64,000 nucleotides of DNA, taken from NCBI RefSeq assembly GCF_007197755.1, contig NZ_CP041636.1, positions 4,190,001-4,254,000 of the forward strand. Direction: 5' to 3'. Positions within the stretch are counted from its first letter, which is position 1. Each line of letters opens with the position of its first letter. Under the pieces are notes generated by a model, which was not told the DNA's origin, did not search any database, and saw only the letters and a program-made list of their open reading frames with translations. This document shows positions 1-64,000 of this stretch, piece by piece. This stretch comes from Ferrovibrio terrae (GTDB lineage: Bacteria; Pseudomonadota; Alphaproteobacteria; Ferrovibrionales; Ferrovibrionaceae). The translations under genes and the position numbers were made by a program.

Positions 1-457
1 TGCGCTTGTAATGCTCCTTGGTCGGCGGATGACGCCGGACATAATCCTGCATCCAGTCCAGGATTTGACCCGGCATCGGCACGAAATCGACGATGTCGTC
101 GCCGGTGTCGTTATGGGCATGCGCCTCACCCGGATCGACGGAAGCGCCATGTAGGGCAATGCCCTGCTCGGTATCGCTGTTGCGCAGGAAGACCCAGACG
201 GCCGGCTGCGCGCTTTCGATATTATAGGCGTAGGTCTCGCTTTCATGGCGATACAGAGCCAACTCGGCCGGGCCGGCATAGAACTGCACCCAGCCCTCAC
301 CCTCGCCCAGCTTGGTCCATGGCGGCACTTCGGGCGCGCCGGGCAGCACCTGCACCGGACGCCAGCTGAACTCCTTCCAGGGATTGTCCAGCTTGCGGCG
401 TTCGAGGATGACCCCGACGGTACGGATTTCTGTTTCTGGCGGCAGGGTATCGGCCAT
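1..457 (-). CDS. DUF3305 family protein (C-terminus cut by window edge)
   Basis: Reading from ATG at 457, the frame stays open to the window edge, giving about 152 residues with the C-terminus missing. It opens MADTLPPETEIRTVGVILER and continues with NPWKEFSWRPVQVLPG, the Trp-rich opening I associate with DUF3305 proteins found beside FdhD and formate dehydrogenase genes in alphaproteobacteria. A later IVDFVPMPGQILDWMQDYV stretch is also typical. There is no signal peptide or membrane segment, so it is probably cytoplasmic. It lies 15 nt after the upstream gene's stop as the last visible member of the fdhD-mobA operon. The function is unknown; a role in assembling a molybdenum enzyme is inferred from context only. 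Confidence 0.7.
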   Translation of the reverse strand, partial: MADTLPPETEIRTVGVILERRKLDNPWKEFSWRPVQVLPGAPEVPPWTKLGEGEGWVQFYAGPAELALYRHESETYAYNIESAQPAVWVFLRNSDTEQGIALHGASVDPGEAHAHNDTGDDIVDFVPMPGQILDWMQDYVRRHPPTKEHYKR

Positions 458-472
458 CAGCGGTGTTCCGGT

Positions 473-1489
473 TCAGCTTCCAGCATTCAGCGGCAGATTG
501 ACGATCAGGTTCTGCGGCTTCAGCCGCAGCTTACCATGATGATCCATGGCGACGCCGAGATAAACCGGCCGGCCGGCCACACGCGGCAACATCAGTGATG
601 GATCGCGGAATTCCAGGCGAAACAGCGCCAGCACCTGCCGCATGTGATCCTCATCGACCGATTTGCCCTCGTACAGCGCATTCATGATCGCCGTGGAGGT
701 CGTATCCAGCCCGATATGCCAGACCCAGCGTTCGTCGCGGATGGTCTGCACCGGCGACACCTGCACGGCCGCACCGGTCAGCCGTTCGACCCAGGCCTCG
801 ATCACGCGGGCGAAGGCATCCTGGCCGGGTCGCGTGAAACCGAAATCCAGCACGAAATCGTGCTTGTCGCTGCGTGCCCAGTAGTCCGGCGCGTTTTCCT
901 TGGTGAGGATATCCATATCGACGTTGCGCAACGCCGTGCCGGACTCGGCGACCAGCGCACCCAGCGAGCCGAATCCCTTGCCGGCCGACAGCATCTCGAC
1001 GGTTTCGTCGTCGGCCAGCAGCATGCGGCTGTCCTGGATCGTTACTTTCTGCACGCGAAAGAACAGTTCGGCCGCACGCGCCTGGAAGGCATTGTCGCGT
1101 CCATCCAGCAAATCGCGCAGTATCGCGGCTGCCAGATGGTCAAGGAACATGGCCGGCACGGCCGGCGCACCGTGCCTGAGCAGGCCAACATAGGCAGTTT
1201 CAAGGCTGCCGCTTTTCACCAGGTGATCACGGAAGCGCAGGAAGATCGCATAGTTCTCCTGCGCATCGGCATCGGCCAGTGCAGCCAGTTCGCCCGCCCC
1301 GACCGTGCGCAGCGGATCGCCCAGAAGGCCCGCATGCAGCGCGCGTTCGGCAGCGCAGGCCTCATCGGGCGGCGACATTTCGGGACGGCTGAGATAGGCG
1401 CGGATGAAATCGCCGCTGACACCAAGCCTGCCGTCAGGGCCGCGATCCAGCAGGTCGTAGCCGCTGCTGATCCAGAAGGCTTCAGGCAT
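473..1489 (-). CDS. DUF6352 family protein of the fdhD cluster
   Basis: A 338-residue soluble protein starting MPEAFWISSGYDLLDRG. I chose ATG 1489 because it overlaps the end of the preceding gene by 8 nt, as expected in a coupled operon, and because the residues upstream of it look non-coding. No catalytic motif is recognisable. The middle is mixed alpha/beta, followed by a DILTKENAPDYWARSDKHDF segment and a conserved-looking C-terminus. I recall DUF6352 proteins as regular neighbours of FdhD, DUF6505 and DUF3305 in alphaproteobacteria. The conserved neighbourhood suggests a part in maturing or serving a molybdopterin formate dehydrogenase, but no biochemical role can be read from the sequence. 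Confidence 0.68.
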   Translation of the reverse strand: MPEAFWISSGYDLLDRGPDGRLGVSGDFIRAYLSRPEMSPPDEACAAERALHAGLLGDPLRTVGAGELAALADADAQENYAIFLRFRDHLVKSGSLETAYVGLLRHGAPAVPAMFLDHLAAAILRDLLDGRDNAFQARAAELFFRVQKVTIQDSRMLLADDETVEMLSAGKGFGSLGALVAESGTALRNVDMDILTKENAPDYWARSDKHDFVLDFGFTRPGQDAFARVIEAWVERLTGAAVQVSPVQTIRDERWVWHIGLDTTSTAIMNALYEGKSVDEDHMRQVLALFRLEFRDPSLMLPRVAGRPVYLGVAMDHHGKLRLKPQNLIVNLPLNAGS

Positions 1490-1958
1490 CGGGGGTGATC
1501 TCCCAAATCTTGGCATGCGGCTTTTCGCCGGGTGGCGACACGATGCGGAACTGCTCGCGGATCGCATCGCCTTCGATGAAGCGGCTTAAGCTGAGCAGCG
1601 TGTTGATGGGATGCTCGCAGAGCGACGCGGCATAGTCGATCTCTTCCTTGGCAGCCGCCTTGGCAGTAGCGAAATCCGGCGCGCCGAATTCCTGCTGCAG
1701 GTGGCGTGCGAGAGCTTCGATCACGACCTCGTAGTCTTCACGTTCGATGGAGGCAACCGTCACCAGTGTCGACCAGCCAAAACTGTCCAGCCCGAGGAAG
1801 CCGTTGGCGAAGGCCTGGCGTTCCTGCCGGTTCAGCTGTTCCGGATCGGCATCGGCGAACACAAACGTGCCCGGCACGGCCCATTCGCCCGGATCGGCCG
1901 CTTCGGCGAAGACGCGGGTGTCGGATTCGTCAAAGCGTATGGTGCGCAGCAGTTTCAT
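1482..1958 (-). CDS. DUF6505 family protein of the fdhD cluster
   Basis: A 158-residue soluble protein beginning MKLLRTIRFDESDTRVFAEA. The start at ATG 1958 overlaps the stop of the ligase-like gene upstream (TGATG arrangement), so translation is probably coupled; longer in-frame starts would run into that gene. The protein is acidic, with no signal peptide or membrane segment. The region around GLDSFGWSTLVTVASIE and its fixed position between a lipoate/biotin ligase-like gene and a DUF6352 gene match the DUF6505 family as I know it. The biochemical role is unknown; a link to formate dehydrogenase or molybdenum cofactor is inferred from the operon. Confidence 0.66.
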   Translation of the reverse strand: MKLLRTIRFDESDTRVFAEAADPGEWAVPGTFVFADADPEQLNRQERQAFANGFLGLDSFGWSTLVTVASIEREDYEVVIEALARHLQQEFGAPDFATAKAAAKEEIDYAASLCEHPINTLLSLSRFIEGDAIREQFRIVSPPGEKPHAKIWEITPDA

Positions 1959-2680
1959 CAGACAACTCTCGTCACTTCCGGCAGGCTCCAGGTCGGTCGC
2001 CGCAGCCGTTCGCGCAACGGATAGACCGTTTTCGCGCCACCAGTCTCGAGCCAAGCATCGCCATTGGCCTCGATCTTCAGCGCCTTGTCGTCCAGATCAT
2101 GCAGCGCGGCGCGGCGCAGCGGCTCGAAACCCTCTTCCTGCCAGCGGTCAAGCCAATGCAGCAGATGCCGGGCGAAAGATTCCACCAGCCGCGGCACGGT
2201 GATCTCCCCGCAGCCCTCTTCCTGCAGGTTGGTATAGGCCAGTTCCAGACCCGGATCGTCGTCGTCCTCATCACCGACCATCTGGACGGCAATGCCGATC
2301 ACCAGCCAGTCGGGCACATCGCTCATGCCTTCCTTCTCGACCAGCGGGCCGTGTTCGACACGCACGCCGCCAACGCAGGCGGCATTGACCAGCAAGCGAT
2401 CCGGCCAGCCGATGCTGGCCGGCGTTTCCGCCGGCGCAAGTGCTGCAAAACCGTCATGCAGGCCGAGCAGCGCGGCATAGGCCAGCGTCAGCGACGGCTG
2501 AATCGGATCGAGCGGCCGCAGCACCAGGGCAGCCTCGCAGCGATCGCCGCGTTCCACCATCAGCATGAAGCCGTCTTCGGCACCCGACTGCGCCGCCTGG
2601 CAGGCAGTGGCGAAAGCATCCGAGGCACAGAGCTTCAGGCTATAGCCGGGTGGCAGATCGGGCCATTCGGCGGGATTCAT
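1958..2680 (-). CDS. Biotin/lipoate-protein ligase-like protein (DUF4444 type)
   Basis: A 240-residue protein resembling the biotin/lipoate ligase fold. After an N-terminal MNPAEWPDLPPGYSLKLCAS segment comes a core with WPDRLLVNAACVGGVRVE, where biotin and lipoate ligases carry a WPND..... K-G-I type motif. The catalytic lysine expected in true ligases is not obvious: the corresponding stretch reads VNAACVGGVRVE. A C-terminal region like the DUF4444 extension follows. The gene overlaps mobA by 4 nt (ATGA) and the DUF6505 gene by 1 nt, so it sits inside the operon. It may be a ligase relative recruited to formate dehydrogenase maturation rather than a working lipoate ligase. The family call is fairly safe, the activity is not. 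Confidence 0.68.
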   Translation of the reverse strand: MNPAEWPDLPPGYSLKLCASDAFATACQAAQSGAEDGFMLMVERGDRCEAALVLRPLDPIQPSLTLAYAALLGLHDGFAALAPAETPASIGWPDRLLVNAACVGGVRVEHGPLVEKEGMSDVPDWLVIGIAVQMVGDEDDDDPGLELAYTNLQEEGCGEITVPRLVESFARHLLHWLDRWQEEGFEPLRRAALHDLDDKALKIEANGDAWLETGGAKTVYPLRERLRRPTWSLPEVTRVV

Positions 2681-3303
2681 GCGACATCTCCAAACTTCGC
2701 CAGCAGGTCTTCCGCAGCGGCCAGGTCTTCCGGCGCATTGGCGTTGAAAAACGGATCGACCGGCTGCGCGGCGAACTCCACCTGCACCAGTTTATGCCGC
2801 GCCGTCCAGCGGTCCACCTTGCGGATATCTTCCTCCACCACGGCGCGGCGCAGATCGTCATACAGCCGCACGGGCCAGAGGCCCACCACCGGATAGGCCT
2901 GTCCTGCCGACACCGCGCAGGCGAGATCGGCCTGCGCCTCTGCTCGCGCCGCCGCCATACGGGCGACCAGATCGCGCGGCAGGAAGGGGCCATCGCCCGG
3001 CACGGTGACTATATCGGTGACATCGGGACGGTTGGCGCGCGCCCAGGAAAGACCCGCCAGCACGCCGGCGAGCGGCCCGACGAAACCTTCGACGGCATCG
3101 CCCGTCACCGGCAGATTCCATTCGGCAAAACGCGTCACATCGCCATTGGCATTAAGGATCACGCCCTCGACCTGCGGCGTCAGCCGATCGAGGATATGCT
3201 GCAGGATCGGCTTGCCGCCGAGCTGCTGCAGCCCCTTGTCGCCGCCACCCATGCGGCGCGCAAGCCCACCGGCCAGCACTACACCGAGAATCGTCTCACT
3301 CAT
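2677..3303 (-). CDS. mobA: Molybdenum cofactor guanylyltransferase
   Basis: MobA couples GTP to molybdopterin to give the guanine dinucleotide form of the cofactor used by DMSO-reductase-family enzymes such as formate dehydrogenase. The 208-residue product has the nucleotide-binding signature VLAGGLARRMGGGDKGLQQL at residues 9-28 and the GDGPFLPRDLV motif in mid-protein, where a metal-binding aspartate lies. The length is close to the usual 190-210. It overlaps fdhD by 4 nt (ATGA) and the ligase-like gene by 4 nt. The soluble cytoplasmic location and operon context fit cofactor delivery to a formate dehydrogenase encoded beyond the left edge. Confidence 0.93.
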   Translation of the reverse strand: MSETILGVVLAGGLARRMGGGDKGLQQLGGKPILQHILDRLTPQVEGVILNANGDVTRFAEWNLPVTGDAVEGFVGPLAGVLAGLSWARANRPDVTDIVTVPGDGPFLPRDLVARMAAARAEAQADLACAVSAGQAYPVVGLWPVRLYDDLRRAVVEEDIRKVDRWTARHKLVQVEFAAQPVDPFFNANAPEDLAAAEDLLAKFGDVA

Positions 3304-4199
3304 TCTGCGGCAGCCTCGTCGTCGCTGCCGCCCTTGCGCTGGCTGCGTTTGTCTTCATCGCCAACCGTCGAGGGATCGGCATCGAAACGCAACCGCTCGG
3401 CGCCGCTCAACGCGACGAAACGCTTGCCCTTGGCGCGGCCGATCAGGGTCATACCGATCTGGCGCGCCAGCTGCACGCCCCAGGCGGTGAAGCCCGAGCG
3501 ACTGATCAGGATGGCAATGCCCATCTGCGCCGTCTTGATCACCATCTCCGAGGTCAGGCGCCCGGTGGTGTACATGAGCTTCCCGGTCGCCGGAATGCCG
3601 TGCACGCGCATATAGCCGGCGATCTTGTCGATCGCGTTATGCCGGCCAACATCTTCCATATAGATCAGCGGCCGCTCGCCCTCGCACAGCACGCAGCCAT
3701 GGATTGCACCAGCTTCGAGATACAGCGACGGCGTCAGGTTGATCTGCTTCGACAGGCTGTAGATCCACGAGGTCTTCAGCTCGGCCTGCGGATCGAGCGC
3801 CACGCTTTCTACCGCATCCATCATGTTACCGAACACCGTGCCCTGGGCGCAGCCCGAGGTCTGGGTCTTTTTCTTCAGCCGCTCTTCGTAATCGGTGCGC
3901 CGCGCGGTGCGCACCACGATGGTTTCGATCTCGGCATCGAAATCGATACCGGTCACTTCGTCCTCAGGCAGCAGCATGCGCTGGTTGACCAGGTAGCCCA
4001 GCGCCAGATAGTCGGGATAGTCGCCGATCGTCATCATGGTGACGATTTCCTGCCCGTTGAGGAACAGGGTGAGCGGACGCTCGACGGGCACCCTGGTATC
4101 GACAGCACGGCCGTCCTGGTCGATCCCCTGCACGGCTTCGGTGAGCGCAGGATCGAGCGGATTCGGCTGGACAAGATAGTCGGATGGCAGCGGCTTCAT
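3300..4199 (-). CDS. fdhD: Formate dehydrogenase accessory sulfurtransferase FdhD
   Basis: FdhD passes sulfur from a cysteine desulfurase to the molybdenum cofactor of formate dehydrogenase. The 299-residue protein begins MKPLPSDYLVQPNPLD at ATG 4199, preceded by AGGGTG-like spacing; an upstream extension is possible but looks non-coding. Family motifs include LFLNGQEIVTMMTIGDYPDY, VGRHNAIDKIAGY and LTSEMVIKTAQMGIAILISR. The cysteine loop reads TSGCAQGTVFG, with one cysteine, whereas the E. coli protein has a CxxC pair there. A second cysteine pair lies later (HGCVLCEGE). It is the first gene of the operon, and its promoter should lie in 4200-4427, shared with divergent cobF. Confidence 0.93.
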   Translation of the reverse strand: MKPLPSDYLVQPNPLDPALTEAVQGIDQDGRAVDTRVPVERPLTLFLNGQEIVTMMTIGDYPDYLALGYLVNQRMLLPEDEVTGIDFDAEIETIVVRTARRTDYEERLKKKTQTSGCAQGTVFGNMMDAVESVALDPQAELKTSWIYSLSKQINLTPSLYLEAGAIHGCVLCEGERPLIYMEDVGRHNAIDKIAGYMRVHGIPATGKLMYTTGRLTSEMVIKTAQMGIAILISRSGFTAWGVQLARQIGMTLIGRAKGKRFVALSGAERLRFDADPSTVGDEDKRSQRKGGSDDEAAAE

Positions 4200-4341
4200 G
4201 CACCCTATATAGGACAGAACTCGGCCCGTGGCGACGTGCTGCCGCCGCACCCGTTTGCGCCCCCCCGATTCCGGCGGCGCTTTGCAGAGATATGGCCTCT
4301 TGCTGGCAGGAAGAGGCGATTTATGCTCAAGTCGATATCAG

Positions 4342-4384
4342 GTTATGCTGCCGTCATGGACGGCATAACGCTTTGATTTCTTTT
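4342..4384 (+). promoter_or_regulatory. Imperfect hairpin with T-rich tail upstream of cobF
   Basis: The arms GTTATG(CTG)CCGTC and GACGGCATAAC (4342-4369) flank an ATG loop, with a 3-nt bulge in the left arm. They are followed by a T-rich tract at 4371-4384. The shape resembles an intrinsic terminator or attenuator on the plus strand, 44 nt before the cobF start. I could not find a cobalamin riboswitch core next to it. It could instead be an operator in the fdhD/cobF divergent promoter region. Confidence 0.35.
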
Positions 4385-4427
4385 AGGCGCCGGCGTCACT
4401 CTCTGAGCCGTCGGCAACCAAGGTGCG

Positions 4428-5204
4428 ATGAAGACCATCCTGATCATCGGCATTGGTGCCGGCAACCCCGAGCACATCACCATTCAGGCGGTGAATGCGC
4501 TGAACCGGGTCGATGTCTTTTTTATTATGGACAAAGGTGAAGCGAAAGGCTCGATGATCGACCTGCGGCGGGACATCTGCGCGCGCTTCATTACTGCCAA
4601 CCGCAAATACCGCTTCGCCACGGCGCAGAGCCCGCAATGGGATCGCCACAGCGGTGAATATAACGCCGTGATCGGCGGCCTGAACAGTGACAAGCAGGCG
4701 GTGTTCGAACAGATGATCGCCGGTGAGATGCAGGACGGCGAAACCGCCGGCGTGCTGGTCTGGGGCGATCCTTCGCTCTACGACAGCACCATCCGCATCA
4801 TGACGGATATCGCAGCCGCAGGACGGCAGGCCATCACGTATGACGTGATCCCCGGTATCAGCAGTCTGCATGCCCTCACCGCGCAGCATCGCACCACACT
4901 GAACACGGTGGGACAGCCGGTTGAGATCACCACCGGCCGCCGCCTGACCGAGGGTGGCTTCCCGCCCCGCACCGACAGCGTCTTTGTCATGCTGGATGGC
5001 GACGAGACCTACCGGCATTTTGCCGAGGACGACAGCCTCGACATCTACTGGGGCGCCTATGTCGGCACGCCGGATGAGATCCTGATCGCAGGCCGGCTGA
5101 AAGATGTCGCCGGGCAGATCGCACAGGCCAGAGCGGCGGCAAAGAAAACGCACGGCTGGATCATGGACAGCTACCTGCTGCGTCGCAGGCGCCAGAAGGA
5201 TTAA
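4428..5204 (+). CDS. cobF: Precorrin-6A synthase (deacetylating)
   Basis: CobF uses S-adenosylmethionine to methylate C1 of precorrin-5 with loss of the acetyl group as acetate, giving precorrin-6A in aerobic cobalamin synthesis. The 258-residue protein has the tetrapyrrole methylase fold: [18 protein letters not shown] at the N-terminus, [10 protein letters not shown] at about 108-117, and [13 protein letters not shown] near 142-154. The length matches the family. ATG 4428 is preceded by AAGGTGCG. No other cobalamin gene is visible, so cobF is separate from the rest of the pathway here. Its stop codon shares the TTAA at 5201-5204 with the convergent cysA. Confidence 0.92.
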
Positions 5205-6244
5205 GCGGCGAAGACCTGCGCGCGGTAAAGCTTCAGGGCGACTTTCACGCCGATGGCCAGCGGCTCTTCGTTCTGCTCTTCGCGCGTGCGCGTCAGCTCG
5301 ACGATCCTTCCATCCGGCAGTTCAGCTTCGAGGCGCACGAAAGCGCCCACCGTTGAGACGAAACGGATCGACGCCTCGCCGTTTTCATCGGGCATCACCG
5401 CGAGGTCATGCGGCCGGACATAGATCCGGGCCGGGCCGTTCGGCACCTCGACGCGCTCCAGCGCCGTGGTGTCGATGCCAGGCAACAGCACCGAACCGGC
5501 CGCCACATGGCCGTCCAGCGCATTGTTGTCGCCGAGGAAGCCGCTGACGAAGGGCGTGGCCGGATTGTCATAGAGCTGGGCCGGCGTATCGATCTGTTCG
5601 ATACGGCCCTTGTTCATCACCACGACGCGGTCGGCCAATTCAAGCGCCTCTTCCTGGTCATGCGTGACGAAGACCGAGGTCATGCCGAGTTGTTCGTGCA
5701 GGCGGCGCAGCCAGCGGCGCAATTCCTTGCGCACCTTGGCATCCAGCGCGCCGAAAGGTTCGTCCAGCAGCAGCACGCTGGGCTCGATGGCCAGTGCGCG
5801 TGCCAGGGCGACGCGCTGGCGCTGACCACCGGACAGCTGCGCCGGCATACGATCAGCCAGCCAGTCGATCTGCACCAGCTGCAACAGGCGGTTGACGCGT
5901 TCGCGGATCACCGGCTCGGGCAGCCGCTGCTGACGCGGACGCACGCGCAGGCCGAAGGCCACATTCTCGAACACCGTCATATGGCGGAACAGCGCGTAAT
6001 GCTGGAAAACGAAACCGACCTGGCGGTCGCCCACCGAACGGTCGTTGGCGGTGACGCCGTTGAATTTGATGTCACCACTGTCGGCCCAGTCCAGTCCGGC
6101 GATGATGCGCAGCAAGGTGGTCTTGCCCGAACCGGACGGACCCAGCAGGGCGACAAGCTCGCCCGTTTTGATCGTCAGATCGACATTGCGCAGGGCGTAG
6201 AAATCGCCAAAGACGCGGGTGAGGTTGTTCACATCTATACGCAT
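5201..6244 (-). CDS. cysA: Sulfate/thiosulfate ABC importer, ATPase subunit
   Basis: The energy-coupling ATPase of the sulfate importer, at the cytoplasmic face of the inner membrane. The 347-residue protein has Walker [10 protein letters not shown] (35-43), Q-loop [14 protein letters not shown] signature [15 protein letters not shown], Walker [14 protein letters not shown], and a switch histidine in [12 protein letters not shown]. The C-terminal 100 residues form a TOBE-like regulatory domain ([12 protein letters not shown]). It is the last gene of sbp-cysT-cysW-cysA, 16 nt after cysW. Its stop overlaps the convergent cobF stop by 4 nt, leaving no room for a terminator between them. Confidence 0.95.
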
Positions 6245-6260
6245 ATGTCGGTATCCGTAA

Positions 6261-7145
6261 TCATTCGCCGGCCGGTGCGGACTCTGGCGCGCGCTCGCGG
6301 CTCAGCTTCCATTCCAGCAGTGTTTTCAAGGCAAGGGTGATGATGGCGAGCATCGCCAGCAGCGACGCCACCGCGAAGGCTGCAACGAAGTTGTATTCGT
6401 TATAGAGAATTTCGACATGCAGCGGCATCGTATTGGTCAGGCCGCGCACATGGCCCGACACCACCGACACGGCCCCGAACTCGCCCATCGCACGGGCATT
6501 GCACAGCAGCACGCCATACAGCAGCGCCCATTTCACGTTGGGCAGTGTGACATACCAGAAGGTCTGCAGGCCCGAGGCATTGAGCGTGAAGGCCGCCTCC
6601 TCTTCCAGCGTGCCTTGCTCCTGCATGATCGGGATCAGTTCGCGCGCCACGAATGGGAATGTGACGAAGATGGTGGCCAGCACGATGCCCGGCACGGCGA
6701 AGATGATCTGCAGGTCGTTGTCGCGCAGCCATGGCCCGAACCAGCCCTGCAGGCCGAACATCAGCACAAAGACCAGGCCGGAGATCACCGGCGATACCGA
6801 GAACGGCAAATCAATCAGGGTGATCAGGAAGCTCTTGCCGCGGAATTCAAACTTGGTGATGGCCCAGGAGGCCACCAGGCCGAAGACCAGGTTGAGCGGC
6901 ACCGATATGGCTGCCGTGATCAGCGTCAGCTGGATGGCCGAGACCGCATCCGGTTCGGTCAGCGCCTCGATATAGGCTTCCCAGCCACGGGCGAAGGCCT
7001 GCAGAAAGACCAGCAGCAGCGGCAGCACGATGAACAGGCCGAGGAAGGCCAGCGCAATGGTGATCAGAGCCGCGCGGCCAGTCCTGCGTCGCGCGCTGAT
7101 GATTTCCCGGCGCTGGTTGGCGGCGATCGAAAAGAGCGTGCTCAT
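6261..7145 (-). CDS. cysW: Sulfate ABC importer permease CysW
   Basis: One of the two inner-membrane permease subunits of the sulfate/thiosulfate importer. The 294-residue protein has a cytoplasmic N-terminal tail (residues 1-20) and about six membrane segments, the first near residues 27-50. The coupling-helix (EAA) motif [19 protein letters not shown] is the contact to CysA, and [17 protein letters not shown] is the CysW-type C-terminal signature. It starts at ATG 7145, 2 nt after the cysT stop. Confidence 0.94.
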
Positions 7146-7147
7146 CG

Positions 7148-8002
7148 CTATCTCCGCCGCTCACGTCGTTCCGCCCAGCGCTGCAGGATATTGATGCAGA
7201 GCAGGAGGAGGAAGGCGGCCAGCAGCATCGTCACGGCGATCGCCGTGGCCTGGGCGTAGGCGAATTCTTCCAGCTTGATCACGATCAGCAACGGCGCAAT
7301 CTCGGATTTCAGCGGCAGGTTACCGGCGATGAAGATGACCGAACCGTATTCGCCAAGCGCACGGGCAAAGGCCAGTGCCATGCCGGTGAGCGTGGCGGGC
7401 ATGATGCTGGGCCAGATCACTTTCGAGAAAACCTGCCACGGATTGGCGCCGAGGCTTTCGGCTGCGTCTTCCGACTCGCGCTCAAAGTCCTCCAGCACCG
7501 GCTGCACCGTGCGTACCACGAAAGGCAGGCCGATGAAAATCAGTGCGACCACGATGCCGGCCGGTGTGAACGCGACCTTGATGCCGAACGGCGCCAGCAA
7601 TGCACCCAGCCAGCCATTCTCGGCCCAGAGCGTGGTCAGCGCGATGCCGGCAATGGCGGTCGGCAGCGCGAAGGGAATATCGACCAGCGCATCAACGATA
7701 CGCCGGCCGGGAAACCGATACCGCACCAGCACCCATGCAACGATCAGGCCGAAGACCGTGTTGATACCGGCGGCAATCGCTGCAGTGCTGAAGCTGATCT
7801 TCAGCGCCTGCAGGACTCTGGGTGTCGAGATCGCCGTCCAGAATGCATCCCAGCCCAGCGTCGCCGATTTCAGGAACAGGCTGGACAGCGGGATCAGCAC
7901 GATCAGGCTGAGCCAGAAAATCGTCAAGCCCAGCGTGAGCCCGAAACCGGGGATCACACTGGGCTGAGCGCGGAATGGTATACGCGATATGCTTTGTGTC
8001 AC
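7148..8002 (-). CDS. cysT: Sulfate ABC importer permease CysT (CysU)
   Basis: Partner permease of CysW. The 284-residue protein starts with GTG at 8002 ([16 protein letters not shown]) and has about six transmembrane helices. The EAA-loop [19 protein letters not shown] lies at roughly 185-203, and [18 protein letters not shown] is typical of CysT. The cytoplasmic N-terminus precedes a first helix at about 21-45. It lies 49 nt after sbp and 2 nt before cysW, so the four transport genes are almost certainly one transcript. Confidence 0.94.
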
Positions 8003-8051
8003 TTCAATCCGTCATTCATCGTATGCCATCCAAATCCGTCGATAGGTCGGC

Positions 8052-9095
8052 TCAGTTGCTCGGCTTGTAGATCTGGTCGAACACGCCGCCGTCGCCGAAA
8101 TGCGCCTTCTGCGCCTTGGTCCAGCCACCGAACTGCTCGTCGATCGTGAACAACTTCACGTTCGGGAAGATCTCGGCATACTTCCGGGCCACTTCTGGAT
8201 CGCGCGGGCGATAGTAATGCCTGGCAGCGATCTCCTGCCCTTCCTTGCCATACAGGCCCTTCAGATAGGCTTCGGCCACCTGGCGAGTGCCCTTGCGGTC
8301 CACCACCTTGTCGACGACGGCCACCGGCGGCTCGGCCAGGATCGAAATGCTCGGCACCACGATCTCGAACTTGTCCTTGCCGAGTTCGTTGATCGCGAGG
8401 AAGGCTTCGTTTTCCCAGCTCAGGAACACATCGCCCAGATTGCGCTGGGTGAAGGTGATCAGCGAGCCGCGCGCGCCGGTATCCAGCACCGGTACGTTCT
8501 TGAACAGCTGCTCGACGAATTTGCGGCCATCGTCGGCCTTGCCGTTCTTGCGTTCCGCATAGCCCCAGGCCGCCAGGTAATTCCAGCGCGCACCGCCCGA
8601 GGTCTTCGGGTTCGGCGTGATCACCGAAACACCGGGCTTCACGACATCGTCCCAGTCTTTGATACCCTTGGGATTGCCCTTGCGCACCAGGAACACAATG
8701 GTCGAGGTATAGGGCGAGGCGTTATCGGGCAGGCGCTTCAGGTAGTCCTGCACGATCAGGCCGCGCTCCGCGATCTCGTCGATGTCATAGGCCAGCGCCA
8801 GCGTGACCACATCGGCCTCCAGGCCATCGATCACCGAGCGTGCCTGCTTGCCCGAGCCGCCATGGCTCTGGCGCACGGTCAGCTTGCCGCCGGATTGCGC
8901 TTCCCACAGCTTGGCGAAGGCCTTGTTGTAGTCGTTATAGAGTTCGCGCGTCGGATCATACGAGACGTTGAGCAGCGTGACATTTTTGCCCTGCGCAAAG
9001 GCAGCGCCCGCTGCGAGCGGAACAGCCAATGCCGCAACTGCGACAGCCAGCACTGCGCGGCGGCCGATGGCATTTCGAGACAGGAATTTCAGCAT
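8052..9095 (-). CDS. sbp: Periplasmic sulfate-binding protein
   Basis: A periplasmic receptor that delivers sulfate (or thiosulfate) to CysTWA. I chose ATG 9095, preceded by GAGGG, because it puts a classical signal peptide at the N-terminus: positive [14 protein letters not shown], a hydrophobic [17 protein letters not shown] core and an AFA-Q cleavage site near residue 26. The mature part carries [33 protein letters not shown] and [19 protein letters not shown], the anion-binding motifs of the Sbp/CysP family. The length of 347 is normal. It is the first transport gene, 119 nt downstream of the LysR gene on the same strand. Confidence 0.94.
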
Positions 9096-9214
9096 GGCAC
9101 CCTCTTTCGTGGATTTGGTCATGCTCAATCTTGTCATTGGTTCCACAAACGACAATTGAAAGGAATTTGCCGCATCCGTAAACCGCGCTGTTCCGGCTGC
9201 AGTATACAACATTC

Positions 9215-10222
9215 TCAGCGCACCGCCGCCACATGCGGCAGGTTTTCGTTTCCGGCCTTGTTAGTCTCGTTGGAGGCTTCGCTGCGTAACCAGGCGGCAA
9301 ATGCCGCTACCTTGGGCAGTGACAGCAGGCGATGCGGCGCCACGATATAGTAGGCGAAATCCACCGGCTGCGGAGCTTCGAACAGCTTCACCAGCCGCCC
9401 TTCACGCAGATCGTTTTCCACCAGCGTCGCCTTTGCCAGCGCCACGCCGCTGCCCTGGATCGCCGCATCCAGCACCAGGCTGGACTGCGTGAACCGTGGA
9501 CCGCGCGCCACATCCACGCTCGTCGCACCGCGGGCGCGCAACCAGGCTTGCCAGCTTGGGCAGGTCGGATCGCTGTCGGGACTGTCGTCATGCAGCAAGG
9601 TAGTGGTCGAGAGATCCTTGGGCTGCTGCAACCGCTTTTCCTTCAGCAACACCGGGCTGCAGACCGGGATCACGGCTTCGGACAGCAGATGCTCCACGGC
9701 GAGATCGGGGTAGCTGCCTTTGCCATAGCGGACGGCGATATCAACATTGTCGCTGGTGAAGTTGCTGAGCTGCGTGGTGGCCGCCACGCGCACGTCGATA
9801 TTGGGATGCAGTTTCTGGAAGCGATCCAGCCGCGGCATCAGCCATTTCACCGCAAAGGATGGCGCCACACTCACGGTCAGCACGCTGGCCTGGTTCAGGC
9901 CTTCGAGTTGCCCCACGGCTTCGCTCATCATCTCGAAGCCACCACGGATGCCCGGCAGGAATGTCTGGCCGGCATCGGTCAGTGCGATGCTACGGCCGGC
10001 GCGGCGGAACAGCGGCACACCCAGATGCGCCTCGAGTGTCCGGATCTGGTGGCTGACCGCCGCCGGCGTCACGCAGAGCTCGTCGGCCGCCTGCACGAGG
10101 CTGAGATGGCGCGCCACGACCTCGAAGGTGCGCAGCGCCACCAGCGGCGGCAAACGGCGCCTGGAAGGCCGGCCGGCAGCAATCCCGTCTGGGGCGAATG
10201 TCATAACCTGAACTTGGCGCAT
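9215..10222 (-). CDS. LysR-family regulator (GcvA-like)
   Basis: A DNA-binding regulator. An N-terminal winged helix-turn-helix ([20 protein letters not shown], then [19 protein letters not shown]) is followed by a periplasmic-binding-like effector domain. The arrangement [17 protein letters not shown] and the later [17 protein letters not shown] stretch are GcvA/AmpR-subfamily features rather than CysB-like. ATG is possible at 10222 or 10204 and TTG at 10243; none has a strong ribosome site, so the start is uncertain. It sits directly upstream of the sulfate importer on the same strand, but a role in sulfur control is only suggested by position. An AT-rich region with a perfect palindrome (10276-10294) lies upstream. 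Confidence 0.85.
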
Positions 10223-10275
10223 GTTCCGATCCGAACGTCGCAAGGCGCCAAAGATAGCAAATCAGTAGTCTAAGT

Positions 10276-10294
10276 GTATATCATAATGATATAC
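10276..10294. promoter_or_regulatory. AT-rich perfect palindrome upstream of the LysR gene
   Basis: GTATATCAT-A-ATGATATAC, 9-bp arms around one base, within a markedly AT-rich stretch (about 10258-10320) in otherwise GC-rich DNA. It lies 54 nt upstream of the LysR ATG and on the far side of the small plus-strand gene at 10461. It is a good candidate for a regulator operator in a divergent promoter region. Which protein binds it is unknown. Confidence 0.45.
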
Positions 10295-10460
10295 ATATAA
10301 TTTTAGTTATTATATTTTCCCGATATTCCGGCCTTCCAAAACCCGGATGTGCCGATCCGCAAAAGACATTCAATCGACAGCGGGGCCGAATCCGCCGACT
10401 TTGTCGACGCGCGTCGATATCGCGCCGCCTGCATCACGCCCGTCAGATCCGGAGGATGCC

Positions 10461-10646
10461 ATGACCAAGCCCCCTGTTACGGACCGGCTCCGCGCCGAAC
10501 ATATGAACGGTTGTTGCGATAACCACAGTGACCTGTCGCTGCCGCGCCCCATTTCATGCCTGGGCGAACCTGACGACATCGCAAACGACAACACGCAGCG
10601 CTGTCGCCGCTCCGGTGTCGCGATCGACCCGATGTTTCTGAACTAG
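10461..10646 (+). CDS. Small hypothetical protein, 61 residues
   Basis: An open frame starting MTKPPVTDRLRAEHMNGCCD at ATG 10461, with an excellent ribosome site GGAGGA 5 nt upstream; this is the main reason to call it. The product is soluble and polar, with four cysteines (two adjacent) and no signal peptide. I do not recognise the family. It shares CTAG at 10643-10646 with the stop of the convergent reductase gene, an arrangement also seen at three other convergent pairs here, which supports the stop being real. Confidence 0.5.
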   Translation: MTKPPVTDRLRAEHMNGCCDNHSDLSLPRPISCLGEPDDIANDNTQRCRRSGVAIDPMFLN

Positions 10647-11563
10647 GCTGCCCGACGGCTCTGATAGACACAGAGATTGGCGTAGGCGAGTGATAGCAGT
10701 GGCATGGCAATACCGGCCTGCTGCGCCCGCCTGAGCAGGTCGCCGACAATCTGGTCGGCTTCCACGGCTGCGCCCTTCTGCAGGTCGCGATACATCGACG
10801 AGGTATGCGTCGAGCCGACCTTGGTCAGCGCCTCACGCGTGCTGGCTACGAAGCTCTCGCTCGGGGCCTTGCCGACCGCGCGGACGGCACCAACCACTTC
10901 ATCGACGATGGCGGCAGAGAAGTCGCCTCCGCCCGGCGCGGCCGCCACTTCGCCCACCGTGCCGCGCATCAGGCAGCAAATGCCGCCCAGCGCCGCCAGC
11001 AGAGTCCACTTCTCCCACATCTCGCGTTCGATCTCCGACGTCAGCTTGGCGTCGAAGCCGGCATTTTTCAGCGCGGCATCCAGTGCGGTGATGCGCGACG
11101 ACGTGCTGCCATCCATCTCGCCATAGGCCAGATCGTGGAACTTGCCCATCTGGATCACACGGCCGGCGTCATCCAGTTGCGCCGGGATGCGGCATAGCCC
11201 GCCAACCAGCGTCTGCGCACCGAAGCGCGCCCGGATTGCCTCGACATGCCGCATGCCGTTCAACACCGGCAGGATCATGGTCTGCGGGCCGATGGCGGGC
11301 GCCAGATCTTCCAGCGCGGCCTCAAGCGAATAGGCTTTCACCGTCAGGATCACAGCGTCATAGGGGCCCCTGATCTGCCCCGCGGTCACCAGCTTCGGTG
11401 TGCAGGTGAAATCGCCATAGGGGCTGACGATCTGCAGGCCATTCTCCTGCAGCTGCGCCGCGCGGCCGGGCCGCACCAGAAAGGTGACATCGCGGCCGGC
11501 CTGGGCCAGACGACCGCCATAATAGCCGCCGGTCGAGCCGGCACCGACAACCAACAGACGCAT
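10643..11563 (-). CDS. Ketopantoate reductase family protein (PanE/ApbA-like)
   Basis: An NADPH-dependent 2-dehydropantoate 2-reductase-family enzyme of 306 residues. The Rossmann motif VVGAGSTGGYYGGRLAQAG lies at residues 5-23, VILTVKAYSLEAALEDLAP includes the conserved lysine of the family, and PVLNGMRHVEAI and a WEKWTLLAALGGI segment provide the C-terminal helical domain. ATG 11563 is preceded by GGGGGA. A second, divergent paralogue occurs at 43980-44978, so at most one is likely to be the pantothenate enzyme; I cannot tell which. Confidence 0.85.
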   Translation of the reverse strand: MRLLVVGAGSTGGYYGGRLAQAGRDVTFLVRPGRAAQLQENGLQIVSPYGDFTCTPKLVTAGQIRGPYDAVILTVKAYSLEAALEDLAPAIGPQTMILPVLNGMRHVEAIRARFGAQTLVGGLCRIPAQLDDAGRVIQMGKFHDLAYGEMDGSTSSRITALDAALKNAGFDAKLTSEIEREMWEKWTLLAALGGICCLMRGTVGEVAAAPGGGDFSAAIVDEVVGAVRAVGKAPSESFVASTREALTKVGSTHTSSMYRDLQKGAAVEADQIVGDLLRRAQQAGIAMPLLSLAYANLCVYQSRRAA

Positions 11564-11642
11564 ATTTCCCCCACATCCTTGTCACTGACACTCACCTACC
11601 GCATTGGCAGAGCGGATCAAGTGTCGCAGGGCGACCATCCGG

Positions 11643-12110
11643 CTAGGGACCGGCCCACCAGCCGATCAGGCTGCCCACTGCGCGCCCGGCCCACGAGGGT
11701 ACACCGCTCGCGCTGCCCCACCAGCCTCTTGCGCCGGACAGCCAGAACAGCAGCGCGCAGAGCCAGAAACCGCCCGCAGCGACAGCGGCGTAAAGCGCGT
11801 AACGCAGATAGACGTCGCGCAGCGTCACCGTGATGATGCGCTGCGCCACTTCCGGACTGAGGTCGATCCGGCGGTCAAGCAGGATCCATACCTCGGTTTT
11901 CTTGTACGACGCACGCGTTACGTGCCCCGCCTTGAGCAGGAGCACACAGGCAGTGATCATGGTGAGGATGGCGCCGGACTTGAGCGACTGGAACGGCTCC
12001 GAGATCAGCCCGATCATCACGCACCAGATTGCCAGGGCCGCGAAGAAGCAGCCGCGTCCGACCGACTGAACCGCCAATGCCCGCACCCTTTGCTCGACGG
12101 GCTCGGCCAT
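11643..12110 (-). CDS. Conserved membrane protein of unknown function
   Basis: A 155-residue protein starting MAEPVEQRVRALAVQSVGRG, with three probable membrane segments: about 20-38 (CFFAALAIWCVMIGLI), 45-61 (GAILTMITACVLLLKAG) and 108-128 (LYAAVAAGGFWLCALLFWL). Between the second and third lies a charged cytoplasmic-looking loop (SYKKTEVWILLDRRIDLSPE). The Gly/Trp-rich C-terminus is probably flexible. It is the third gene of a small operon of membrane proteins (12741 to 11643), 11 nt after its neighbour. I do not recognise a functional family. Confidence 0.65.
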   Translation of the reverse strand: MAEPVEQRVRALAVQSVGRGCFFAALAIWCVMIGLISEPFQSLKSGAILTMITACVLLLKAGHVTRASYKKTEVWILLDRRIDLSPEVAQRIITVTLRDVYLRYALYAAVAAGGFWLCALLFWLSGARGWWGSASGVPSWAGRAVGSLIGWWAGP

Positions 12111-12121
12111 GGCGACTCCCG

Positions 12122-12421
12122 TCAGAGCAGTCCGGGCAGCGTCAGCAGGATAGCTGCGCCCAGCCAGATGAACATGGAGGTCTGATCAGTCTCTTCGCGG
12201 CCGGTCAGACGTTCGAAAATACCCGCCGGCACTGCCGACAGCATCAAAGTGGTGACCGAGACGATCAGAGAGGTGCCATAGAGCAGCACGATGCGGGTTG
12301 GCGGAACAAATTCCGGCAGCCAGACCGGCGCCATGATGAAGACCAGCGGCACCATGGGCGAGATGAACCCGTTGAGCAGCGTTACGCCCAGGATACCAAC
12401 AAAGATGGTTTGCGGAGTCAT
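12122..12421 (-). CDS. Small integral membrane protein
   Basis: A 99-residue, very hydrophobic protein with three probable helices: about 5-28, 44-67 and 83-98. A short polar stretch (FERLTGREETDQTS) separates the last two. ATG 12421 overlaps the stop of the upstream membrane gene by 4 nt (ATGA), so the two are translationally coupled and may form a complex. No known family recognised. Confidence 0.65.
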   Translation of the reverse strand: MTPQTIFVGILGVTLLNGFISPMVPLVFIMAPVWLPEFVPPTRIVLLYGTSLIVSVTTLMLSAVPAGIFERLTGREETDQTSMFIWLGAAILLTLPGLL

Positions 12422-12741
12422 GAGGCGGCCTGCACGAGGCTGGGCGCCATGCCGTTGGCGGCAAAGATGAAGTGCGCAACATAGCGCAGGGCGAATGCCC
12501 AGAAGGCCGTGACCAGCGGCACAAACCGCAGGCCGATGAAACGCGGCGTGATCCAGTCGGTCAGCCAGACCGCCCAGTTGGTCAGCAGACGAAAGAACTT
12601 GAAAATGTAATTCGGATGATCCGGCGGCAGGAAACCCGTCATCAGGAAGCGGCCGATGCAGGTCCAGCCGATCAGTGCAAGGCCGTAGCTGACTGCCCAG
12701 TACGGCAGGTAACTCCAGAAGAAATCAGGCTGGGCGGTCAT
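12418..12741 (-). CDS. Small integral membrane protein, weakly YggT-like
   Basis: A 107-residue protein with hydrophobic segments at about 8-35 and 70-95. The intervening NYIFKFFRLLTNWAVWLTDW followed by ITPRFIGLRFVPLVTAFWAF loosely recalls YggT-type proteins, where an amphipathic R-x-L-T...P segment precedes a second membrane pair. It is the first gene of the three-gene membrane operon and lies between that operon and the symporter terminator. The family link is tentative. Confidence 0.6.
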   Translation of the reverse strand: MTAQPDFFWSYLPYWAVSYGLALIGWTCIGRFLMTGFLPPDHPNYIFKFFRLLTNWAVWLTDWITPRFIGLRFVPLVTAFWAFALRYVAHFIFAANGMAPSLVQAAS

Positions 12742-12790
12742 TGGAATCCAAGAAAAAAGCTGACTACGGAGAGCACCCTACAAAAGAAAA

Positions 12791-12815
12791 CGGCGGGGGC
12801 CAATGGCCCCCGCCG
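12791..12815 (-). terminator. Intrinsic terminator of the symporter operon
   Basis: The perfect inverted repeat CGGCGGGGGCC / GGCCCCCGCCG with a 3-nt loop is followed on the minus strand by TTTTCTTTTG. It lies 22 nt beyond the symporter stop at 12837, and upstream of the next minus-strand gene at 12741. Confidence 0.88.
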
Positions 12816-12836
12816 CTCTTACCGTTAAGCCACGAC

Positions 12837-14681
12837 TTAGTGACTGATGGCGTCCGAGGCATTCGCCAGCTTCACGTCACCCTTCGGCACGCGGATGCTG
12901 TCGATGAAGTCCTGCATCTCCTTCGACGGGGCCGCGGTCATCAGACTGACGACATAGGTCACGATGAAGGCCGCCGGAATACCGAACAGGCCACAGGAGA
13001 TGTTCTTGACCCCGAACCACAGCGGCATGCCATAGAACTGGGTCATCACCAGGTAGTACACGCAGACGCCGTAACCCGCGATCATACCGGCAACGGCGCC
13101 GGTATTGCTGGTCCGCTTCCACCAGATACCCATCACCAGCGCCGGGAACAGGCCCGAAGCAGCGATCGAGAAGGCCCAGGCCACCATCGCAAGGATGGTC
13201 GAAGGCTTCGTCGATGCCACATAGGCCGAGGCGATAGCCACGATGATCAGCAGCACACGGCTGATGATCAGGCGCTTCTTCGTCGCGGCATGCGGGTCGA
13301 TCATGCGGTAGTAGACGTCGTGGCTGAGGGCGTTGGCGATGGCGAGCAGCAGGCCATCGGCCGTGCTGAGCGCTGCCGCCAGACCGCCGGCCGCAACCAG
13401 GCCCGCGATGACATAAGGCAGACCGGCGATTTCCGGCGTGGCGAGCACGATGGCATCCGCCGCGATACGGAACTCGCTCAGTTGCAGGATGCCGTCCGCG
13501 TTACCCTTCACGCCCTTGCAGAGGGCGAAAATGGTGTCCGCGTTGGCCGCATCGCAGGCGCCGACCAGACCGATCGCCCCCCACGACTGCACCCAGCTCG
13601 GCAGGGCCGTGATCTGCTGGCCGATCACGTTCTGGTACACTTCCAGCTTGGCGAAGGCAGCATAGGACGGCGCGGTGAAGTAGAGCAGGAAGATGAAGAG
13701 CAGGCTCCATGCCACCGACTTGCGGGCATCACGCACGCTGGGCGTGGTGAAGTAGCGCATCAGGATGTGCGGCAAAGCGGCCGTACCCACCATCAAGCAC
13801 AGGATCAGCGCGAAGAAGTTCATGCCGTCCGTGAAGTTCATCACGCCCTTGGCGTCGGCAAAGGCGGAGGTGTGTACCTTCACCACCCCCAGGGCCGGCT
13901 CCAGCGCCGCGATCTTCTCCAGCGCCTGACCATACATCAGCTGCGGGATCGGAACGCCCGTCACCTTGGCCGACATGATCACAACCGGGATCAGGTAGGC
14001 GATGATCAGGATGATGTACTGCGCCACCTGGGTCCAGGTGACCGCGCGCATACCGCCCAGCATCGAGCAGACCAGGATGCCCGCCAGACCGACGAAGACC
14101 GCCAGTTCGAAGGAGATACCCAGGAAGCGCGAGGCGATGATGCCGACGCCGAAGATCTGCGCCGTCACGTAGGTGAACGAAGCCGAGATCAGCACGATGA
14201 CGCCGGCAAACCGGGCAAGGTTGCCGCCGTAACGGGCGCCGAGGAAGTCGGGCACCGTGTACTGGCCGAACTTGCGCAGGTACGGCGCCAGCAGGATCGA
14301 CACCAGCAGGTAACCGCCGGTCCAGCCGAGCACGAAGGCGAGACCGTCGTAGCCGAGCAGGTAGAGCGAACCGGCCATGCCGATGAACGACGCTGCCGAC
14401 ATCCAGTCGGAACCGGTGGCCATGCCGTTGTAGAAGGCAGGCACCTTGCGGCCGGCGACATAGTATTCGCCCATTTCCGCCGTGCGCGAGATCACGCCGA
14501 TCAGCGCGTAGACACCGATGGTCAGGAACACGAACAGGTAGCCGATGACCTGGTTGGAGACGCCCATCTGTTCAAGGATGGCGAGGAAAATCACGAAAGC
14601 GGCAAAGCCGCCCGTGTAAATTCCGTAAATCTTGCCGAGGTTGTTAATAAAACCCCCGCCGCTTTCACTATTGTTTGCCAT
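12837..14681 (-). CDS. Sodium/solute symporter, VC_2705 subfamily
   Basis: A 614-residue cation-coupled symporter of the SSS family, inner membrane, with about 14 membrane segments. Recognisable segments are YYVAGRKVPAFYNGMATGSD followed by WMSAASFIGMAGSLYLLGYD (residues about 72-112), GQYTVPDFLGARYGG, and the C-terminal AWAFSIAASGLFPALVMGIW region. The family includes acetate/monocarboxylate carriers, and its VC_2705 branch is paired with a small DUF4212 protein, as here (17 nt upstream). The substrate cannot be read from the sequence; a short organic acid is likely. It ends at a strong terminator. Confidence 0.88.
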   Translation of the reverse strand: MANNSESGGGFINNLGKIYGIYTGGFAAFVIFLAILEQMGVSNQVIGYLFVFLTIGVYALIGVISRTAEMGEYYVAGRKVPAFYNGMATGSDWMSAASFIGMAGSLYLLGYDGLAFVLGWTGGYLLVSILLAPYLRKFGQYTVPDFLGARYGGNLARFAGVIVLISASFTYVTAQIFGVGIIASRFLGISFELAVFVGLAGILVCSMLGGMRAVTWTQVAQYIILIIAYLIPVVIMSAKVTGVPIPQLMYGQALEKIAALEPALGVVKVHTSAFADAKGVMNFTDGMNFFALILCLMVGTAALPHILMRYFTTPSVRDARKSVAWSLLFIFLLYFTAPSYAAFAKLEVYQNVIGQQITALPSWVQSWGAIGLVGACDAANADTIFALCKGVKGNADGILQLSEFRIAADAIVLATPEIAGLPYVIAGLVAAGGLAAALSTADGLLLAIANALSHDVYYRMIDPHAATKKRLIISRVLLIIVAIASAYVASTKPSTILAMVAWAFSIAASGLFPALVMGIWWKRTSNTGAVAGMIAGYGVCVYYLVMTQFYGMPLWFGVKNISCGLFGIPAAFIVTYVVSLMTAAPSKEMQDFIDSIRVPKGDVKLANASDAISH

Positions 14682-14698
14682 GGTGGCGTTCCCCCTCT

Positions 14699-14965
14699 TT
14701 ATTCGTCTTCGGCGACGCCGAACTCTTCATCGATGCTGTTCTGTTTCGAAGCGAACCAGAAGAGCGATACGACGAAGGCGATCAGCGAACCCTGAGCGGC
14801 CATGTAGAAGCCGAGCGGAAAACCGATGATGCGGATATTGTTCAGCTGCGGTGCGAAGAAATGCACCACGAAACCGAAGAAGAACCAGATGCCCAGCATC
14901 GTCCACATGAGGCTGGATGTTCTGGCCCAATAGGCCTTAGCCTTTTCCGGAGTTAGGTCTGACAT
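14699..14965 (-). CDS. DUF4212 protein, small partner of the symporter
   Basis: An 88-residue membrane protein beginning MSDLTPEKAKAYWARTSSLM. I chose ATG 14965 because AGGAG lies at the right distance upstream. Two membrane helices are visible: about 22-42 (MLGIWFFFGFVVHFF) and 52-72 (FYMAAQGSLIAFVVSLFWF). The phrase IIGFPLGFYMAAQGS is diagnostic of DUF4212, the accessory subunit encoded before VC_2705-type symporters. It is the first gene of the two-gene operon. Confidence 0.88.
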   Translation of the reverse strand: MSDLTPEKAKAYWARTSSLMWTMLGIWFFFGFVVHFFAPQLNNIRIIGFPLGFYMAAQGSLIAFVVSLFWFASKQNSIDEEFGVAEDE

Positions 14966-15118
14966 GAAGCGCTCCTGCCCCTTGTTGTTTATGATATCGT
15001 TACGTCCGGCGACGCGGTTTTTACGCACGAACCGGCTTCAGGCAGTATACGGGCGGCGTTTTCTGGGGACCCATTAGACCAAAGGCTAAATCCTTATAAG
15101 GGTTTGTTTACGCGGATT

Positions 15119-15736
15119 ATGCATCAGGGGGGCGTTTTGCTGCATCGCATCAAAGAGTATTTCTTTCCACCTTCGGTTTCGACTCGCAGTGATCTGCGGG
15201 CCTTCGTTGCCGGGGAAGCCAGCTATCTGACCCAGAAGACCGTGATCGGCTATTGCCGGGTCAAGACCATGCTGGACTACGAGAAGTTGCTGACTGAACC
15301 CGCTTTCCGGGAGGCCCAGGAGAATTGCCGCTGGGAAGCCTATGCCAGCACGCTGAGCGATATCGTCATCATGGTCGAGGGCTGGCTGCGACCGGAGAAT
15401 GCCGGGACGCGCCGGCGCGTGGCCGATTCGCTGGCTACCCTCTACGTCACCATCCTGACCGAAGAGTTGCCGGCGCATCGCCAGACCTGGGCCGACCGTA
15501 TTGAAGCTTTCAATATTCGCTTCTCCCAGACGCGGGAGGCCGAGCCGCAGGCGCCGGAAAAGCTCATCACCGGGTCAGCGGCGCTGATTCACGAACTGGT
15601 GCCGATTGCCGACCGGCTGAAGCGCAACGACCGCGAGGTGATTACCGGCGATCTGAGCCTGCATATCCTGGCGGCGCATGCCTCGATGCTGAAACGCTTC
15701 CGCCGCGACGCGCTGGTGGCGGCGCTGACGCAGTGA
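15119..15736 (+). CDS. Conserved hypothetical protein upstream of a DnaQ-like exonuclease
   Basis: A soluble, mostly helical protein of about 205 residues. ATG 15119 is the upstream candidate, but AGGGGGG followed closely by TTG at 15137 (MLHRIKEYFFPPS) is better spaced, so the true protein may be six residues shorter. Features include FPPSVSTRSDLRAFVAGEAS, a DIVIMVEGWLRPE segment and a helical C-terminus. I do not recognise a family with known function. It ends 7 nt before the exonuclease gene and is divergent from the symporter operon. Confidence 0.65.
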   Translation: MHQGGVLLHRIKEYFFPPSVSTRSDLRAFVAGEASYLTQKTVIGYCRVKTMLDYEKLLTEPAFREAQENCRWEAYASTLSDIVIMVEGWLRPENAGTRRRVADSLATLYVTILTEELPAHRQTWADRIEAFNIRFSQTREAEPQAPEKLITGSAALIHELVPIADRLKRNDREVITGDLSLHILAAHASMLKRFRRDALVAALTQ

Positions 15737-15743
15737 GGCCGGC

Positions 15744-16475
15744 ATGCGGCGGTCGCTGATCGGCAGCGTCAGCCATATCCTGGCCCGGCTGCGCAGCGCC
15801 GCACCGTCGCCACCGGCCTTCACCCTGGCCGACGACGAACCGCTCGCTACGTTGCCGGCCCTGCTGTTCGATACCGAAACGACCGGTCTGGATGTGATGC
15901 GCGACCGCATCATCTCCATGGCCGGCCTGCCCTATCACGGCGGCGGCGCCGACGACGCACCGGCGCTCGACCTGCTGCTGCATCCCGGTATCCGTATCCC
16001 GAAAGCCTCCACCGCGATCCATGGCATCGACGATCGCATGGTGGCCACGGCACCTGCGCTGGCCCTGTTGTGGGGCAGCATCCAGCATGCGTGGCAGGGC
16101 CGTGTGCTGGTGGGCCACAATATCGGCTTTGACATCGCCCTCCTGCAGCATGAGGCATCGCGCTATCGCCTGCCCTTCCATGCGCCGGCCGGTGCACTCG
16201 ATATTGGCCTGCTCTATGCCGGGCTGAAGCCGCGCGTCGCGCATATCACGCTGGAGCGCATCGCCGAGGACTTCGCCGTGTCGCTGGAAGGCCGCCATTC
16301 CGCCACCGGCGACGCCGAAGCCGCGGCTGGCATCTGGCAGCGGATGCTGCCGGCGCTCGGGCGGATCGGCATCGCTACGCTGGGTGATGCGCGACGGCTG
16401 ATGCAGCGCCAGCGCGATCTGCTGCATGGCCAGGACCGCGCCGGCTGGGCACTCGACTTGTTGCTGCCGCGCTGA
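15744..16475 (+). CDS. DnaQ-like 3'-5' exonuclease
   Basis: A DEDDh exonuclease. All motifs are visible in the 243-residue protein: Exo I LFDTETTG (D43, E45), Exo II GHNIGFD (D130) and Exo III HSATGD (H185, D190). The N-terminal 35 residues are an extra segment not needed for the fold. This type of stand-alone exonuclease occurs beside CBS/DUF294 nucleotidyltransferases and SSS symporters in many proteobacteria, and its substrate there is not known. It is not the polymerase III epsilon subunit on context grounds. Spacing to neighbours is 7 and 4 nt, so it is in an operon. Confidence 0.87.
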   Translation: MRRSLIGSVSHILARLRSAAPSPPAFTLADDEPLATLPALLFDTETTGLDVMRDRIISMAGLPYHGGGADDAPALDLLLHPGIRIPKASTAIHGIDDRMVATAPALALLWGSIQHAWQGRVLVGHNIGFDIALLQHEASRYRLPFHAPAGALDIGLLYAGLKPRVAHITLERIAEDFAVSLEGRHSATGDAEAAAGIWQRMLPALGRIGIATLGDARRLMQRQRDLLHGQDRAGWALDLLLPR

Positions 16476-16479
16476 CGCC

Positions 16480-17940
16480 ATGATCACACCAGGACCCGCC
16501 CTGCCCGATCTTGAACCCTATCGCCGCCGCGTCAGCGCGGTGATGCGAAAACCCGTGAATGACATCGCCGACAACGCCACGCTGGCCGAAATCGCCCGCC
16601 ATATGAGCGACAGCGCTCATGGCGGGCTGCTGGTGCGCGACCGCTTCGACCGGCATGTCGGCATCCTGACCGAGCGCGATGTCACCCGCGCGCTCGGTCG
16701 CGACGGCGCCGCCGCCCTGCAATTGACCGCCGCCGACCTGATGACCCGCAGCATTGTCGCCATCCACGAAGGTGCTTTCCTGTTCCGCGCCATCGGCCGC
16801 ATGCGTCGGCTGAACCTGCGCTACCTGCCGGTGACCGACAATGCCGGCCGCTTCACCGGCATGCTGACCGCCCGCACGCTGCTGCGGCTGCGCGCGCAGG
16901 ACTCGCAGATGATTGCCGACGAACTGGACATCGCGCAGACGGCCGACGAGCTTGGCCATGCCCGCGCCGCCCTGCCGCAGCTTGCCGCCACCCTGCTGGC
17001 GGAAGCTCCGGATGCGCCTGCTGTAGCCGCCGTGATCTCCGGCATCTATGCCGATATCACGGCGCGCGCCGCCGCCATCGTCGAAGCGGAATTCGACAGG
17101 GCCGGAGATCCGGCCCCCGCACCCTGGTGCATGCTGATCCTCGGTTCCGGCGGGCGCGGCGAAAGCCTGCTCAAACCCGACCAGGACAATGCCATCATTC
17201 ATGCCGGCAGCAGCGAGGACGATGGCTGGTATGCCCGCATCGCCGAACGCATCAATGCCCTGCTGGATGCTGCGGGCGTGCCCTTCTGCAAGGGCGGCGT
17301 GATGGCGAAGAACACCGCCTGGCGCGGCGCGCAGGGTCAATGGCGCGGTCGCGTCACCGAATGGATCGGCCGTCATACGCCCGAAGCGCTGCTCAATGTC
17401 GATATTTTTTACGACCTGCAACCGGTCTATGGCGCACTGCGCCTGGGCGAAGCCCTGCGTTTCGAGGCGCTGGCCGCGGCACGCAGTTCGCCGGTCTTCC
17501 TGCGCCTGCTGGCCGAACAGACCGCGCAGTTACAACCTGCGCTGAATTTCTTCGGCCGGTTGAAGACCGACGATGATGGCCGCGTCGACCTCAAACGCGG
17601 CGGCCTGCTGCCGCTGGTCAGTGCCGCGCGCCTGATGGCGCTCAAACTCGGCACACCCGCCACCGGCACGGCCGAGCGCCTGCGCGCCGTCGGCGCGGCC
17701 GGGCTGATCGGCGAAAGCGACATCACCGGGCTGACCACAGCCCATGCCCTGTTGCTGGAAATCATCCTGCGTCAGCAGATTGCCGATCTGAAGGCCAGCC
17801 GCGAGCCAGGCAGCCGCATCGATCCGGCCAGCCTGACCCACCTGCAGCGCGACCGGCTGAAGGCAGCGCTGAGGCATGTCGCCCTGCTGCCCGACATGGT
17901 GCAGGACGTGCTGACGGCTTCAGCCGGCAAAGATGCCTGA
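16480..17940 (+). CDS. CBS-domain / DUF294 nucleotidyltransferase-like protein
   Basis: A 486-residue soluble protein starting at ATG 16480, 4 nt after the exonuclease. Two CBS domains (about 20-72 and 86-136) should bind adenine nucleotides. They are followed by a helical linker and a DUF294 nucleotidyltransferase domain with GSGGRGES at 222-229 and DQD at 234-236. NVDIFYDLQPVYG and a helical C-terminus complete it. The E. coli relatives of this NTase fold include the GlnD family; CBS-DUF294 proteins probably sense energy state and modify a partner. Linkage to the symporter suggests it tunes solute uptake, but the target is unknown. Confidence 0.87.
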   Translation: MITPGPALPDLEPYRRRVSAVMRKPVNDIADNATLAEIARHMSDSAHGGLLVRDRFDRHVGILTERDVTRALGRDGAAALQLTAADLMTRSIVAIHEGAFLFRAIGRMRRLNLRYLPVTDNAGRFTGMLTARTLLRLRAQDSQMIADELDIAQTADELGHARAALPQLAATLLAEAPDAPAVAAVISGIYADITARAAAIVEAEFDRAGDPAPAPWCMLILGSGGRGESLLKPDQDNAIIHAGSSEDDGWYARIAERINALLDAAGVPFCKGGVMAKNTAWRGAQGQWRGRVTEWIGRHTPEALLNVDIFYDLQPVYGALRLGEALRFEALAAARSSPVFLRLLAEQTAQLQPALNFFGRLKTDDDGRVDLKRGGLLPLVSAARLMALKLGTPATGTAERLRAVGAAGLIGESDITGLTTAHALLLEIILRQQIADLKASREPGSRIDPASLTHLQRDRLKAALRHVALLPDMVQDVLTASAGKDA

Positions 17941-18013
17941 CGGGATTGTCTCACATCAATGAATTTGCCATCGGATATGCCATCCTCCAGCACCCGACAA
18001 GCTGGATATCCTT

Positions 18014-18226
18014 ATGAGCACCTGGGAAATCGTGAACCGCCACGTCGAAGCCGTTTTGGCTGAGGCATTAACGACAGGCATACCGCCAGAAACGGTTGCC
18101 AGCACGCTGATTACGGAGGCGATACGTATTCTGAAAACCCGTCGGCCGGTAAACGACATTCGTGCCGAACTACAATTCGCGATCGAGAATCTTGTGGACC
18201 GCGACTATGAATTCATGCGGCCCTGA
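18014..18226 (+). CDS. Small conserved hypothetical protein
   Basis: A 70-residue, helical, acidic protein (MSTWEIVNRHVEAVLAEALT...) with no cysteine or membrane segment. Its amphipathic pattern and regular codon use look like real coding sequence. The ribosome site is weak. It is convergent with a small minus-strand gene 12 nt beyond its stop. I do not know a family. Confidence 0.5.
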   Translation: MSTWEIVNRHVEAVLAEALTTGIPPETVASTLITEAIRILKTRRPVNDIRAELQFAIENLVDRDYEFMRP

Positions 18227-18238
18227 GTGGCCGGATCT

Positions 18239-18457
18239 TCAACCCTTGCGCCGACCTGATTCCACCTGCACCACGCGCATGAACAAGGTGCGCGGCGGCA
18301 TCTGGTCGAGGCCAACCTCGCCCACCGGGTGAACGGCTGCCATCGTGCCGGCGGCGCCCGTGGCGAAATTGTCGTCGAACATGGCGTCGATGCTGCGTTC
18401 GATGCCCCGGAAGGGATTGAGACTGCGGCTGAAGGGAGTGAATTCGTCCTTGGCCAT
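18239..18457 (-). CDS. Small hypothetical protein
   Basis: A 72-residue frame from ATG 18457 (MAKDEFTPFSRSLNPFRGIE), preceded by CCGGAG at reasonable spacing. It is a soluble protein with an ERSIDAMFDDNFATG stretch and the C-terminal MRVVQVESGRRKG. No recognised domain. It is isolated between convergent genes; moderate support from the ribosome site and length only. Confidence 0.45.
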   Translation of the reverse strand: MAKDEFTPFSRSLNPFRGIERSIDAMFDDNFATGAAGTMAAVHPVGEVGLDQMPPRTLFMRVVQVESGRRKG

Positions 18458-18545
18458 GGGAGGGCTCCGGCAGACAGAACTGGCTGTCGGACGAACGCGG
18501 CAAACCCGCCGGCGTTCCGTTGCGCTGTAAAATAATCAGCCGGGC

Positions 18546-18947
18546 TCACCCCGCGTCGAGTCGGGCTACCAGCTTCTTCGGCGCGATCAGGCGGTAGCTG
18601 CGACGCACCAGTTCGGCCACGTCCTTCCAGTCAGCCTTGCGATCCAGCCACATGCCGACCCAGCCCTTGTGACCCAGATAGGGCGGCACGAAGAAACGGT
18701 CGGGATCGGCCTGCACCAGCAGTTCCTGGCTGCCCTCCTGCGCCTTGCACCAGACCGCGTCGCGTTCGTCGATGGCGCTCTGCAGGGCGAAGATCTTGCC
18801 GCGGATCCGATAGGTCGGGATGTCCCAGGTTTCGCGCTCCTCGGACTCGGGCAGCGCCAGGCAGATGGCGCGCAGCCGGTCGGTCGGTCCACGCGGCTTC
18901 AGCTTGCGGACGTCGTTCTTCTTCGGCACCTGGTATTTCTTCGCCAT
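18546..18947 (-). CDS. MmcQ/YjbR-family protein
   Basis: A 133-residue protein of the CyaY-like YjbR/MmcQ family. Diagnostic parts are ALPESEERETWDIPTYRIRG and KIFALQSA in the first half, then FFVPPYLGHKGWVGMWLD and a C-terminal VRRSYRLIAPKKL helix. These proteins are often annotated as DNA-binding, though a firm role is lacking. The ATG overlaps the upstream radical SAM gene's stop by one base, so the two are co-translated. Confidence 0.85.
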   Translation of the reverse strand: MAKKYQVPKKNDVRKLKPRGPTDRLRAICLALPESEERETWDIPTYRIRGKIFALQSAIDERDAVWCKAQEGSQELLVQADPDRFFVPPYLGHKGWVGMWLDRKADWKDVAELVRRSYRLIAPKKLVARLDAG

Positions 18948-20056
18948 CAGAATAGCATCCCCTGCCGGTCATCCAGCGGTGGTGCGCGGAACAGGTCCTT
19001 GCGCAGACGCAGACGCCGCTCGTTAAAGCCGATGCGTTTGATCGCCTTGCCGAAACGCTGCGCGATCAGGTCGGCATAGGCGCCCTCGCCACGCATGCGT
19101 CCGCCGAAATCGGCCACGTAATCCTTTCCGCCGCGCGACTCCTGCACCAGCTTCATCACCTTGGAGGCGCGATCAGGATAATGCTCCTGCAGCCATTCGC
19201 GCCACAGCTCCTTCAGCTCGTACGGCAGGCGCAGCAAGACCCAGCCGGCTTCGCGCGCACCCGCCTGCCATGCGGCTTCCAGCAGGTTTTCCAGCTCCAT
19301 GTCGTTGATCGCCGGAATCATCGGCGCCGTCATCACGCCGGCCGGAATGCCGGCCTCGTTGAGCAGGCGAATGGCTTCCAGACGCTTGGGCGGCGTCGAG
19401 GCCCGGGGCTCCATTTTTCGCGCAAGCTGCCGGTCCAGCGTGGTGAGCGACAGGTACACCTTCACCAGATCCAGTTTGGCCATTTCGGACAGGATGTCGA
19501 TATCCCGCGTGACTAAATGGTTCTTGGTGACGATGCCGAGCGGATGGCGGGTTTCCAGCAGCACCTGCAGGATCGAGCGCGTGATCTTCTGGTCGCGCTC
19601 CACCGGCTGATACGGATCGGTGTTGGTGCCCATCGACATGGTGGCGACGCGATAACCGCTTTTCGCCAGTTCCTTGCGCAGCAGGGCTGCGGCATCGGGT
19701 TTGATCACGATCTGCGTTTCGAAATCCAGCCCGGGTGAATAGCCGAGATAGGCATGGCTCGGACGTGCGAAACAGTAGATGCAGCCATGCTCGCAGCCGC
19801 GATAGGGATTGATCGAACGATCGAAGGGAATGTCGGGCGACTTGTTCCAGGCGATGATGCTGCGGCTGCTGTCGAGATGCAGCGTGGTGCGCAGCGGATC
19901 GGCGGTTTCCAGATTGTCCCAGCCGTCATCCTCGCGTTGCCGGGTTTCAGTGTCGTAACGGCTGCGCACGGCAGACACCGCCCCGCGCCCGCGCCGGGCG
20001 TCGGGATGCGCATGGTCAGCCGCCGTGGAAACCGCTCGATCCGTGAATTTCGCCAT
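18947..20056 (-). CDS. PA0069-family radical SAM protein (SplB-like)
   Basis: A 369-residue radical SAM enzyme. The cluster motif is NPYRGCEHGCIYCFARPSHA (C88, C92, C95), a CxxxCxxC arrangement followed by the R-P-S-H of the PA0069 subgroup. IIAWNKSPDIPFDRSI precedes it, and SMGTNTDPYQPVERD and VKVYLSLTTLDRQLARKMEP follow. The start was placed at ATG 20056 (MAKFTDRA) rather than upstream. The family resembles spore photoproduct lyase but its substrate is unknown; a DNA-repair role is often suggested. It overlaps the YjbR gene by 1 nt. Confidence 0.88.
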   Translation of the reverse strand: MAKFTDRAVSTAADHAHPDARRGRGAVSAVRSRYDTETRQREDDGWDNLETADPLRTTLHLDSSRSIIAWNKSPDIPFDRSINPYRGCEHGCIYCFARPSHAYLGYSPGLDFETQIVIKPDAAALLRKELAKSGYRVATMSMGTNTDPYQPVERDQKITRSILQVLLETRHPLGIVTKNHLVTRDIDILSEMAKLDLVKVYLSLTTLDRQLARKMEPRASTPPKRLEAIRLLNEAGIPAGVMTAPMIPAINDMELENLLEAAWQAGAREAGWVLLRLPYELKELWREWLQEHYPDRASKVMKLVQESRGGKDYVADFGGRMRGEGAYADLIAQRFGKAIKRIGFNERRLRLRKDLFRAPPLDDRQGMLF

Positions 20057-20113
20057 GGCCACAACAATAGCGCGACCATGAGAACATTTCAAGAACCAGG
20101 GTGAGCGGTGTTT

Positions 20114-20257
20114 TTAAAAGCGGAACATCGAACCGACGCGGCCGCCGCCCGAGCCGCCATTTTCACTGCCGCTGCCATTCAGCGAGGCGTTGCTGTTGGC
20201 GCAGCCGCCCATAACCAGCAAAACAGCGCAAATCATCAAGGATCTGGTAACAGTCAT
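20114..20257 (-). CDS. Small putative lipoprotein, 47 residues
   Basis: Read directly: ATG 20257 to TAA 20114. The product begins MTVTRSLMICAVLLVMGGCA, i.e. a charged start, hydrophobic core and a lipobox ending MGGC at residue 19. The mature peptide is only about 29 residues and rich in Asn, Ser and Gly, ending MFRF. GGGGAGAA lies about 8-13 nt upstream of the ATG. It is similar in style to the small entericidin-like or peptidoglycan-associated lipoproteins common in alphaproteobacteria, but I cannot assign a family. Confidence 0.6.
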   Translation of the reverse strand: MTVTRSLMICAVLLVMGGCANSNASLNGSGSENGGSGGGRVGSMFRF

Positions 20258-20311
20258 TGTTTCAATTCTCCCCGAGTGATGACCGAAGTATACGTTCGGC
20301 GGCTCGGATGG

Positions 20312-20758
20312 TCAAAGTTCGACGTTGTAGCGGACGAAAGGAGCGCGCTTGGCGACCCGCTCATAGAGCCGTCGAGCTGTGCCGTTGAACTCCTCGGTCT
20401 GCCAGTAGAGCACGGCGGCACCCTTCGCCCTCGAGGCCTCGGTGACGGCCGCGATCAGGCGGCGGCCGATGCGTTTGCCACGCGCCTCCGGCACCACGAA
20501 CAGGTCCTGCAGATAGACATTGCCGCCCATATTCCAGGTGGAAGCGTGCAGCAGGTATTGCACCAGGCCCAGCGCACGCTCGCCTTCCCAGGCCATCAGC
20601 CCCTCGATTGCATCTTTCGGATCGTTTAGGCGCGCCCAGGTGAAATCGGTGACGGCCCCGGGCACGGACTTTTCGTAGAAGGCGAGATAGCCGAGCCAGA
20701 GCGGCTCCCATTGCGCGCGTTCAGAGGCGGCAACCGGACGAATAACGATATCGGACAT
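20312..20758 (-). CDS. GNAT-family N-acetyltransferase
   Basis: A 148-residue acetyl-CoA-dependent acyltransferase. The acetyl-CoA pyrophosphate loop is in LQDLFVVPEARGKRIGRRLI (R-G-K-R-I-G), followed by an AVTEASRAKGAAVLYWQT helix-strand and FNGTARRLYERVAKRAPFV. ATG 20758 gives MSDIVIRPVAASERAQWEPL, the usual N-terminal GNAT strand; longer starts add non-GNAT sequence. The substrate is unknown. It is a single gene without tight coupling to its neighbours. Confidence 0.88.
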   Translation of the reverse strand: MSDIVIRPVAASERAQWEPLWLGYLAFYEKSVPGAVTDFTWARLNDPKDAIEGLMAWEGERALGLVQYLLHASTWNMGGNVYLQDLFVVPEARGKRIGRRLIAAVTEASRAKGAAVLYWQTEEFNGTARRLYERVAKRAPFVRYNVEL

Positions 20759-20864
20759 GGAGGCGGGATTCCTTCGGATCAACTGTAATCCGATTACCCC
20801 GGTGCCGGCCCCAGGGTAAGCACCAGTTCCGGCAAATCCGATGGAGCCAGTTCTACAGGATGGC

Positions 20865-21434
20865 TTACTGGCCGCCGCCGCGCCGCTCATGTTCGCGCAG
20901 ACGCGGAAACAGCTCGACGAAATTGCACGGCTTGTGCCGGTAGTCGAGCTGGTCTTTCAGGATCATGTCCCAGGCATCGCGGCAGGCGCCGGGCGAGCCG
21001 GGCAGCGCAAAAAGATACGTCCCACGCGTGACGCCGGCGGTGGCGCGCGACTGGATCGTGGAGGTGCCGATCTTCTGGTAACTGAGCATGCGGAACAGCT
21101 CGCCAAAGCCGGGGATGCTTTTCTCGTAGATGCCCTCGAAGGCTTCCGGCGTCACGTCGCGACCGGTGACGCCGGTGCCACCGGTGGCCAGGATCACATC
21201 CACCGTTTCGTCGTCGATCCAGTCGTTGAGCTGGCCCTGGATCTCTTCGACGTCGTCTTTCACGATGGCGCGCGCCGCCAGCTGATGCCCGGCCTCGGTC
21301 AGCCGCTCGGCCAGCGTATTGCCGGATTTGTCGTCGTCGAAGCTGCGCGTGTCCGATACGGTCAGCACGGCGATGCGCACCGGCACGAACAGGCGCTTAC
21401 CCTCGGTATCGATGAAGGATTGGAGATCGGTCAT
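20865..21434 (-). CDS. moaB: Molybdenum cofactor biosynthesis protein B
   Basis: A 189-residue MogA/MoaB-type protein that adenylates molybdopterin before metal insertion. Key motif [20 protein letters not shown] (from residue 84) is the substrate-binding loop; [20 protein letters not shown] is the N-terminal strand and [20 protein letters not shown] is the family C-terminal loop. It is soluble and of typical length. It lies apart from the mobA/fdhD operon (3.3-4.2 kb), so cofactor genes are dispersed. Confidence 0.92.
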
Positions 21435-21495
21435 GGCGGCTCCCGGGACTGAGACGCATTTAAGTTAGGATGAGGGGCGCCGCACGGCTAGGCGT

Positions 21496-23286
21496 TCAGT
21501 TCTTTTTATCCGCGCGCTGGTCGCCCCGATCCAGCCCGCGATAGAGCGGCCATTCGCCGGTCATGGCGGCCGCCAGAGAATTATCGCTCTGGCCAATACG
21601 CGAACGGTAGATCCAGTAATTGGTCAGCACGCGCTGCACGAAAATCCGCGTCTCACTAAGCGGAATCGTCTCGATGAACAGGAACGGATCGTTCGCCGCC
21701 ACATCGGGATTGGCGCGGATCCATTTCTGCAGGTTGCCGGGGCCGCCGTTATAGGCAGCGGCCAGGTGGAACAGGTTGCCGCGGATCATCGGCATTTCCA
21801 GCAGATGCTGCAGATAGCGCTGGCCCAGCTCGATATTGTATTCCGGCGCGAACAGCTTATGCCGGCCCTTCTTGTGCCGCAGGCTGCTGTCACCCGCCAC
21901 CGCACCCGCCGTGCGCGGCATCAGCTGCATCAAGCCGGTCGCGCCGGCCGTGCTCATGGCACGCGCGTTGAAAGCACTTTCCTGCCGCATGAAGGCGAAG
22001 ACCAGCGCGCGGTCCACGCTGAAACCGCCTTCCGGTTCCCAGGGCGGCAGCGGATACAGCGCGTGATCGTGGCTCTCGCCCTTCACGTTGTACCAGGCGA
22101 TGGCGATACGCATGGTGGAGGCCGGCGCCTGCATGCGGCTGACGAGGCCGAGCAGCGCCGAGGCCAGATCATCGCTCGCCTGGGCGAACAGCCGCGTCAC
22201 CTCGCGGTCGGCCGGCACAGCCTCGCCTACCTCCGACAGCGCCAGCGCGCGGCGGATGGCGGGAATGTCTTTCAGTCGGCGGATTTCATCGGCCGACAAC
22301 GGCGGCGGCGTCCAGGCAAAGGGCTGGTCGGTGCCAAGCTGCGACAGGCTGAGCTGGCCATAGAACGTGCGTTCTTCCTTGGCGCCGACTTCGAGCAGGC
22401 GGATCGCCTCTGACGGCTGGCGCAGGCGCAGCATCACGCGTGCGCCCCACCAGGCCCCGGCCGAACGGTCCCAAGCCGTCGCGTTCTTGGAGAAAGCGAG
22501 ATTCTCGAAATGATGTGCCGCGTTGTCGTAGCGGCCGAGACGCCAGGCTGCCAGACCGGCGATCCAGTCGGTATCAGCCACACGGGCACGCGAACGCTGG
22601 GCTGCGGGCGCCGCCAGCACCAGCGCCTTTTCGTCGTTGCCTTCCAGCACATGCAGCCAGGCCAGCCGTTTGCGCCACTCATCGTATTCGGACGCACTCA
22701 CCTTGCTGCGGATATCGGGCCTGTTCAGAAACGCTTCAGCCTCGCCGAGCCGCTCACGCTTCAGCAGCGCGGCGTACTGACCGGCGGCCTGGCTGATCTC
22801 GCGCGCATAGGCGGGATCGCGGTCACGCGGCTGCGTCCGGCGGCGCGTGGTGGCGACAAGGCCGGGATCGCCGTCATAGTCACCCACTTCAACGCCGATC
22901 GGCGCCGGCGGCGCCTTGTCCTTGCGCGGCTTCTTGCGCATTGCGATGCCGTAGACCTCCTCGGCGCCCGGATGGTCGCGATACTGCTTCAGCCAGGCGA
23001 GCAGTTCGGGATACGAACTGTTGTAGGCGGTGGGATGCAGATAGCGCTGCTGCAGCACATGGCCGAGTAGCAGCTTGTCGGAAAGCTTCGCGATCTCGCG
23101 ATCGGCTTTCGCCCAGTCCTGATCGGCCTGATATTCAAAGATGCGTTCGTAGCGGGCGATATCGTCGGCGCGCAGCACAGATGGCAGATCGGTCTGCGCC
23201 GCAGCCGGAACCGCCGCAGCCAACAGAAGCCCCGCAAAGAGGACGAGCCCCCGCAGATGCCTATTCTTCCCCGCCCCGTTTTTCAT
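21496..23286 (-). CDS. Soluble lytic murein transglycosylase
   Basis: A 596-residue periplasmic enzyme cleaving the MurNAc-GlcNAc bond of peptidoglycan with 1,6-anhydro product. The signal peptide (about 1-30, HLRGLVLFAGLLLAAAV then PAAAQ) is followed by a long alpha-helical superhelix of short repeats (about 40-400). The C-terminal SLT domain contains RQESAFNARAMSTAGATGLM, with catalytic E436, then QLMPRTAGAV and HLAAAYNGGPGNLQKW. The layout is like E. coli Slt70. It stands alone on the minus strand. Confidence 0.92.
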   Translation of the reverse strand: MKNGAGKNRHLRGLVLFAGLLLAAAVPAAAQTDLPSVLRADDIARYERIFEYQADQDWAKADREIAKLSDKLLLGHVLQQRYLHPTAYNSSYPELLAWLKQYRDHPGAEEVYGIAMRKKPRKDKAPPAPIGVEVGDYDGDPGLVATTRRRTQPRDRDPAYAREISQAAGQYAALLKRERLGEAEAFLNRPDIRSKVSASEYDEWRKRLAWLHVLEGNDEKALVLAAPAAQRSRARVADTDWIAGLAAWRLGRYDNAAHHFENLAFSKNATAWDRSAGAWWGARVMLRLRQPSEAIRLLEVGAKEERTFYGQLSLSQLGTDQPFAWTPPPLSADEIRRLKDIPAIRRALALSEVGEAVPADREVTRLFAQASDDLASALLGLVSRMQAPASTMRIAIAWYNVKGESHDHALYPLPPWEPEGGFSVDRALVFAFMRQESAFNARAMSTAGATGLMQLMPRTAGAVAGDSSLRHKKGRHKLFAPEYNIELGQRYLQHLLEMPMIRGNLFHLAAAYNGGPGNLQKWIRANPDVAANDPFLFIETIPLSETRIFVQRVLTNYWIYRSRIGQSDNSLAAAMTGEWPLYRGLDRGDQRADKKN

Positions 23287-23369
23287 CGCTGCCTCGCATA
23301 GCGCAGATGCGCTGCAGGCACAACTAAACTTGCCGCAACCGAGAGTCGCGATTGTGGTTTTTCAAGGAC

Positions 23370-24572
23370 TTAGACGCGAGGTAATTTCCACACCATCAGC
23401 GCCGATACCACGCAGCCGGCGGTGCAGATCAGGATCGGCCAGGTGTAGCTGCCGGTCGTATCGAAAACCCAGCCGGCCAGCGTGGGCCCCAGCAGCGTGC
23501 CGAAGGCCACTGATGTGTAGAGCACGCCGAGCACGGCCGACATCGCGCGCAGACCGAAGAGATCCGCAGTGAAGGCCGGCACCAAAGCGACGAAGCCGCC
23601 ATAGAACAGGCCGAAGACCAGCGCGAAAATGGCGAGCGCGGTAAAGCCCTGCGCCACGCTCCAGTAGGCCAGCGCCGCGCCGTTCAGCAGCATAATCAGC
23701 GCCAGGCTGCGGTCGCGACCGATGCGGTCGGCGAGACCGCCGAGCACGAAGCGACCGAGCGTGCTGCCGACGCCGATCAGGCCGACCAGCCAGACGCCTT
23801 CGATGCGGCTCAGGCCCTGATCGGTGGCATAGGGTGCGAGATGCACGAAGGGCACGAAGGTGCCAATGCAGTTGAGCGCGCAGGCAAGGTATAGAAGCCA
23901 GAACACCCGATGCCGCAACACCTGACCAAGCTCAAGCCCGGCAGGCGCGGTCGGTGCCGTGTTGACCGGAGCAGCAGCGCCATCGGGCTGCAATCCCATG
24001 CTGGCCGGCGAGGCCCGCAGCAGCAGCGTGGCCAGAACGCCCAGCACCAGCGTGGCGAAACCGAAAGCGATGTAAGCGCCGCGCCAGCCAAACACTTCGA
24101 TGGCATAAGCGGCCGCCGGCGGTGCAGCCATGGTGCCGATGCCGATACCCGCCACCGCCCAGCCCGAGGCCTGGCCGCGCTTGGCGACGAACCAGCGCTG
24201 CACCGTGCCGATCGCCGGCACATAGGCGAAACCGACGCCAATGCCAATGCCGACGCCGTAGAAGATGATGATCGCCGTCAGGCTGTCGGCGAAGCTGGTG
24301 GCGAACATGCCGGCAGCGACACAGGCCAGACCGAAACCGACAACGGGCTGTGGTCCGATGCGATCGGCCAGCCGGCCGCTGATCGCGCCCAGTGCGAAAT
24401 ACAGGAAGCCGGCGGCAGAGAATACCAGCGAGACCGTGCCGCGCGTCGCGCCGAATTCACGGCTGAGCGGTTCGAAAAAGGCCGGGAAGCTGTAGGCCGC
24501 GCCGAAGCAGGTGAACATCGTCAGGAAGGCAGCCGCCACCACTACCCAGCCGTAAAAAAATTTCGCGGGCAT
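23370..24572 (-). CDS. Major facilitator superfamily transporter
   Basis: A 400-residue inner-membrane transporter with 12 probable helices. The N-terminus (FFYGWVVVAAAFLTMFTCFG) and GRLADRIGPQPVVGFGLA loop between helices 2 and 3 follow the MFS pattern, repeated as GGLADRIGRDRSLALIMLL in the second half. The GWVVV start and ATRGTVSLVFSAAGFLYFAL resemble the oxalate/formate antiporter-like (OFA/MCT) branch, suggesting a monocarboxylate substrate, which is inference. It starts 1 nt inside the end of the uracil-DNA glycosylase gene. Confidence 0.88.
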   Translation of the reverse strand: MPAKFFYGWVVVAAAFLTMFTCFGAAYSFPAFFEPLSREFGATRGTVSLVFSAAGFLYFALGAISGRLADRIGPQPVVGFGLACVAAGMFATSFADSLTAIIIFYGVGIGIGVGFAYVPAIGTVQRWFVAKRGQASGWAVAGIGIGTMAAPPAAAYAIEVFGWRGAYIAFGFATLVLGVLATLLLRASPASMGLQPDGAAAPVNTAPTAPAGLELGQVLRHRVFWLLYLACALNCIGTFVPFVHLAPYATDQGLSRIEGVWLVGLIGVGSTLGRFVLGGLADRIGRDRSLALIMLLNGAALAYWSVAQGFTALAIFALVFGLFYGGFVALVPAFTADLFGLRAMSAVLGVLYTSVAFGTLLGPTLAGWVFDTTGSYTWPILICTAGCVVSALMVWKLPRV

Positions 24573-25465
24573 CAGACGCCCAGTTCGTCCAGCTTGGCAG
24601 CAAGCTCCAGCATGTCGCGCCAGGCTTCGCGCTTCACACCCGGCTGGCGCAGCAGATAGGCGGGATGCAGCATCGGCATGGCAGGGACAGTGACATCGCC
24701 GCGCGTATAGTCATGCCAGCGGCCGCGCACGCGGGTGATGCCCTGCGTGGTGCCGAGCAGTGTGGCGGTCGAGAACTTGCCGGTGCAGACCAGCACCTTC
24801 GGCTGCACCAGCTCGATCAGCCGCTCGATGAACGGGCGGCAGGCGACAATCTCTTCGGTCGAGGGATCGCGATTGCCCGGCGGCCGCCAGAACAGCATGT
24901 TGGAAATGTAGACATTGCTCTCGTCACGGCCGATGGCCTTGAGCATCTTGTCGAGCAACTGTCCGCTCTCGCCCACGAATGGCAGCCCCTGCGCATCCTC
25001 GTCACGGCCCGGCGCCTCGCCCACGATCATCAGTCTGGCCTGCGGGTTGCCGCGCGCGATCACCGTGTTGGTGGCGGTGGCTTTCAGCCCGCAGCCTTCG
25101 AAGGCGCGGATGGCGGCTTCGAGTTCCGCAATGCTGTCGCAGGCACGGGCCGCGCTGGTGGCGGCGGTTTCGGCGGCCTGGGCTGTCAGGCTGACCGGCT
25201 GTGGCGCGCGGGCGGCCAGGGCGGCCTGCACGCCGCTCCCCAGCGTCACCTGTGGAGGGGATGGCTGCGCGGCTGCCCCCAGAGCTGCCGCTACGGCAGC
25301 CGGAACTGCTACGGCTGGCTGCTGTTTGGCTACAGGTTTGGGCGGTGGCGCAACGGTCCGGTCGACCGGCTGCTCGCCAATGGCCTCATCCACCCCCGCC
25401 TCGGTATAGAACAAGGCGATGTCGAGCAGAGAGGGAGGAAAATCAGAGGTTTCCGTGGCGTTCAT
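24572..25465 (-). CDS. Uracil-DNA glycosylase, family 4 type
   Basis: Removes uracil from DNA. The catalytic domain is about 110-297: GEAPGRDEDAQGLPFVGESG (motif A, from 149) and a HPAYLLRQPGVKREAWRDM region holding the second active-site motif. An N-terminal extension of about 105 residues is Ala/Pro-rich and low-complexity, probably a flexible tether as in many alphaproteobacterial members. Cysteines stand at 109, 125, 209 and 227; the first pair is 16 apart rather than a CxxC, so the iron-sulfur cluster is uncertain. The ATG is at 25465. Confidence 0.88.
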   Translation of the reverse strand: MNATETSDFPPSLLDIALFYTEAGVDEAIGEQPVDRTVAPPPKPVAKQQPAVAVPAAVAAALGAAAQPSPPQVTLGSGVQAALAARAPQPVSLTAQAAETAATSAARACDSIAELEAAIRAFEGCGLKATATNTVIARGNPQARLMIVGEAPGRDEDAQGLPFVGESGQLLDKMLKAIGRDESNVYISNMLFWRPPGNRDPSTEEIVACRPFIERLIELVQPKVLVCTGKFSTATLLGTTQGITRVRGRWHDYTRGDVTVPAMPMLHPAYLLRQPGVKREAWRDMLELAAKLDELGV

Positions 25466-25588
25466 AAGGGCTGTTGCGGGTCCCGCCGATTGGCTTGCCC
25501 CCTATAGTCTGGTAAGCAGGCAGGGAGCGTCAAGCTGACCGGCCCTGACGTTCCCAAATAAAAAAACCAGCAATATCTGAGGTGCCCC

Positions 25589-27253
25589 GTGTCGGAACGC
25601 GAATCGATGGAATATGACGTGGTGATCGTCGGTGCAGGCCCGTCCGGCCTGTCCGCCGCGATCCGCCTGAAGCAGCTTGCTGCCGAGCAAAACCACGAGA
25701 TTTCTGTTTGCGTGATCGAAAAAGGCTCCGAGATCGGGGCCCACATCCTGTCTGGTGCGGTGATCGACCCGATCGCCCTGAACGAACTGATCCCGGACTG
25801 GAAGGCCAAGGGCGCGCCGCTGAACACGCCGGTGACCGATGACCGTTTCATGATCCTGACCGAAGCGAATCATATCCCGGTCCCGAATTTCATGCTGCCG
25901 CCGCTGATGAACAATCACGGCAACTACATCGTCTCGCTCGGAAATGTCTGCCGCTGGCTCGCTGCCCAAGCCGAAGAACTGGGCGTGGAGATCTTCCCCG
26001 GCTTCGCCGCCGCCGAAGTGCTGTATGGCGAAAAGGGTGAAGTCGTCGGTGTTGCCACCGGCGACATGGGCATCGGTCGCAACGGCGAAAAGAAATCCGG
26101 CTATACGCCCGGCGTCGAACTGCGCGGCAAGTACACGCTGATCGGTGAAGGCGTGCGCGGTTCGCTAGCCAAGGAACTGCAGAAGAAGTTCAACCTGCGC
26201 GACGGCGTCAGCCCGCAGAAGTTCGGCATCGGCATCAAGGAACTGTGGCAGATCGATCCGGCCAAGCATAAGCCCGGTCTCGTCGTCCATACGCAGGGCT
26301 GGCCGCTCGACAGCGCCACCGGTGGCGGCAGCTTCATGTATCACCTGGAAGACAACCAGGTGGCGGTCGGCTTCGTGATCCATCTGAGCTACGAGAATCC
26401 CTATCTCTCGCCCTTCGACGAATTCCAGCGCTTCAAGACGCATCCGTCCGTGCGCGATTTCTTCGAGGGCGGCAAACGCATCTCCTATGGCGCGCGCGCC
26501 ATCAACGAAGGTGGCCTGCAGTCGATTCCGAAGCTGACTTTCCCGGGCGGCGCGCTGATCGGCTGCTCGGCCGGTTTCGTCAACCTGCCGCGCATCAAGG
26601 GCAGCCACAATGCGATGAAGACCGGCATGCTGGCCGCTGAAGCTGCGTTCGAGGCCCTGAAGGGCGGCGCCACCGGCGGCGACGAACTGGCGGCTTACCC
26701 CGAAGCTTTCAAGGCCTCATGGTCGTTCAAGGACCTGTGGAAGGTGCGCAACGTCAAGCCGTCGCTGAAACACGGCATGTGGATCGGCACGCTGCTGGGC
26801 GGCATCCATATGTGGCTGAACGATCTTGGCCTGGGCTTCCTGGTGCCCTGGACCACACCGCATGCCAAGGCCGATCACGAGACCTTGAAGCTGGCCAGGG
26901 ACTGTCAGCCTATCGCCTACCCCAAGCCGGATGGCAAGATCAGCTTCGACAAGCTGTCTTCGGTGTTCCTGTCGAACACCAACCATGAGGAAGACCAGCC
27001 GATCCATCTGCAGCTCAGAGACCCGTCGATTCCGATCGCCAAGAACTTGCCGATGTATGACGAGCCCGCGCAGCGCTATTGCCCGGCCGGCGTGTATGAG
27101 GTGCTGCGCGACGACAGCGGCAACAATCCGCGCTTCCAGATCAATGCCCAGAACTGCGTCCACTGCAAAACCTGTGATATCAAGGACCCGGCGCAGAACA
27201 TCAACTGGACCGTGCCGGAGGGGGGCGGCGGTCCGAATTATCCCAACATGTGA
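25589..27253 (+). CDS. Electron transfer flavoprotein-ubiquinone oxidoreductase
   Basis: Takes electrons from reduced ETF and passes them to ubiquinone, linking acyl-CoA and amino-acid dehydrogenases to respiration at the inner membrane. The 554-residue protein starts with GTG 25589. [20 protein letters not shown] at 11-30 is the FAD site, and [19 protein letters not shown] follows. The 4Fe-4S cluster is held by C498 (RYCPAG), C523, C526 and C529 ([13 protein letters not shown]). [17 protein letters not shown] is a further hallmark. It is essentially full length. The downstream TPR gene begins at its stop. Confidence 0.95.
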
Positions 27254-29001
27254 GACAGATGCACGATAGAGCCTCCCGCCGTCACGTTTCCCGTTCGCTG
27301 CGCGCGCTTCTGCTGGCCGTCGGCCTGCTGCCGCTCGTCGCCTGCAGCAGCAATCCGAGCATGATGTCGGGCGCGTCGTCGCGCGGCAATTACCGGCTCG
27401 ACAGCCCCTATGGCAACTTCCTCGCCGCGCGTCATGCCCGGCAGATGAACGACAACACGGCAGCGGCCAACTACTACATGCGGGCGCTGCGCGAGGACCC
27501 CCAGAGCTCCCTGCTCACCCAGGGCGCCTTCATCGCCCTGCTGGCCGACGGCCGCGTCGGCGAAGCGGTCGTGCTGGTGCCCGGGCTGCGGCAGCTCAAC
27601 CCGTCTGAATACCTGCCGCGCATGACGCAGGCCTCGGCGCTTATGCTGGCGCGTGATTACGATGCCGTGCTGAACCTGGTGGCCGAAGGGCCGAATGGCG
27701 GCATTCACGCCGCCTTCAATCCGCTGTTCTCGGCCTTTGCCCATGCCGGCAAGGGCGAAGCCGATCAGGCAATGGCCAGTCTGCAGCGGCTGGAACGTCA
27801 TCCGCTGATGAGCGGTGTCTATCTGCATCTTCGGCCGATCCTGCTCGATATCCTGAATCAGGCCGGGCCGACCGAGGCCGCCTATCGCGAAGTGACCGAA
27901 GGCCGCGAACGCGCCGGCACGCGTCAGGTGGACGGTTTCGCCCGTTTCCTCGAACGTCAGGGCCGCCCGGCCGAGGCGCGCCGCCTGCTGGAAGAGCAAC
28001 TGGCGGTGAACCCGGACAACCCGGTGCTGCTCGCCGGTCTGCGCCGCCTCGACACGCGACGCAGCATGCCGAGCGAGCCGCTGGTCGGCAATGCGGTTGA
28101 AGGCCTGGCCGAAGCGCTGTTCGCCTCGGCCACCGCACTAGGCCGCAGCGACGGCGGCGATCTCGCCGAACTTCATCTCCAGCTGGCGCTGTTCCTGCGT
28201 CCGGATCTCGACGATGCGCGCATGCTGCTCGGCGACATCTATGAAAGCCGCGAGCGCTACGACCAGGCGCTGGTGATGTATTCGCGCGTCTCGACCGGCT
28301 CGCCATATGCCGAAAGCGCGCAGCTGCGTCAGGCCTGGTGCATCAACGAATTGGGCCGCCACGATGAAGCCGTGCGCATCCTGCGCCGCATGGCGAGCGC
28401 CGTGCCCGAAAGCCCGCGCGCCCTGCTCACCCTGGCCGACATGTATCGCCAGATGGAGAAATGGACCGACGCGGCGAAGGAATACACCAACGCGCTGTCG
28501 CGCATTCCGCGCGTGGAGCAGCGGCACTGGACCATCCTGTTCGGCCGCGGCGTGTCGTTCGAGCGCTCAAAGCAGTGGGACAAGGCCGAGGCCGACATGC
28601 TGAAGGCGCTGGAACTGCAGCCCGAACAGCCGCTGGTGCTGAACTATCTCGGCTATTCCTGGATCGACATGCACCGCAATATCGATCAGGCGACCAAGAT
28701 GATCGAACGCGCCGTGCAACTGCGGCCCAACGATGGCGCCATCGTCGATTCGCTCGGCTGGGCGCTCTATCGCCTCGGCCGCTACGACGAAGCCGTCATC
28801 CAGCTGGAGCGCGCGGTCGAACTGAAGGGTGGCGATCCGGTGATCACCGATCATCTGGGCGATGCCTACTGGCGCGTCGGCCGGCAGGAAGAAGCCAAGT
28901 TCCAGTGGCGCCGCGCGCTCGGCCTCAAGCCGGAGCAGGACCTCGTCCTGCAGGTGCAGCGCAAGCTGGACAATGGCCTTGCCCCGGTCGCGGCGAAATA
29001 G
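27250..29001 (+). CDS. Tetratricopeptide-repeat lipoprotein
   Basis: A 583-residue exported protein. The N-terminus ends in a lipobox LLPLVAC (C32 counted from GTG 27250; ATG 27259 is an equally good start), so it is probably anchored in the outer or inner membrane facing the periplasm. After that come multiple TPR units, e.g. [20 protein letters not shown] and [20 protein letters not shown], covering most of the length, implying a scaffold for a protein complex. It overlaps the ETF-QO stop by 4 nt and leads to ispE with a 19-nt gap, so the three are likely co-transcribed. Confidence 0.85.
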
Positions 29002-29020
29002 CTCGCCACGATAGGGGCCG

Positions 29021-29908
29021 ATGATGAGCTCAGCGGGCCTGAGCCGGCTGGCACCGGCCAAGATCAACCTGTTCCTGCATGTCACCGGCCGGCGGCCCGC
29101 ACAGGGTCCGCAGGCTGGCTATCATGAACTCGAAAGCCTGGTGGTTTTCGCGCAGGACGCTGAGGCCTGCGACCGCATTGCCGTCGCGCCGGCCGAGACA
29201 CTGAGCCTGACGATTGAAGGCGCTCAGGCCGCGGCCCTGACTGAGACCAGCGACGACAATCTGGTGCTGTGCGCAGCAAGGCAGTTGCAGGCGATGAACG
29301 GCAGGAATGCGGCCATCACGCTGACCAAGACGCTGCCGGTTGCCTCTGGCATCGGCGGCGGGTCGGCGGATGCCGCCGCCACGCTGCATGCACTGCGCGC
29401 GCTGTGGCAGATCGAGGTGGATGACGACACGCTGGGCCGCATGGCCGCGCAGCTCGGCGCAGATGTGCCGGTCTGCCTGTTCGGCCGCGCCGCGATGATG
29501 ACGGGGATCGGCGAGCAGATCGTGGCGCAGCCAGCCCTGCCGCCGATCTGGCTGGTGCTGGTCAATCCCGGCGTCGCGCTTTCGACCCGTGATGTTTTTA
29601 CTGCGCTGGCCGGACAGTTCAGCCCGGCGATGCCGCTGGAGCGCCGACCGAACAGCGCCGCCGATCTCGCCATCCTGCTGCGTGCGCGTCGCAACGACCT
29701 TGAAGCGCCGGCTCGCTTTCTCGCCCCCGAGATCGATCCGGTGCTGGCCGCGCTGAAGGCACAGAACGGCTGCCTGCTGGCGCGGCTGTCCGGTTCCGGC
29801 GCCACCTGCTTCGGTCTTTTTGCTGCAAAGCGCGATGCCGAATTCGCGGCGCGCAACCTGTCGCGCGCCTGTCCGAAATGGTGGACCGTGGCGACGGCGG
29901 CAGGCTGA
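29021..29908 (+). CDS. ispE: 4-diphosphocytidyl-2-C-methyl-D-erythritol kinase
   Basis: Phosphorylates CDP-methylerythritol in the MEP isoprenoid pathway. This 295-residue GHMP kinase has the N-terminal APAKINLFLHVTGRR (catalytic lysine K14), the ATP loop LPVASGIGGGSADAAAT at about 105-121 and GADVPVCLFG with the conserved aspartate D148. SGSGATCFGLFA is the C-terminal glycine loop. Two adjacent ATG codons (29021, 29024) follow AGGGG. It ends near a hairpin at 29966-30001. Confidence 0.95.
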   Translation: MMSSAGLSRLAPAKINLFLHVTGRRPAQGPQAGYHELESLVVFAQDAEACDRIAVAPAETLSLTIEGAQAAALTETSDDNLVLCAARQLQAMNGRNAAITLTKTLPVASGIGGGSADAAATLHALRALWQIEVDDDTLGRMAAQLGADVPVCLFGRAAMMTGIGEQIVAQPALPPIWLVLVNPGVALSTRDVFTALAGQFSPAMPLERRPNSAADLAILLRARRNDLEAPARFLAPEIDPVLAALKAQNGCLLARLSGSGATCFGLFAAKRDAEFAARNLSRACPKWWTVATAAG

Positions 29909-29965
29909 AAAACCAACAGATTCCCAACAGATTTAGAGACTTGGCGGGGCCTAAAATCCCGGCTC

Positions 29966-30001
29966 AGGCGATGGGCAAAGGCTGGATATTTCCCATCGCC
30001 T
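29966..30001 (+). terminator. Hairpin after ispE (possible terminator)
   Basis: Ten-base arms AGGCGATGGG / CCCATCGCCT with a 16-nt loop, 57 nt after the ispE stop and 47 nt before tRNA-Gln. Only TGCCTATTG follows, so the U-tract is weak. It may terminate ispE or be part of the tRNA leader. Confidence 0.4.
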
Positions 30002-30048
30002 TGCCTATTGTCCGCCCGCGTCGCGTTCCGCTCTCCAGGAACGTCTGC

Positions 30049-30123
30049 TGGGGCGTAGCCAAGCGGTAAGGCAGCGGTTTTTGGTACCGCCATTCGGAGG
30101 TTCGATCCCTCCCGCCCCAGCCA
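30049..30123 (+). tRNA. tRNA-Gln (anticodon TTG)
   Basis: A 75-nt tRNA including an encoded CCA end (30121-30123). Acceptor TGGGGCG pairs with CGCCCCA. The D arm is GCC...GGC. The anticodon stem GCGGT/ACCGC encloses loop TTTTGGT with anticodon TTG, reading CAA. The T stem GGAGG/CCTCC encloses TTCGATC. All arms are intact, so it should be functional. Confidence 0.96.
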
Positions 30124-30137
30124 TTCTCTTGCCTGAG

Positions 30138-30932
30138 CTACTCCCGTCGCGACGGCCACAGCCGGCGTGGGTCGATGCCGGCGGGCCAGCGCAGCATCAG
30201 CACCAGCCCCATGCCGAGCCACGGCCAGATGAACCAGAAATAGCGCGGACTGGTGATCAGGTTGACGATCATCAGGAAAGCCGCGATCACGGCGAACCGC
30301 CAGGCAAAGCGCCGCCACTTGATGAAAGCCGCCTCGGCATCGTCGGTCGCCGCAGGCTGCTGCGGCATCTGGTGCTTCGGCGCTGTACCGACCTGAACGC
30401 CGCCGAGCAGCACGCGATAGGCCGACACCGGCTCGGCGCTATTCTTGATCTCGCGATCGCCGAGGAAATCGAAACCGATATCCAGCTTCTTGCGCACCTG
30501 CTCGAACACCGCGCCCGAGATGCATATGCCGCCGGCCTCGGCGAGCGATTCCAGCCGCGCGGCGATATTCACGCCCTCGCCGTAGATATCGGTGCCTTCG
30601 ATGATGACATCGCCAAGATTGATGCCGATGCGGAACTGCATCGGCGGCGCCAGTGGTTCCTCGGCATTGCGGGCGGCCAGCCGACGCTGGGTCTCGACGG
30701 CGCAGAACACCGCTTCGACCGGCGAACCGAACTCGGCCACCAGTCCGTCGCCCCAGGTATTGATGAGACGGCCGTGATGCCGGCCGATCAGATCGACCAT
30801 GATGTCGCGATACTGCTTCAGCCGCGTGACGGTGCCGACCTCATCGCGCTCGACCAGGGCGGAGTAGCCCTGCACATCGGCACAGAAAACGGTGGTCAGC
30901 TTGCGGCGGATATCGGCGGTCTGGTCGGTCAT
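30138..30932 (-). CDS. Class III nucleotidyl cyclase with C-terminal membrane pair
   Basis: A 264-residue adenylate/guanylate cyclase-type protein. The catalytic domain is about 10-180: VFCADVQGYSALVERD (metal ligand D19), INTWGDGLVAEFGSP (D62), RIGINLGDVIIEGTDIYGEG and NIAARLESLAEAGGICIS. After a linker, about 205-255 carries two short hydrophobic segments (FAVIAAFLMIVNLI; YFWFIWPWLGMGLVLML), a 2TM-type module, so the enzyme is attached to the inner membrane with the catalytic part probably cytoplasmic. Both metal-binding aspartates are present, so activity is expected; cAMP or cGMP cannot be chosen. Confidence 0.87.
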   Translation of the reverse strand: MTDQTADIRRKLTTVFCADVQGYSALVERDEVGTVTRLKQYRDIMVDLIGRHHGRLINTWGDGLVAEFGSPVEAVFCAVETQRRLAARNAEEPLAPPMQFRIGINLGDVIIEGTDIYGEGVNIAARLESLAEAGGICISGAVFEQVRKKLDIGFDFLGDREIKNSAEPVSAYRVLLGGVQVGTAPKHQMPQQPAATDDAEAAFIKWRRFAWRFAVIAAFLMIVNLITSPRYFWFIWPWLGMGLVLMLRWPAGIDPRRLWPSRRE

Positions 30933-31044
30933 GAGGACATCTGAGGATGGATCAATCCAGCTTACAGGCCGCAGCCTGCGGGATAAAGGCCAGTCAAGCC
31001 AATCTGTAACCGGCCTTACAAACCGGAACAGTTCCGGACCCTGC

Positions 31045-31800
31045 CTATTCTGCGTAAATCATCTTCACGCTCATGCCCCCATCAACGATCAGGTTCTGCC
31101 CGGTGACGAAACCGGCCTCGGCCAGATAGAGGCAGGCCTCGGCAATATCCTCAGGGGTCCCGACGCGGCCGACCGCATGCTGCTCGCGATCAGCCTTGGA
31201 ATGCCTGGGCTGTTCCGCCCGGGCGCTGTATTGCCAGTCGCGTGTCTCGATCCAGCCCGGGCTGACGCTGTTCACCCGGATACGCTGACTGGCCAGGCTC
31301 ATCGCCATGCCATGGGTCAGCGCCACGATACCGCCCTTCGACGCCGTGTAGCCTTCGGTATCCGGTTCCGACATGAAGGCGCGCGTGGAGGCGACGTTGA
31401 CGATGGCGCCATGGATCTCGCGTCTGGCCATTTCGCGCGCCACCAGTTGCGAACAGATGAAAGTGCCGCGCAGATTGGTCGCGATCACGGCATCGAAATC
31501 TTCCAGCGGCAGGTCGAGGAACGGCTTCCGGATCATGAAACCGGCATTGTTGACCAGCACGGTGGGACAACCGAGGTCGCGGATGGTCTGCGCCAGCCAG
31601 GCCTCCACCGCGGCGGGATCGGCCACATTGGTGACGGCGAAGCTCGCCTTCGCCCGCTGTTCGTTCAGAATGCCCAGCAGTTCCTCGCCGGCGTCGGCAG
31701 CGGGATCGGCCAGCGACACGGCATAGCCATGGGCGGCGAAATGCAGGGCGATACCACGCCCGATGCCCTGTGCCCCGCCGGTGATTGCCACCACTTTCAT
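31045..31800 (-). CDS. Short-chain dehydrogenase/reductase
   Basis: A 251-residue SDR starting MKVVAITGGAQGIGRGIALH at ATG 31800, preceded by GGAGGG. The cofactor motif GGAQGIG lies at 8-14, NNAG in mid-protein, and the catalytic YTASK (Tyr and Lys) follows the catalytic serine in NVASTRAFMSEPD. The C-terminus GFVTGQNLIVDGGMSVKMIY is typical of oxidoreductases acting on sugars or polyols. The substrate is unknown. It lies downstream of the binding-protein gene, separated by hairpins. Confidence 0.88.
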   Translation of the reverse strand: MKVVAITGGAQGIGRGIALHFAAHGYAVSLADPAADAGEELLGILNEQRAKASFAVTNVADPAAVEAWLAQTIRDLGCPTVLVNNAGFMIRKPFLDLPLEDFDAVIATNLRGTFICSQLVAREMARREIHGAIVNVASTRAFMSEPDTEGYTASKGGIVALTHGMAMSLASQRIRVNSVSPGWIETRDWQYSARAEQPRHSKADREQHAVGRVGTPEDIAEACLYLAEAGFVTGQNLIVDGGMSVKMIYAE

Positions 31801-31867
31801 TGCCGTGCCCTCCACTCCGGCATCAACGCCGGGCCAGCAAGTTTGGTTGCCGGCCCGACAAAATGCA

Positions 31868-31899
31868 AACCGGCGGCGATATCGCTATCGCCGCCGGTT
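31868..31899 (-). terminator. Hairpin terminator after the binding-protein gene
   Basis: A perfect 14-bp inverted repeat AACCGGCGGCGATA / TATCGCCGCCGGTT with loop TCGC. On the minus strand it is followed by TGCATTTTG, a modest U-rich tract. A second, shorter hairpin lies at 31830-31857 (CGGGCC-A-GCAA ... TTGC-C-GGCCCG). Together they separate the binding-protein gene (stop 31939) from the SDR gene. Confidence 0.7.
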
Positions 31900-31938
31900 C
31901 AGGTCTGGAAATGGCCAGGTCTGGAAAGGGACTGTTGC

Positions 31939-33147
31939 TTATTTGGCCAGGGAACAGTTGCCCTCAGCCAGCGGACGGAAAGCCTTGTCGGCCGGCACCG
32001 TCGCCGCGACTTTGAGGAAATCCCAGTCGCCCTTCGACTCTGCCGGCTTCTTGGCTTCCAGCAGATACATCGGGTGCAGCTTGCGGCCATCGACGCGGAT
32101 CGTGCCCTTGCCGAACAGCGGATCATCAGTCGGCAGTGCCTTCATCGCCGCCACCACGGCGCGGCCATCGGTCGCCTCGCCCACCTTGTCGACCGCTTTG
32201 AAGTAATGCATCAGGGCGGCATAGACGCCCGCATGCATGTCGTTCGGCATCATCTTCTTGGAATGCCGCGCCTGGAAGCGCTTCGACCAATCGCGCGTAC
32301 CATCGTTCAGGTCCCAGTAGAACGGCGCCACCGACTGAAGGCCCTGCACGGCCTTCAGGCCAAGCGCCGGCACATTGGTCACGCCGAAGATCAGCCCGAC
32401 TATCTTCTGCTTTTCCGCCATGCCGAATTCGGCGGCCTGCTTGAGCGAGTTGGTAAGGTCGCCGCCAGCATTGGCGAAGGCGACGACATCAGCGCCCGAC
32501 GACTGTGCCTGCAGCAGGAAGGAACTGAAATCGGACGCGCCGATCGGATGGCGCACAGCGCCGATAATGGTGCCGCCCAGCGTCTTGATCTCGTCGCTGG
32601 CCTGCTTTTCCAGGTCATGGCCGAAGGCATAATCGGCGGTGATGAAATACCACTTCTTGCCGCCCTGCTCGTAAGCGGCGCGGGCCGCCGAATGGCCGTA
32701 GGACCAGGTGTCGTAGGTCCAGTGCACGAAATTGGGCGAGCAGCGTTCGCCGGTCAGCACCACGCTGCCGGCACCCGAGCCGAGCACGGCCTTGTTCTTG
32801 TCGCGGGCGATTTCGTTCACCGCAAGCGCGACGGCCGAATTCGGCAGGTCGACGATCACATCCACCTTGTCGACGTCATACCACTGGCGCGCAACGTTGG
32901 CGCCGATATCCGGTTTGTTCTGATGATCAGCGAAGATGATCTCGACCTTGCGCTTCGAGGTCTTCATGTAGTCCTCGGCCGCCATCTGGGCAGCCAGCAG
33001 CGAGCCCGGCCCCTGGAAATCGGCATAGACGCTCGACATGTCGTTGAGCACGCCGACTTTCACCGGCTTCGGATCGGCAGCGAAAGCAGGTGACAGAATG
33101 ACACCGCCGGCAACGGCCAGCAGTGCAGCACGAATAATGGTGCGCAT
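31939..33147 (-). CDS. Periplasmic ABC-type substrate-binding protein
   Basis: A 402-residue receptor of the branched-chain amino acid/urea type (Peripla_BP_6). The signal peptide is 1-23 (MRTIIRAALLAVAGGVILSP then AFA). The mature protein has VKVGVLNDMSSVYADFQGPG, EIIFADHQNKPDIGANVARQ and YFITADYAFGHDLEKQAS, standard for the family. GGAGGAAA precedes ATG 33147. No permease or ATPase genes are nearby, so it is an orphan receptor, perhaps working with a transporter elsewhere. The substrate cannot be predicted. Confidence 0.88.
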   Translation of the reverse strand: MRTIIRAALLAVAGGVILSPAFAADPKPVKVGVLNDMSSVYADFQGPGSLLAAQMAAEDYMKTSKRKVEIIFADHQNKPDIGANVARQWYDVDKVDVIVDLPNSAVALAVNEIARDKNKAVLGSGAGSVVLTGERCSPNFVHWTYDTWSYGHSAARAAYEQGGKKWYFITADYAFGHDLEKQASDEIKTLGGTIIGAVRHPIGASDFSSFLLQAQSSGADVVAFANAGGDLTNSLKQAAEFGMAEKQKIVGLIFGVTNVPALGLKAVQGLQSVAPFYWDLNDGTRDWSKRFQARHSKKMMPNDMHAGVYAALMHYFKAVDKVGEATDGRAVVAAMKALPTDDPLFGKGTIRVDGRKLHPMYLLEAKKPAESKGDWDFLKVAATVPADKAFRPLAEGNCSLAK

Positions 33148-33184
33148 CGCGGTTTCCTCCAGTTTTTTGTTATGGAGGAGTATT

Positions 33185-33199
33185 GTTTGTTTTACAAAC
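33185..33199. promoter_or_regulatory. Palindrome in the binding-protein promoter region
   Basis: GTTTGT-TTT-ACAAAC, 6-bp arms, 37 nt upstream of the binding-protein ATG in an AT-rich patch. TetR- and GntR-type operators often have such AAAC/GTTT symmetry. It is suggestive only. Confidence 0.35.
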
Positions 33200-33270
33200 G
33201 ATCGTCAATTGCTATTTGGGCCGACCAGACGTTTTTGACGTCGTTCTTTCGTCTACACCTGCCCCTTCGT

Positions 33271-33933
33271 TTACGGCAGATGCAGCAACACCGGCAGCCA
33301 GCCCTCCGCCTGCGCCCATTCCACCGCCTCCAGCACGGGAATCGCCAGCAGAAAGCCCAATGCATCGCGGAAGGTGACGAGCACGAAACGCGGGCGCACC
33401 AGCAGTTCCTCGCTGGACTGCCAGCGTGACAGCCGCGGACCCCAGCGCGGCACGCGCGCCGCATAAGCTGCAAAGGCGGCAGGAAAGCGCGACTTCAGAA
33501 AAATCTCCTCGCGCTGGATCACCGTGTTGAAGATGGCGAAGACGAACAGGCCGCAAACCAGACCGGCGGTAAGATTGCCGGCCTGCAAACCGATGCCAAT
33601 TCCGCCCAATACCGAAAAAAGATAAAGCGGATTGCGGCTGATCGAATAAGGGCCATCATCCACCAACTGCGTTTTCTTGCGACCGCCGATATAGAGCGAG
33701 CACCAACTGCGGCCGGTGATGCAGAGGAAGATCAGGGCATAACCCAGCATCTCGCTGCCCTCATGCGGCAGACTGCCTGACGGCCAGAGCGAGTCCGAGA
33801 ACAGCAGCGCGATGAGCATCAGCAGGCCGCTGATCAGAACGATGCGTTTGCGGCGCTGCTGCAGGCCGGACAGCGAATCCGGCGCGATATCCGCACCTGC
33901 GGACTGGGGCAGAGGCAGGGCGTGCATGGACAT
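33271..33933 (-). CDS. Isoprenylcysteine carboxyl methyltransferase family protein
   Basis: A 220-residue integral membrane protein with about five helices. The N-terminal 25 residues are polar, then come KRIVLISGLLMLIALLF and MLGYALIFLCITGRSW. The family signature is DDGPYSISRNPLYLFSVLGG in the middle, where SAM and the substrate meet, followed by REEIFLKSRFPAAFAAYAAR with the E-x-x-L...F...Y pattern. Bacterial members methylate unknown lipids or proteins. It starts at ATG 33933. Confidence 0.83.
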   Translation of the reverse strand: MSMHALPLPQSAGADIAPDSLSGLQQRRKRIVLISGLLMLIALLFSDSLWPSGSLPHEGSEMLGYALIFLCITGRSWCSLYIGGRKKTQLVDDGPYSISRNPLYLFSVLGGIGIGLQAGNLTAGLVCGLFVFAIFNTVIQREEIFLKSRFPAAFAAYAARVPRWGPRLSRWQSSEELLVRPRFVLVTFRDALGFLLAIPVLEAVEWAQAEGWLPVLLHLP

Positions 33934-33996
33934 GGGAAAGCCTTCTCATGGTGGGCCCTGTCCTGCTACCGCACCTGCCTTGCAGCAGCCTTACAA

Positions 33997-34809
33997 TCAG
34001 CGGGCCAAACGGCGGCGCAAGGCGCGGGCATAGGGTCCGGCCGGTGTGGCCTTGATCCACTTGATCACGCGCGTCTTCAGCGAAAAGGTCCAGGGCTGCG
34101 TGCCGAAGATATCGAGTTCGCTGCCCAGCAGGCGCGCGCTTTTTTCGTAATAATAGTCATTCCGGCTGCGCAGGCTGCGACGATAGAAAGCGACATCCTC
34201 AGCGGCGGCGAAATAGGTCTTGTTCGGCGTGATGGCGAACGGCCGCAGGCTGGCGGCCGGATCGAGCAGGTAGCGTGCGACGCCGGATGACACCTCCGGC
34301 CAGAATTCGTTGAAGTGGTCGTCCAGGATCACCACACCCTTCGGTCCCAGCACCGACTGCACCAGCATCAGGTCGTTGATCACGCAATCCTCGGTATGGC
34401 CGCCATCGATTGACGCCATGCGGACGCGGCCGCTGCGTTCCAGTATCTCCTCCGGTCGCACATCCAGAGACGAGCGCTGCAGCACGTCAAGACGTGCGCT
34501 GTCGGCACCGAGCCAGCGCCGCGTATTGTTCAGGAATATTTCGCGATCGCCGGCGCCGGAGTCATCCCGGTTCAGATGCTGGTCACCGAACACATCGATG
34601 GCGAAAGCCGCCTCGTCCGGCCGGCGGCCCAGCGCGAGCAGGATAAACAACTTACCATGATGCACGCCGATCTCGCCGACCGAGCCGCGCACGCCTGATT
34701 CCAGCTGCAGGTCGAGCAGCGAATTGATGAACCTGGCGCTGTAGGGGAACAGCCAACCGCCGACGCGGCTGTAGCCGCGCTTGAGATACGCCTGCCGCAA
34801 AGTCGTCAC
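33997..34809 (-). CDS. Class I SAM-dependent methyltransferase-like protein
   Basis: A 270-residue soluble protein. GAGGAG sits at ideal spacing before GTG 34809, so I prefer that start over ATG 34833. Rossmann-like elements are GSVGEIGVHHGKLFILLALG (SAM loop region) and RMASIDGGHTEDCVINDLML, followed by GPKGVVILDDHFNEFWPEV, as in the methyltransferase_24 group. The C-terminal quarter is basic (VIKWIKATPAGPYARALRRR). The substrate is unknown; such genes often belong to surface-polysaccharide modification, which is inference. Confidence 0.75.
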   Translation of the reverse strand: MTTLRQAYLKRGYSRVGGWLFPYSARFINSLLDLQLESGVRGSVGEIGVHHGKLFILLALGRRPDEAAFAIDVFGDQHLNRDDSGAGDREIFLNNTRRWLGADSARLDVLQRSSLDVRPEEILERSGRVRMASIDGGHTEDCVINDLMLVQSVLGPKGVVILDDHFNEFWPEVSSGVARYLLDPAASLRPFAITPNKTYFAAAEDVAFYRRSLRSRNDYYYEKSARLLGSELDIFGTQPWTFSLKTRVIKWIKATPAGPYARALRRRLAR

Positions 34810-34926
34810 GCCGCTCTCCTCTACAATGACCATGCAGGAGAGTTAGGGACGCCGCGGCTATTTGTGCGTGACTATCGTGTGGTCACGGCCAATGACAGTT
34901 CGATGGCGCCAAATGGGGCAGCAGTT

Positions 34927-35376
34927 TCAGTTCACCACGCGCCAGGCACCGTCGGGCATCAGGCAAGCGGTGCCGTAACTCGGCTGCACGCGGCCAGCTA
35001 CCGTCACGCCGGACTGGTATTCGCGACAATACTGCCCGTTCGGTGCCTGATAGACCGGCGAGGCCGGCACGGCGGAAAGCTGGCCGTGTGGCTGCGCATA
35101 GACCACCGGAGGTGGCGGTGCATAATACGCTGGCGGCGGCTGCATCACCACGACGCGTGGCGGCGGCGCGTAATAGGCTGGCGGGCCCCAGTAGCTGCGA
35201 TAGCTGTAGTAATTGTGATGCCGGTGGCCGTAATCGCGATGATGCCGGTGGCCGTGATAGCCGCTGGAATAGCCGAAGGAAAAACTGTCGGCGATCGCCG
35301 GTGTGGGCACGACCAGCAGGCCTGCGCCCAGCGCAACCGCAGCAACCAAACCAAAACCGACCACAGGGCGGATCAT
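34927..35376 (-). CDS. RT0821/17-kDa surface-antigen-like exported protein
   Basis: A 149-residue exported protein. ATG 35376 is preceded by AGGAGG and gives a signal peptide of about 28 residues ending in TPAIA-D. The middle is His/Tyr-rich (GYHGHRHHRDYGHRHHNYYS) and then Pro/Tyr-rich (YYAPPPRVVVMQPPPAYYAP). The C-terminus has GQYCREYQSGVTVAGRVQPS then YGTACLMPDGAWRVV, the two-cysteine module seen in the Rickettsia 17-kDa antigen/RT0821 family. The role is unknown; the His cluster might bind metal. Confidence 0.75.
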   Translation of the reverse strand: MIRPVVGFGLVAAVALGAGLLVVPTPAIADSFSFGYSSGYHGHRHHRDYGHRHHNYYSYRSYWGPPAYYAPPPRVVVMQPPPAYYAPPPPVVYAQPHGQLSAVPASPVYQAPNGQYCREYQSGVTVAGRVQPSYGTACLMPDGAWRVVN

Positions 35377-35494
35377 GACACAGCCTCCTGGACTGCACCT
35401 AATTCCAGACCTCATCGGCCCAGACTTCACTGGCGACAAGCTGTGCTGCGATGATGGCGGATTTGTGAAGAACGCGGCTGTGACAAAACAAAAA

Positions 35495-35528
35495 AAATCG
35501 CCGCCGGGCAGCGCCCCGGCGGCGATTT
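35495..35528 (-). terminator. Intrinsic terminator of phaB
   Basis: The 14-bp perfect stem AAATCGCCGCCGGG / CCCGGCGGCGATTT with loop CAGCGC. On the minus strand it runs into TTTTTGTTTTG. It lies 30 nt past the phaB stop, a textbook rho-independent terminator. Confidence 0.92.
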
Positions 35529-35558
35529 CAGAACTTGGCGGAAATCCGCCAGAGCGCC

Positions 35559-36281
35559 TCAATACATATGCTGGCCGCCGTTGATGCTGAGCGTCGAGCC
35601 GGTGATGAAACCGCCTTCATCGGCAACCAGGAACAGGACGCCGCGCGCGATTTCCTCGGCGCGTCCCAGCCGGCCGACCGGAATCTTGGCAACGATCTTT
35701 TCCAGCACATTGGCCGGTACCGCCGAGACCATGTCGGTATCGATATAGCCCGGCGCAATCGCGTTCACGGTGATGCCGCGTGCGGCACCTTCCTGCGCCA
35801 GCGCCTTGGTGAAGCCATGGATGGCCGACTTGGCGGCGGCATAGTTCACCTGGCCATACTGACCGGCCTGGCCGTTGATCGAACCGATATTGACGATGCG
35901 GCCAAAGCCGCGCTCGCGCATGCCGTCAATGGCGGCGCGGCACATGTTGAAGCAACCACCCACGTTCGTGTCGATCACCGTCTGCCACTGTTCGGGGCTC
36001 ATCTTGTGCATCGTACCATCGCGCGTGATGCCGGCATTATTGACGATGACATCGACAGGACCGAGATCGCGCTCGATCTGCTTCACGTTCTTGGCGCATT
36101 CCTCATAGTTCGCGACATCGAACTGGTACGTCTTGATGCCGGTTTCGGCCTCGAAGGCCTTGGCGCGCTCGGTATTGCCGGCATAATTCGCCGCCACCTT
36201 GTAGCCGCTCTGATGCAGAAGCTTGGAAATCGCGGCGCCGATTCCTCGGGTGCCGCCAGTGACGATCGCTACGCGGGACAT
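35559..36281 (-). CDS. phaB: Acetoacetyl-CoA reductase
   Basis: An NADPH-dependent SDR that makes (R)-3-hydroxybutyryl-CoA, the PHB monomer. The 240-residue protein has VTGGTRGIGAAISKLLHQSG (cofactor loop at 8-14), NNAGITRDGTMHKMSPEQW, SINGQAGQYGQVNYAAAKSA with the catalytic Ser, Tyr and Lys, and the family C-terminus FITGSTLSINGGQHMY. AGGAGGAAC precedes ATG 36281. It is downstream of phaA but separated by a terminator hairpin, so it probably also has its own promoter. Confidence 0.95.
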   Translation of the reverse strand: MSRVAIVTGGTRGIGAAISKLLHQSGYKVAANYAGNTERAKAFEAETGIKTYQFDVANYEECAKNVKQIERDLGPVDVIVNNAGITRDGTMHKMSPEQWQTVIDTNVGGCFNMCRAAIDGMRERGFGRIVNIGSINGQAGQYGQVNYAAAKSAIHGFTKALAQEGAARGITVNAIAPGYIDTDMVSAVPANVLEKIVAKIPVGRLGRAEEIARGVLFLVADEGGFITGSTLSINGGQHMY

Positions 36282-36369
36282 GCACGTTCCTCCTGTTGAC
36301 TTCTTTTCTTACACGCTGCGACAGGCGTTATTAGGTGTCAGATGGCGCCGCGCAGCCCTGATATAACGC

Positions 36370-36398
36370 AAAGGCCGGGATACCCCCTCCCGGCCTTT
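36370..36398 (-). terminator. Terminator hairpin between phaA and phaB
   Basis: The 11-bp perfect stem AAAGGCCGGGA / TCCCGGCCTTT with a 7-nt loop, 12 nt after the phaA stop. Minus-strand sequence after it is TGCGTTATATC, a weak U-tract; in the other orientation it is TTTGG. It would partly separate phaA from phaB expression. Confidence 0.72.
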
Positions 36399-36409
36399 GG
36401 TCGAATGCG

Positions 36410-37585
36410 TCAGTCGCGCTCAACACACATCGCGATACCCATGCCGCCGCCGATACACAACGTGGCAAGGCCCTTCTTGGCATCGCGGCGCTGCATTTCA
36501 TACAGCAAGGTCACAAGCACGCGGGCGCCCGAGGCGCCGATCGGATGGCCGATGGCGATGGCGCCGCCATTGACGTTCACCTTGTCGGTATCCCAGCCCA
36601 TATCCTTGTTCACCGCGCAGGCCTGCGCGGCAAAGGCTTCGTTGGCCTCGATCAGGTCGAGGTCGCCGGCCTGCCAGCCCGCCCGCTTCAGGGCTTCGCG
36701 CGATGCCGGAATCGGGCCCGTGCCCATGATCGAGGGATCGACGCCCGACTGCGCCCAGCTGACGATCCGCGCCAGCGGCTTCACACCACGCTTCTTGGCT
36801 TCTTCCGCGCTCATCAGCACCACGGCCGCGGCACCGTCGTTGATGCCCGAGGCATTGCCGGCGGTGACGCTGCCATCCTTGGCAAACGCCGGACGCAGCG
36901 CCTTCATCGCATCGACGGTGGCGCCATGGCGGATGTATTCGTCATTCTCGACCACAGTATCGCCCTTGCGACCCTTGATGGTGACCGGAACGATCTCGTC
37001 CTTGAACTTGCCGGCCTTCTGTGCGGCTTCGGCCTTGTTCTGGCTCTTCACCGCGAAGTCATCCTGGGTCTCGCGGGTGATCTGGAACTGCTTGGCCACA
37101 TTCTCCGCGGTATTGCCCATGTGGTAGCCGTTGAAGGCGTCCCACAGGCCATCACGGATCATGGTGTCGACGAAACCGAGATCGCCCATCTTGTGGCCGG
37201 CACGCAGGTAAGCCGCATGCGGCGCCTGGCTCATGCTTTCCTGGCCGCCGGCAACGACGATGGCGCTGTCGCCGTTCTTCACCGCCTGGAAACCGAGCGC
37301 CACCGCGCGCAGGCCGGAGCCGCACAGCATGTTGACGCCCCAGGCCGGCACTTCCACCGGCAGGCCGGCATTGATCGAGGCCTGGCGCGCCGGGTTCTGA
37401 CCCTGCGCTGCCGTCAGGATCTGCCCCATGATCACTTCGCTGACTTCATTGGGCTGTACGCCGGCGCGCTTCAGCGCGGCATCGATGGCGACCTGGCCGA
37501 GATAATGGGCCGGCACGCCACTGAGCGCGCCGTTGAATGAGCCGACGGGCGTGCGCGCAGCGCTGGCGATGACGATATCGGTCAT
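36410..37585 (-). CDS. phaA: Acetyl-CoA acetyltransferase (beta-ketothiolase)
   Basis: Condenses two acetyl-CoA to acetoacetyl-CoA, the first step to PHB. The 391-residue thiolase has the acyl cysteine C88 in [23 protein letters not shown] in the second half, [10 protein letters not shown] (active-site His) and [14 protein letters not shown] (second Cys). ATG 37585 follows GGAGGACC. Context with phaB, phaC and phaR strongly supports the PHB assignment over a catabolic thiolase. Confidence 0.94.
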
Positions 37586-37691
37586 GGGGTCCTCCATGGA
37601 GCGTATTATTCAGGGCGAGACGATTTATGACGGAAACGATACCGGCTTTTTCGCAAGTGCAGCAAGGCCCCTGCCTGTGTAAAAACGGCCT

Positions 37692-39014
37692 TTATCGCTG
37701 CACTTTGGTCGCACGCTTGCGAAGTTTCTCCGCCTGCGGCGCAGTCTTCGTTACTGGCGTTACGGAAAGCAGCCAGTCGGCCAGCGGCCGCCACAGCCCG
37801 GCCTCGGCGCGCGGGCCTACCATCATGCCGATATGGCCACTGGGCGAGTCCAGCCGTGTTGCCTGCGGCATCTGCGCCAGCAGCGCGGCAGCGCCTTCCT
37901 TGGGCACCAGCTTGTCGCGTTCGGGCAGCACGACCAGGGCCGGCTTTTTCCAGTCCTGCGGTCGCACCGCGCGGTCACCCACCATCCAACGACCGGCGAC
38001 CGGGCGGTTCTCGCCATACCAGCCGATCAGGCATTCGCGCGCCACATCCCCGGCCAGCGGCACGCCGTCGTTGAGCCAGTCTTCCATCGCGACGAAACGC
38101 CGCTCGGCCTCGCCGCCAGCGGGCAGCGTGGCGAACTGCGTGAATTTCTTCAGCGCGGTGAAAGGATCGAGCGCCCAGAAGAACGCCTGCAGCATGTCGA
38201 CATCCAGCATCGGCGGCGCGTCGCCGGCTTTTGCCGCCGGCGGCACCAGAGCGGGCGCCAGCGCCTGCACCAGGGCGGCCTGATGCGCGCCACCGGCATG
38301 GAAATCCCATGGCGTGGCGAGCAGCGCGAGGCCTGCGACATCCTCGGGTGACGCCAATGCCGCAGCGAGCGCGAGATTGCCGCCCATACAATAGCCGACC
38401 AGCAGCGGCGGTTGACCGGTGGTGTCATGCAGATGGCGCAGCGCATGGCAGATGCGTGCAATATAGGCCGCCAGATCGAAATGCTGCTCGGTCTCGCCCG
38501 GATCGCCCCAGTCGAGCAGGAAGGGTCGCAGGCCCTGGCTGGGAAGCCAGCGCGCCAGACTCTGGCCCTCGGCGAGATCGAGCACATAGGCGCGATTGAC
38601 CAGCGACGGCACCAGCAGCACGGGCGAGTTTTCCTTGTCTTGCCCTTGCTCGCCATATGCGAGCAGCCGCGAACTGCCCTCGCGCCACGCGACCGGCGGG
38701 TCCGGCAGATCGCGCCGCCAGCCATGACTGCGATAGCGTTGCAGCCCGGCTGTCATCACGCCCATCCGCGCCAGACCGGCGCGGATCAACGCGGCGTTGA
38801 ATTCATTTGGATCGACGCTTGCGAGCTGGGGCAGCAGGCTGCTGAAGGGCTGCTGCAAGTGCGCCTTCCAGGGCAGCGAGCCGTCTTTCGCAATCGGCCA
38901 GGCGGCGAGCGAGCTCAGCAGCATCAGGTTGGTGGTGGCCAGGTGCAGCGGCAGCGGCCTTGGGCCCGGGCGTGTGTCCGGGCGTATTTCCTGGCGAGCT
39001 TCCCGGGGCGCCAT
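37692..39014 (-). CDS. phaC: Short PHA synthase-like enzyme (PhaC)
   Basis: An alpha/beta-hydrolase-fold polymerase joining 3-hydroxyacyl-CoA units. The 441-residue protein carries the synthase lipase-box variant GYCMGG (nucleophile C209), VVLPERDKLVP with D367, and SPSGHIGMM with H394. VLLVPSLVNRAYVLDL and RPFLLDWGDPGE are PhaC hallmarks. It is much shorter than class I synthases (about 560-600) but longer than class III PhaC (about 355). GGGAGG lies 5 nt before ATG 39014, which fixes the start inside the neighbouring small gene: 212 nt are read in two frames. It may need that small protein as a partner, as class III PhaC needs PhaE. Confidence 0.82.
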   Translation of the reverse strand: MAPREARQEIRPDTRPGPRPLPLHLATTNLMLLSSLAAWPIAKDGSLPWKAHLQQPFSSLLPQLASVDPNEFNAALIRAGLARMGVMTAGLQRYRSHGWRRDLPDPPVAWREGSSRLLAYGEQGQDKENSPVLLVPSLVNRAYVLDLAEGQSLARWLPSQGLRPFLLDWGDPGETEQHFDLAAYIARICHALRHLHDTTGQPPLLVGYCMGGNLALAAALASPEDVAGLALLATPWDFHAGGAHQAALVQALAPALVPPAAKAGDAPPMLDVDMLQAFFWALDPFTALKKFTQFATLPAGGEAERRFVAMEDWLNDGVPLAGDVARECLIGWYGENRPVAGRWMVGDRAVRPQDWKKPALVVLPERDKLVPKEGAAALLAQMPQATRLDSPSGHIGMMVGPRAEAGLWRPLADWLLSVTPVTKTAPQAEKLRKRATKVQR

Positions 39015-39225
39015 GTCCGCCTCCCTGCTGTGTCGCGGCGGCGGCTGCGGCCTGCTGCGCATTCTGGGCGCCCTGCTGCCAAAGCGTCAGCCAGTTGGCC
39101 GAAAGCTCCGCCAGTTTCGGATCGGTCGCCAGCAACCCGGCCTGTTCCTGCCAGAGATCCAGGAAACGCTGCGCCAGTCCCTGGGCATCGCCTCCGCTGC
39201 CAGCTTTTGCCTTCGGATCGTCCAT
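38803..39225 (-). CDS. Small coiled-coil protein overlapping phaC (PhaE/phasin-like?)
   Basis: A 140-residue protein beginning MDDPKAKAGSGGDAQGLAQR, with FLDLWQEQAGLLATDPKLAE and LSANWLTLWQQGAQNAQQ, an amphipathic phasin/PhaE-like N-terminus. A Gly/Pro/Ala-rich linker follows, then a heptad-like helix ELARRLADCERRLAALEGAL and a basic tail RKRRSK. The last half lies inside the phaC coding region in another frame. Position directly before phaC suggests a granule-associated partner or synthase subunit; homology to PhaE is not demonstrated. The ribosome site is weak. Confidence 0.6.
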   Translation of the reverse strand: MDDPKAKAGSGGDAQGLAQRFLDLWQEQAGLLATDPKLAELSANWLTLWQQGAQNAQQAAAAAATQQGGGHGAPGSSPGNTPGHTPGPKAAAAAPGHHQPDAAELARRLADCERRLAALEGALAAALQQPAAPARKRRSK

Positions 39226-39346
39226 GCCCGCCAGCCTACACCGCCGCCCCGCGCCGGGCCATCTTTTCGCGCCGCACAAGACCCTTGCGTATACATACGA
39301 TAATGATGTGAAATACTTTTTAACAAATCCGAGGGAGCGCAGCACC
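39226..39346. promoter_or_regulatory. Divergent phaC / phaR promoter region
   Basis: A 121-nt intergenic region between divergent genes. Its phaR-proximal half (about 39285-39333) is notably AT-rich, including CGTATACATACG and a run of T/A around 39313-39325. On the minus strand TTGTTA and TTATCG are 17 nt apart, a possible but weak promoter. PhaR regulators usually repress their own gene and granule genes, so an operator here is likely; I could not identify it with confidence. Confidence 0.4.
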
Positions 39347-39961
39347 GTGGCCGAGACCGACCAGACGACAGGGGCTCAGACGACAGGGGCGCCGGTCGTA
39401 AAGATCAAAAAGTATGCAAACCGGCGGCTGTACAACACGGCGACGTCTTCCTACGTGACTCTGGAAAACCTGTGCCAGATGGTTAAGGACGGCCAGGATT
39501 TCCTCGTTGAGGACGCCAAGTCCGGGGAAGACATCACCCGCGGCGTGCTGGCCCAGATCATTTTCGAGGAAGAGTCCAAGGGCGGCCAGCAGCTGCTGCC
39601 GATCGGCTTCCTGCGCCGGCTGATCTCTTTCTACGGCGACAGCCTGCAGACCCTGGTGCCGAGCTATCTCGAAATCTCGATGACCTCGTTCCAGCGCAAT
39701 CAGGACCAGATGCGCCAATATATGGCGGAATCCTTCGGCGAGATGTTCCCGTTCCGCAGCATCGAGGAAATGGGCCGTCAGAACATGCAGATGTTCCAGC
39801 GCGCCATGACCATGTTCAATCCCTTCGTCGCCGGAGCCGATGGCGACAAGGCGGCCGGCACGGGCGACAAACCCGGCGAGCCGGTCGAGGTCGATGTGCT
39901 GAAAAAGCAGATGGAAGAGCTGCGCAAGCAGGTTGAAGCGCTTGCCCGAACCAAGGGGTAA
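39347..39961 (+). CDS. phaR: Polyhydroxyalkanoate synthesis regulator PhaR
   Basis: A transcriptional repressor that senses PHA granules by binding polymer. The 204-residue protein starts with GTG 39347 (GAGGGAG upstream). After a short Thr-rich tail, the PHB/PHA accumulation domain reads KIKKYANRRLYNTATSSYVT and LENLCQMVKDGQDFLVEDAK. The second domain is QQLLPIGFLRRLISFYGDSL. A C-terminal helix (VDVLKKQMEELRKQVEALAR) probably mediates oligomers. The upstream frame extends far but lies over the phaC-side genes and is not coding. It is divergent from phaC. Confidence 0.93.
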   Translation: MAETDQTTGAQTTGAPVVKIKKYANRRLYNTATSSYVTLENLCQMVKDGQDFLVEDAKSGEDITRGVLAQIIFEEESKGGQQLLPIGFLRRLISFYGDSLQTLVPSYLEISMTSFQRNQDQMRQYMAESFGEMFPFRSIEEMGRQNMQMFQRAMTMFNPFVAGADGDKAAGTGDKPGEPVEVDVLKKQMEELRKQVEALARTKG

Positions 39962-39988
39962 GCAGCGCGTTCCGCTGCCCATCCGTCT

Positions 39989-41878
39989 TTGACTGAACCC
40001 CTGCCAACCGTCAACCCGCCGCCCGAGGCGGGCCGCCATCGTGTGCGCCTGTCGATTTCGCGCGTGCTGACCGTCGGCGTCGGCGCATTGATGCTGCTGG
40101 CCGGCCTCGCCTATGGCATCGCACTGGTCAGCGGCCGTCTCAACACCGTTGAACTGCTGCGCGACCGCAACGACCGCATCGTCAACCGGCTGACCGAGCG
40201 CACGCAGCAGCAGCTCGATCCAGCCGCACGCCAGGTCGAGATGCTGCGTCAGCGGCTGCAGACCAGGCAGATCGGCATCAACGAAATCGGCCGCCTGACC
40301 GATTACATGGTGGCGACGCTGGATGCGCTGCCGCAGGTGGATGCCATCGCCTTCCTGCGCAACGACCTGATCGCAACGCGCGTGCAGCGCCACCCGGGCG
40401 GGCGCTATGAACCGCTGCACGACTCGATTGCCGACTATTTTGACCGGCCTGCCCGCGAGGAAGCCGTGCGGCGCCTGCGCGAAACTGCCGGTCGCACCGA
40501 CGCATACCGCAACCCGGTCGGCTGGGGCGCGCTGATCTGGAACCCCGATATCGGCCAGGCACTGATCAATGCCCATGCGCCGGTGGTGCTGGACAACATC
40601 TTTATCGGCGAAGCGCTGGCCGTGGTGTCGCTCGGCACGCTGACGCGCCTTTTGGAAACCGACAGTACGGATGGCGAGGCCGTCAACTTCATCCTCTACG
40701 GCGATGATGCCGTGCTGGCGCATCCCACGCTGCTGAACCACGACTACAAGCTGTCGATGGAAAAGCCCGTGCCACGGCTGCAGGATATCCATGATCCGGT
40801 GCTGCAGAATATCTGGAGCGGACAGATCGACATGCTGGCGGCCCGCGCCATGCTGGGCAGCGACGGCGCGCATATCGTCGAGGCCGAGAATCGTCGCTGG
40901 ATTTTCGTCTACCGCCGCCTCAACGTGTATGGCGAAACGCCCTGGCTCGTCGGCCGCTACTTCCCCTTCGATCTGGTCGAAACCGAGGTGAACCGCCTGC
41001 GGGTATCGGTGGTCGTCGGCGGCATCAGCCTGATCCTGTCGCTGCTGGTGGCATGGCGTCTCGGTCATCTGATCCGCAAGCCGCTGCTGGCGATCGGCGA
41101 TGCCGCCAACCGCCTGCGCAACCTGGATTTCGACACACCTCCGCTGGAACGCACACGCCTGCGCGAACTGGACGACGCCGCCCAGGCGATCAACGCCGCC
41201 AATGCCGCGCTGCGCTGGTTCGGCAACTATGTGCCGCGCAAGCTGGTCAACCGGCTGGTGCGCGAGGGCGAAGACGCGATCAATACCAGCAAGGAGCGCC
41301 CCGTCACCGTGATGTTCACCGACCTGGTCGGCTTCACGGCCATGTCGGAGCAGATGAGCGCGCAGGAAACCGCCGATATCCTGAACGAGCATTTTGCGCT
41401 GGTAACCGCCTGCATCGAAGGCACCGGCGGCATCGTCGACAAATTCATCGGCGACGCGGTGATGGCCGTCTGGGGCGCGATCAAGCGCGACGAGGACCAC
41501 GCCGCCAATGCCTGTCGTGCGGTGGACGAAATCTGCAAGGCGCTGGCCGCCGACAATGCGCGCCATGCCATGCTGGGCAAACCGATCCTGCGCATGCGCA
41601 TCGGCCTGCATTCCGGTCCGGTCGTGATCGGCAATATCGGTGCGCCCGGCCGCATCAACTACACCGTGGTGGGTGACACGGTGAATACCGCCCAGCGGCT
41701 GGAACAGCTTGGCCATGACCACCAGCAGGACAGCGAGCAGTTCATCGCGCTGGTCAGTGCCGAAACTGTGACGTCAGCCGGCTTCGACCCCCGCCCGCCG
41801 TATGTCGGCCGCATGGCGGTGAAGGGCCGCATGGGTGAGATCGAGGTCTATCGTCTCGACCGGCTGGCAAAATCGTGA
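39989..41878 (+). CDS. Membrane sensor adenylate/guanylate cyclase
   Basis: A 629-residue class III cyclase. The first helix is at about 23-47 (ISRVLTVGVGALMLLAGLAY). A large periplasmic sensory region (about 48-330) follows, then a second helix near 333-355 (VSVVVGGISLILSLLVAW), a HAMP-like linker, and a C-terminal catalytic domain with VMFTDLVGFTAMSEQMSAQE (first metal Asp), IVDKFIGDAVMAVWGA (second Asp) and RINYTVVGDTVNTAQRLEQL (substrate binding). The start is TTG 39989 with no clear ribosome site; nearby in-frame GTG codons are alternatives. It follows phaR by 27 nt. Confidence 0.88.
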   Translation: MTEPLPTVNPPPEAGRHRVRLSISRVLTVGVGALMLLAGLAYGIALVSGRLNTVELLRDRNDRIVNRLTERTQQQLDPAARQVEMLRQRLQTRQIGINEIGRLTDYMVATLDALPQVDAIAFLRNDLIATRVQRHPGGRYEPLHDSIADYFDRPAREEAVRRLRETAGRTDAYRNPVGWGALIWNPDIGQALINAHAPVVLDNIFIGEALAVVSLGTLTRLLETDSTDGEAVNFILYGDDAVLAHPTLLNHDYKLSMEKPVPRLQDIHDPVLQNIWSGQIDMLAARAMLGSDGAHIVEAENRRWIFVYRRLNVYGETPWLVGRYFPFDLVETEVNRLRVSVVVGGISLILSLLVAWRLGHLIRKPLLAIGDAANRLRNLDFDTPPLERTRLRELDDAAQAINAANAALRWFGNYVPRKLVNRLVREGEDAINTSKERPVTVMFTDLVGFTAMSEQMSAQETADILNEHFALVTACIEGTGGIVDKFIGDAVMAVWGAIKRDEDHAANACRAVDEICKALAADNARHAMLGKPILRMRIGLHSGPVVIGNIGAPGRINYTVVGDTVNTAQRLEQLGHDHQQDSEQFIALVSAETVTSAGFDPRPPYVGRMAVKGRMGEIEVYRLDRLAKS

Positions 41879-41946
41879 GTCTTCTGCCCGGTTAACCCGT
41901 TATTTACCGAATCCCTGCTTGAGTCCGGCCCGGATAACGGGGCGGC

Positions 41947-42408
41947 ATGAGCAGCATTTTCGGCATCGGCACAGCACTGACACCTGTGGGTGGCCAGCAG
42001 TCCGATTCCGCCTCCGAAATCGCCCAGCGCAAACGTCAGACCGCCGCCTCACAGCGTTTCAGCACGACTGACGAAGCCGGCGAGCAGACCGCGCCCAAAA
42101 CCGGCCTGTTGCAGAAAACCCGGGATGCAGCCGGAGCTGCCATCAGCCAGCTGATGCGCCGTCGCACCGATCGCGGCGAACCGGCGGCCGAAGCCGGCAG
42201 CATTGAAATTCCGCCCCATCTGGAACGCCGCCGGGCCTGGCGCGAGGCCTTTGGCCTCAACACCTGGCATACCCAGCAGATCGCCCAAACGGAGGAAACC
42301 CCGATTTCCGACGAGGCACGGGCGGAGGCCATCCAGGCCTACCGCAGCGGCGGACGGCGCGGCCGGCTGGACCTCGACCTTGCACAGCAAGTGAGCATGA
42401 ACGTATAA
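41947..42408 (+). CDS. Hypothetical protein, 153 residues
   Basis: A soluble protein starting MSSIFGIGTALTPVGGQQSD at ATG 41947, preceded by GGGGCGGC. The first half is Ser/Gln/Thr-rich and probably disordered; the second half has charged helices (EIPPHLERRRAWREAFGLNT). No known domain, signal peptide or membrane segment. It lies 54 nt before glpD. Codon use looks coding, but function is unknown. Confidence 0.55.
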   Translation: MSSIFGIGTALTPVGGQQSDSASEIAQRKRQTAASQRFSTTDEAGEQTAPKTGLLQKTRDAAGAAISQLMRRRTDRGEPAAEAGSIEIPPHLERRRAWREAFGLNTWHTQQIAQTEETPISDEARAEAIQAYRSGGRRGRLDLDLAQQVSMNV

Positions 42409-42462
42409 AGGCCCCCTCCAGTTTTCTTGGCCCGCCTTCCCACGGTTTTGTCAGGTTTTCCT

Positions 42463-43983
42463 ATGTCTTCTGAACCGGCCGATCTCCTGATCATCGGCGG
42501 CGGCGTCAACGGCACGGGCATCGCCCGCGATGCCGCCGGACGCGGCCTCAGCATCATCCTCGCCGAGCGCAACGACCTCGCCGGCGCCACCTCCTCGGCC
42601 GCTACCAAGCTGATCCATGGTGGCCTGCGCTATCTGGAGCATTACGAATTCCGTCTGGTGCGCGAGGCACTGGGCGAACGCGAAGTGCTGATGAAGATGG
42701 CGCCACATATCATCTGGCCGCTGCGCTTCGTCCTGCCGCACCATCCCGGCCTGCGTCCGGCCTGGATGATCCGCATCGGCCTGTTCCTCTATGACAATCT
42801 CGCCGGCCGCGTCACCCTGCCCGGCTCCGTCAGCGTCGACTTCACGCAGGGCGATGCCCGCGGTCGTCCGCTGAAGAAAGAGTTCAAGCGCGGCTTCGAA
42901 TATTCCGACTGCTGGGTGGACGATGCCCGCCTGGTGGTGCTGAACGCCATGGCGGCGCGCAGCATGGGCGGGCAAATCTTTACCCGCACGGCCGTCACCG
43001 CCGCCCGCCGCGACGGTGGCCTGTGGCATGTCACGCTGACCGACCAGATCACCAACGTCAGCCGCGAAGTGACTGCGCGCGGCATCGTCAATGCTGGCGG
43101 CCCCTGGGTGCGCGAGACGCTGACCGGCGCGTTTGGCCAGAATCCGAAAAACAGCGTGCGTCTGATCAAGGGCAGCCATATCGTTACCAAAAAGCTGTTC
43201 GACGGCGATCACTGCTACATCTTCCAGAATGCCGACAATCGCATCATCTTCGCCATTCCTTACGAGCGCGATTTCACGCTGATCGGCACCACCGATATCC
43301 AGCTGGAAAAATGGGAAGGTCCGCCGCGCATCAGCGAGGAGGAGACCACCTACCTGCTGGACGCTGCCAGCGAGTATTTCAAGCAGCCGGTGACGCGCGA
43401 ACAGATCGTGTGGTCCTTTGCCGGCGTGCGGCCGCTCTATGACGACGGCGACAGTGATCCGTCCGCGATCACGCGCGACTACGTGCTCGACCTCGAGGGC
43501 AAAAGCGGTGAGCCGCCGCTGCTGTCGGTTTACGGCGGCAAGCTCACCACCTCGCGCCGCCTGGCCGAGCACGCGTTGCAGAAGCTGGCGCCCTTCTATC
43601 CGAAGATGGGCAAGCCGTGGTCGGGCACCAAGCCGCTGCCCGGCGGCGAACTCGGCATGGCCTTCGACGCTTTCGTGGCCGACCTGCGCCACAAATATCC
43701 CGGCCTCGATCCGGCCTGGCTGGCGCGTCTGGCGCGTCGCCATGGCAACGCCGCGCATGAAATCCTGGGCGATGCGCAATGGGCCAGCGATCTGGGCGAG
43801 AGCTTTGGCGGCGGCCTCTATTCGCGTGAAGTCGACTATCTGATGCGCCGCGAATGGGCGCGCGAGGCCGATGACGTGCTGTGGCGCCGCACCAAATGCG
43901 GCCTGTGGGTCAGCGCAACTGATCGCGAGCGGCTCGCGCACTGGATGGCGCAGCATCGTCCCAACGTGGAAACCGGGGCATGA
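42463..43983 (+). CDS. glpD: Aerobic glycerol-3-phosphate dehydrogenase
   Basis: An FAD enzyme on the inner membrane that oxidises glycerol-3-phosphate to dihydroxyacetone phosphate and reduces quinone. The 506-residue protein begins (ATG 42463) with the FAD site LLIIGGGVNGTGIARDAAGR and has SSAATKLIHGGLRYLEHYEF and NAGGPWVRETLTGAFGQ. SFAGVRPLYDDGDSDPSAIT and LLSVYGGKLTTSRRLAEHAL complete the family signature. Its stop overlaps the following gene by 4 nt. No glpK or glpF is seen here. Confidence 0.93.
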   Translation: MSSEPADLLIIGGGVNGTGIARDAAGRGLSIILAERNDLAGATSSAATKLIHGGLRYLEHYEFRLVREALGEREVLMKMAPHIIWPLRFVLPHHPGLRPAWMIRIGLFLYDNLAGRVTLPGSVSVDFTQGDARGRPLKKEFKRGFEYSDCWVDDARLVVLNAMAARSMGGQIFTRTAVTAARRDGGLWHVTLTDQITNVSREVTARGIVNAGGPWVRETLTGAFGQNPKNSVRLIKGSHIVTKKLFDGDHCYIFQNADNRIIFAIPYERDFTLIGTTDIQLEKWEGPPRISEEETTYLLDAASEYFKQPVTREQIVWSFAGVRPLYDDGDSDPSAITRDYVLDLEGKSGEPPLLSVYGGKLTTSRRLAEHALQKLAPFYPKMGKPWSGTKPLPGGELGMAFDAFVADLRHKYPGLDPAWLARLARRHGNAAHEILGDAQWASDLGESFGGGLYSREVDYLMRREWAREADDVLWRRTKCGLWVSATDRERLAHWMAQHRPNVETGA

Positions 43984-44978
43984 AGATTGCCCCGATGCGT
44001 ATAGCCATCGTCGGCGCTGGCGCCATTGGCGGCTATATCGGCGGCCTCCTTGCCCGCGGCGGCCATGATGTCACGCTGATTGCGCGCGGCCCGCATCGCG
44101 ACGCGATCCGCAGCAATGGCCTTACTATTGAGAGCAAAGGCGGCGAGCGTTTCGTCACGCATCCGGCCTGCACGGACAATCCGGCCGAGGCAGGCGCACA
44201 GGATCTGGTCATCCTCAGCCTGAAGGCCCCGGCGGTGCCCGCCATGGCCGAGAAGATGCAGCCGCTGTTCGGCACCGACACCGCCATGATCACGGCGATG
44301 AACGGCGTGCCCTACTGGTATTTCCACAAACATGGCGGCCCGCTTGATGGGTCCCGCATCGCGTCGGTCGATCCCGGCAGCCGCCAGTGGGATCTGATCG
44401 GGCCGCAGCGCGCCATCGGCAGCGTGGTCTGGATGGCCGGCGCGATCTCCGCGCCCGGTGTGATCCAGCACGGCAATGGCAATCGCCTGCCGATCGGCGA
44501 GCCCGACAACAGCCGCAGCACCCGCATCCAGCGCATCAGCGCGGCGCTCACTGCGGCCGGCATCGACGCGCCGGTGCATGACAATATCCGCCAGGAAATC
44601 TGGACCAAGCTGTGGGGCAACCTGTCCTACAATCCGGTCAGCGTGCTGACCCATGGCACGCTCGAAGGCCTGTCGCGCGACGACGATGCGCGCGCCGTGC
44701 TGGGCGCGATGATGGTTGAATCCCGGCTGGTCGGCGAAAAGATCGGTATCAGTTTCCCGGTCAGCGTCGAGGAACGCATGGGCATGGCCGAGAAGGTCGG
44801 CCCGCACAAGACCTCGATGCTGCAGGATCTGGAAGCCGGGCGACCGATGGAAATCGGCGGCCTGATCGGCGTGATTGCCGAACTGGCGCGTAAACTGGAT
44901 ATCGCAACCCCGACCATCGACACCGTGCTGGCACTGCTGAAAGTGCGCGCCCGCGTCGCAGGGACTTACAACGAGTGA
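43980..44978 (+). CDS. Ketopantoate reductase family protein (second copy)
   Basis: A 332-residue NADPH-dependent reductase. AIVGAGAIGGYIGGLLARGG is the Rossmann loop at 9-28, VILSLKAPAVPAMAEKMQPL contains the catalytic-type lysine, and AMNGVPYWYFHKHGG and WTKLWGNLSYNPVSVLTHGT are PanE-family motifs. ATG 43980 overlaps glpD's TGA; a second ATG at 43995 is possible. Its sequence differs clearly from the paralogue at 10643-11563, so the two may have different 2-keto acid substrates. Confidence 0.85.
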   Translation: MKIAPMRIAIVGAGAIGGYIGGLLARGGHDVTLIARGPHRDAIRSNGLTIESKGGERFVTHPACTDNPAEAGAQDLVILSLKAPAVPAMAEKMQPLFGTDTAMITAMNGVPYWYFHKHGGPLDGSRIASVDPGSRQWDLIGPQRAIGSVVWMAGAISAPGVIQHGNGNRLPIGEPDNSRSTRIQRISAALTAAGIDAPVHDNIRQEIWTKLWGNLSYNPVSVLTHGTLEGLSRDDDARAVLGAMMVESRLVGEKIGISFPVSVEERMGMAEKVGPHKTSMLQDLEAGRPMEIGGLIGVIAELARKLDIATPTIDTVLALLKVRARVAGTYNE

Positions 44979-44985
44979 GGCGGAT

Positions 44986-45849
44986 ATGAGCTTTGACTGG
45001 CGTAAACTTCCTCAGGACCAGCTCGAAGCCCAGTATAATCCGCGCTCCGCTGTGCCGGATTTCCAGCAGCATTTCGATGCCTATGTTGCGAAATCCTCGG
45101 CCACCCGCGCTGCCATTGGCGGCGACTACGACCTGCGCTATGGCTCTGGTCCGTTGCAAACCTATGACCTGCACAAACCGAAAGATACCAAAGCCGGCGC
45201 GCCGCTGGTGGTGGTGATTCATGGCGGCTACTGGCGCGGCCTCGACAAGAACACCATGACCTTCGCGCTGCCGCCCTATCTCGATCGCGGCGCAGTCGTT
45301 GTGAACCTGAATTACGATCTCTGCCCGCAGGTGACACTGGATGCCATCGTGCGCGAGATGCAGGAAGCGCTGGCGCATGTCGCGACCAAAGCCGCCGACT
45401 GGGGCGCCGATCCGGCGAAGCTGCATGTCATCGGTCATTCGGCCGGCGCACATCTCGCCGCCATGATGGTCGCCGCGCCCTGGCCCAAGGATCTTGGTCC
45501 GCAGCCGGCGGTGGCGTCCCTGGGCCTGATCAGCGGTGTCTATTCGCTGGAACCCGTGCTGCAGATCAGCGTGAATGAGTCGATCAGGCTGGATAACGCG
45601 ATGGCCACGCGCAACAGCGTCACGGATTTTCCACCGAAGATCAAAGGTCCGGTGCTCGTTGCCTACGGCGCCGACGAGCCCGAGGCCTGGCGCAACCAGA
45701 GCATCGACTTCCATCAGGCCTGCCGCGACGCCGGGATCCGCTCGAACCTGCTGGTGATGGCGAACGGCAACCACTTCACCATCAAATTCGCGGCCGCCGA
45801 TCCTGAGCATCCGCTCGGCGCGGCGCTGCTGAAGCAGATTTTCAGTTAG
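44986..45849 (+). CDS. Alpha/beta hydrolase (arylformamidase/carboxylesterase-like)
   Basis: A 287-residue soluble hydrolase. The HGGYW oxyanion motif (VVVIHGGYWRGLDK) and nucleophile GHSAG (LHVIGHSAGAHLAAMM) place it in the esterase/kynurenine formamidase group. The Asp and His of the triad are likely in VAYGADEPEAWRNQS and MANGNHFTIKF. It starts at ATG 44986, GAGG upstream, 7 nt after the reductase. It shares TTAG at 45846-45849 with the convergent anti-sigma gene. The natural substrate is unknown. Confidence 0.85.
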   Translation: MSFDWRKLPQDQLEAQYNPRSAVPDFQQHFDAYVAKSSATRAAIGGDYDLRYGSGPLQTYDLHKPKDTKAGAPLVVVIHGGYWRGLDKNTMTFALPPYLDRGAVVVNLNYDLCPQVTLDAIVREMQEALAHVATKAADWGADPAKLHVIGHSAGAHLAAMMVAAPWPKDLGPQPAVASLGLISGVYSLEPVLQISVNESIRLDNAMATRNSVTDFPPKIKGPVLVAYGADEPEAWRNQSIDFHQACRDAGIRSNLLVMANGNHFTIKFAAADPEHPLGAALLKQIFS

Positions 45850-46616
45850 CGCGTCAGCTGCTCGTAGACGGCGCGCGCCGCCGGCAGCAGGGCCTCGCGG
45901 CCAGTCTCGCCCGTCAGCGCATAGCCAAACCCGTCTTCCACCCAGTAGAAGGCCACTGCGTTGCCTTCGCCGGTGAAGCGGAACGACGTGTCGCCGCCGC
46001 CTTCGCCCGAGCGCACATAGAGCGTGAGCCGCTGGCCCTGGCGATTTTCATACATGAACTGCGCGGCAGCATGGTTGCCGCTGGAAGCCGGCAGCAGGCG
46101 GCCGCCAACCAGCCCGAAACCCTGTCCCGACAGGCTCGGCACTTTCAGCGCGGTACCCAGCCGCTTCGACAGCCAGGCCACCAGATGCTGTTCTTCCTTG
46201 GCTGTCACCTCGACCGGATGCAGCACTTCACGGCTGTAGACCAGATGCGCGCGCGTCGCTTCCTGCGGCAGCGCCGCCACAATTTCGACCGGCGCAAAGA
46301 CACCACGGCCGTACCAGCCCGCACCTGCGCCCAGCAGCACCAGCGCCAGCACAGCGGCCATGCGCAACAGAGGACCCGGCATAGATGGGCGCTGCGCGAA
46401 CAGCGCCGCCATTTCCGCCGGTACGGGTTCATTCAGATCGCGGTCGAAATGCACGCGCAGATCGTCGGCCTGCTGCTGCCAGGCGGCGACGCGCGCGGCA
46501 TCCTCGGCATTCAGTGCCAGATGCGCCTCGACATCGGCGCGCCGCTCGGACGGCAGCCGGTCATCGACATAGGCCACCAGATCGGGCTCGGTGATGGCTG
46601 CTGGCTTGCCGGTCAT
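45846..46616 (-). CDS. Membrane anti-sigma factor
   Basis: A 256-residue inner-membrane protein. The N-terminal cytoplasmic part (1-82) has EPDLVAYVDDRLPSERRADV, the anti-sigma domain pattern that binds the ECF sigma. The single membrane helix is about 83-103 (LLRMAAVLALVLLGAGAGWY). The periplasmic C-terminus is globular and Gly-rich. No zinc-binding HxxxCxxC is present, so it is not a ZAS type. ATG 46616 follows GGAGGGTGAA and overlaps the sigma stop by 4 nt. Confidence 0.87.
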   Translation of the reverse strand: MTGKPAAITEPDLVAYVDDRLPSERRADVEAHLALNAEDAARVAAWQQQADDLRVHFDRDLNEPVPAEMAALFAQRPSMPGPLLRMAAVLALVLLGAGAGWYGRGVFAPVEIVAALPQEATRAHLVYSREVLHPVEVTAKEEQHLVAWLSKRLGTALKVPSLSGQGFGLVGGRLLPASSGNHAAAQFMYENRQGQRLTLYVRSGEGGGDTSFRFTGEGNAVAFYWVEDGFGYALTGETGREALLPAARAVYEQLTR

Positions 46617-47155
46617 TTCACCCTCCTCAGATGCGTGCGTCCGCCACTCTCACTGGTTTGCGGCGGCTCGCCGTCCATCAGGCTCCGCAGGCGATCGCGC
46701 GCCCGCGCCAGCCGCGACATCACGGTGCCGATCGGAACGCCCTGCACGCGCGCGGTCTCCTCGTAACTCAAACCTTCCACGCCAACCAGCAGCAGCACGG
46801 CGCGCTGCTCCTCGGACAGTTTCGCCAGGGCGGTGTCCAGGTCGCGCAGTTCCAGTGCTTCCCACTGGCCGCCGCTGATCTCCGGCCCCTCGCCGGCATC
46901 CTCCAGCGACACACGGTCAGGCCTTGCCCATTCACGCTGCTGCCGCGTACGCCAGCGGTTGTGCAGAATGGTGAACAGCCAGGGCCGCAAGGCCGCGTCG
47001 TCGCCGTGCCGCGTTGCCCAGGCAGCCAGTGCGCGGGTCACGCAGTCCTGCACCAGGTCGTCGGCGGTTTCGCGGTCGCGCGCCAGCGCCAGCGCAAAAC
47101 GCCGCAGCCGGGGAATCTCGGCTTCGATCGGGTGCGGTGGGCGACGGAACAGCAT
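46613..47155 (-). CDS. ECF-type RNA polymerase sigma factor
   Basis: A 180-residue sigma-70 family factor with regions 2 and 4 only. Region 2 includes DRETADDLVQDCVTRALAAW and HGDDAALRPWLFTILHN. Region 4 is SEEQRAVLLLVGVEGLSYEE then TARVQGVPIGTVMSRLARAR. It is encoded just before its anti-sigma. The inducing signal is not evident. Targets may include the lipoprotein gene upstream in the cluster. Confidence 0.92.
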   Translation of the reverse strand: MLFRRPPHPIEAEIPRLRRFALALARDRETADDLVQDCVTRALAAWATRHGDDAALRPWLFTILHNRWRTRQQREWARPDRVSLEDAGEGPEISGGQWEALELRDLDTALAKLSEEQRAVLLLVGVEGLSYEETARVQGVPIGTVMSRLARARDRLRSLMDGEPPQTSESGGRTHLRRVK

Positions 47156-47172
47156 GGGCCTGCAGTATAGGC

Positions 47173-47206
47173 CCGGCGGGCGGCAATGGCAGCCGCCGCC
47201 CGCCGG
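47173..47206 (-). other. GC-rich hairpin between lipoprotein and sigma genes
   Basis: A 12-bp stem CCGGCGGGCGGC / GCCGCCCGCCGG with a 10-nt loop, directly after the lipoprotein stop (47219) and before the sigma start (47155). No U-tract follows on the minus strand. It could attenuate or protect the lipoprotein transcript rather than terminate it. Confidence 0.5.
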
Positions 47207-47218
47207 ATCCTGCTTTCG

Positions 47219-47611
47219 TTACGGCTTGGCGACGTGCCAGGCGCCGTTCAGGAAGCCGTCGCCGGTGGTCTCGCCCGGCTTGGTGTCCTTGACCCAGCCA
47301 TAGAGCGGCTTGCCCTTGTAGGCCCACTGCTTGCTGCCGTCGTCACGGGTGATGATGGTCCAGTCGCCCTTGGCCATGTCGCCGGCATTGGCCACCAGCG
47401 GCGGCCAGTTGGTGGCGCAGGGACCGTTGCAGACCGACTTGCCCGGCATGGCGTTGTCGCGGTCGAAAGTATAGAGCGTCATGCGCTTGGCATCGACCAG
47501 CACGGGACCCAGCGCGGTATCGCCCGGCACGGCGGGCGCAGTGGCCTGGGTGGCGCAGGCGGCAAGGCCCGTCACCAGCAGGGCGGACAGCATCAGGTTG
47601 CGGATAGTCAT
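47219..47611 (-). CDS. COG4315-type lipoprotein
   Basis: A 130-residue secreted lipoprotein. The signal peptide ends in the lipobox TGLAAC (C19). The mature part contains two copies of the repeat of this family (PF03640): KRMTLYTFDRDNAMPGKSVC and ...GSKQWAYKGKPLYGWVKDTK, with CNGPCATNWPPL between. Such proteins are found beside ECF sigma/anti-sigma pairs. The function is unknown. ATG 47611 follows GGGGAG. It is probably the first gene of the sigma cluster. Confidence 0.88.
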   Translation of the reverse strand: MTIRNLMLSALLVTGLAACATQATAPAVPGDTALGPVLVDAKRMTLYTFDRDNAMPGKSVCNGPCATNWPPLVANAGDMAKGDWTIITRDDGSKQWAYKGKPLYGWVKDTKPGETTGDGFLNGAWHVAKP

Positions 47612-47752
47612 TGGGAACTCCCCTTTTCCGGTTCGCGGCCGGCCAGCATGGCCGCCACTGAAGGGGAAGACCGGCGAGCCTCGGGTTTATTCCGTCGGGT
47701 GGACAAGATTCCGTGACTTGCCGGGCCGCCACGACGGACCTACCATTCTTCT

Positions 47753-48307
47753 ATGCGGTTGATCGCGACTCTGGCGCTTGTCCTGCTGCTCCCCGCCCTG
47801 CTGCTGCCGACCATGGCGGCGCAGGCGCAGTCAGCCGTCGATGGCCTGTTCGAGAAACTGCAGGAAACCCAGAACCCCGTCGAAGCCAAGCAGCTCGAGC
47901 GCCAGATCTGGGCAGCCTGGTCGAAGTCGGAATCCGATACCCTGGATGCCCTGCTGCAGGGCGGTGTCGCGGTGATGGAAAAAGGCGACTATGCCCGCGC
48001 CCAGGAGATTTTCTCCGTCATGATCGAACTGAAGCCCGATTATGCGGAAGCCTATAACAAGCGCGCCTCGGTGCGTTTCCTGGCCGGCGACTATGCCGGC
48101 TCGGTGGCCGATATCGAACGCACGCTGAAACTGGAACCGCGCCACTTCGGTGCGCTGTCCGGGCTTGGCACCATCATGGAGCGGCTGGACAACCTGCCCG
48201 AGGCCCTGAAGGCCTATCGCCGCGCGCTGGCCGCCAATCCGCATCTGAACGACGGCGCCGACAAGCTGAAAGAGCTGCGCCGCAGGATCGACGCCAAAGA
48301 GCTTTAA
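47753..48307 (+). CDS. Exported TPR protein
   Basis: A 184-residue protein with a signal peptide (1-25, ending AAQA-Q) and about three TPR units, e.g. MEKGDYARAQEIFSVMIELK and AEAYNKRASVRFLAGDYAGS. It is likely periplasmic and acts as a binding scaffold. It starts at ATG 47753 and is convergent with the DUF486 gene, with 3 nt between their stops. Confidence 0.83.
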   Translation: MRLIATLALVLLLPALLLPTMAAQAQSAVDGLFEKLQETQNPVEAKQLERQIWAAWSKSESDTLDALLQGGVAVMEKGDYARAQEIFSVMIELKPDYAEAYNKRASVRFLAGDYAGSVADIERTLKLEPRHFGALSGLGTIMERLDNLPEALKAYRRALAANPHLNDGADKLKELRRRIDAKEL

Positions 48308-48310
48308 GCG

Positions 48311-48664
48311 CTACTTCTGGAAAATGAAAAAGACGGCGCCGATCAGGCAGGCGAATGCGGCCAGATAGTTCCAGCGCAGACCTTCCCCCAGATAAAAAAC
48401 CGCAAACAGCGCAAACACGCCGAGCGTGATCACTTCCTGCGTGATCTTGAGCTGCGCCGCGGTGAAGCCGCCGGTCGTATAGCCGATGCGGTTGGCCGGC
48501 ACGGCGAGACAGTATTCGAAGAAGGCGATGCCCCAGGAAATCAGGATCACCTTCCACAGGGCATGGTCCTGGTATTTCAGGTGCCAGTACCAGGCGAAGG
48601 TCATCAGGATGTTGGAACCGATCAGCAGCAGGATGGTCGGCGAAAACACCACGGCCAGGTTCAT
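48311..48664 (-). CDS. DMT-superfamily small membrane protein (DUF486)
   Basis: A 117-residue inner-membrane protein with four helices: about 5-24, 38-55, 72-92 and 97-115. Motif WYWHLKYQDHALWKVILISW then GIAFFEYCLAVPANRIGYTT is the DUF486 signature. EMR-like small proteins of this family have no firm function. ATG 48664 overlaps the pyruvate kinase stop by 4 nt. Confidence 0.85.
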   Translation of the reverse strand: MNLAVVFSPTILLLIGSNILMTFAWYWHLKYQDHALWKVILISWGIAFFEYCLAVPANRIGYTTGGFTAAQLKITQEVITLGVFALFAVFYLGEGLRWNYLAAFACLIGAVFFIFQK

Positions 48665-50082
48665 ACGGCATCCACCCGGGCGATGCGCAGCACATTGGTG
48701 TTGCCGGGCGAGCCGAACGGCACACCGGCGGTGACCACCAGGTTATCGCCCGGCTTGGCCAGGCCGCTGGCGCGCGCCAGCGCGGTCGCCTTGGCGATCA
48801 TGTCGGCGAAGTTGATCGCGTCCGGCGCCACCACGGTATTGACGCCCCAGGCGAGCGTCAGCCGCCGCGCCGTATCGACCAGCGGGGTGAGGCACAGGAT
48901 CGGCGAACGCGGCCGTTCACGCGCCGCACGCAATGCGGTCGAGCCGGACATCGTATAGGTGACGATGGCGGCGGCGTTGATGGTTTCCGCCACCTGTCGC
49001 GCCGCCGCCGTGATGGCGTCCGACGCGGTGCTTTCCGGATTGTTGTGTTCGGCATCCATGATGCCGCGATAGAGCGGGTCGCGTTCCACCTGGCGCGCGA
49101 TCTGGTCCATGGTGCGCACGGATTCGACCGGATAATCGCCGGACGCGGACTCCGCCGACAGCATGATGGCATCGGCGCCGTCATAAACAGCTGTCGCGAC
49201 ATCGGAGACTTCGGCGCGCGTCGGCACCGGCGCCTTGATCATGCTTTCCAGCATCTGGGTCGCGACCACGACGGGCTTGCCGGCGCGCCGCGCGGTGCGG
49301 ACGATGCGCTTCTGCAGTCCGGGCACCGCCTGCAGCGGCATTTCGACGCCGAGATCGCCGCGCGCCACCATCAGCGCATCGCAGAGCAGGACGATTTCAT
49401 CCAGGCAATCCACCGCCGAGGGCTTCTCGATCTTGGCCAGCAGCGCGGCGCGGCCCTGAATGAGCTCGCGCGCCTCGCGCAGATCGTCTGGCCGCTGCAC
49501 GAAGCTCAGCGCCACCCAGTCGACGCCATGCGCGAGCGCAAAGGCGAGGTCGGCGCGATCCTTCGGTGTCAGCGCCGACAGCGGCACGACCGTATCGGGC
49601 AGGTTGACGCCCTTGCGATCCGACAGCCGGCCGCCGACCATCACCTCGGTCATCGCCCAGCCGGAATGGACGTCTTTGACGCGCAGGCGGATCTTGCCGT
49701 CATCCAGCAGCAGGTCTGTGTCGGGCTTGAGGCTGGCCAGCACTTCCGCATGCGGCAGCGTCACGCCGGTGGCATCGCCCGGCGTGCCTTCGATATCGAG
49801 ACGGAAATTCTGGCCCGGCAGGAGATCGACGGCGCCATCCCTGAAAGCGCCGATGCGCAGCTTGGGGCCCTGCAGATCGGCCAGCAGCCCGATCGGCCGG
49901 CCGGTCTCCTGTTCCAGCGCGCGCACGGCATGGATGCGGACCAGGTGATCGTCATGGCTGCCATGGCTGAAATTGAGGCGGAAGACGTCGGCACCGGCCT
50001 CGACGAGCGCCCGGATGCGATCCGGTGTACTGGACGCCGGCCCCAGCGTGGCGACGATCTTGACGTTGCGTTCCCGATGCAT
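48661..50082 (-). CDS. pyk: Pyruvate kinase
   Basis: Converts phosphoenolpyruvate and ADP to pyruvate and ATP. The 473-residue protein (ATG 50082) has KIVATLGPASSTPDRIRALV at the N-terminus, ADVFRLNFSHGSHDDH, LLAKIEKPSAVDCLDEIVLL (catalytic lysine) and DALMVARGDLGVEMPLQAVP. The C-terminal allosteric domain lies at about 340-473. The length is normal. It is followed within the same operon by the DUF486 gene. Confidence 0.95.
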   Translation of the reverse strand: MHRERNVKIVATLGPASSTPDRIRALVEAGADVFRLNFSHGSHDDHLVRIHAVRALEQETGRPIGLLADLQGPKLRIGAFRDGAVDLLPGQNFRLDIEGTPGDATGVTLPHAEVLASLKPDTDLLLDDGKIRLRVKDVHSGWAMTEVMVGGRLSDRKGVNLPDTVVPLSALTPKDRADLAFALAHGVDWVALSFVQRPDDLREARELIQGRAALLAKIEKPSAVDCLDEIVLLCDALMVARGDLGVEMPLQAVPGLQKRIVRTARRAGKPVVVATQMLESMIKAPVPTRAEVSDVATAVYDGADAIMLSAESASGDYPVESVRTMDQIARQVERDPLYRGIMDAEHNNPESTASDAITAAARQVAETINAAAIVTYTMSGSTALRAARERPRSPILCLTPLVDTARRLTLAWGVNTVVAPDAINFADMIAKATALARASGLAKPGDNLVVTAGVPFGSPGNTNVLRIARVDAV

Positions 50083-50143
50083 ACCCACCCCGCTGAATTC
50101 CGCCCCATATTAGTCACCGGCCGTTTCTTTTGAATTAAAGACT

Positions 50144-50171
50144 TTGCCCGCAAATGCGACGAAAATATTAG
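50144..50171 (+). promoter_or_regulatory. Candidate promoter of ppa
   Basis: TTGCCC (50144-50149) and TATTAG (50166-50171) with a 16-bp spacer, giving an expected start about 75 nt before the ppa ATG. CGCAAATGC at 50149-50157 and its inverted copy GCATTTGCG at 50197-50205 flank the -10 region and could fold or bind a regulator. Confidence 0.4.
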
Positions 50172-50255
50172 GGATCAAGCGGTTGCGTTTTTTGCTGCAT
50201 TTGCGAAAAGGGGCCCGCCTTATTGCATCCCCCATGAGTCCAAAGGACCGCCCAA

Positions 50256-50789
50256 ATGGATATCGCCCGCATTGCGGTGGGTAAGAGCCCGCCCTATGAC
50301 ATCAACGCCGTGATCGAGATCCCGGCCGGCGGCGTGCCGGTGAAATACGAGCTGGACAAGGATTCCGGCGCGCTGTTCGTCGACCGTTTCCTGCACACCG
50401 CCATGTTCTACCCGGCGAATTACGGCTTCATCCCGCATACGCTGAGCAATGACGGCGACCCCTGCGACATCATGGTGGTGAGCCATGTGCCGGTGGTGCC
50501 CGGCGCCGTGATCCGCTCGCGCCCGATCGGCGCGCTGAAGATGGAAGACGAGGCCGGCGGCGACGAGAAGATCATCGCCGTGCCGGTCGACAAGCTGCAT
50601 CCCTTCTACACCAACGTGGCGACCTACAAGGACCTGCCGGCCAGCCTGATCGAGCAGATCGAGCATTTCTTCGTCCACTACAAGGACCTGGAAAAGGGCA
50701 AGTTCGTGAAGTCGGCCGGCTGGGTCGGCCCCGACGAGGCCGCCAAGATGATCACCGACGGCATCGTGCGGGCGGCCGGTATCCGCTAA
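50256..50789 (+). CDS. ppa: Inorganic pyrophosphatase
   Basis: Hydrolyses pyrophosphate to phosphate, pulling biosynthetic reactions forward. The 177-residue family I enzyme has [18 protein letters not shown] and the metal-binding signature DGDPCDIMV, plus [16 protein letters not shown] and [17 protein letters not shown]. The size matches E. coli Ppa (176). ATG 50256. A strong hairpin follows at 50816-50842. Confidence 0.95.
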
Positions 50790-50815
50790 GCCTTACCTCA
50801 TTTTTGGTATACCTG

Positions 50816-50842
50816 ACGGCGGCCGGATCATCCGGCCGCCGT
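50816..50842 (+). terminator. Terminator hairpin after ppa
   Basis: ACGGCGGCCGGAT / ATCCGGCCGCCGT is a near-perfect palindrome with almost no loop (a single C, effectively opening to a few bases), 26 nt after the ppa stop. GTTTGC follows. The 355-nt gap before the next gene otherwise contains only the repeat at 50861-50960 and a leader with GGAGGA before ATG 51145. Confidence 0.72.
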
Positions 50843-50860
50843 TTGCATGTCGGCTCGCAG

Positions 50861-50960
50861 CGGTTCGCGGGTGTTCGTGGCGCTTCGCCCGGGTTCGCCA
50901 GCGTTCGTGGGGGTTCGCTGGCGTTCGTGGCGGTTCGTGGGCGTTCGCGGCGGTTCGTTC
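50861..50960. repeat. Ten tandem 10-bp units, consensus ssGTTCGyGG
   Basis: Ten head-to-tail 10-bp units in perfect register, for example CGGTTCGCGG, GTGTTCGTGG, GCGTTCGTGG, GGGTTCGCTG, GCGTTCGCGG. TTCG is present in every unit, and GTTCG in nine of ten. A degenerate eleventh unit precedes it (50851). The period is 10 bp, not a multiple of three, so it is not repeat coding. Reading frames run open across it only because stops are rare in the unit. It lies between the ppa terminator and a PAS-type gene. Confidence 0.85.
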
Positions 50961-51144
50961 GCCTGCAGCCTGCTGATCCGCGGGGGCCGCACTACCAGAA
51001 CGTATATGGAACACGACGACCGGATTTCAAGTTCCGCGTGGTGACGAGAATGGTGCAGACATTTCCTCCCGCACAGGACGAAAGCCCTTCCGGATTGCGC
51101 GGTTTCCCCGCAAGATCAGTGGGAAACGGAGGACGCGATCCCGC

Positions 51145-51753
51145 ATGACCGGCGACGTGCATAAAACAGCAGGCCTTGCTGCGGCCGGCCCACAGCCGGA
51201 CGGCCTGCCGCCCGGGCTGTCTGACGCACTGCGCCGCGCTGCCGATCTGTCACGCGTGAGCGATCCGCGCCTGACCCGGGCGCTGGCCTGGTGGCAGGGC
51301 CTGCAGGAGGATTCCGCCCTCATCCCCGACCGCATCCGTCTCGACCCGACCCAGATTCCCGACCTGCTGGCCTGGGCGATCCTGTGGGATGTGCTGCCGG
51401 CTGCGGAGGGGACCGCTACCGCACCGGGCCGCCTGCTGTATCGCTGCCGCCTGGCCGGCACGATGCTGAACGATTTCTACGGCCGCGAGGCGCGCGGCCA
51501 GTGGCTGCATGAACAGTATCGCGACGAGAGCGTGGCGATGCAGGTGGAATACGATGCGGTGGTGCGCCTGCGCCGTCCGCTCTGCAGCGAGCACCGCATG
51601 AGCTGGGCCGACAAGCCCTTCTACCGCTATCTGCGCCTGATGCTGCCGTTCACGCATCGCGCCGCGGCGGGCCGCAGCGACACGCCCGCCTTGCGCAACG
51701 CCCCCGACCGCGTGGCGCTGATCTTCAGCGTGATCAGCTTCATCGGCGAGTGA
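51145..51753 (+). CDS. PAS-type (PAS_5) regulatory protein
   Basis: A 202-residue soluble protein with one PAS-like domain: RALAWWQGLQEDSALIPDRI then RLDPTQIPDLLAWAIL, RLLYRCRLAGTMLNDFYGRE and GQWLHEQYRDESVAMQVEYD. These match the PAS_5 group common in alphaproteobacteria. There is no output domain, so it may sense a ligand and act through another protein. ATG 51145 follows GGAGGA at 11 nt. A paralogue lies immediately downstream. Confidence 0.78.
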   Translation: MTGDVHKTAGLAAAGPQPDGLPPGLSDALRRAADLSRVSDPRLTRALAWWQGLQEDSALIPDRIRLDPTQIPDLLAWAILWDVLPAAEGTATAPGRLLYRCRLAGTMLNDFYGREARGQWLHEQYRDESVAMQVEYDAVVRLRRPLCSEHRMSWADKPFYRYLRLMLPFTHRAAAGRSDTPALRNAPDRVALIFSVISFIGE

Positions 51754-51820
51754 GGCGGCCGCCTCGTGGCAGGCGGGATGATTACCGTGAATTAATGCCG
51801 CCGCGCCGGTGCCCTGCGGC

Positions 51821-52393
51821 ATGATGCGACATCGTTCCCCGCACTCCGCCCCGATGATCCAGCCCCCGCCTTCCGAGTCCCATCCTGGCGCCGACACTGG
51901 CGCCATTCGCGCCGGCGCCGACATGTCGCGGCTGCGCGATGCGCCGCTGCTGCGCGCGCACACCTGGTGGCAAAGCCTGCCGCGACAGCGTGGGGCCGCC
52001 CAGGGCCTGACCCTGCCGGACCGGACGGAGATCGATCCGCTGGCCATTCCTGACCTGCTGCCGCATGTGGTGCTGTGGGCGGTGCTGCATCAGCCCGATG
52101 GCGGCTTGCGCTATCGCTGCCGCCTCGCCGGCACCGGGATGGTGGAGGTGCATGGCCATGAATTCACCGGCCAGTGGATGGAGGAATTTCACGGCGCCGA
52201 GAATGCGCGCATCCAGCCGGAATACGATTTCGTTTCACGCAGCGGCCAGCCACATTATGTGGAGCGTTCGCTGTTCTGGATGAACCGCGACTATCGCCGC
52301 TATCGCCGCCTGCTGCTGCCCTTCGGAGACGCATCCGCCACGCATGGCGGCGTGGCGAAAATCCTCAACGTGGCGCATTTCCTGACGGCGTAG
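51821..52393 (+). CDS. PAS-type (PAS_5) regulatory protein, tandem paralogue
   Basis: A soluble protein of about 190 residues, clearly related to the upstream gene: HTWWQSLPRQRGAAQGL, IDPLAIPDLLPHVVLWAV, LRYRCRLAGTGMVEVHGHEF and TGQWMEEFHGAENARIQPEY. The start is uncertain: ATG at 51821, 51824 or 51854, none with a strong ribosome site. No output domain. The pair is a tandem duplication with substantial divergence. Confidence 0.75.
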   Translation: MMRHRSPHSAPMIQPPPSESHPGADTGAIRAGADMSRLRDAPLLRAHTWWQSLPRQRGAAQGLTLPDRTEIDPLAIPDLLPHVVLWAVLHQPDGGLRYRCRLAGTGMVEVHGHEFTGQWMEEFHGAENARIQPEYDFVSRSGQPHYVERSLFWMNRDYRRYRRLLLPFGDASATHGGVAKILNVAHFLTA

Positions 52394-52470
52394 CATACAT
52401 GGGCATTCCACTCTCCCGTCATGGCCGTGGGTGAGCCACTCCGTCGACCTCGGCCCCTCCCGTGAGAGTC

Positions 52471-52535
52471 ATCCTCGGGCTTGACCCGAGGATCTCTCTC
52501 AATCCTGCCTGAGCTCCTCGGCTCAAGGCCGAGGA
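52471..52535. repeat. REP-like inverted palindrome pair
   Basis: Two short palindromes: ATCCTCGGG-CTTGA-CCCGAGGAT (52471-52493) and TCCTCGGC-TCAAG-GCCGAGGA (52515-52535). The loop of the second is the reverse complement of the first, so the two units are in opposite orientation, as in BIME-type REP doublets. The same family occurs at 55871-55958. It lies in the 157-nt gap between a PAS gene and the convergent GMC oxidoreductase. Confidence 0.85.
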
Positions 52536-52551
52536 CGACGACTGGTTTTTC

Positions 52552-54204
52552 CTACCCCTTATTATCCTGCAGGATGAACTCGGCGCCCTTCTCGGCGATC
52601 ATCAGCGTCGGCGACGCGGTATTGCCCGAGGTGATCAGCGGCATCGCCGAGGCGTCGATCACGCGCAGGCCATCCACGCCACGGACCCGCAACCGCCCGT
52701 CCAGCACCGCCATCGGATCGCTGTCGACGCCCATTTTCGCGGTGGCGACCGGGTGGAAAATCGTGGCGCCGATCTGGCCGGCGGCCACGCGCATATCCTC
52801 TTCGGTGTTGATCTCCGCGCCCGGCAGGTATTCCTCCGGCTGGTATTTCGCCAGGGCCGGCGCCGCGACCAGGCGGCGCGTCAGCTTCAGGCTGTCCACC
52901 GCCACGCGGATATCGTCTTCGGTGCTGAGATAGTTCGGCTGGATCGCCGGCGCCGCATGCGGATCGCGCGACTTGATGCGGACATGGCCGCGGCTGGTCG
53001 GCCGCAGGTTGCAGACCGACGCCGTGAAGGCCGGGAAGCTGTGCAGCGGCGAGCCAAAGGCATCGAGCGACAGCGGCTGGATATGGTATTCGACATTCGG
53101 CGTCGCATGGTCAGGGCTGGAGCGCGTGAACATCCCGAAGGTGCTGGGCGCCATGGTGAGCGGGCCGCGCCGGCGCAGCATGTAGTCGAGCCCCATCAGG
53201 CCCTTGCCGAACCAGCCCGTCTCGTTGATGGTTTTCAGCCCCTTCACCTTGTAGATGGTGCGCAGCTGCAGATGGTCCTGCAGGTTCTCGCCCACGCCGG
53301 GCGCATGATGCACCACGTCGATACCGTGCTGTTTCAGCAGCTCGCCCGGCCCGATGCCGCTGAGCTGGAGAATCTGCGGCGAGTTGATCGCGCCGGCCGA
53401 GAGAATGATCTCCTTGCGCGCGACAAAGCGCTTGCGCTCGAAATCATCGGACACGATCACCGAAGTGGCGCGCGGGCGGCCGTTGTCTGTCGAAGTGTCG
53501 AATTCGATTGTCTCGACATGCGCCTTCAGCAGCAGGGCGATATTGTTGCGCTGGTCGATCACCGGGCGGAGGAAGGCGGCGTTGGTGGACCAGCGCATGC
53601 CTTTCTTCTGGTTGACCTGGAAGTAGCCCGAGCCCTCGTTGGTGCCGAGATTGAAATCCGACACGCGCGGAATGCCGATCTGCGTGCCGGCCTCGGCCAC
53701 CGCCTCGATCAGCGGCCAGCGCACGCGCGCGTTTTCCACGCGCCATTCGCCGCCCGAGTTATGCATCTCCGACTTGCCCGCTTCGTGATCCTCATGCTTG
53801 AGGAAATAGGGCAGCACATCGTCCCAGCCCCAGCCGCTGAGGCCCATCTGCGCCCAGGTGTCGTAATCCTGCACCTGGCCGCGCATGTAGACCATCGCAT
53901 TGATGGCCGTGCAGCCGCCGATCACCTTGCCGCGCGCATAGCCTATGCTGCGGTTGTTCAGCCCCGGCACCGGCTCGGTCCTGTAGCACCAGTCGGCGCG
54001 CGGATTTCCGATGGCGAAAAGGTAGCCGATGGGGATGTGATGCCAGATCCAGTTGTCGCGGCCACCGGCCTCGATCACCAGCACCTTGGTGCGCGGATTG
54101 CGCGACAGCCGGTTGGCGAGCAGCAGGCCGGCCGTTCCGCCGCCGACAATGATGTAATCGAAGGGCGCACCTTCGGTGACCGGTTTTTGATCTTGGGCCG
54201 ACAT
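52552..54204 (-). CDS. GMC-family FAD oxidoreductase (choline dehydrogenase-like)
   Basis: A 550-residue flavoprotein oxidising an alcohol substrate. FAD motif DYIIVGGGTAGLLLANRLSR near the N-terminus; YARGKVIGGCTAINAMVYMR (GMC signature 1); GAINSPQILQLSGIGP (GMC signature 2); and C-terminal TIFHPVATAKMG with catalytic His484 and partner Asn528 in GNTASPTLMIAEKGAE. ATG 54204 with AAGGAA upstream. It is close to BetA in length, but betaine-pathway neighbours are absent, so the substrate is open. Confidence 0.9.
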   Translation of the reverse strand: MSAQDQKPVTEGAPFDYIIVGGGTAGLLLANRLSRNPRTKVLVIEAGGRDNWIWHHIPIGYLFAIGNPRADWCYRTEPVPGLNNRSIGYARGKVIGGCTAINAMVYMRGQVQDYDTWAQMGLSGWGWDDVLPYFLKHEDHEAGKSEMHNSGGEWRVENARVRWPLIEAVAEAGTQIGIPRVSDFNLGTNEGSGYFQVNQKKGMRWSTNAAFLRPVIDQRNNIALLLKAHVETIEFDTSTDNGRPRATSVIVSDDFERKRFVARKEIILSAGAINSPQILQLSGIGPGELLKQHGIDVVHHAPGVGENLQDHLQLRTIYKVKGLKTINETGWFGKGLMGLDYMLRRRGPLTMAPSTFGMFTRSSPDHATPNVEYHIQPLSLDAFGSPLHSFPAFTASVCNLRPTSRGHVRIKSRDPHAAPAIQPNYLSTEDDIRVAVDSLKLTRRLVAAPALAKYQPEEYLPGAEINTEEDMRVAAGQIGATIFHPVATAKMGVDSDPMAVLDGRLRVRGVDGLRVIDASAMPLITSGNTASPTLMIAEKGAEFILQDNKG

Positions 54205-54312
54205 GGCCGGGCGTTTCCTTGTTTTGGAGCACCCAATCGGGGCCACTATTTGCCAGTCTTGATGCCTTGGCCGGCAAGGTCAAGCCTGACTCGCCGAGCA
54301 TTGGACCAATCG

Positions 54313-55419
54313 CTACACCATCGCACACTGGATGAACTTCGGCCGCGTTCTCAGCACGCTGCCGGCATCCATACGCAGCCGGTAATCTTTTGCCGTTTCA
54401 TGCAGGGTTTTGAGTTCAACCTGGAAGCGGGCAGGATAAATATCTGGCTGAGTCTGGTGCATCAGGCAGATCAGCGCTACGCCGGAGCGCTGCATGTAAA
54501 CGGAGGGCGACTGGAGTGCTGCCCGCGCCACGGTTTCCGGCTCATCGATCAGCAAAGGGCCGAGCTTGTCGCCATCGGTGAGCGAGGCCTGTTTCGGCAG
54601 CGGAAGATCCGTGAGTAGGCTGACGGCCGTGCCGAAATCGTCCGAACTGATGGCGATCGGGATGGTGAAAGCTCCAATCCCAACTGGCACGTAGTAAATC
54701 TTGAAGGCAAAGACGGGCGGGAAAGTTGGCAACGCGACCCGCCAGACGGGCTGACGCAACAGAACTTCGCGCTCCCCACCGGCAATCCGCGAAATCTGCC
54801 AGACACGACGGCGCGGGTCTTTGTCTTCCATCCAGACCCTTTGCCAGATTTCGATCCCGTCCGCCGGCCGCTCTAACCGTGTGCCGGTGAAGCAGTAGCC
54901 CTGCGCCAGCAGCGCGCGATAGCGAGTATGCTCCACCATGTTTTCCTGTATCTGCATGTCGTCGCAGGCACCCGGCCGGTTGGTCAGCCGCCATTCCATC
55001 ACAGGGGCATCGGCCGGCGATGGCTCGTCTTTAAAAGAGACCCAGGGAAAACGCGGCTCATTACTCAGGGCAGCCGGCGTATAGACAGCGGAGACTCGCC
55101 CGCTCAGCAGCAGCTTGGCGCAATCCCGTGTGCAGTATTTCGAATAGGGCAGATACACCGGCTGACCGTCAGCCAGCTTCACAGGATCGCCACGCTTGGT
55201 TTCGGCGATGAGCCAGGGACCACGTGAGACAAAATCATAGATGGGTCCACCGTAGACAGCGGCGAGCAACAGCAGGGCGATGGCGATGGCGAAGAAACGC
55301 CGCCGCCGGCTTACCGGCCGCCGCAACAGCCGGCGATACAGGAAGAACAGTATGAGATAGACAATAATAGACGGGAGCAGGATGAAGACAGCGGCCCCCA
55401 CATATCCCCCCACGCTCAC
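54313..55419 (-). CDS. Hypothetical membrane-anchored protein
   Basis: A 368-residue protein with two N-terminal helices (about 8-28, AVFILLPSIIVYLILFFLY; about 42-60, FFAIAIALLLLAAVYGG) separated by a strongly basic loop (RRLLRRPVSRRRR). The remainder is probably periplasmic, with several cysteines (YCTRDC, GACDDM) that may form disulfides. I do not recognise a family. By eye its composition is less GC-rich than its neighbours, which might mean acquisition. It is flanked by unrelated genes. Confidence 0.65.
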   Translation of the reverse strand: MSVGGYVGAAVFILLPSIIVYLILFFLYRRLLRRPVSRRRRFFAIAIALLLLAAVYGGPIYDFVSRGPWLIAETKRGDPVKLADGQPVYLPYSKYCTRDCAKLLLSGRVSAVYTPAALSNEPRFPWVSFKDEPSPADAPVMEWRLTNRPGACDDMQIQENMVEHTRYRALLAQGYCFTGTRLERPADGIEIWQRVWMEDKDPRRRVWQISRIAGGEREVLLRQPVWRVALPTFPPVFAFKIYYVPVGIGAFTIPIAISSDDFGTAVSLLTDLPLPKQASLTDGDKLGPLLIDEPETVARAALQSPSVYMQRSGVALICLMHQTQPDIYPARFQVELKTLHETAKDYRLRMDAGSVLRTRPKFIQCAMV

Positions 55420-55524
55420 GTCACGCTCCTTCCATATCCTTCATCGCCCCCGGTTTACGCCATCATTCTGATCTGCAAGTCTGGATTATACCAGTCACCC
55501 ACCTCTACTTCTCCGGAATCCCCC

Positions 55525-55860
55525 ATGCCCTTCATCATCTACGCCAAAGACAAACCGAACAGCCCGCTGCGTGCCCGGCATCGCGGCGCGCATCTGGCGT
55601 TCGTCGCCACCTGCCGCGAGGTGTTCCTCTATGGCGGGCCGATGCTGGACGAAGGTGGCAAGGTGGTGGGCAGCCTGATGGTGCTGGACCTGCCCGACCG
55701 CAAGGCGCTGGACGCGCATATGGCGCGCGATCCCTATTTCGCGCAGGGCATCTTCGCCAGCGTGGAGATTTTCGAGAGCCGGCAGATCGTGCCGGAAGTC
55801 ACGCCCGGCAGCCTGGATGCCGAACTGGCGAAGCAGCGCGCGGCCGAGGCGGCGCAATGA
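55525..55860 (+). CDS. YciI family protein
   Basis: A 111-residue protein of the YciI/YCII fold. Characteristic parts are RARHRGAHLAFVATCREVFL with the conserved H-L pattern, YGGPMLDEGGKVVGSLMVLD, and LDAHMARDPYFAQGIFASVE (the A-x-D-P-Y/F core). Such proteins may be small enzymes or sensors; the active-site His/Asp dyad looks retained. The function is unknown. Confidence 0.87.
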   Translation: MPFIIYAKDKPNSPLRARHRGAHLAFVATCREVFLYGGPMLDEGGKVVGSLMVLDLPDRKALDAHMARDPYFAQGIFASVEIFESRQIVPEVTPGSLDAELAKQRAAEAAQ

Positions 55861-55870
55861 CCATACGTCG

Positions 55871-55958
55871 TCCTCGGACTTGATCCGAGGACCTTTCGCC
55901 AGTCTGCATGAGATCCTCGGGTCAAGCCCGAGGATGACGTATTGGCCCGAGGATGACG
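55871..55958. repeat. REP-like palindrome cluster
   Basis: TCCTCGGA-CTTGA-TCCGAGGA (55871-55891) and ATCCTCGGG-TCAAG-CCCGAGGAT (55913-55935) form an inverted pair of the same family as at 52471-52535. A further half copy CCCGAGGATGACG follows at 55946-55958. It occupies the gap between the YciI gene and a convergent hypothetical gene. Confidence 0.85.
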
Positions 55959-55975
55959 GCTTATGGGAAAGCTGG

Positions 55976-55995
55976 ATGCCCGCCTGCGCGGGCAT
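55976..55995. repeat. Second palindrome type, ATGCCCGC...GCGGGCAT
   Basis: 8-bp arms ATGCCCGC / GCGGGCAT with loop CTGC, in the context GCTGGATGCCCGCCTGCGCG. It resembles the dispersed REP-like element often read as 'tggatgcccgcctgcgcgggcatgac' in GC-rich genomes. It lies 14 nt before the end of the convergent gene, where it could also act as its terminator-like hairpin. Confidence 0.65.
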
Positions 55996-56009
55996 GACGC
56001 GTTCAGCCT

Positions 56010-56537
56010 TTAATCGCCGGCTTCGTCGCCTTCGGACTGCGCCATGGCCGGCTGCAGCTTGCGGCGGCTGCGGGCGATCACGCTGCGCCGCGCATCCGCC
56101 ATGTCAATCGGCAACTGGATCGCGCTGAGCTGCAGCAGGCGGCGGCGCATGCCGTTGCGGTCGAGCCGCTGCGGCAGCGCGCTGGCCTCGCTCGTCTCCA
56201 CGCGCAGGATCGCGGTCAGGCCCGCCGTGTTGCGCGTCGCCGGCCGCCGGTCCGGCGGCGTCAGCATGCGCTCGATCTCGTGATAGGCATGCAGCGGCGC
56301 CCGGGCGGCCAGATGGTCGACCGCCGCCGTGAAGGCCGCCGACTCCCAGTCGCTGGCATTCAGGCCGGCCAGTTCCAGCGCCGTGAGATAGAGCAGCAGG
56401 GTCTGGCGGAGCAGGGTTTCCTGCGCGCCGGGCTCAAGCTTGAGGAAACTGTCGCGGTCGATGAGGCCCCGGGTTCTGGCCGGGGTATCCGTGTCGGGGG
56501 GCGACTGCAACCTGGTGGGGTGATCCGGATGGGACAT
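56010..56537 (-). CDS. Hypothetical protein, 175 residues
   Basis: A soluble, charged protein starting MSHPDHPTRLQSPPDTDTPA. AAGGAG stands 6 nt before ATG 56537, deciding it over ATG 56543. LKLEPGAQETLLRQTLLLYL then TALELAGLNASDWESAAFTA is a helical core, and the C-terminus is basic (RRSVIARSRRKLQPAMAQSE). No recognised domain. It is divergent from the RHH regulator across a symmetry-rich 189-nt region. Confidence 0.6.
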   Translation of the reverse strand: MSHPDHPTRLQSPPDTDTPARTRGLIDRDSFLKLEPGAQETLLRQTLLLYLTALELAGLNASDWESAAFTAAVDHLAARAPLHAYHEIERMLTPPDRRPATRNTAGLTAILRVETSEASALPQRLDRNGMRRRLLQLSAIQLPIDMADARRSVIARSRRKLQPAMAQSEGDEAGD

Positions 56538-56587
56538 GGCCATCTCCTTGACCCCGATTTTAACCGGACAGCCGGAAATATCTTAAT

Positions 56588-56704
56588 GTTATTAATAACT
56601 TAAACTGAGCCATGGGTGCAGTTTGCCCATTTTGGGCAACTGGCTCAAAAACTGGCCGAGCTTGGCCTTGAAAACTTACTCATAAAGCATTATTTACTCA
56701 TAAA
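56588..56704. promoter_or_regulatory. Symmetry-rich operator region before the RHH gene
   Basis: Four elements in 117 nt. The first is the perfect palindrome GTTATTAATAAC (56588-56599). TGAGCCA (56606-56612) and TGGCTCA (56641-56647) form outer arms around TTGCCCA-TTT-TGGGCAA (56623-56639). Then come two direct copies of TTACTCATAAA (56676-56686 and 56694-56704) 18 nt apart. The last lies 22 nt before ATG 56727. Ribbon-helix-helix proteins commonly bind tandem direct repeats at their own promoter. The region is AT-rich compared with its surroundings. Confidence 0.5.
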
Positions 56705-56726
56705 CCTGATCCACGCGAGAGCGACC

Positions 56727-56954
56727 ATGAGTGACAGCCAGGCGAGGGGCGAAAGGCTCCAGATCATGCTGACCCAGGAAGAGCTAACCGCTCTGGATGA
56801 CTGGCGTTTCAAGCGCCAGATGCCGAGCCGGGCGGCGGCCGTGCGCGAGCTGCTGCGCCGCGGGCTGGCGGCGGAAGGCTTCGATCTGGCCGAGCGGACC
56901 CAGAAGTCGAAGACCTTCGGCGTGATCGACACCAACGCCAGCAGCAACGACTAA
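56727..56954 (+). CDS. Ribbon-helix-helix type regulator
   Basis: A 75-residue protein with RLQIMLTQEELTALDDWRFK followed by RQMPSRAAAVRELLRRGLAA, the strand-helix-helix pattern of Arc/CopG-type DNA-binding proteins, where RLQIML is the DNA-contacting strand. A short flexible tail ends it. No toxin gene is adjacent, so it is not obviously an antitoxin. I chose ATG 56727 because the fold begins there. The tandem repeats just upstream suggest autoregulation. Confidence 0.75.
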   Translation: MSDSQARGERLQIMLTQEELTALDDWRFKRQMPSRAAAVRELLRRGLAAEGFDLAERTQKSKTFGVIDTNASSND

Positions 56955-57002
56955 ATCCGCACGACCGCTGTGACCAGACTGTGTCTGGCGGGCGGCGCCC
57001 CC

Positions 57003-58202
57003 TTACAGCGCCTGGCCACAGGCGAATCCGGACGACCAGGCCCACTGGAAATTGAAGCCGCCGAGATGGCCGGTGACATCCACCGCCTCGCCGATCACAT
57101 GCAGGCCGGGCACGGCCCTGGCCTCCATGCTCTGCGACGACAGCGCTGCCGTGTCGATGCCGCCCAGCGTGACCTCGGCCTTGGCGTAACCTTCGCTGCC
57201 GGCCGGCGTGACCTGCCAGGTCTTGGCCAGTGCCGCCACCGCCTGCAGCCGGGCATCGCTCAAATCCGCGATCCGGCCCGGCGCGTTGGACAGCTCGACG
57301 ATACGCCTGGCCAGCCGCGCCGGCAGATGCTTTTCCAGCTGCGTGGCCAGCTCCTGCTTCGGCGCCGTGCTGCGCGCGGCTTTCAGCTCCGCGAAAAGGT
57401 CCACGTCCGGGCAGAGATCGAGCGTGACCGGCTGCACCCTGCCCGCTTCATCTCGTCTGGCCTGTTCCCAGTAGCTTGAGATCTGCAGAATCGCCGGGCC
57501 GCTGAGGCCGCGATGGGTGAACAGCACGGCCTCGCGGAATCTGCGCTTGCCGATACTGGCGACCGCATCGGGCACGGCGACGCCGGCCATGCCGTCCCAG
57601 CGCGCGGCATCGACGCCGGAAAAGGTCAGCGGCGCCAGCGCCGGCCTGGGCGCGATCACGTTCAGGCCGAACTGCTGCGCCACGTCATAGGCAAAGCCGG
57701 TGGCGCCCATTTTCGGAATGCTCGGCCCGCCGGTGGCCAGCACCAGTCTCGCCGCCTCGAACACGCCGCTGCCGGTGCCGACGCGGAAGCCGCTCCCGGT
57801 CTTGTCGATCGAGGTGATGGGTGATGAGAGTCGAATATCCGCGTCGCGTGCCTCGTCCAGCAGCAGCTGGATGATCTGCCGCGAGGAGCCGTCGCAGAAC
57901 AGCTGGCCGAGGGTCTTCTCATGCCAGGCAATGCCGTGTTTCTCGACCAGCGCGATGAAGTCGTGCTGCGTGTAGCGTTTCAGCGCCGATTTGGCGAAAT
58001 GCGGATTGTCGGAGAGGAAATCGGCCGGCGAAGCGTGGAGATTGGTGAAATTGCAGCGTCCGCCGCCCGAAATGCGGATCTTCTCGCCGGGCGCGGCGGC
58101 ATGGTCCAGCACCAGCACGCGGCGGCCGCGCTGCGCGGCGATGCCGGCGCAGAACAGCCCGGCGCCGCCGGCACCGAGGATGATCGCGTCATAGGCGGTC
58201 AA
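57003..58202 (-). CDS. HI0933-family FAD-dependent oxidoreductase
   Basis: A 399-residue flavoprotein (YhiN/BaiN group). AIILGAGGAGLFCAGIAAQR is the FAD loop; KIRISGGGRCNFTNLHAS is the diagnostic signature; ALAPLTFSGVDAARWDGMAG and QLFCDGSSRQIIQLLL follow; and the C-terminus VIGEAVDVTGHLGGFNFQWA closes the fold. It starts with TTG at 58202, overlapping the previous stop. The cellular substrate of this family is unclear. Confidence 0.87.
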   Translation of the reverse strand: MTAYDAIILGAGGAGLFCAGIAAQRGRRVLVLDHAAAPGEKIRISGGGRCNFTNLHASPADFLSDNPHFAKSALKRYTQHDFIALVEKHGIAWHEKTLGQLFCDGSSRQIIQLLLDEARDADIRLSSPITSIDKTGSGFRVGTGSGVFEAARLVLATGGPSIPKMGATGFAYDVAQQFGLNVIAPRPALAPLTFSGVDAARWDGMAGVAVPDAVASIGKRRFREAVLFTHRGLSGPAILQISSYWEQARRDEAGRVQPVTLDLCPDVDLFAELKAARSTAPKQELATQLEKHLPARLARRIVELSNAPGRIADLSDARLQAVAALAKTWQVTPAGSEGYAKAEVTLGGIDTAALSSQSMEARAVPGLHVIGEAVDVTGHLGGFNFQWAWSSGFACGQAL

Positions 58203-58456
58203 AACTTCCGCGCCGCCACGATGTAGCAGGCAATCGTCGCCTCGCCGAGCGCGCGCATCGCTTCCAGCCGGTGCAGGCCGGCGATCAGCACGTAGCGTTT
58301 CTGCGTCTCGTCGCGGCGCACCTGGATCGGCACCTTCAGCTCGCCATCGCCGACGATCTCGTCAGCCAGCGCCGCCACCTTCGCCGCATCCAGCTGGCCC
58401 TTGAATTTCGACGGCACGTAGATCTCCGCCACCTTGACCGGAATCGCCTTCATCAT
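58199..58456 (-). CDS. Short ParB/sulfiredoxin-like domain protein
   Basis: An 85-residue protein that is essentially one ParB N-terminal domain: KVAEIYVPSKFKGQLDAAKV, LKVPIQVRRDETQKRYVLIA and GLHRLEAMRALGEATIACYI, with the GxHR catalytic/CTP-type motif (usually GERR or GHRR) as GLHR. There is no DNA-binding helix-turn-helix, so it is not a partition protein. ATG 58456 or 58453. It overlaps both neighbours by 4 nt, tying it to greB and the flavoprotein. Confidence 0.78.
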   Translation of the reverse strand: MMKAIPVKVAEIYVPSKFKGQLDAAKVAALADEIVGDGELKVPIQVRRDETQKRYVLIAGLHRLEAMRALGEATIACYIVAARKF

Positions 58457-59022
58457 GTGGCGTCATCTCCATCCTGATAGGTGATCTCCAGCACCTCGAT
58501 CTGCTCCGGCCCATGCGGCGTGCGCAGCTCCACCACATCGCCCGCGCGCGCCTTCATCAGCGCACGCGCGATGGGCGCAATCCAGCTCACCTCGCCGTTT
58601 TCCAGCCGCGCCTCGTCGATGCCGACAATGCGCACCCTGCGCTCGGTGCCGTTATGCTCATAGGTCACGGTGGCGCCGAAGAAGACCTGCTCGCGGTTCT
58701 TCTGCAGCTTGGGATCGACCGGCTCGGCGATTTCCAGCCGCTTGAGCAGGAAGCGGATGCGGCGGTCGATCTCGCGCAGGCGCTTCTTGCCATAGAGATA
58801 GTCGCCATTCTCGGACCGGTCGCCGTTGCCGGCAGCCCAGGAGACGATGTCGACCACCTTGGGCCGCTCGACCGATTTCAGCTGGCGCAGCTCGTCCTGC
58901 AGGCGGCGCAGGCCGGCCGGCGTGATGTAGTTCTTCGCCCCGGCCGGGATCGGCGGCGCGACATCCTCGAGATCCTCGTCGATCTCGGGTGCATCGCTCT
59001 CTTTGGTGAAGGCCTTGCTCAT
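58453..59022 (-). CDS. greB: GreA/GreB-family transcription elongation factor
   Basis: Rescues stalled RNA polymerase by stimulating transcript cleavage. The 189-residue protein has an acidic N-terminal extension (1-30), then ITPAGLRRLQDELRQL, a coiled-coil domain with ENGDYLYGKKRLREIDRRIR (the acidic tip residues), and a C-terminal FKBP-like domain (VFFGATVTYEHNGTERRVRI). YLYGKKRLREID is GreB-like. It is first of three overlapping genes. Confidence 0.88.
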   Translation of the reverse strand: MSKAFTKESDAPEIDEDLEDVAPPIPAGAKNYITPAGLRRLQDELRQLKSVERPKVVDIVSWAAGNGDRSENGDYLYGKKRLREIDRRIRFLLKRLEIAEPVDPKLQKNREQVFFGATVTYEHNGTERRVRIVGIDEARLENGEVSWIAPIARALMKARAGDVVELRTPHGPEQIEVLEITYQDGDDAT

Positions 59023-59058
59023 GGCGCGATCCTAGCACGGCATGGCATAAATTCAGCC

Positions 59059-59520
59059 ATGACGACGATCTATGTGGATGCCGATGCCTGCCCCGTCAAG
59101 GACGAGGTCTACCGCGTGGCCGAGCGCCATGGCGTGGCCGTGGTGGTGGTGGCCAACAGCTGGCTGAACGTGCCGCGCAACCTGCCCTGGCTGCGGCTGC
59201 AGGTGGTGGCCGAGGGGCTGGACAAGGCCGATGACTGGATCGCCGAGACGGCGGCCACCGGCGATGTGGTGGTGACATCCGATGTGCCGCTGGCGGCGCG
59301 CTGCGTGAAGACGGGCGCGAAAGTGCTCAGCGCCACGGGCCGCGAATTCAGCGAGGCCTCGATCGGCATGGACCTGGCGTCGCGCAACCTGATGAGCGAC
59401 CTGCGCGCGGCCAATCCGACCGAAAGTTTCGGCGGCGGACCGCGGCCGTTTTCACAGAAAGACCGCTCGGCCTTCCTGCAGGCGCTGCATGTGATGCTGG
59501 AGAAGCTGAAGCGCGGCTAG
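59059..59520 (+). CDS. YaiI/YqxD family protein (DUF188)
   Basis: A 153-residue PIN-like protein starting at ATG 59059 (MTTIYVDADACPVKDEVYRV). VDADACPVK (residues 5-13), VVTSDVPLAARCVKTGAKVL and RNLMSDLRAA are the signatures of this family, a suspected nuclease-like fold with conserved aspartates. The frame extends upstream across the greB gene on the other strand; that part is not coding. Its stop is 1 nt from the convergent small gene. Confidence 0.9.
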   Translation: MTTIYVDADACPVKDEVYRVAERHGVAVVVVANSWLNVPRNLPWLRLQVVAEGLDKADDWIAETAATGDVVVTSDVPLAARCVKTGAKVLSATGREFSEASIGMDLASRNLMSDLRAANPTESFGGGPRPFSQKDRSAFLQALHVMLEKLKRG

Positions 59521-59521
59521 T

Positions 59522-59746
59522 TCAGCCGACTCTTTCAATGGCCTTGATCGGGCCGCGCGGGCGGCCCGACTTGTCGGCGATCTCGCGGTCCTGCGCCTCG
59601 ATGAAGGCGCGGGCCACGTCTTCCTCTTCATCGAACTGGCCGAACTTGTCGATCGGCACCTTGCGGTTCGAGGTCTGCGCGCCATCCTGGTAGGTGACGT
59701 TGAAGACCGCAAACGCGGAATTGGGATTGAACTTTTTCTTGGCCAT
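59522..59746 (-). CDS. Small conserved hypothetical protein
   Basis: A 74-residue soluble protein (MAKKKFNPNSAFAVFNVTYQ...) with DEEEDVARAFIEAQDREIAD as an acidic helix. GGAG precedes ATG 59746. It resembles short alphaproteobacterial proteins of unknown function. It lies downstream of another small gene (59776-59952) and may be co-transcribed. Confidence 0.65.
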   Translation of the reverse strand: MAKKKFNPNSAFAVFNVTYQDGAQTSNRKVPIDKFGQFDEEEDVARAFIEAQDREIADKSGRPRGPIKAIERVG

Positions 59747-59775
59747 GACGGCGAACTCCGGGGATGTAAAACAGA

Positions 59776-59952
59776 TCAGTCCTGATCGGGCTTGTCGCCG
59801 TCCGACGGCGTCGCCTCATCCTCGGGCGGCAGGCCGGCCGCCTTGCGGCGCTCGGCTTCTTCCTGCCGGCGCTCCAGCTTTTCCTGCTTCTTCTGTTCCT
59901 TGGCGCGATTGCGATCTGCGCGCTGCTGGCCGTAATTCGGCTTGAACGCCAT
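59776..59952 (-). CDS. Small charged protein, 58 residues
   Basis: Read directly from ATG 59952 to TGA 59776: it begins MAFKPNYGQQRADRNRAKEQ and continues KKQEKLERRQEEAERRKAAG, a single strongly charged helix, ending in an acidic PPEDEATPSDGDKPDQD tail. AGGAGG lies 5 nt upstream, an ideal ribosome site. No known domain; the basic helix could bind RNA or a protein, which is inference. Confidence 0.68.
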   Translation of the reverse strand: MAFKPNYGQQRADRNRAKEQKKQEKLERRQEEAERRKAAGLPPEDEATPSDGDKPDQD

Positions 59953-59995
59953 CACACCCTCCTGACCCGGAAATCGGGATTATAATAAAAACGAA

Positions 59996-60019
59996 GGGGC
60001 GCCCGCTGCCGGACGCCCC
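59996..60019 (-). terminator. Intrinsic terminator of cspA
   Basis: Stem GGGGCG-C-CCG / CGG-A-CGCCCC with loop CTGC and one internal mismatch. On the minus strand it is followed by TTCGTTTTTATTATA. It lies 23 nt after the cspA stop. Confidence 0.88.
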
Positions 60020-60042
60020 CCGAAATGCTTCGGCTGAAAGCC

Positions 60043-60252
60043 TTACATGGCCTTGAGATTGACCGCCGAGCTCTTGCCGCGCTTCGGGTCGTTCTGGATC
60101 TCGTAAGCGACCTTCTGACCTTCGTTGAGGCTGCTGAGGCCAGCGCGCTCAACCGCAGAGATATGCACGAACACGTCCGCGCCGCCTGCTTCCGGCTGAA
60201 TGAAGCCGTAACCCTTGGTGCCGTTAAACCATTTCACAGTGCCAGTGGCCAT
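60043..60252 (-). CDS. cspA: Cold-shock protein
   Basis: A 69-residue OB-fold RNA/DNA chaperone: [20 protein letters not shown] then [18 protein letters not shown] holds RNP1 (KGYGFI) and RNP2 (VFVHI), with [20 protein letters not shown] afterwards. ATG 60252 follows AAGGAA. A long 5' leader of about 145 nt (from a promoter near 60404-60431) suggests post-transcriptional cold control as in other cspA genes; the longer frame upstream is leader, not coding. Confidence 0.95.
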
Positions 60253-60403
60253 GTGGGTATTCCTTCGTCTCAGATGTAGCGGCGACGCACTCATGTACGG
60301 CGCATCAGACTTGTCCAGGGCTAGAAGGTCTGGACGCCCATCCGAAACGAAAGCTCGAACGAAGGGGTAACAGGCCGGTAGTCCGTAGTAGAATGACCGC
60401 CCT

Positions 60404-60431
60404 AAAATAGGGGGTTTTCTCATTCCTGCAA
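60404..60431 (-). promoter_or_regulatory. Candidate cspA promoter and long leader
   Basis: On the minus strand, TTGCAG (60431-60426) and TATTTT (60409-60404) are 16 nt apart. The predicted start near 60397 gives a leader of about 145 nt before ATG 60252. The 347-nt gap to the next gene (60253-60599) holds only this leader, promoter and the hairpin at 60491-60512. Confidence 0.5.
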
Positions 60432-60490
60432 GGCCGAGGACCGAACTCCTCCCCGCCCTGGCATAAGTCGACCAACAAAAACGCGAAAAC

Positions 60491-60512
60491 CGGCCCGGAA
60501 GTTCCCGGGCCG
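60491..60512 (-). terminator. Hairpin with U-rich tail upstream of cspA
   Basis: CGGCCCGG / CCGGGCCG with loop AAGTTC. On the minus strand it is followed by TTTTCGCGTTTTTGTTGG, a terminator-like tail. No minus-strand gene ends just above it, so it would stop antisense transcription from the 60600-61706 gene or a small RNA. Plus-strand sequence after it has no U-tract. Confidence 0.45.
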
Positions 60513-60599
60513 CGACGCTAAAGTTGCGGTTTTGTCGTTGATTCCCGCCCGCGCCGGCGGTACACAGCCCGGCCGCCCCGCGCCGGACCCATCCCCGCA

Positions 60600-61706
60600 A
60601 TGATCGCCGATAACCGCCATATTTCCCACGAAGAGGCCGTCCTGCAGCAGCGGCTGCATGCGATCTTCTTCGACCTTTGGCGGTTCGGCAGCAATGCCCT
60701 GGTCGGCTGGCGCCCCAGCCGGAACGGCATCGAGGTGATCACCCTGCCGAAAGTACGGCTGTTCGCCGACCACGGCCGTCATCTTCCCGTATTCAGCGAG
60801 GGAACCCTGATGGAGGGCGCGGCGCTGGACGACGCCGCCCGCCTGCTGGACGTGCAGCCGGTCGAGCTGCGGCTGGAACAGCGCATCGGCGAAGCCGCCG
60901 GCGACATCCCGCCGGCCCTGGTCGAGCGGGTCTTCCGCCTGTTCACCGTGCGCAAGGTGCTGCACCGCGCCGTGCTGCTGATCGACATCGTCGGCTTCTC
61001 CAAGGCCGAGCCGGAGGCGCAGGCCGCGCAGCTCACCACGCTGGAATTCTCGCTCAACCTCGCCGAGGAGATGGCGCGCGCTCAAGGGTTGGCGGTGACG
61101 TTTGGCCGCACCACGACGGGCGACGGCTTTTATGTCTGGAACGAGCGTTCAGGGCTGCGGGCCGATATCGACTTCTTCTGCGCCGTCGCCATTTTCCAGA
61201 TCGTGTTCTCGGCACTGAAGCGCACCTCGACGCATAGTGAGGCCGTGCCGGTGCTGCGGCTGTGCCTGAGCATCGGCAGCCATTTCGTCTACCACCAGCC
61301 ACGCAAGAACGGCAGCGATGCCGGCGCCTTCATCGTCGGCGACGTGACGATCCAGGTGGCGCGCCTGATCGGCACGGCTCTGCCCGACCAGATGCTGGTG
61401 GGTGATTTCCAGCGGCCGCTGGGGCTGGGGCAGAACCACGCCAATGCCGAAACCTTCCTGCTGGCCGTGAGCGAGCGGCTGGCCGCGCTGAAGACTTTAA
61501 GCGTGCTGGGCTATCGCATCAACCGCGTGGCGTTTTACCTGACCGGTCCGCGCGACGCAGAGGGCCGCCATGTGCCGGCGCTGATGACGATCACCGACAA
61601 GCACGGTTTCGAGCATCGCTGCTACAATGCGAAGCTGAATGCCTTTGCCGAACAGGGCGAGCCCTATTACTGCGGGCTGCAGCACGGCGATTTACAGAAA
61701 GACTAG
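60600..61706 (+). CDS. Divergent cyclase-like domain protein
   Basis: A 368-residue soluble protein. An N-terminal segment (about 1-115) has no recognised domain. From about 121 it resembles a class III nucleotidyl cyclase: [20 protein letters not shown] (D129 as first metal ligand), then [13 protein letters not shown] (D175 as second) and [14 protein letters not shown], with [18 protein letters not shown] in place of the usual nucleotide-binding NxxxR segment. The typical transition-state arginine is not evident, so activity is uncertain. The stop shares CTAG (61703-61706) with the convergent gene. Confidence 0.7.
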
Positions 61707-62890
61707 CGCCGGCAGGCGGCGAGGTCGAAGCCGTCGAGTTTGGCCGACTCAAGTTTTGCTGCCGTGAAATCAGTGGCGAGATGCCGGCCGCTGAACCCTC
61801 CGTTGCCGAGATAGATCGGCAACTGGCCCGGCACGGCCTGCTGCAGGTCGGCCCAGCGCAGGTCAGCCTCGTTGAAGCGCACGCCGGCGATCCGCGCCGC
61901 CTGGAAATTCGCGCCGGTCAGGTTGGCGCGGGCAAAGCTGGCCAGCAGCAGGCTGGCACGCGCGAAGCTGCAGCCGCGCAGGTCGCAGCCGGCGAACTCG
62001 GCACCATCCAGTTCAAGGCCGGAGAAATCGTGATACGGCAGCCGCTGACCGGCCAGATTGAGCTGGCGACCGGCGACGCCATCGGACTGCATCCAGGCGC
62101 GATGCTGGGCGATCGCGCCCAGCAGGTCGGTGGTGAAATCGGCAACTGTCACCAGCGGCGGCGCGGCCTTGCTGAAACCCGCCGCATCGACGCCACGCAG
62201 GGTCGCGCCGGAGAAGTCAGCGCCGTAGGCGCTCACATTCTCCACCGTGGCATTGACGATCTGCGCACCGCTCAAATTCGCGCCGGTCAGTCGCGTGCCG
62301 ATCAGGCGGGAGTCGCTTAAATTCGCGCCGCTCAGGTTGGCGTAAGAGAGATCGGCGCCGCGCAAACTGCTGCCGAAGAAATTCGCGCCGGACAAATCCG
62401 CGCCGACCAGCGAGGCGCCGCTCAGATCGACGCCGGAGAACTGCGCACGCGAGGCCGTGGCATAGTCCAGCAGGCAGTTGCTGAGATCGGACATATCGGT
62501 GCCGGCGCGCGGCTGCGCATGGGTATCGGCATTGGGGCGCATCATCACGCCGCCGCGAAAATCGGCCTCGACCAGGATCGCGTTGTTCAGATTGGCGCCG
62601 CGCAGGTTGGTGCCGCGCAGGATGGCGCGGGTCAGGTTGGCCTGCTGCAGGTCGGCACGGGCCAGATCGGCCCCGAACAGATCGGCTTCGGCCAGGTCGG
62701 CGCGCCCGAACCGCGCGGCGCGCAGATTGCTGCCGGCCAGTTTGGCGCGCGCCATGGCGCGGCCTTCGAAGTTGGCGTTTTCCAGATCGCGATGCGCCAG
62801 ATCGACGATATCCGCGGCAATAGCTGCCGGATCCCAGATCAGAGGATCACGGGAGGAAAGCGGCTGGCGCTGGCTGTAGGCGGTCGACAT
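61703..62890 (-). CDS. Pentapeptide-repeat protein
   Basis: A 395-residue protein with two blocks of pentapeptide repeats (A[D/N]LxX). Block one is about 48-115 (ANFEGRAMARAKLAGSNLRA; ADLAEADLFGADLARADLQQ). Block two is about 150-240, with repeats such as ADLSGANFFGSSLRGADLSY. A third short block is near 300-360 (FAGCDLRGCSFARASL). These form right-handed beta-helices. There is no signal peptide or membrane segment. Pentapeptide proteins can mimic DNA or act as scaffolds; the role here is unknown. ATG 62890. Confidence 0.9.
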   Translation of the reverse strand: MSTAYSQRQPLSSRDPLIWDPAAIAADIVDLAHRDLENANFEGRAMARAKLAGSNLRAARFGRADLAEADLFGADLARADLQQANLTRAILRGTNLRGANLNNAILVEADFRGGVMMRPNADTHAQPRAGTDMSDLSNCLLDYATASRAQFSGVDLSGASLVGADLSGANFFGSSLRGADLSYANLSGANLSDSRLIGTRLTGANLSGAQIVNATVENVSAYGADFSGATLRGVDAAGFSKAAPPLVTVADFTTDLLGAIAQHRAWMQSDGVAGRQLNLAGQRLPYHDFSGLELDGAEFAGCDLRGCSFARASLLLASFARANLTGANFQAARIAGVRFNEADLRWADLQQAVPGQLPIYLGNGGFSGRHLATDFTAAKLESAKLDGFDLAACRR

Positions 62891-62992
62891 GGCGGGCGGC
62901 CAAAATAGGCGGGGGTCTCGAAGCGGGCGCCTGTTTAGCACGATTCATATGTATGCAAAGGACTATGTTTTATAGCCGTTCCAAATAAGAAA

Positions 62993-63017
62993 CGGCCCGG
63001 ACTGGTGGCCCGGGCCG
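62993..63017 (-). terminator. Terminator of pntB
   Basis: Stem CGGCCCGG / CCGGGCCG with a 9-nt loop. On the minus strand it is followed by TTTCTTATTTGG. It lies about 50 nt beyond the pntB stop at 63069. Confidence 0.85.
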
Positions 63018-63068
63018 CTGGATTGGCTCAGTACAATTTCGTCGCGTCAGGACAAATGTTTGGAAGGG

Positions 63069-64000
63069 CTATAACCCCTTCACGATGTCCTCGACCATCT
63101 TCTTGGCGTCGGCCAATAACATCATCGTGTTGTCCTTGTAGAACAGCTCGTTGTCGATACCGGCGTAACCAGAGGCCATCGAGCGCTTCACGAACAGCAC
63201 GGTCTTGGCCTTGTCGACGTCGAGAATCGGCATGCCGTAGATCGGGCTCTTGGGGTCGTCGCGCGCGGCCGGATTGGTCACGTCATTGGCGCCGATCACG
63301 AAGGCGACGTCGGCGGTCTGGAATTCGGAGTTGATCTCCTCCAGCTCGAACACCTCGTCATAGGACACATTGGCTTCGGCCAGCAGCACGTTCATATGGC
63401 CCGGCATGCGGCCGGCCACCGGATGGATGGCGTATTTCACTTCCACGCCCTCTTCCTTCAGCTTGTCGCCCATTTCGCGCAAGGCATGCTGGGCCTGCGA
63501 CACCGCCATGCCGTAGCCCGGCACGATGATGACCTTGCCCGCATTCTTCATGATGAAGGCGGCGTCGTCGGCCGAGCCCTTCTTGTAGGCGCGGTCGACC
63601 TTCTCGCCGCCGGCAGCCGCCGAGGTGTCGCCACCGAAGCCGCCGAGGATGACGTTGAACAGTGAGCGGTTCATGCCCTTGCACATGATGTAGGACAGGA
63701 TCGCGCCCGAGGAGCCGACCAGCGCACCGGTAACGATCAGCGCCGGGTTCTGCAGCGTGAAACCGATACCGGCCGCAGCCCAGCCCGAATAGCTGTTCAG
63801 CATCGAGACAACGACGGGCATGTCGGCGCCGCCGATCGGGATGATGATGGTGAAGCCGACGATCAGCGCCAGGATGGTGACGGCCCAGAACAGTTCGCGG
63901 CTCGGGTTCATGCAGAAGGCCACGGTCAGGGCCAGGATGGCCAGGCCGATCGCGGCATTGACCAGATGCTGGCCCTTGAAGATCACCGGACTGCCCGAGA
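63069..64000 (-). CDS. pntB: NAD(P) transhydrogenase subunit beta (N-terminus cut by window edge)
   Basis: The proton-translocating transhydrogenase membrane subunit, which makes NADPH from NADH using the proton gradient. The visible 310 residues carry the last membrane helices (LVNAAIGLAILALTVAFCM; LFWAVTILALIVGFTIIIPI) and the full NADP-binding domain III: IIVPGYGMAVSQAQHALREM, KYAIHPVAGRMPGHMNVLLA, VAFVIGANDVTNPAARDDPK and the C-terminal MASGYAGIDNELFYKDNTMM. The frame is open to the right edge, so about 150 residues are missing. It may supply NADPH for PhaB. Confidence 0.95.
   Translation of the reverse strand, partial: SGSPVIFKGQHLVNAAIGLAILALTVAFCMNPSRELFWAVTILALIVGFTIIIPIGGADMPVVVSMLNSYSGWAAAGIGFTLQNPALIVTGALVGSSGAILSYIMCKGMNRSLFNVILGGFGGDTSAAAGGEKVDRAYKKGSADDAAFIMKNAGKVIIVPGYGMAVSQAQHALREMGDKLKEEGVEVKYAIHPVAGRMPGHMNVLLAEANVSYDEVFELEEINSEFQTADVAFVIGANDVTNPAARDDPKSPIYGMPILDVDKAKTVLFVKRSMASGYAGIDNELFYKDNTMMLLADAKKMVEDIVKGL

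Follow-up and report, generated by a model that had tools for sequence, protein, structure and literature searches.

A small gene overlapping the gene of a short PHA synthase in Ferrovibrio terrae and other Alphaproteobacteria, and its candidate role as a synthase subunit

The analyzed DNA (the window) is a stretch of 64,000 nucleotides from the genome of Ferrovibrio terrae, which consists of a single contig of 4.26 Mb. On the minus strand of the window, a small open reading frame, hereafter referred to as E, extends from an ATG at 39225 to a TGA ending at 38803 and encodes 140 aa according to the ORF list and the translation. The phaC gene of a short PHA synthase occupies positions 39014..37692 of the same strand. 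Its ATG at 39014 lies inside E, and the two genes share 212 nt (38803..39014, minus strand) that are read in two frames, the PhaC frame being the E frame +1. A GGGAGG ribosome-binding site of phaC (39020..39025, minus strand) is also located inside E, with a 5-nt spacer to the ATG; a second in-frame ATG of phaC at 39062 (456-aa ORF) likewise falls within E. The positions of the small frame, the phaC ATG, the GGGAGG site and the overlap had been given in a preliminary description of this DNA, and all were found to be correct when rechecked, while the PhaC length of 441 residues given there includes the stop codon and the protein has 440 aa. A degenerate −10-like hexamer, TAGGCT, is present at 39233..39238 (minus strand), 7 nt 5′ of the E ATG.

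The next gene downstream of phaC in the ORF list is presumably phaA, encoding acetyl-CoA acetyltransferase (36410..37597, minus strand), and is followed by a gene that we take to be phaB, encoding acetoacetyl-CoA reductase (35559..36281, minus strand). A divergent gene on the plus strand (39347..39961, 204 aa, GTG start, translation checked) is presumably phaR, the regulator of PHA synthesis. These three names are suggested by the sequences, and they agree with the gene order of Azospirillum, for phaR with that of the Azospirillum plasmid records. On this reading, E and phaC are the first two genes of a PHB operon (E-phaC-phaA-phaB), phaR being divergent. Directly after phaR, a 629-aa frame (39989-41878, plus strand) reads by eye like an adenylate/guanylate cyclase.

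Within the family of the window's organism, E was found in 17 of 18 genomes, and in all 17 of them phaC overlaps E by 188–278 nt in the same frame (left out were rows L018 and L020, each a further piece of a gene already counted, and rows L019 and L021, which have no pair). A search of 385 genomes of the class Alphaproteobacteria detected E in 130 (E-value ≤ 0.001) and the short PhaC in 166 (E-value ≤ 1e-40). A total of 122 loci picked by E were compared (17 from the family and 105 from the class), and overlapping open frames on the same strand and in the same register were present in 122 of 122. Twenty of the 130 genomes with an E match, mostly the weakest, were not fetched via E; ten of these were fetched later via PhaC and ten never, and in G210 and G231, which belong to the former ten, the E match is not the frame beside PhaC. 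Seventeen of the 166 genomes with the short PhaC were not fetched. The length of the overlap, determined for the 120 of 122 loci with assigned start codons, has a median of 212 nt (range 68–320). The conserved GPRPL motif of PhaC falls inside the overlap, and the E stop codon is located at a median of 161 nt past this motif (107 loci; exactly 161 nt in 23; range −10 to 287). A start of phaC downstream of 38803, which the preliminary description had named as evidence against the overlap, is therefore contradicted by the position of the motif.

When titled genome loci were selected by PhaC alone, 80 of 80, including those of Azospirillum, Thalassospira, Magnetospirillum and others, had E in the +1 register. 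As these loci match the window's PhaC best, they under-sample distant PhaCs, and 13 of them are contigs that had already been compared. The pair that the preliminary description had proposed to seek in related genomes was thus recovered starting from either gene. The dual-coded pair is real, widespread in Alphaproteobacteria and far beyond chance. Outside the class, five genomes of a 299-genome sample of the phylum gave weak partial matches to E (27–31 bits) in its coiled-coil part. E-like matches away from PhaC are weak, and in the loci fetched E adjoins this PhaC lineage.

Orthologous phaC genes lacking the small frame, which had also been named in advance as evidence against a dual gene, do exist. 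Among the 138 of 145 class loci that have the PhaC N-terminus, E is in register in 126 (E-value < 1e-3) and absent in 12. One of these 12 loci (L175) is cut by a contig end, and at least three (L158, L159, L161) retain a piece resembling the N-terminus of E. In 4 of the 126 loci the stop codon of E comes less than 90 nt after the point at which PhaC homology begins, and in two of these it precedes that point. E is present in 21 of the 33 loci with a PhaC N-terminus that were fetched via PhaC on account of a weak or missing E match. Three loci of family f42 (L153, L158 and L178) carry the N-terminus of E in short frames of 68, 103 and 79 codons, and lack the C-terminal part over phaC; they represent a naturally shortened or decaying E. 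Loci with a shortened E (L151, L153, L178) were kept apart from the E-less group. In the 65-row PhaC tree described below, nine E-less rows require three changes, and the E-less PhaCs sit within the short-PhaC clade or at its unresolved base, which makes loss of E the simpler reading. Loss therefore likely accounts for the E-less loci, with a later gain of E being the alternative. The existence of lineages that have PhaC and no E, or a shortened one, indicates that E is not always required.

The constraint on both frames was assessed by a recoding test, in which phaC was synonymously recoded with codons drawn from the same gene and the E frame was scored by a profile. The profile was built from the window's family only, and the loci were outside the window's genus; 73 of 75 PhaC-selected loci were used, two without the motif being left out. 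In each of the 73 loci the real sequence outscored the shuffled ones at p ≤ 0.05, and in 72 of them it did so at p ≤ 0.005; the mean z was 5.7. For three control stretches further down phaC, the mean z was 1.0, 1.7 and 0.7, and the share of loci with z > 1.65 was 32%, 60% (codons 120–170) and 18%, respectively; the test thus has a baseline, which is well below the overlap. An earlier test of the same kind on E-chosen loci gave p ≤ 0.05 in 86 of 89.

In addition, differences at third codon positions of phaC were less frequent in the overlap than downstream of it in Ferrovibrio (0.21 vs. 0.415), Azospirillum (0.249 vs. 0.324), Thalassospira (0.171 vs. 0.424) and Magnetospirillum (0.289 vs. 0.436). 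When third positions are related to the others, the ratio drops in three genera (2.0 to 1.3, 2.8 to 1.8 and 3.5 to 2.7); Magnetospirillum, in which differences are fewer at every position, shows no drop (1.87 to 1.98). The part of E beyond the overlap has the normal codon periodicity of its own frame in each of the four genera. When the overlap stretch was scored for E, the median was −0.9 bits in 10 motif-bearing loci without E (open in 5) vs. 34.1 bits in 103 loci with E (open in 99), a control that is partly circular since the two groups were defined by an E profile. Synonymous recoding by itself leaves the E frame open with a mean probability of 0.55 (106 loci), and the openness of the frame is by itself weak evidence. 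Judged from these comparisons of sequences, both frames are under purifying selection within the overlap. The substitution patterns that the preliminary description had proposed to examine thus speak for dual coding: they do not conserve the phaC frame only, E being constrained too in 73 of 73 loci, and together with the fixed register they bear out the earlier claim that both genes are genuine.

As for the start of E, a TAYANT hexamer ending 4–14 nt before the E ATG, mostly 6–8 nt, was found in 131 of 205 loci vs. 4 of 205 for a control stretch. In most relatives this −10 box is TATACT or TATAGT, the window's TAGGCT being a degenerate copy. A motif resembling a Shine–Dalgarno (SD) sequence precedes the E ATG in 21 of 205 loci. 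In a non-redundant set of 146 loci, whose upstream sequences are less than 60% alike, the −10 box was present in 88 loci vs. 4 for the control, and a TTGnC-like −35 element was noted. The layout of a leaderless transcript, in which a −10 box precedes the start codon by about 7 nt and an SD sequence is missing, is found in relatives (−10 box in 131 of 205). The fixed distance of this promoter-like box from the ATG in relatives suggests that the message from which E is translated is probably leaderless.

As for the start of phaC, an in-frame ATG is present within 45 codons before the phaC motif in 174 of 206 loci, and for the ATG nearest to the motif the median SD pairing energy is −5.7 kcal/mol vs. 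−2.7 kcal/mol for control ATGs inside phaC (n = 174 and 1510, respectively). Of 214 loci, 210 have a start codon in the PhaC frame upstream of the motif; among the four that do not, L095 and L104 are false motif hits. The other two (L071 and L085, same genus) have no ATG, GTG or TTG in the PhaC frame before GPRPL; in both, AGGAG is followed by an ATT that may serve as a non-standard start codon.

According to the AlphaFold2 model (mean pLDDT 81.7, pTM 0.34), E consists of helices at residues 10–33 and 36–67, a linker, a helix at residues 102–128 and a tail; the overlap encodes the linker, the third helix and the tail. The model agrees with the anatomy proposed earlier from the letters (amphipathic N-terminus, low-complexity linker, heptad helix and basic tail). 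The net charge of the last 25 residues of E is +5 in the median (n = 222), and residues of E are conserved across the class, in the overlap as well as beyond it. No Pfam family reaches its cut-off for the window's E, NCBIfam gives no match, and a fold search with its predicted structure gave no match. For 104 E members (122 sequences minus 18 near copies or ill-defined ones), scattered weak matches to unrelated families were noted among the matches listed (first 25 per library), and the sequence matches of E in the PDB are mostly designed or generic coiled coils (60 of 83 listed). DUF7310 was considered as the family of E, since it was matched in 55 of the 104 members (best E-value 4e-5); the window's E matches it with an E-value of 0.017, at 16 of 40 bits and over residues 98–125 only, and DUF7310 was taken as a generic coiled coil.

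The window's PhaC shows the general traits of PHA synthases, with conserved Cys, Asp and His, a PhaC_N or alpha/beta hydrolase match and the PhaC fold. The PhaC_N match has 25.0 bits at a cut-off of 23.7. C209, D367 and H394 are invariant in 17 of 17 PhaC sequences of the family; we take them to be the catalytic triad, by analogy with class I enzymes. In a quick tree of 65 rows, in which long branches were flagged by the program and class IV was represented by one row only, 42 short PhaCs formed one group (SH-aLRT 99.9) vs. 23 rows of classes I, III and IV, and on this tree the short PhaCs form a clade of their own. The earlier picture of a conserved pair, in which the small partner accompanies a PhaC lineage of its own, is thus supported by the locus counts and by the tree.

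Among the known synthases, class III (PhaC–PhaE) resembles the pair in Novosphingobium, where a gene for a small helical partner lies directly upstream of a short PhaC and where PhaE (121 aa) ends, by eye, in a helix and a basic tail, as E does. However, the Novosphingobium phaE and phaC genes do not overlap (plasmid pNL2, L274:1484-2933, where the 121-aa PhaE is encoded upstream of PhaC). The window's PhaC, moreover, belongs to another clade, and the class III model TIGR01836, although its best NCBIfam match, gives 152.1 bits, far under the cut-off of 365.3. The PhaE family PF09712 has no match in the window's genome, the window's E is not matched by it at an E-value ≤ 10, and the family was matched in 3 of 142 class genomes. 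Residues 3–73 of the Novosphingobium PhaE match the PhaR subunit of Priestia with an E-value of 5e-4, which links the small PhaE with PhaR. Class IV PHA synthase (PhaC–PhaR of Bacillus and Priestia) is a two-part enzyme and likewise has a gene for a small coiled-coil subunit nearby, but phbB separates phaR and phaC, which do not overlap, PhaR has 199 aa, and the window's PhaC falls in a separate clade of the tree with its one class IV row. Homology of E to PhaE/PhaR was considered, and hhalign gave no significant match (P 0.038, probability 1.4%) with a five-sequence template.

Class I enzymes provide the best PDB fold matches of the window's PhaC (9knl, 9knj and 5hz2), but they are single chains of about 600 aa, and the class I model TIGR01838 gives the window's 440-aa PhaC 82.1 bits at a cut-off of 622.65. 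A small partner is not known to be part of class I PHA synthase. The class I N-terminal stretch DPNRLAEAQMKLWQDYAKLW resembles residues 13–32 of E, a likeness that is not significant in a profile comparison (P 0.02 over 20 columns). The window's genome additionally encodes a class I PhaC (G000:C1:3241090-3242946), and a class I-like match was found in 34 of 58 class genomes searched.

On balance, the explanation that we favor, and hold to be somewhat better than evenly supported, is that of two genuine overlapping genes, with E translated first from a leaderless message, phaC started internally and E serving as an accessory subunit of the PhaE/PhaR kind. Transcription would start at or beside the A of the E ATG and give a leaderless mRNA; as such a message begins at the ATG of E, E would be translated first, and ribosomes would also initiate phaC internally, at the SD site within E. 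We infer that E is expressed and binds PhaC, serving the short enzyme as a subunit in the way that PhaE does in class III or PhaR in class IV. Its two N-terminal helices may touch PhaC or the nascent granule, the C-terminal helix may form a coiled-coil oligomer, and the basic tail may bind an acidic partner such as DNA. The role of a small accessory subunit of the short PhaC is the most likely one for E in our analysis, since E has the same place and a similar layout as the 121-aa PhaE of Novosphingobium; it is weakened by the non-significant profile match to PhaE/PhaR and by the lineages without E.

A rather unlikely alternative is that E, made together with PhaC, is no synthase subunit and links granule and nucleoid in the manner of phasins or PhaM, its helices lying on the PHB granule and its basic tail on DNA. 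PhaM has helices and a basic tail, and E resembles it in the helical N-terminus of the AlphaFold2 model and in the charge of its tail. However, the E gene overlaps phaC, it stands beside the short PhaC lineage in the loci fetched with E-like matches elsewhere being weak, and no phasin family appears among the 25 listed of 57 Pfam families matched by the 104 E members. A. brasilense Sp7, moreover, already has six Phasin_2 proteins, according to the available passages of the source (PMC6761214).

We consider it improbable that E is mainly a translated leader, which sets the level of PhaC translation and whose peptide matters little. The probable leaderless start and the initiation of phaC inside the frame would suit a leader, but a purely regulatory one needs no conserved helix or basic tail, and the residues of E are conserved throughout the class, inside and outside the overlap. 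A programmed +1 frameshift fusing E to PhaC in one polypeptide would agree with the single fixed register of the overlapping open frames (122 of 122) and with L071 and L085, which have no usual start codon before the PhaC motif; nevertheless, it is very improbable, given the upstream start codon in 210 of 214 loci, the two false motif hits among the four exceptions, the AGGAG before ATT in the other two and the SD pairing enriched at phaC starts. That E is an artefact, a high-GC frame held open by the codons of phaC, is hardly credible despite the frame often staying open in recoded phaC, as it is refuted at the sequence level by the recoding test and the codon positions and opposed by the promoter and by the partly circular difference in bit scores between loci without and with E.

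Under the favored explanation, with E as a subunit, the pair might constitute a further class of PHA synthase, a proposal on which we regard the evidence as evenly poised. Such a class would consist of a short PhaC and an overlooked subunit, specified by a leaderless message with an internal phaC start; the C-terminal helix of E would be encoded in the second frame of the phaC N-terminus, and both chains would come from one message. It would be known so far only from Alphaproteobacteria, including phaC1AB of R. rubrum and phbCAB of Azospirillum. The preliminary description had suggested an under-described two-subunit type of synthase; a separate PhaC clade, the small partner and the under-described nature of the type are upheld, whereas the part that makes E a subunit of the enzyme is a presumption of our analysis. 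In many alphaproteobacteria E probably gives rise to a helper protein for PhaC, and the records checked carry no label for it. The engineering of PHA synthases serves the making of bioplastics. The pair, whose overlap of some 200 nt on one strand is kept across a bacterial class and whose dual selection is readable from many genomes, also presents a case of a conserved gene missed by annotation.

The genome of R. rubrum (G905) was recognized by the published phaC1 and phaC2 primer pairs, as given in the available part of the source (PMC9999600). Its phaC1 (L329) encodes a short PhaC and is preceded by an E of 123 aa, whose stop codon follows GPRPL by 152 nt and the PhaC ATG by 185 nt. PhaC2 (Rru_A2413) was considered as the ortholog of the window's PhaC and rejected, as its locus is of class I and has no E match, and phaC1 is the ortholog. 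In R. rubrum, PhaC1 of phaC1AB is thus of the short lineage and PhaC2 of class I. In the passages available, PhaC2 is reported to be the main synthase (PMC9999600), and phaC1 was studied and over-expressed as a single gene (PMC4026134). If PhaC1 of R. rubrum has a missed partner, figures for its activity and yield may come from an enzyme without E.

No description of the overlap or of E was found in the titles and abstracts returned by literature searches of open-licence papers. Passages on Defluviicoccus report that phaC and phaE are co-located (PMC9041414). In the passages available of a review of the PHB genes of A. brasilense, the phbCAB operon is mentioned and “phaE” does not occur (PMC10383645). 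Four Azospirillum plasmid records, out of seven long matches, have E in their DNA; these four list no gene at E, the PLSDB gene tables being incomplete. In these records, phaC itself is named “alpha/beta fold hydrolase”.
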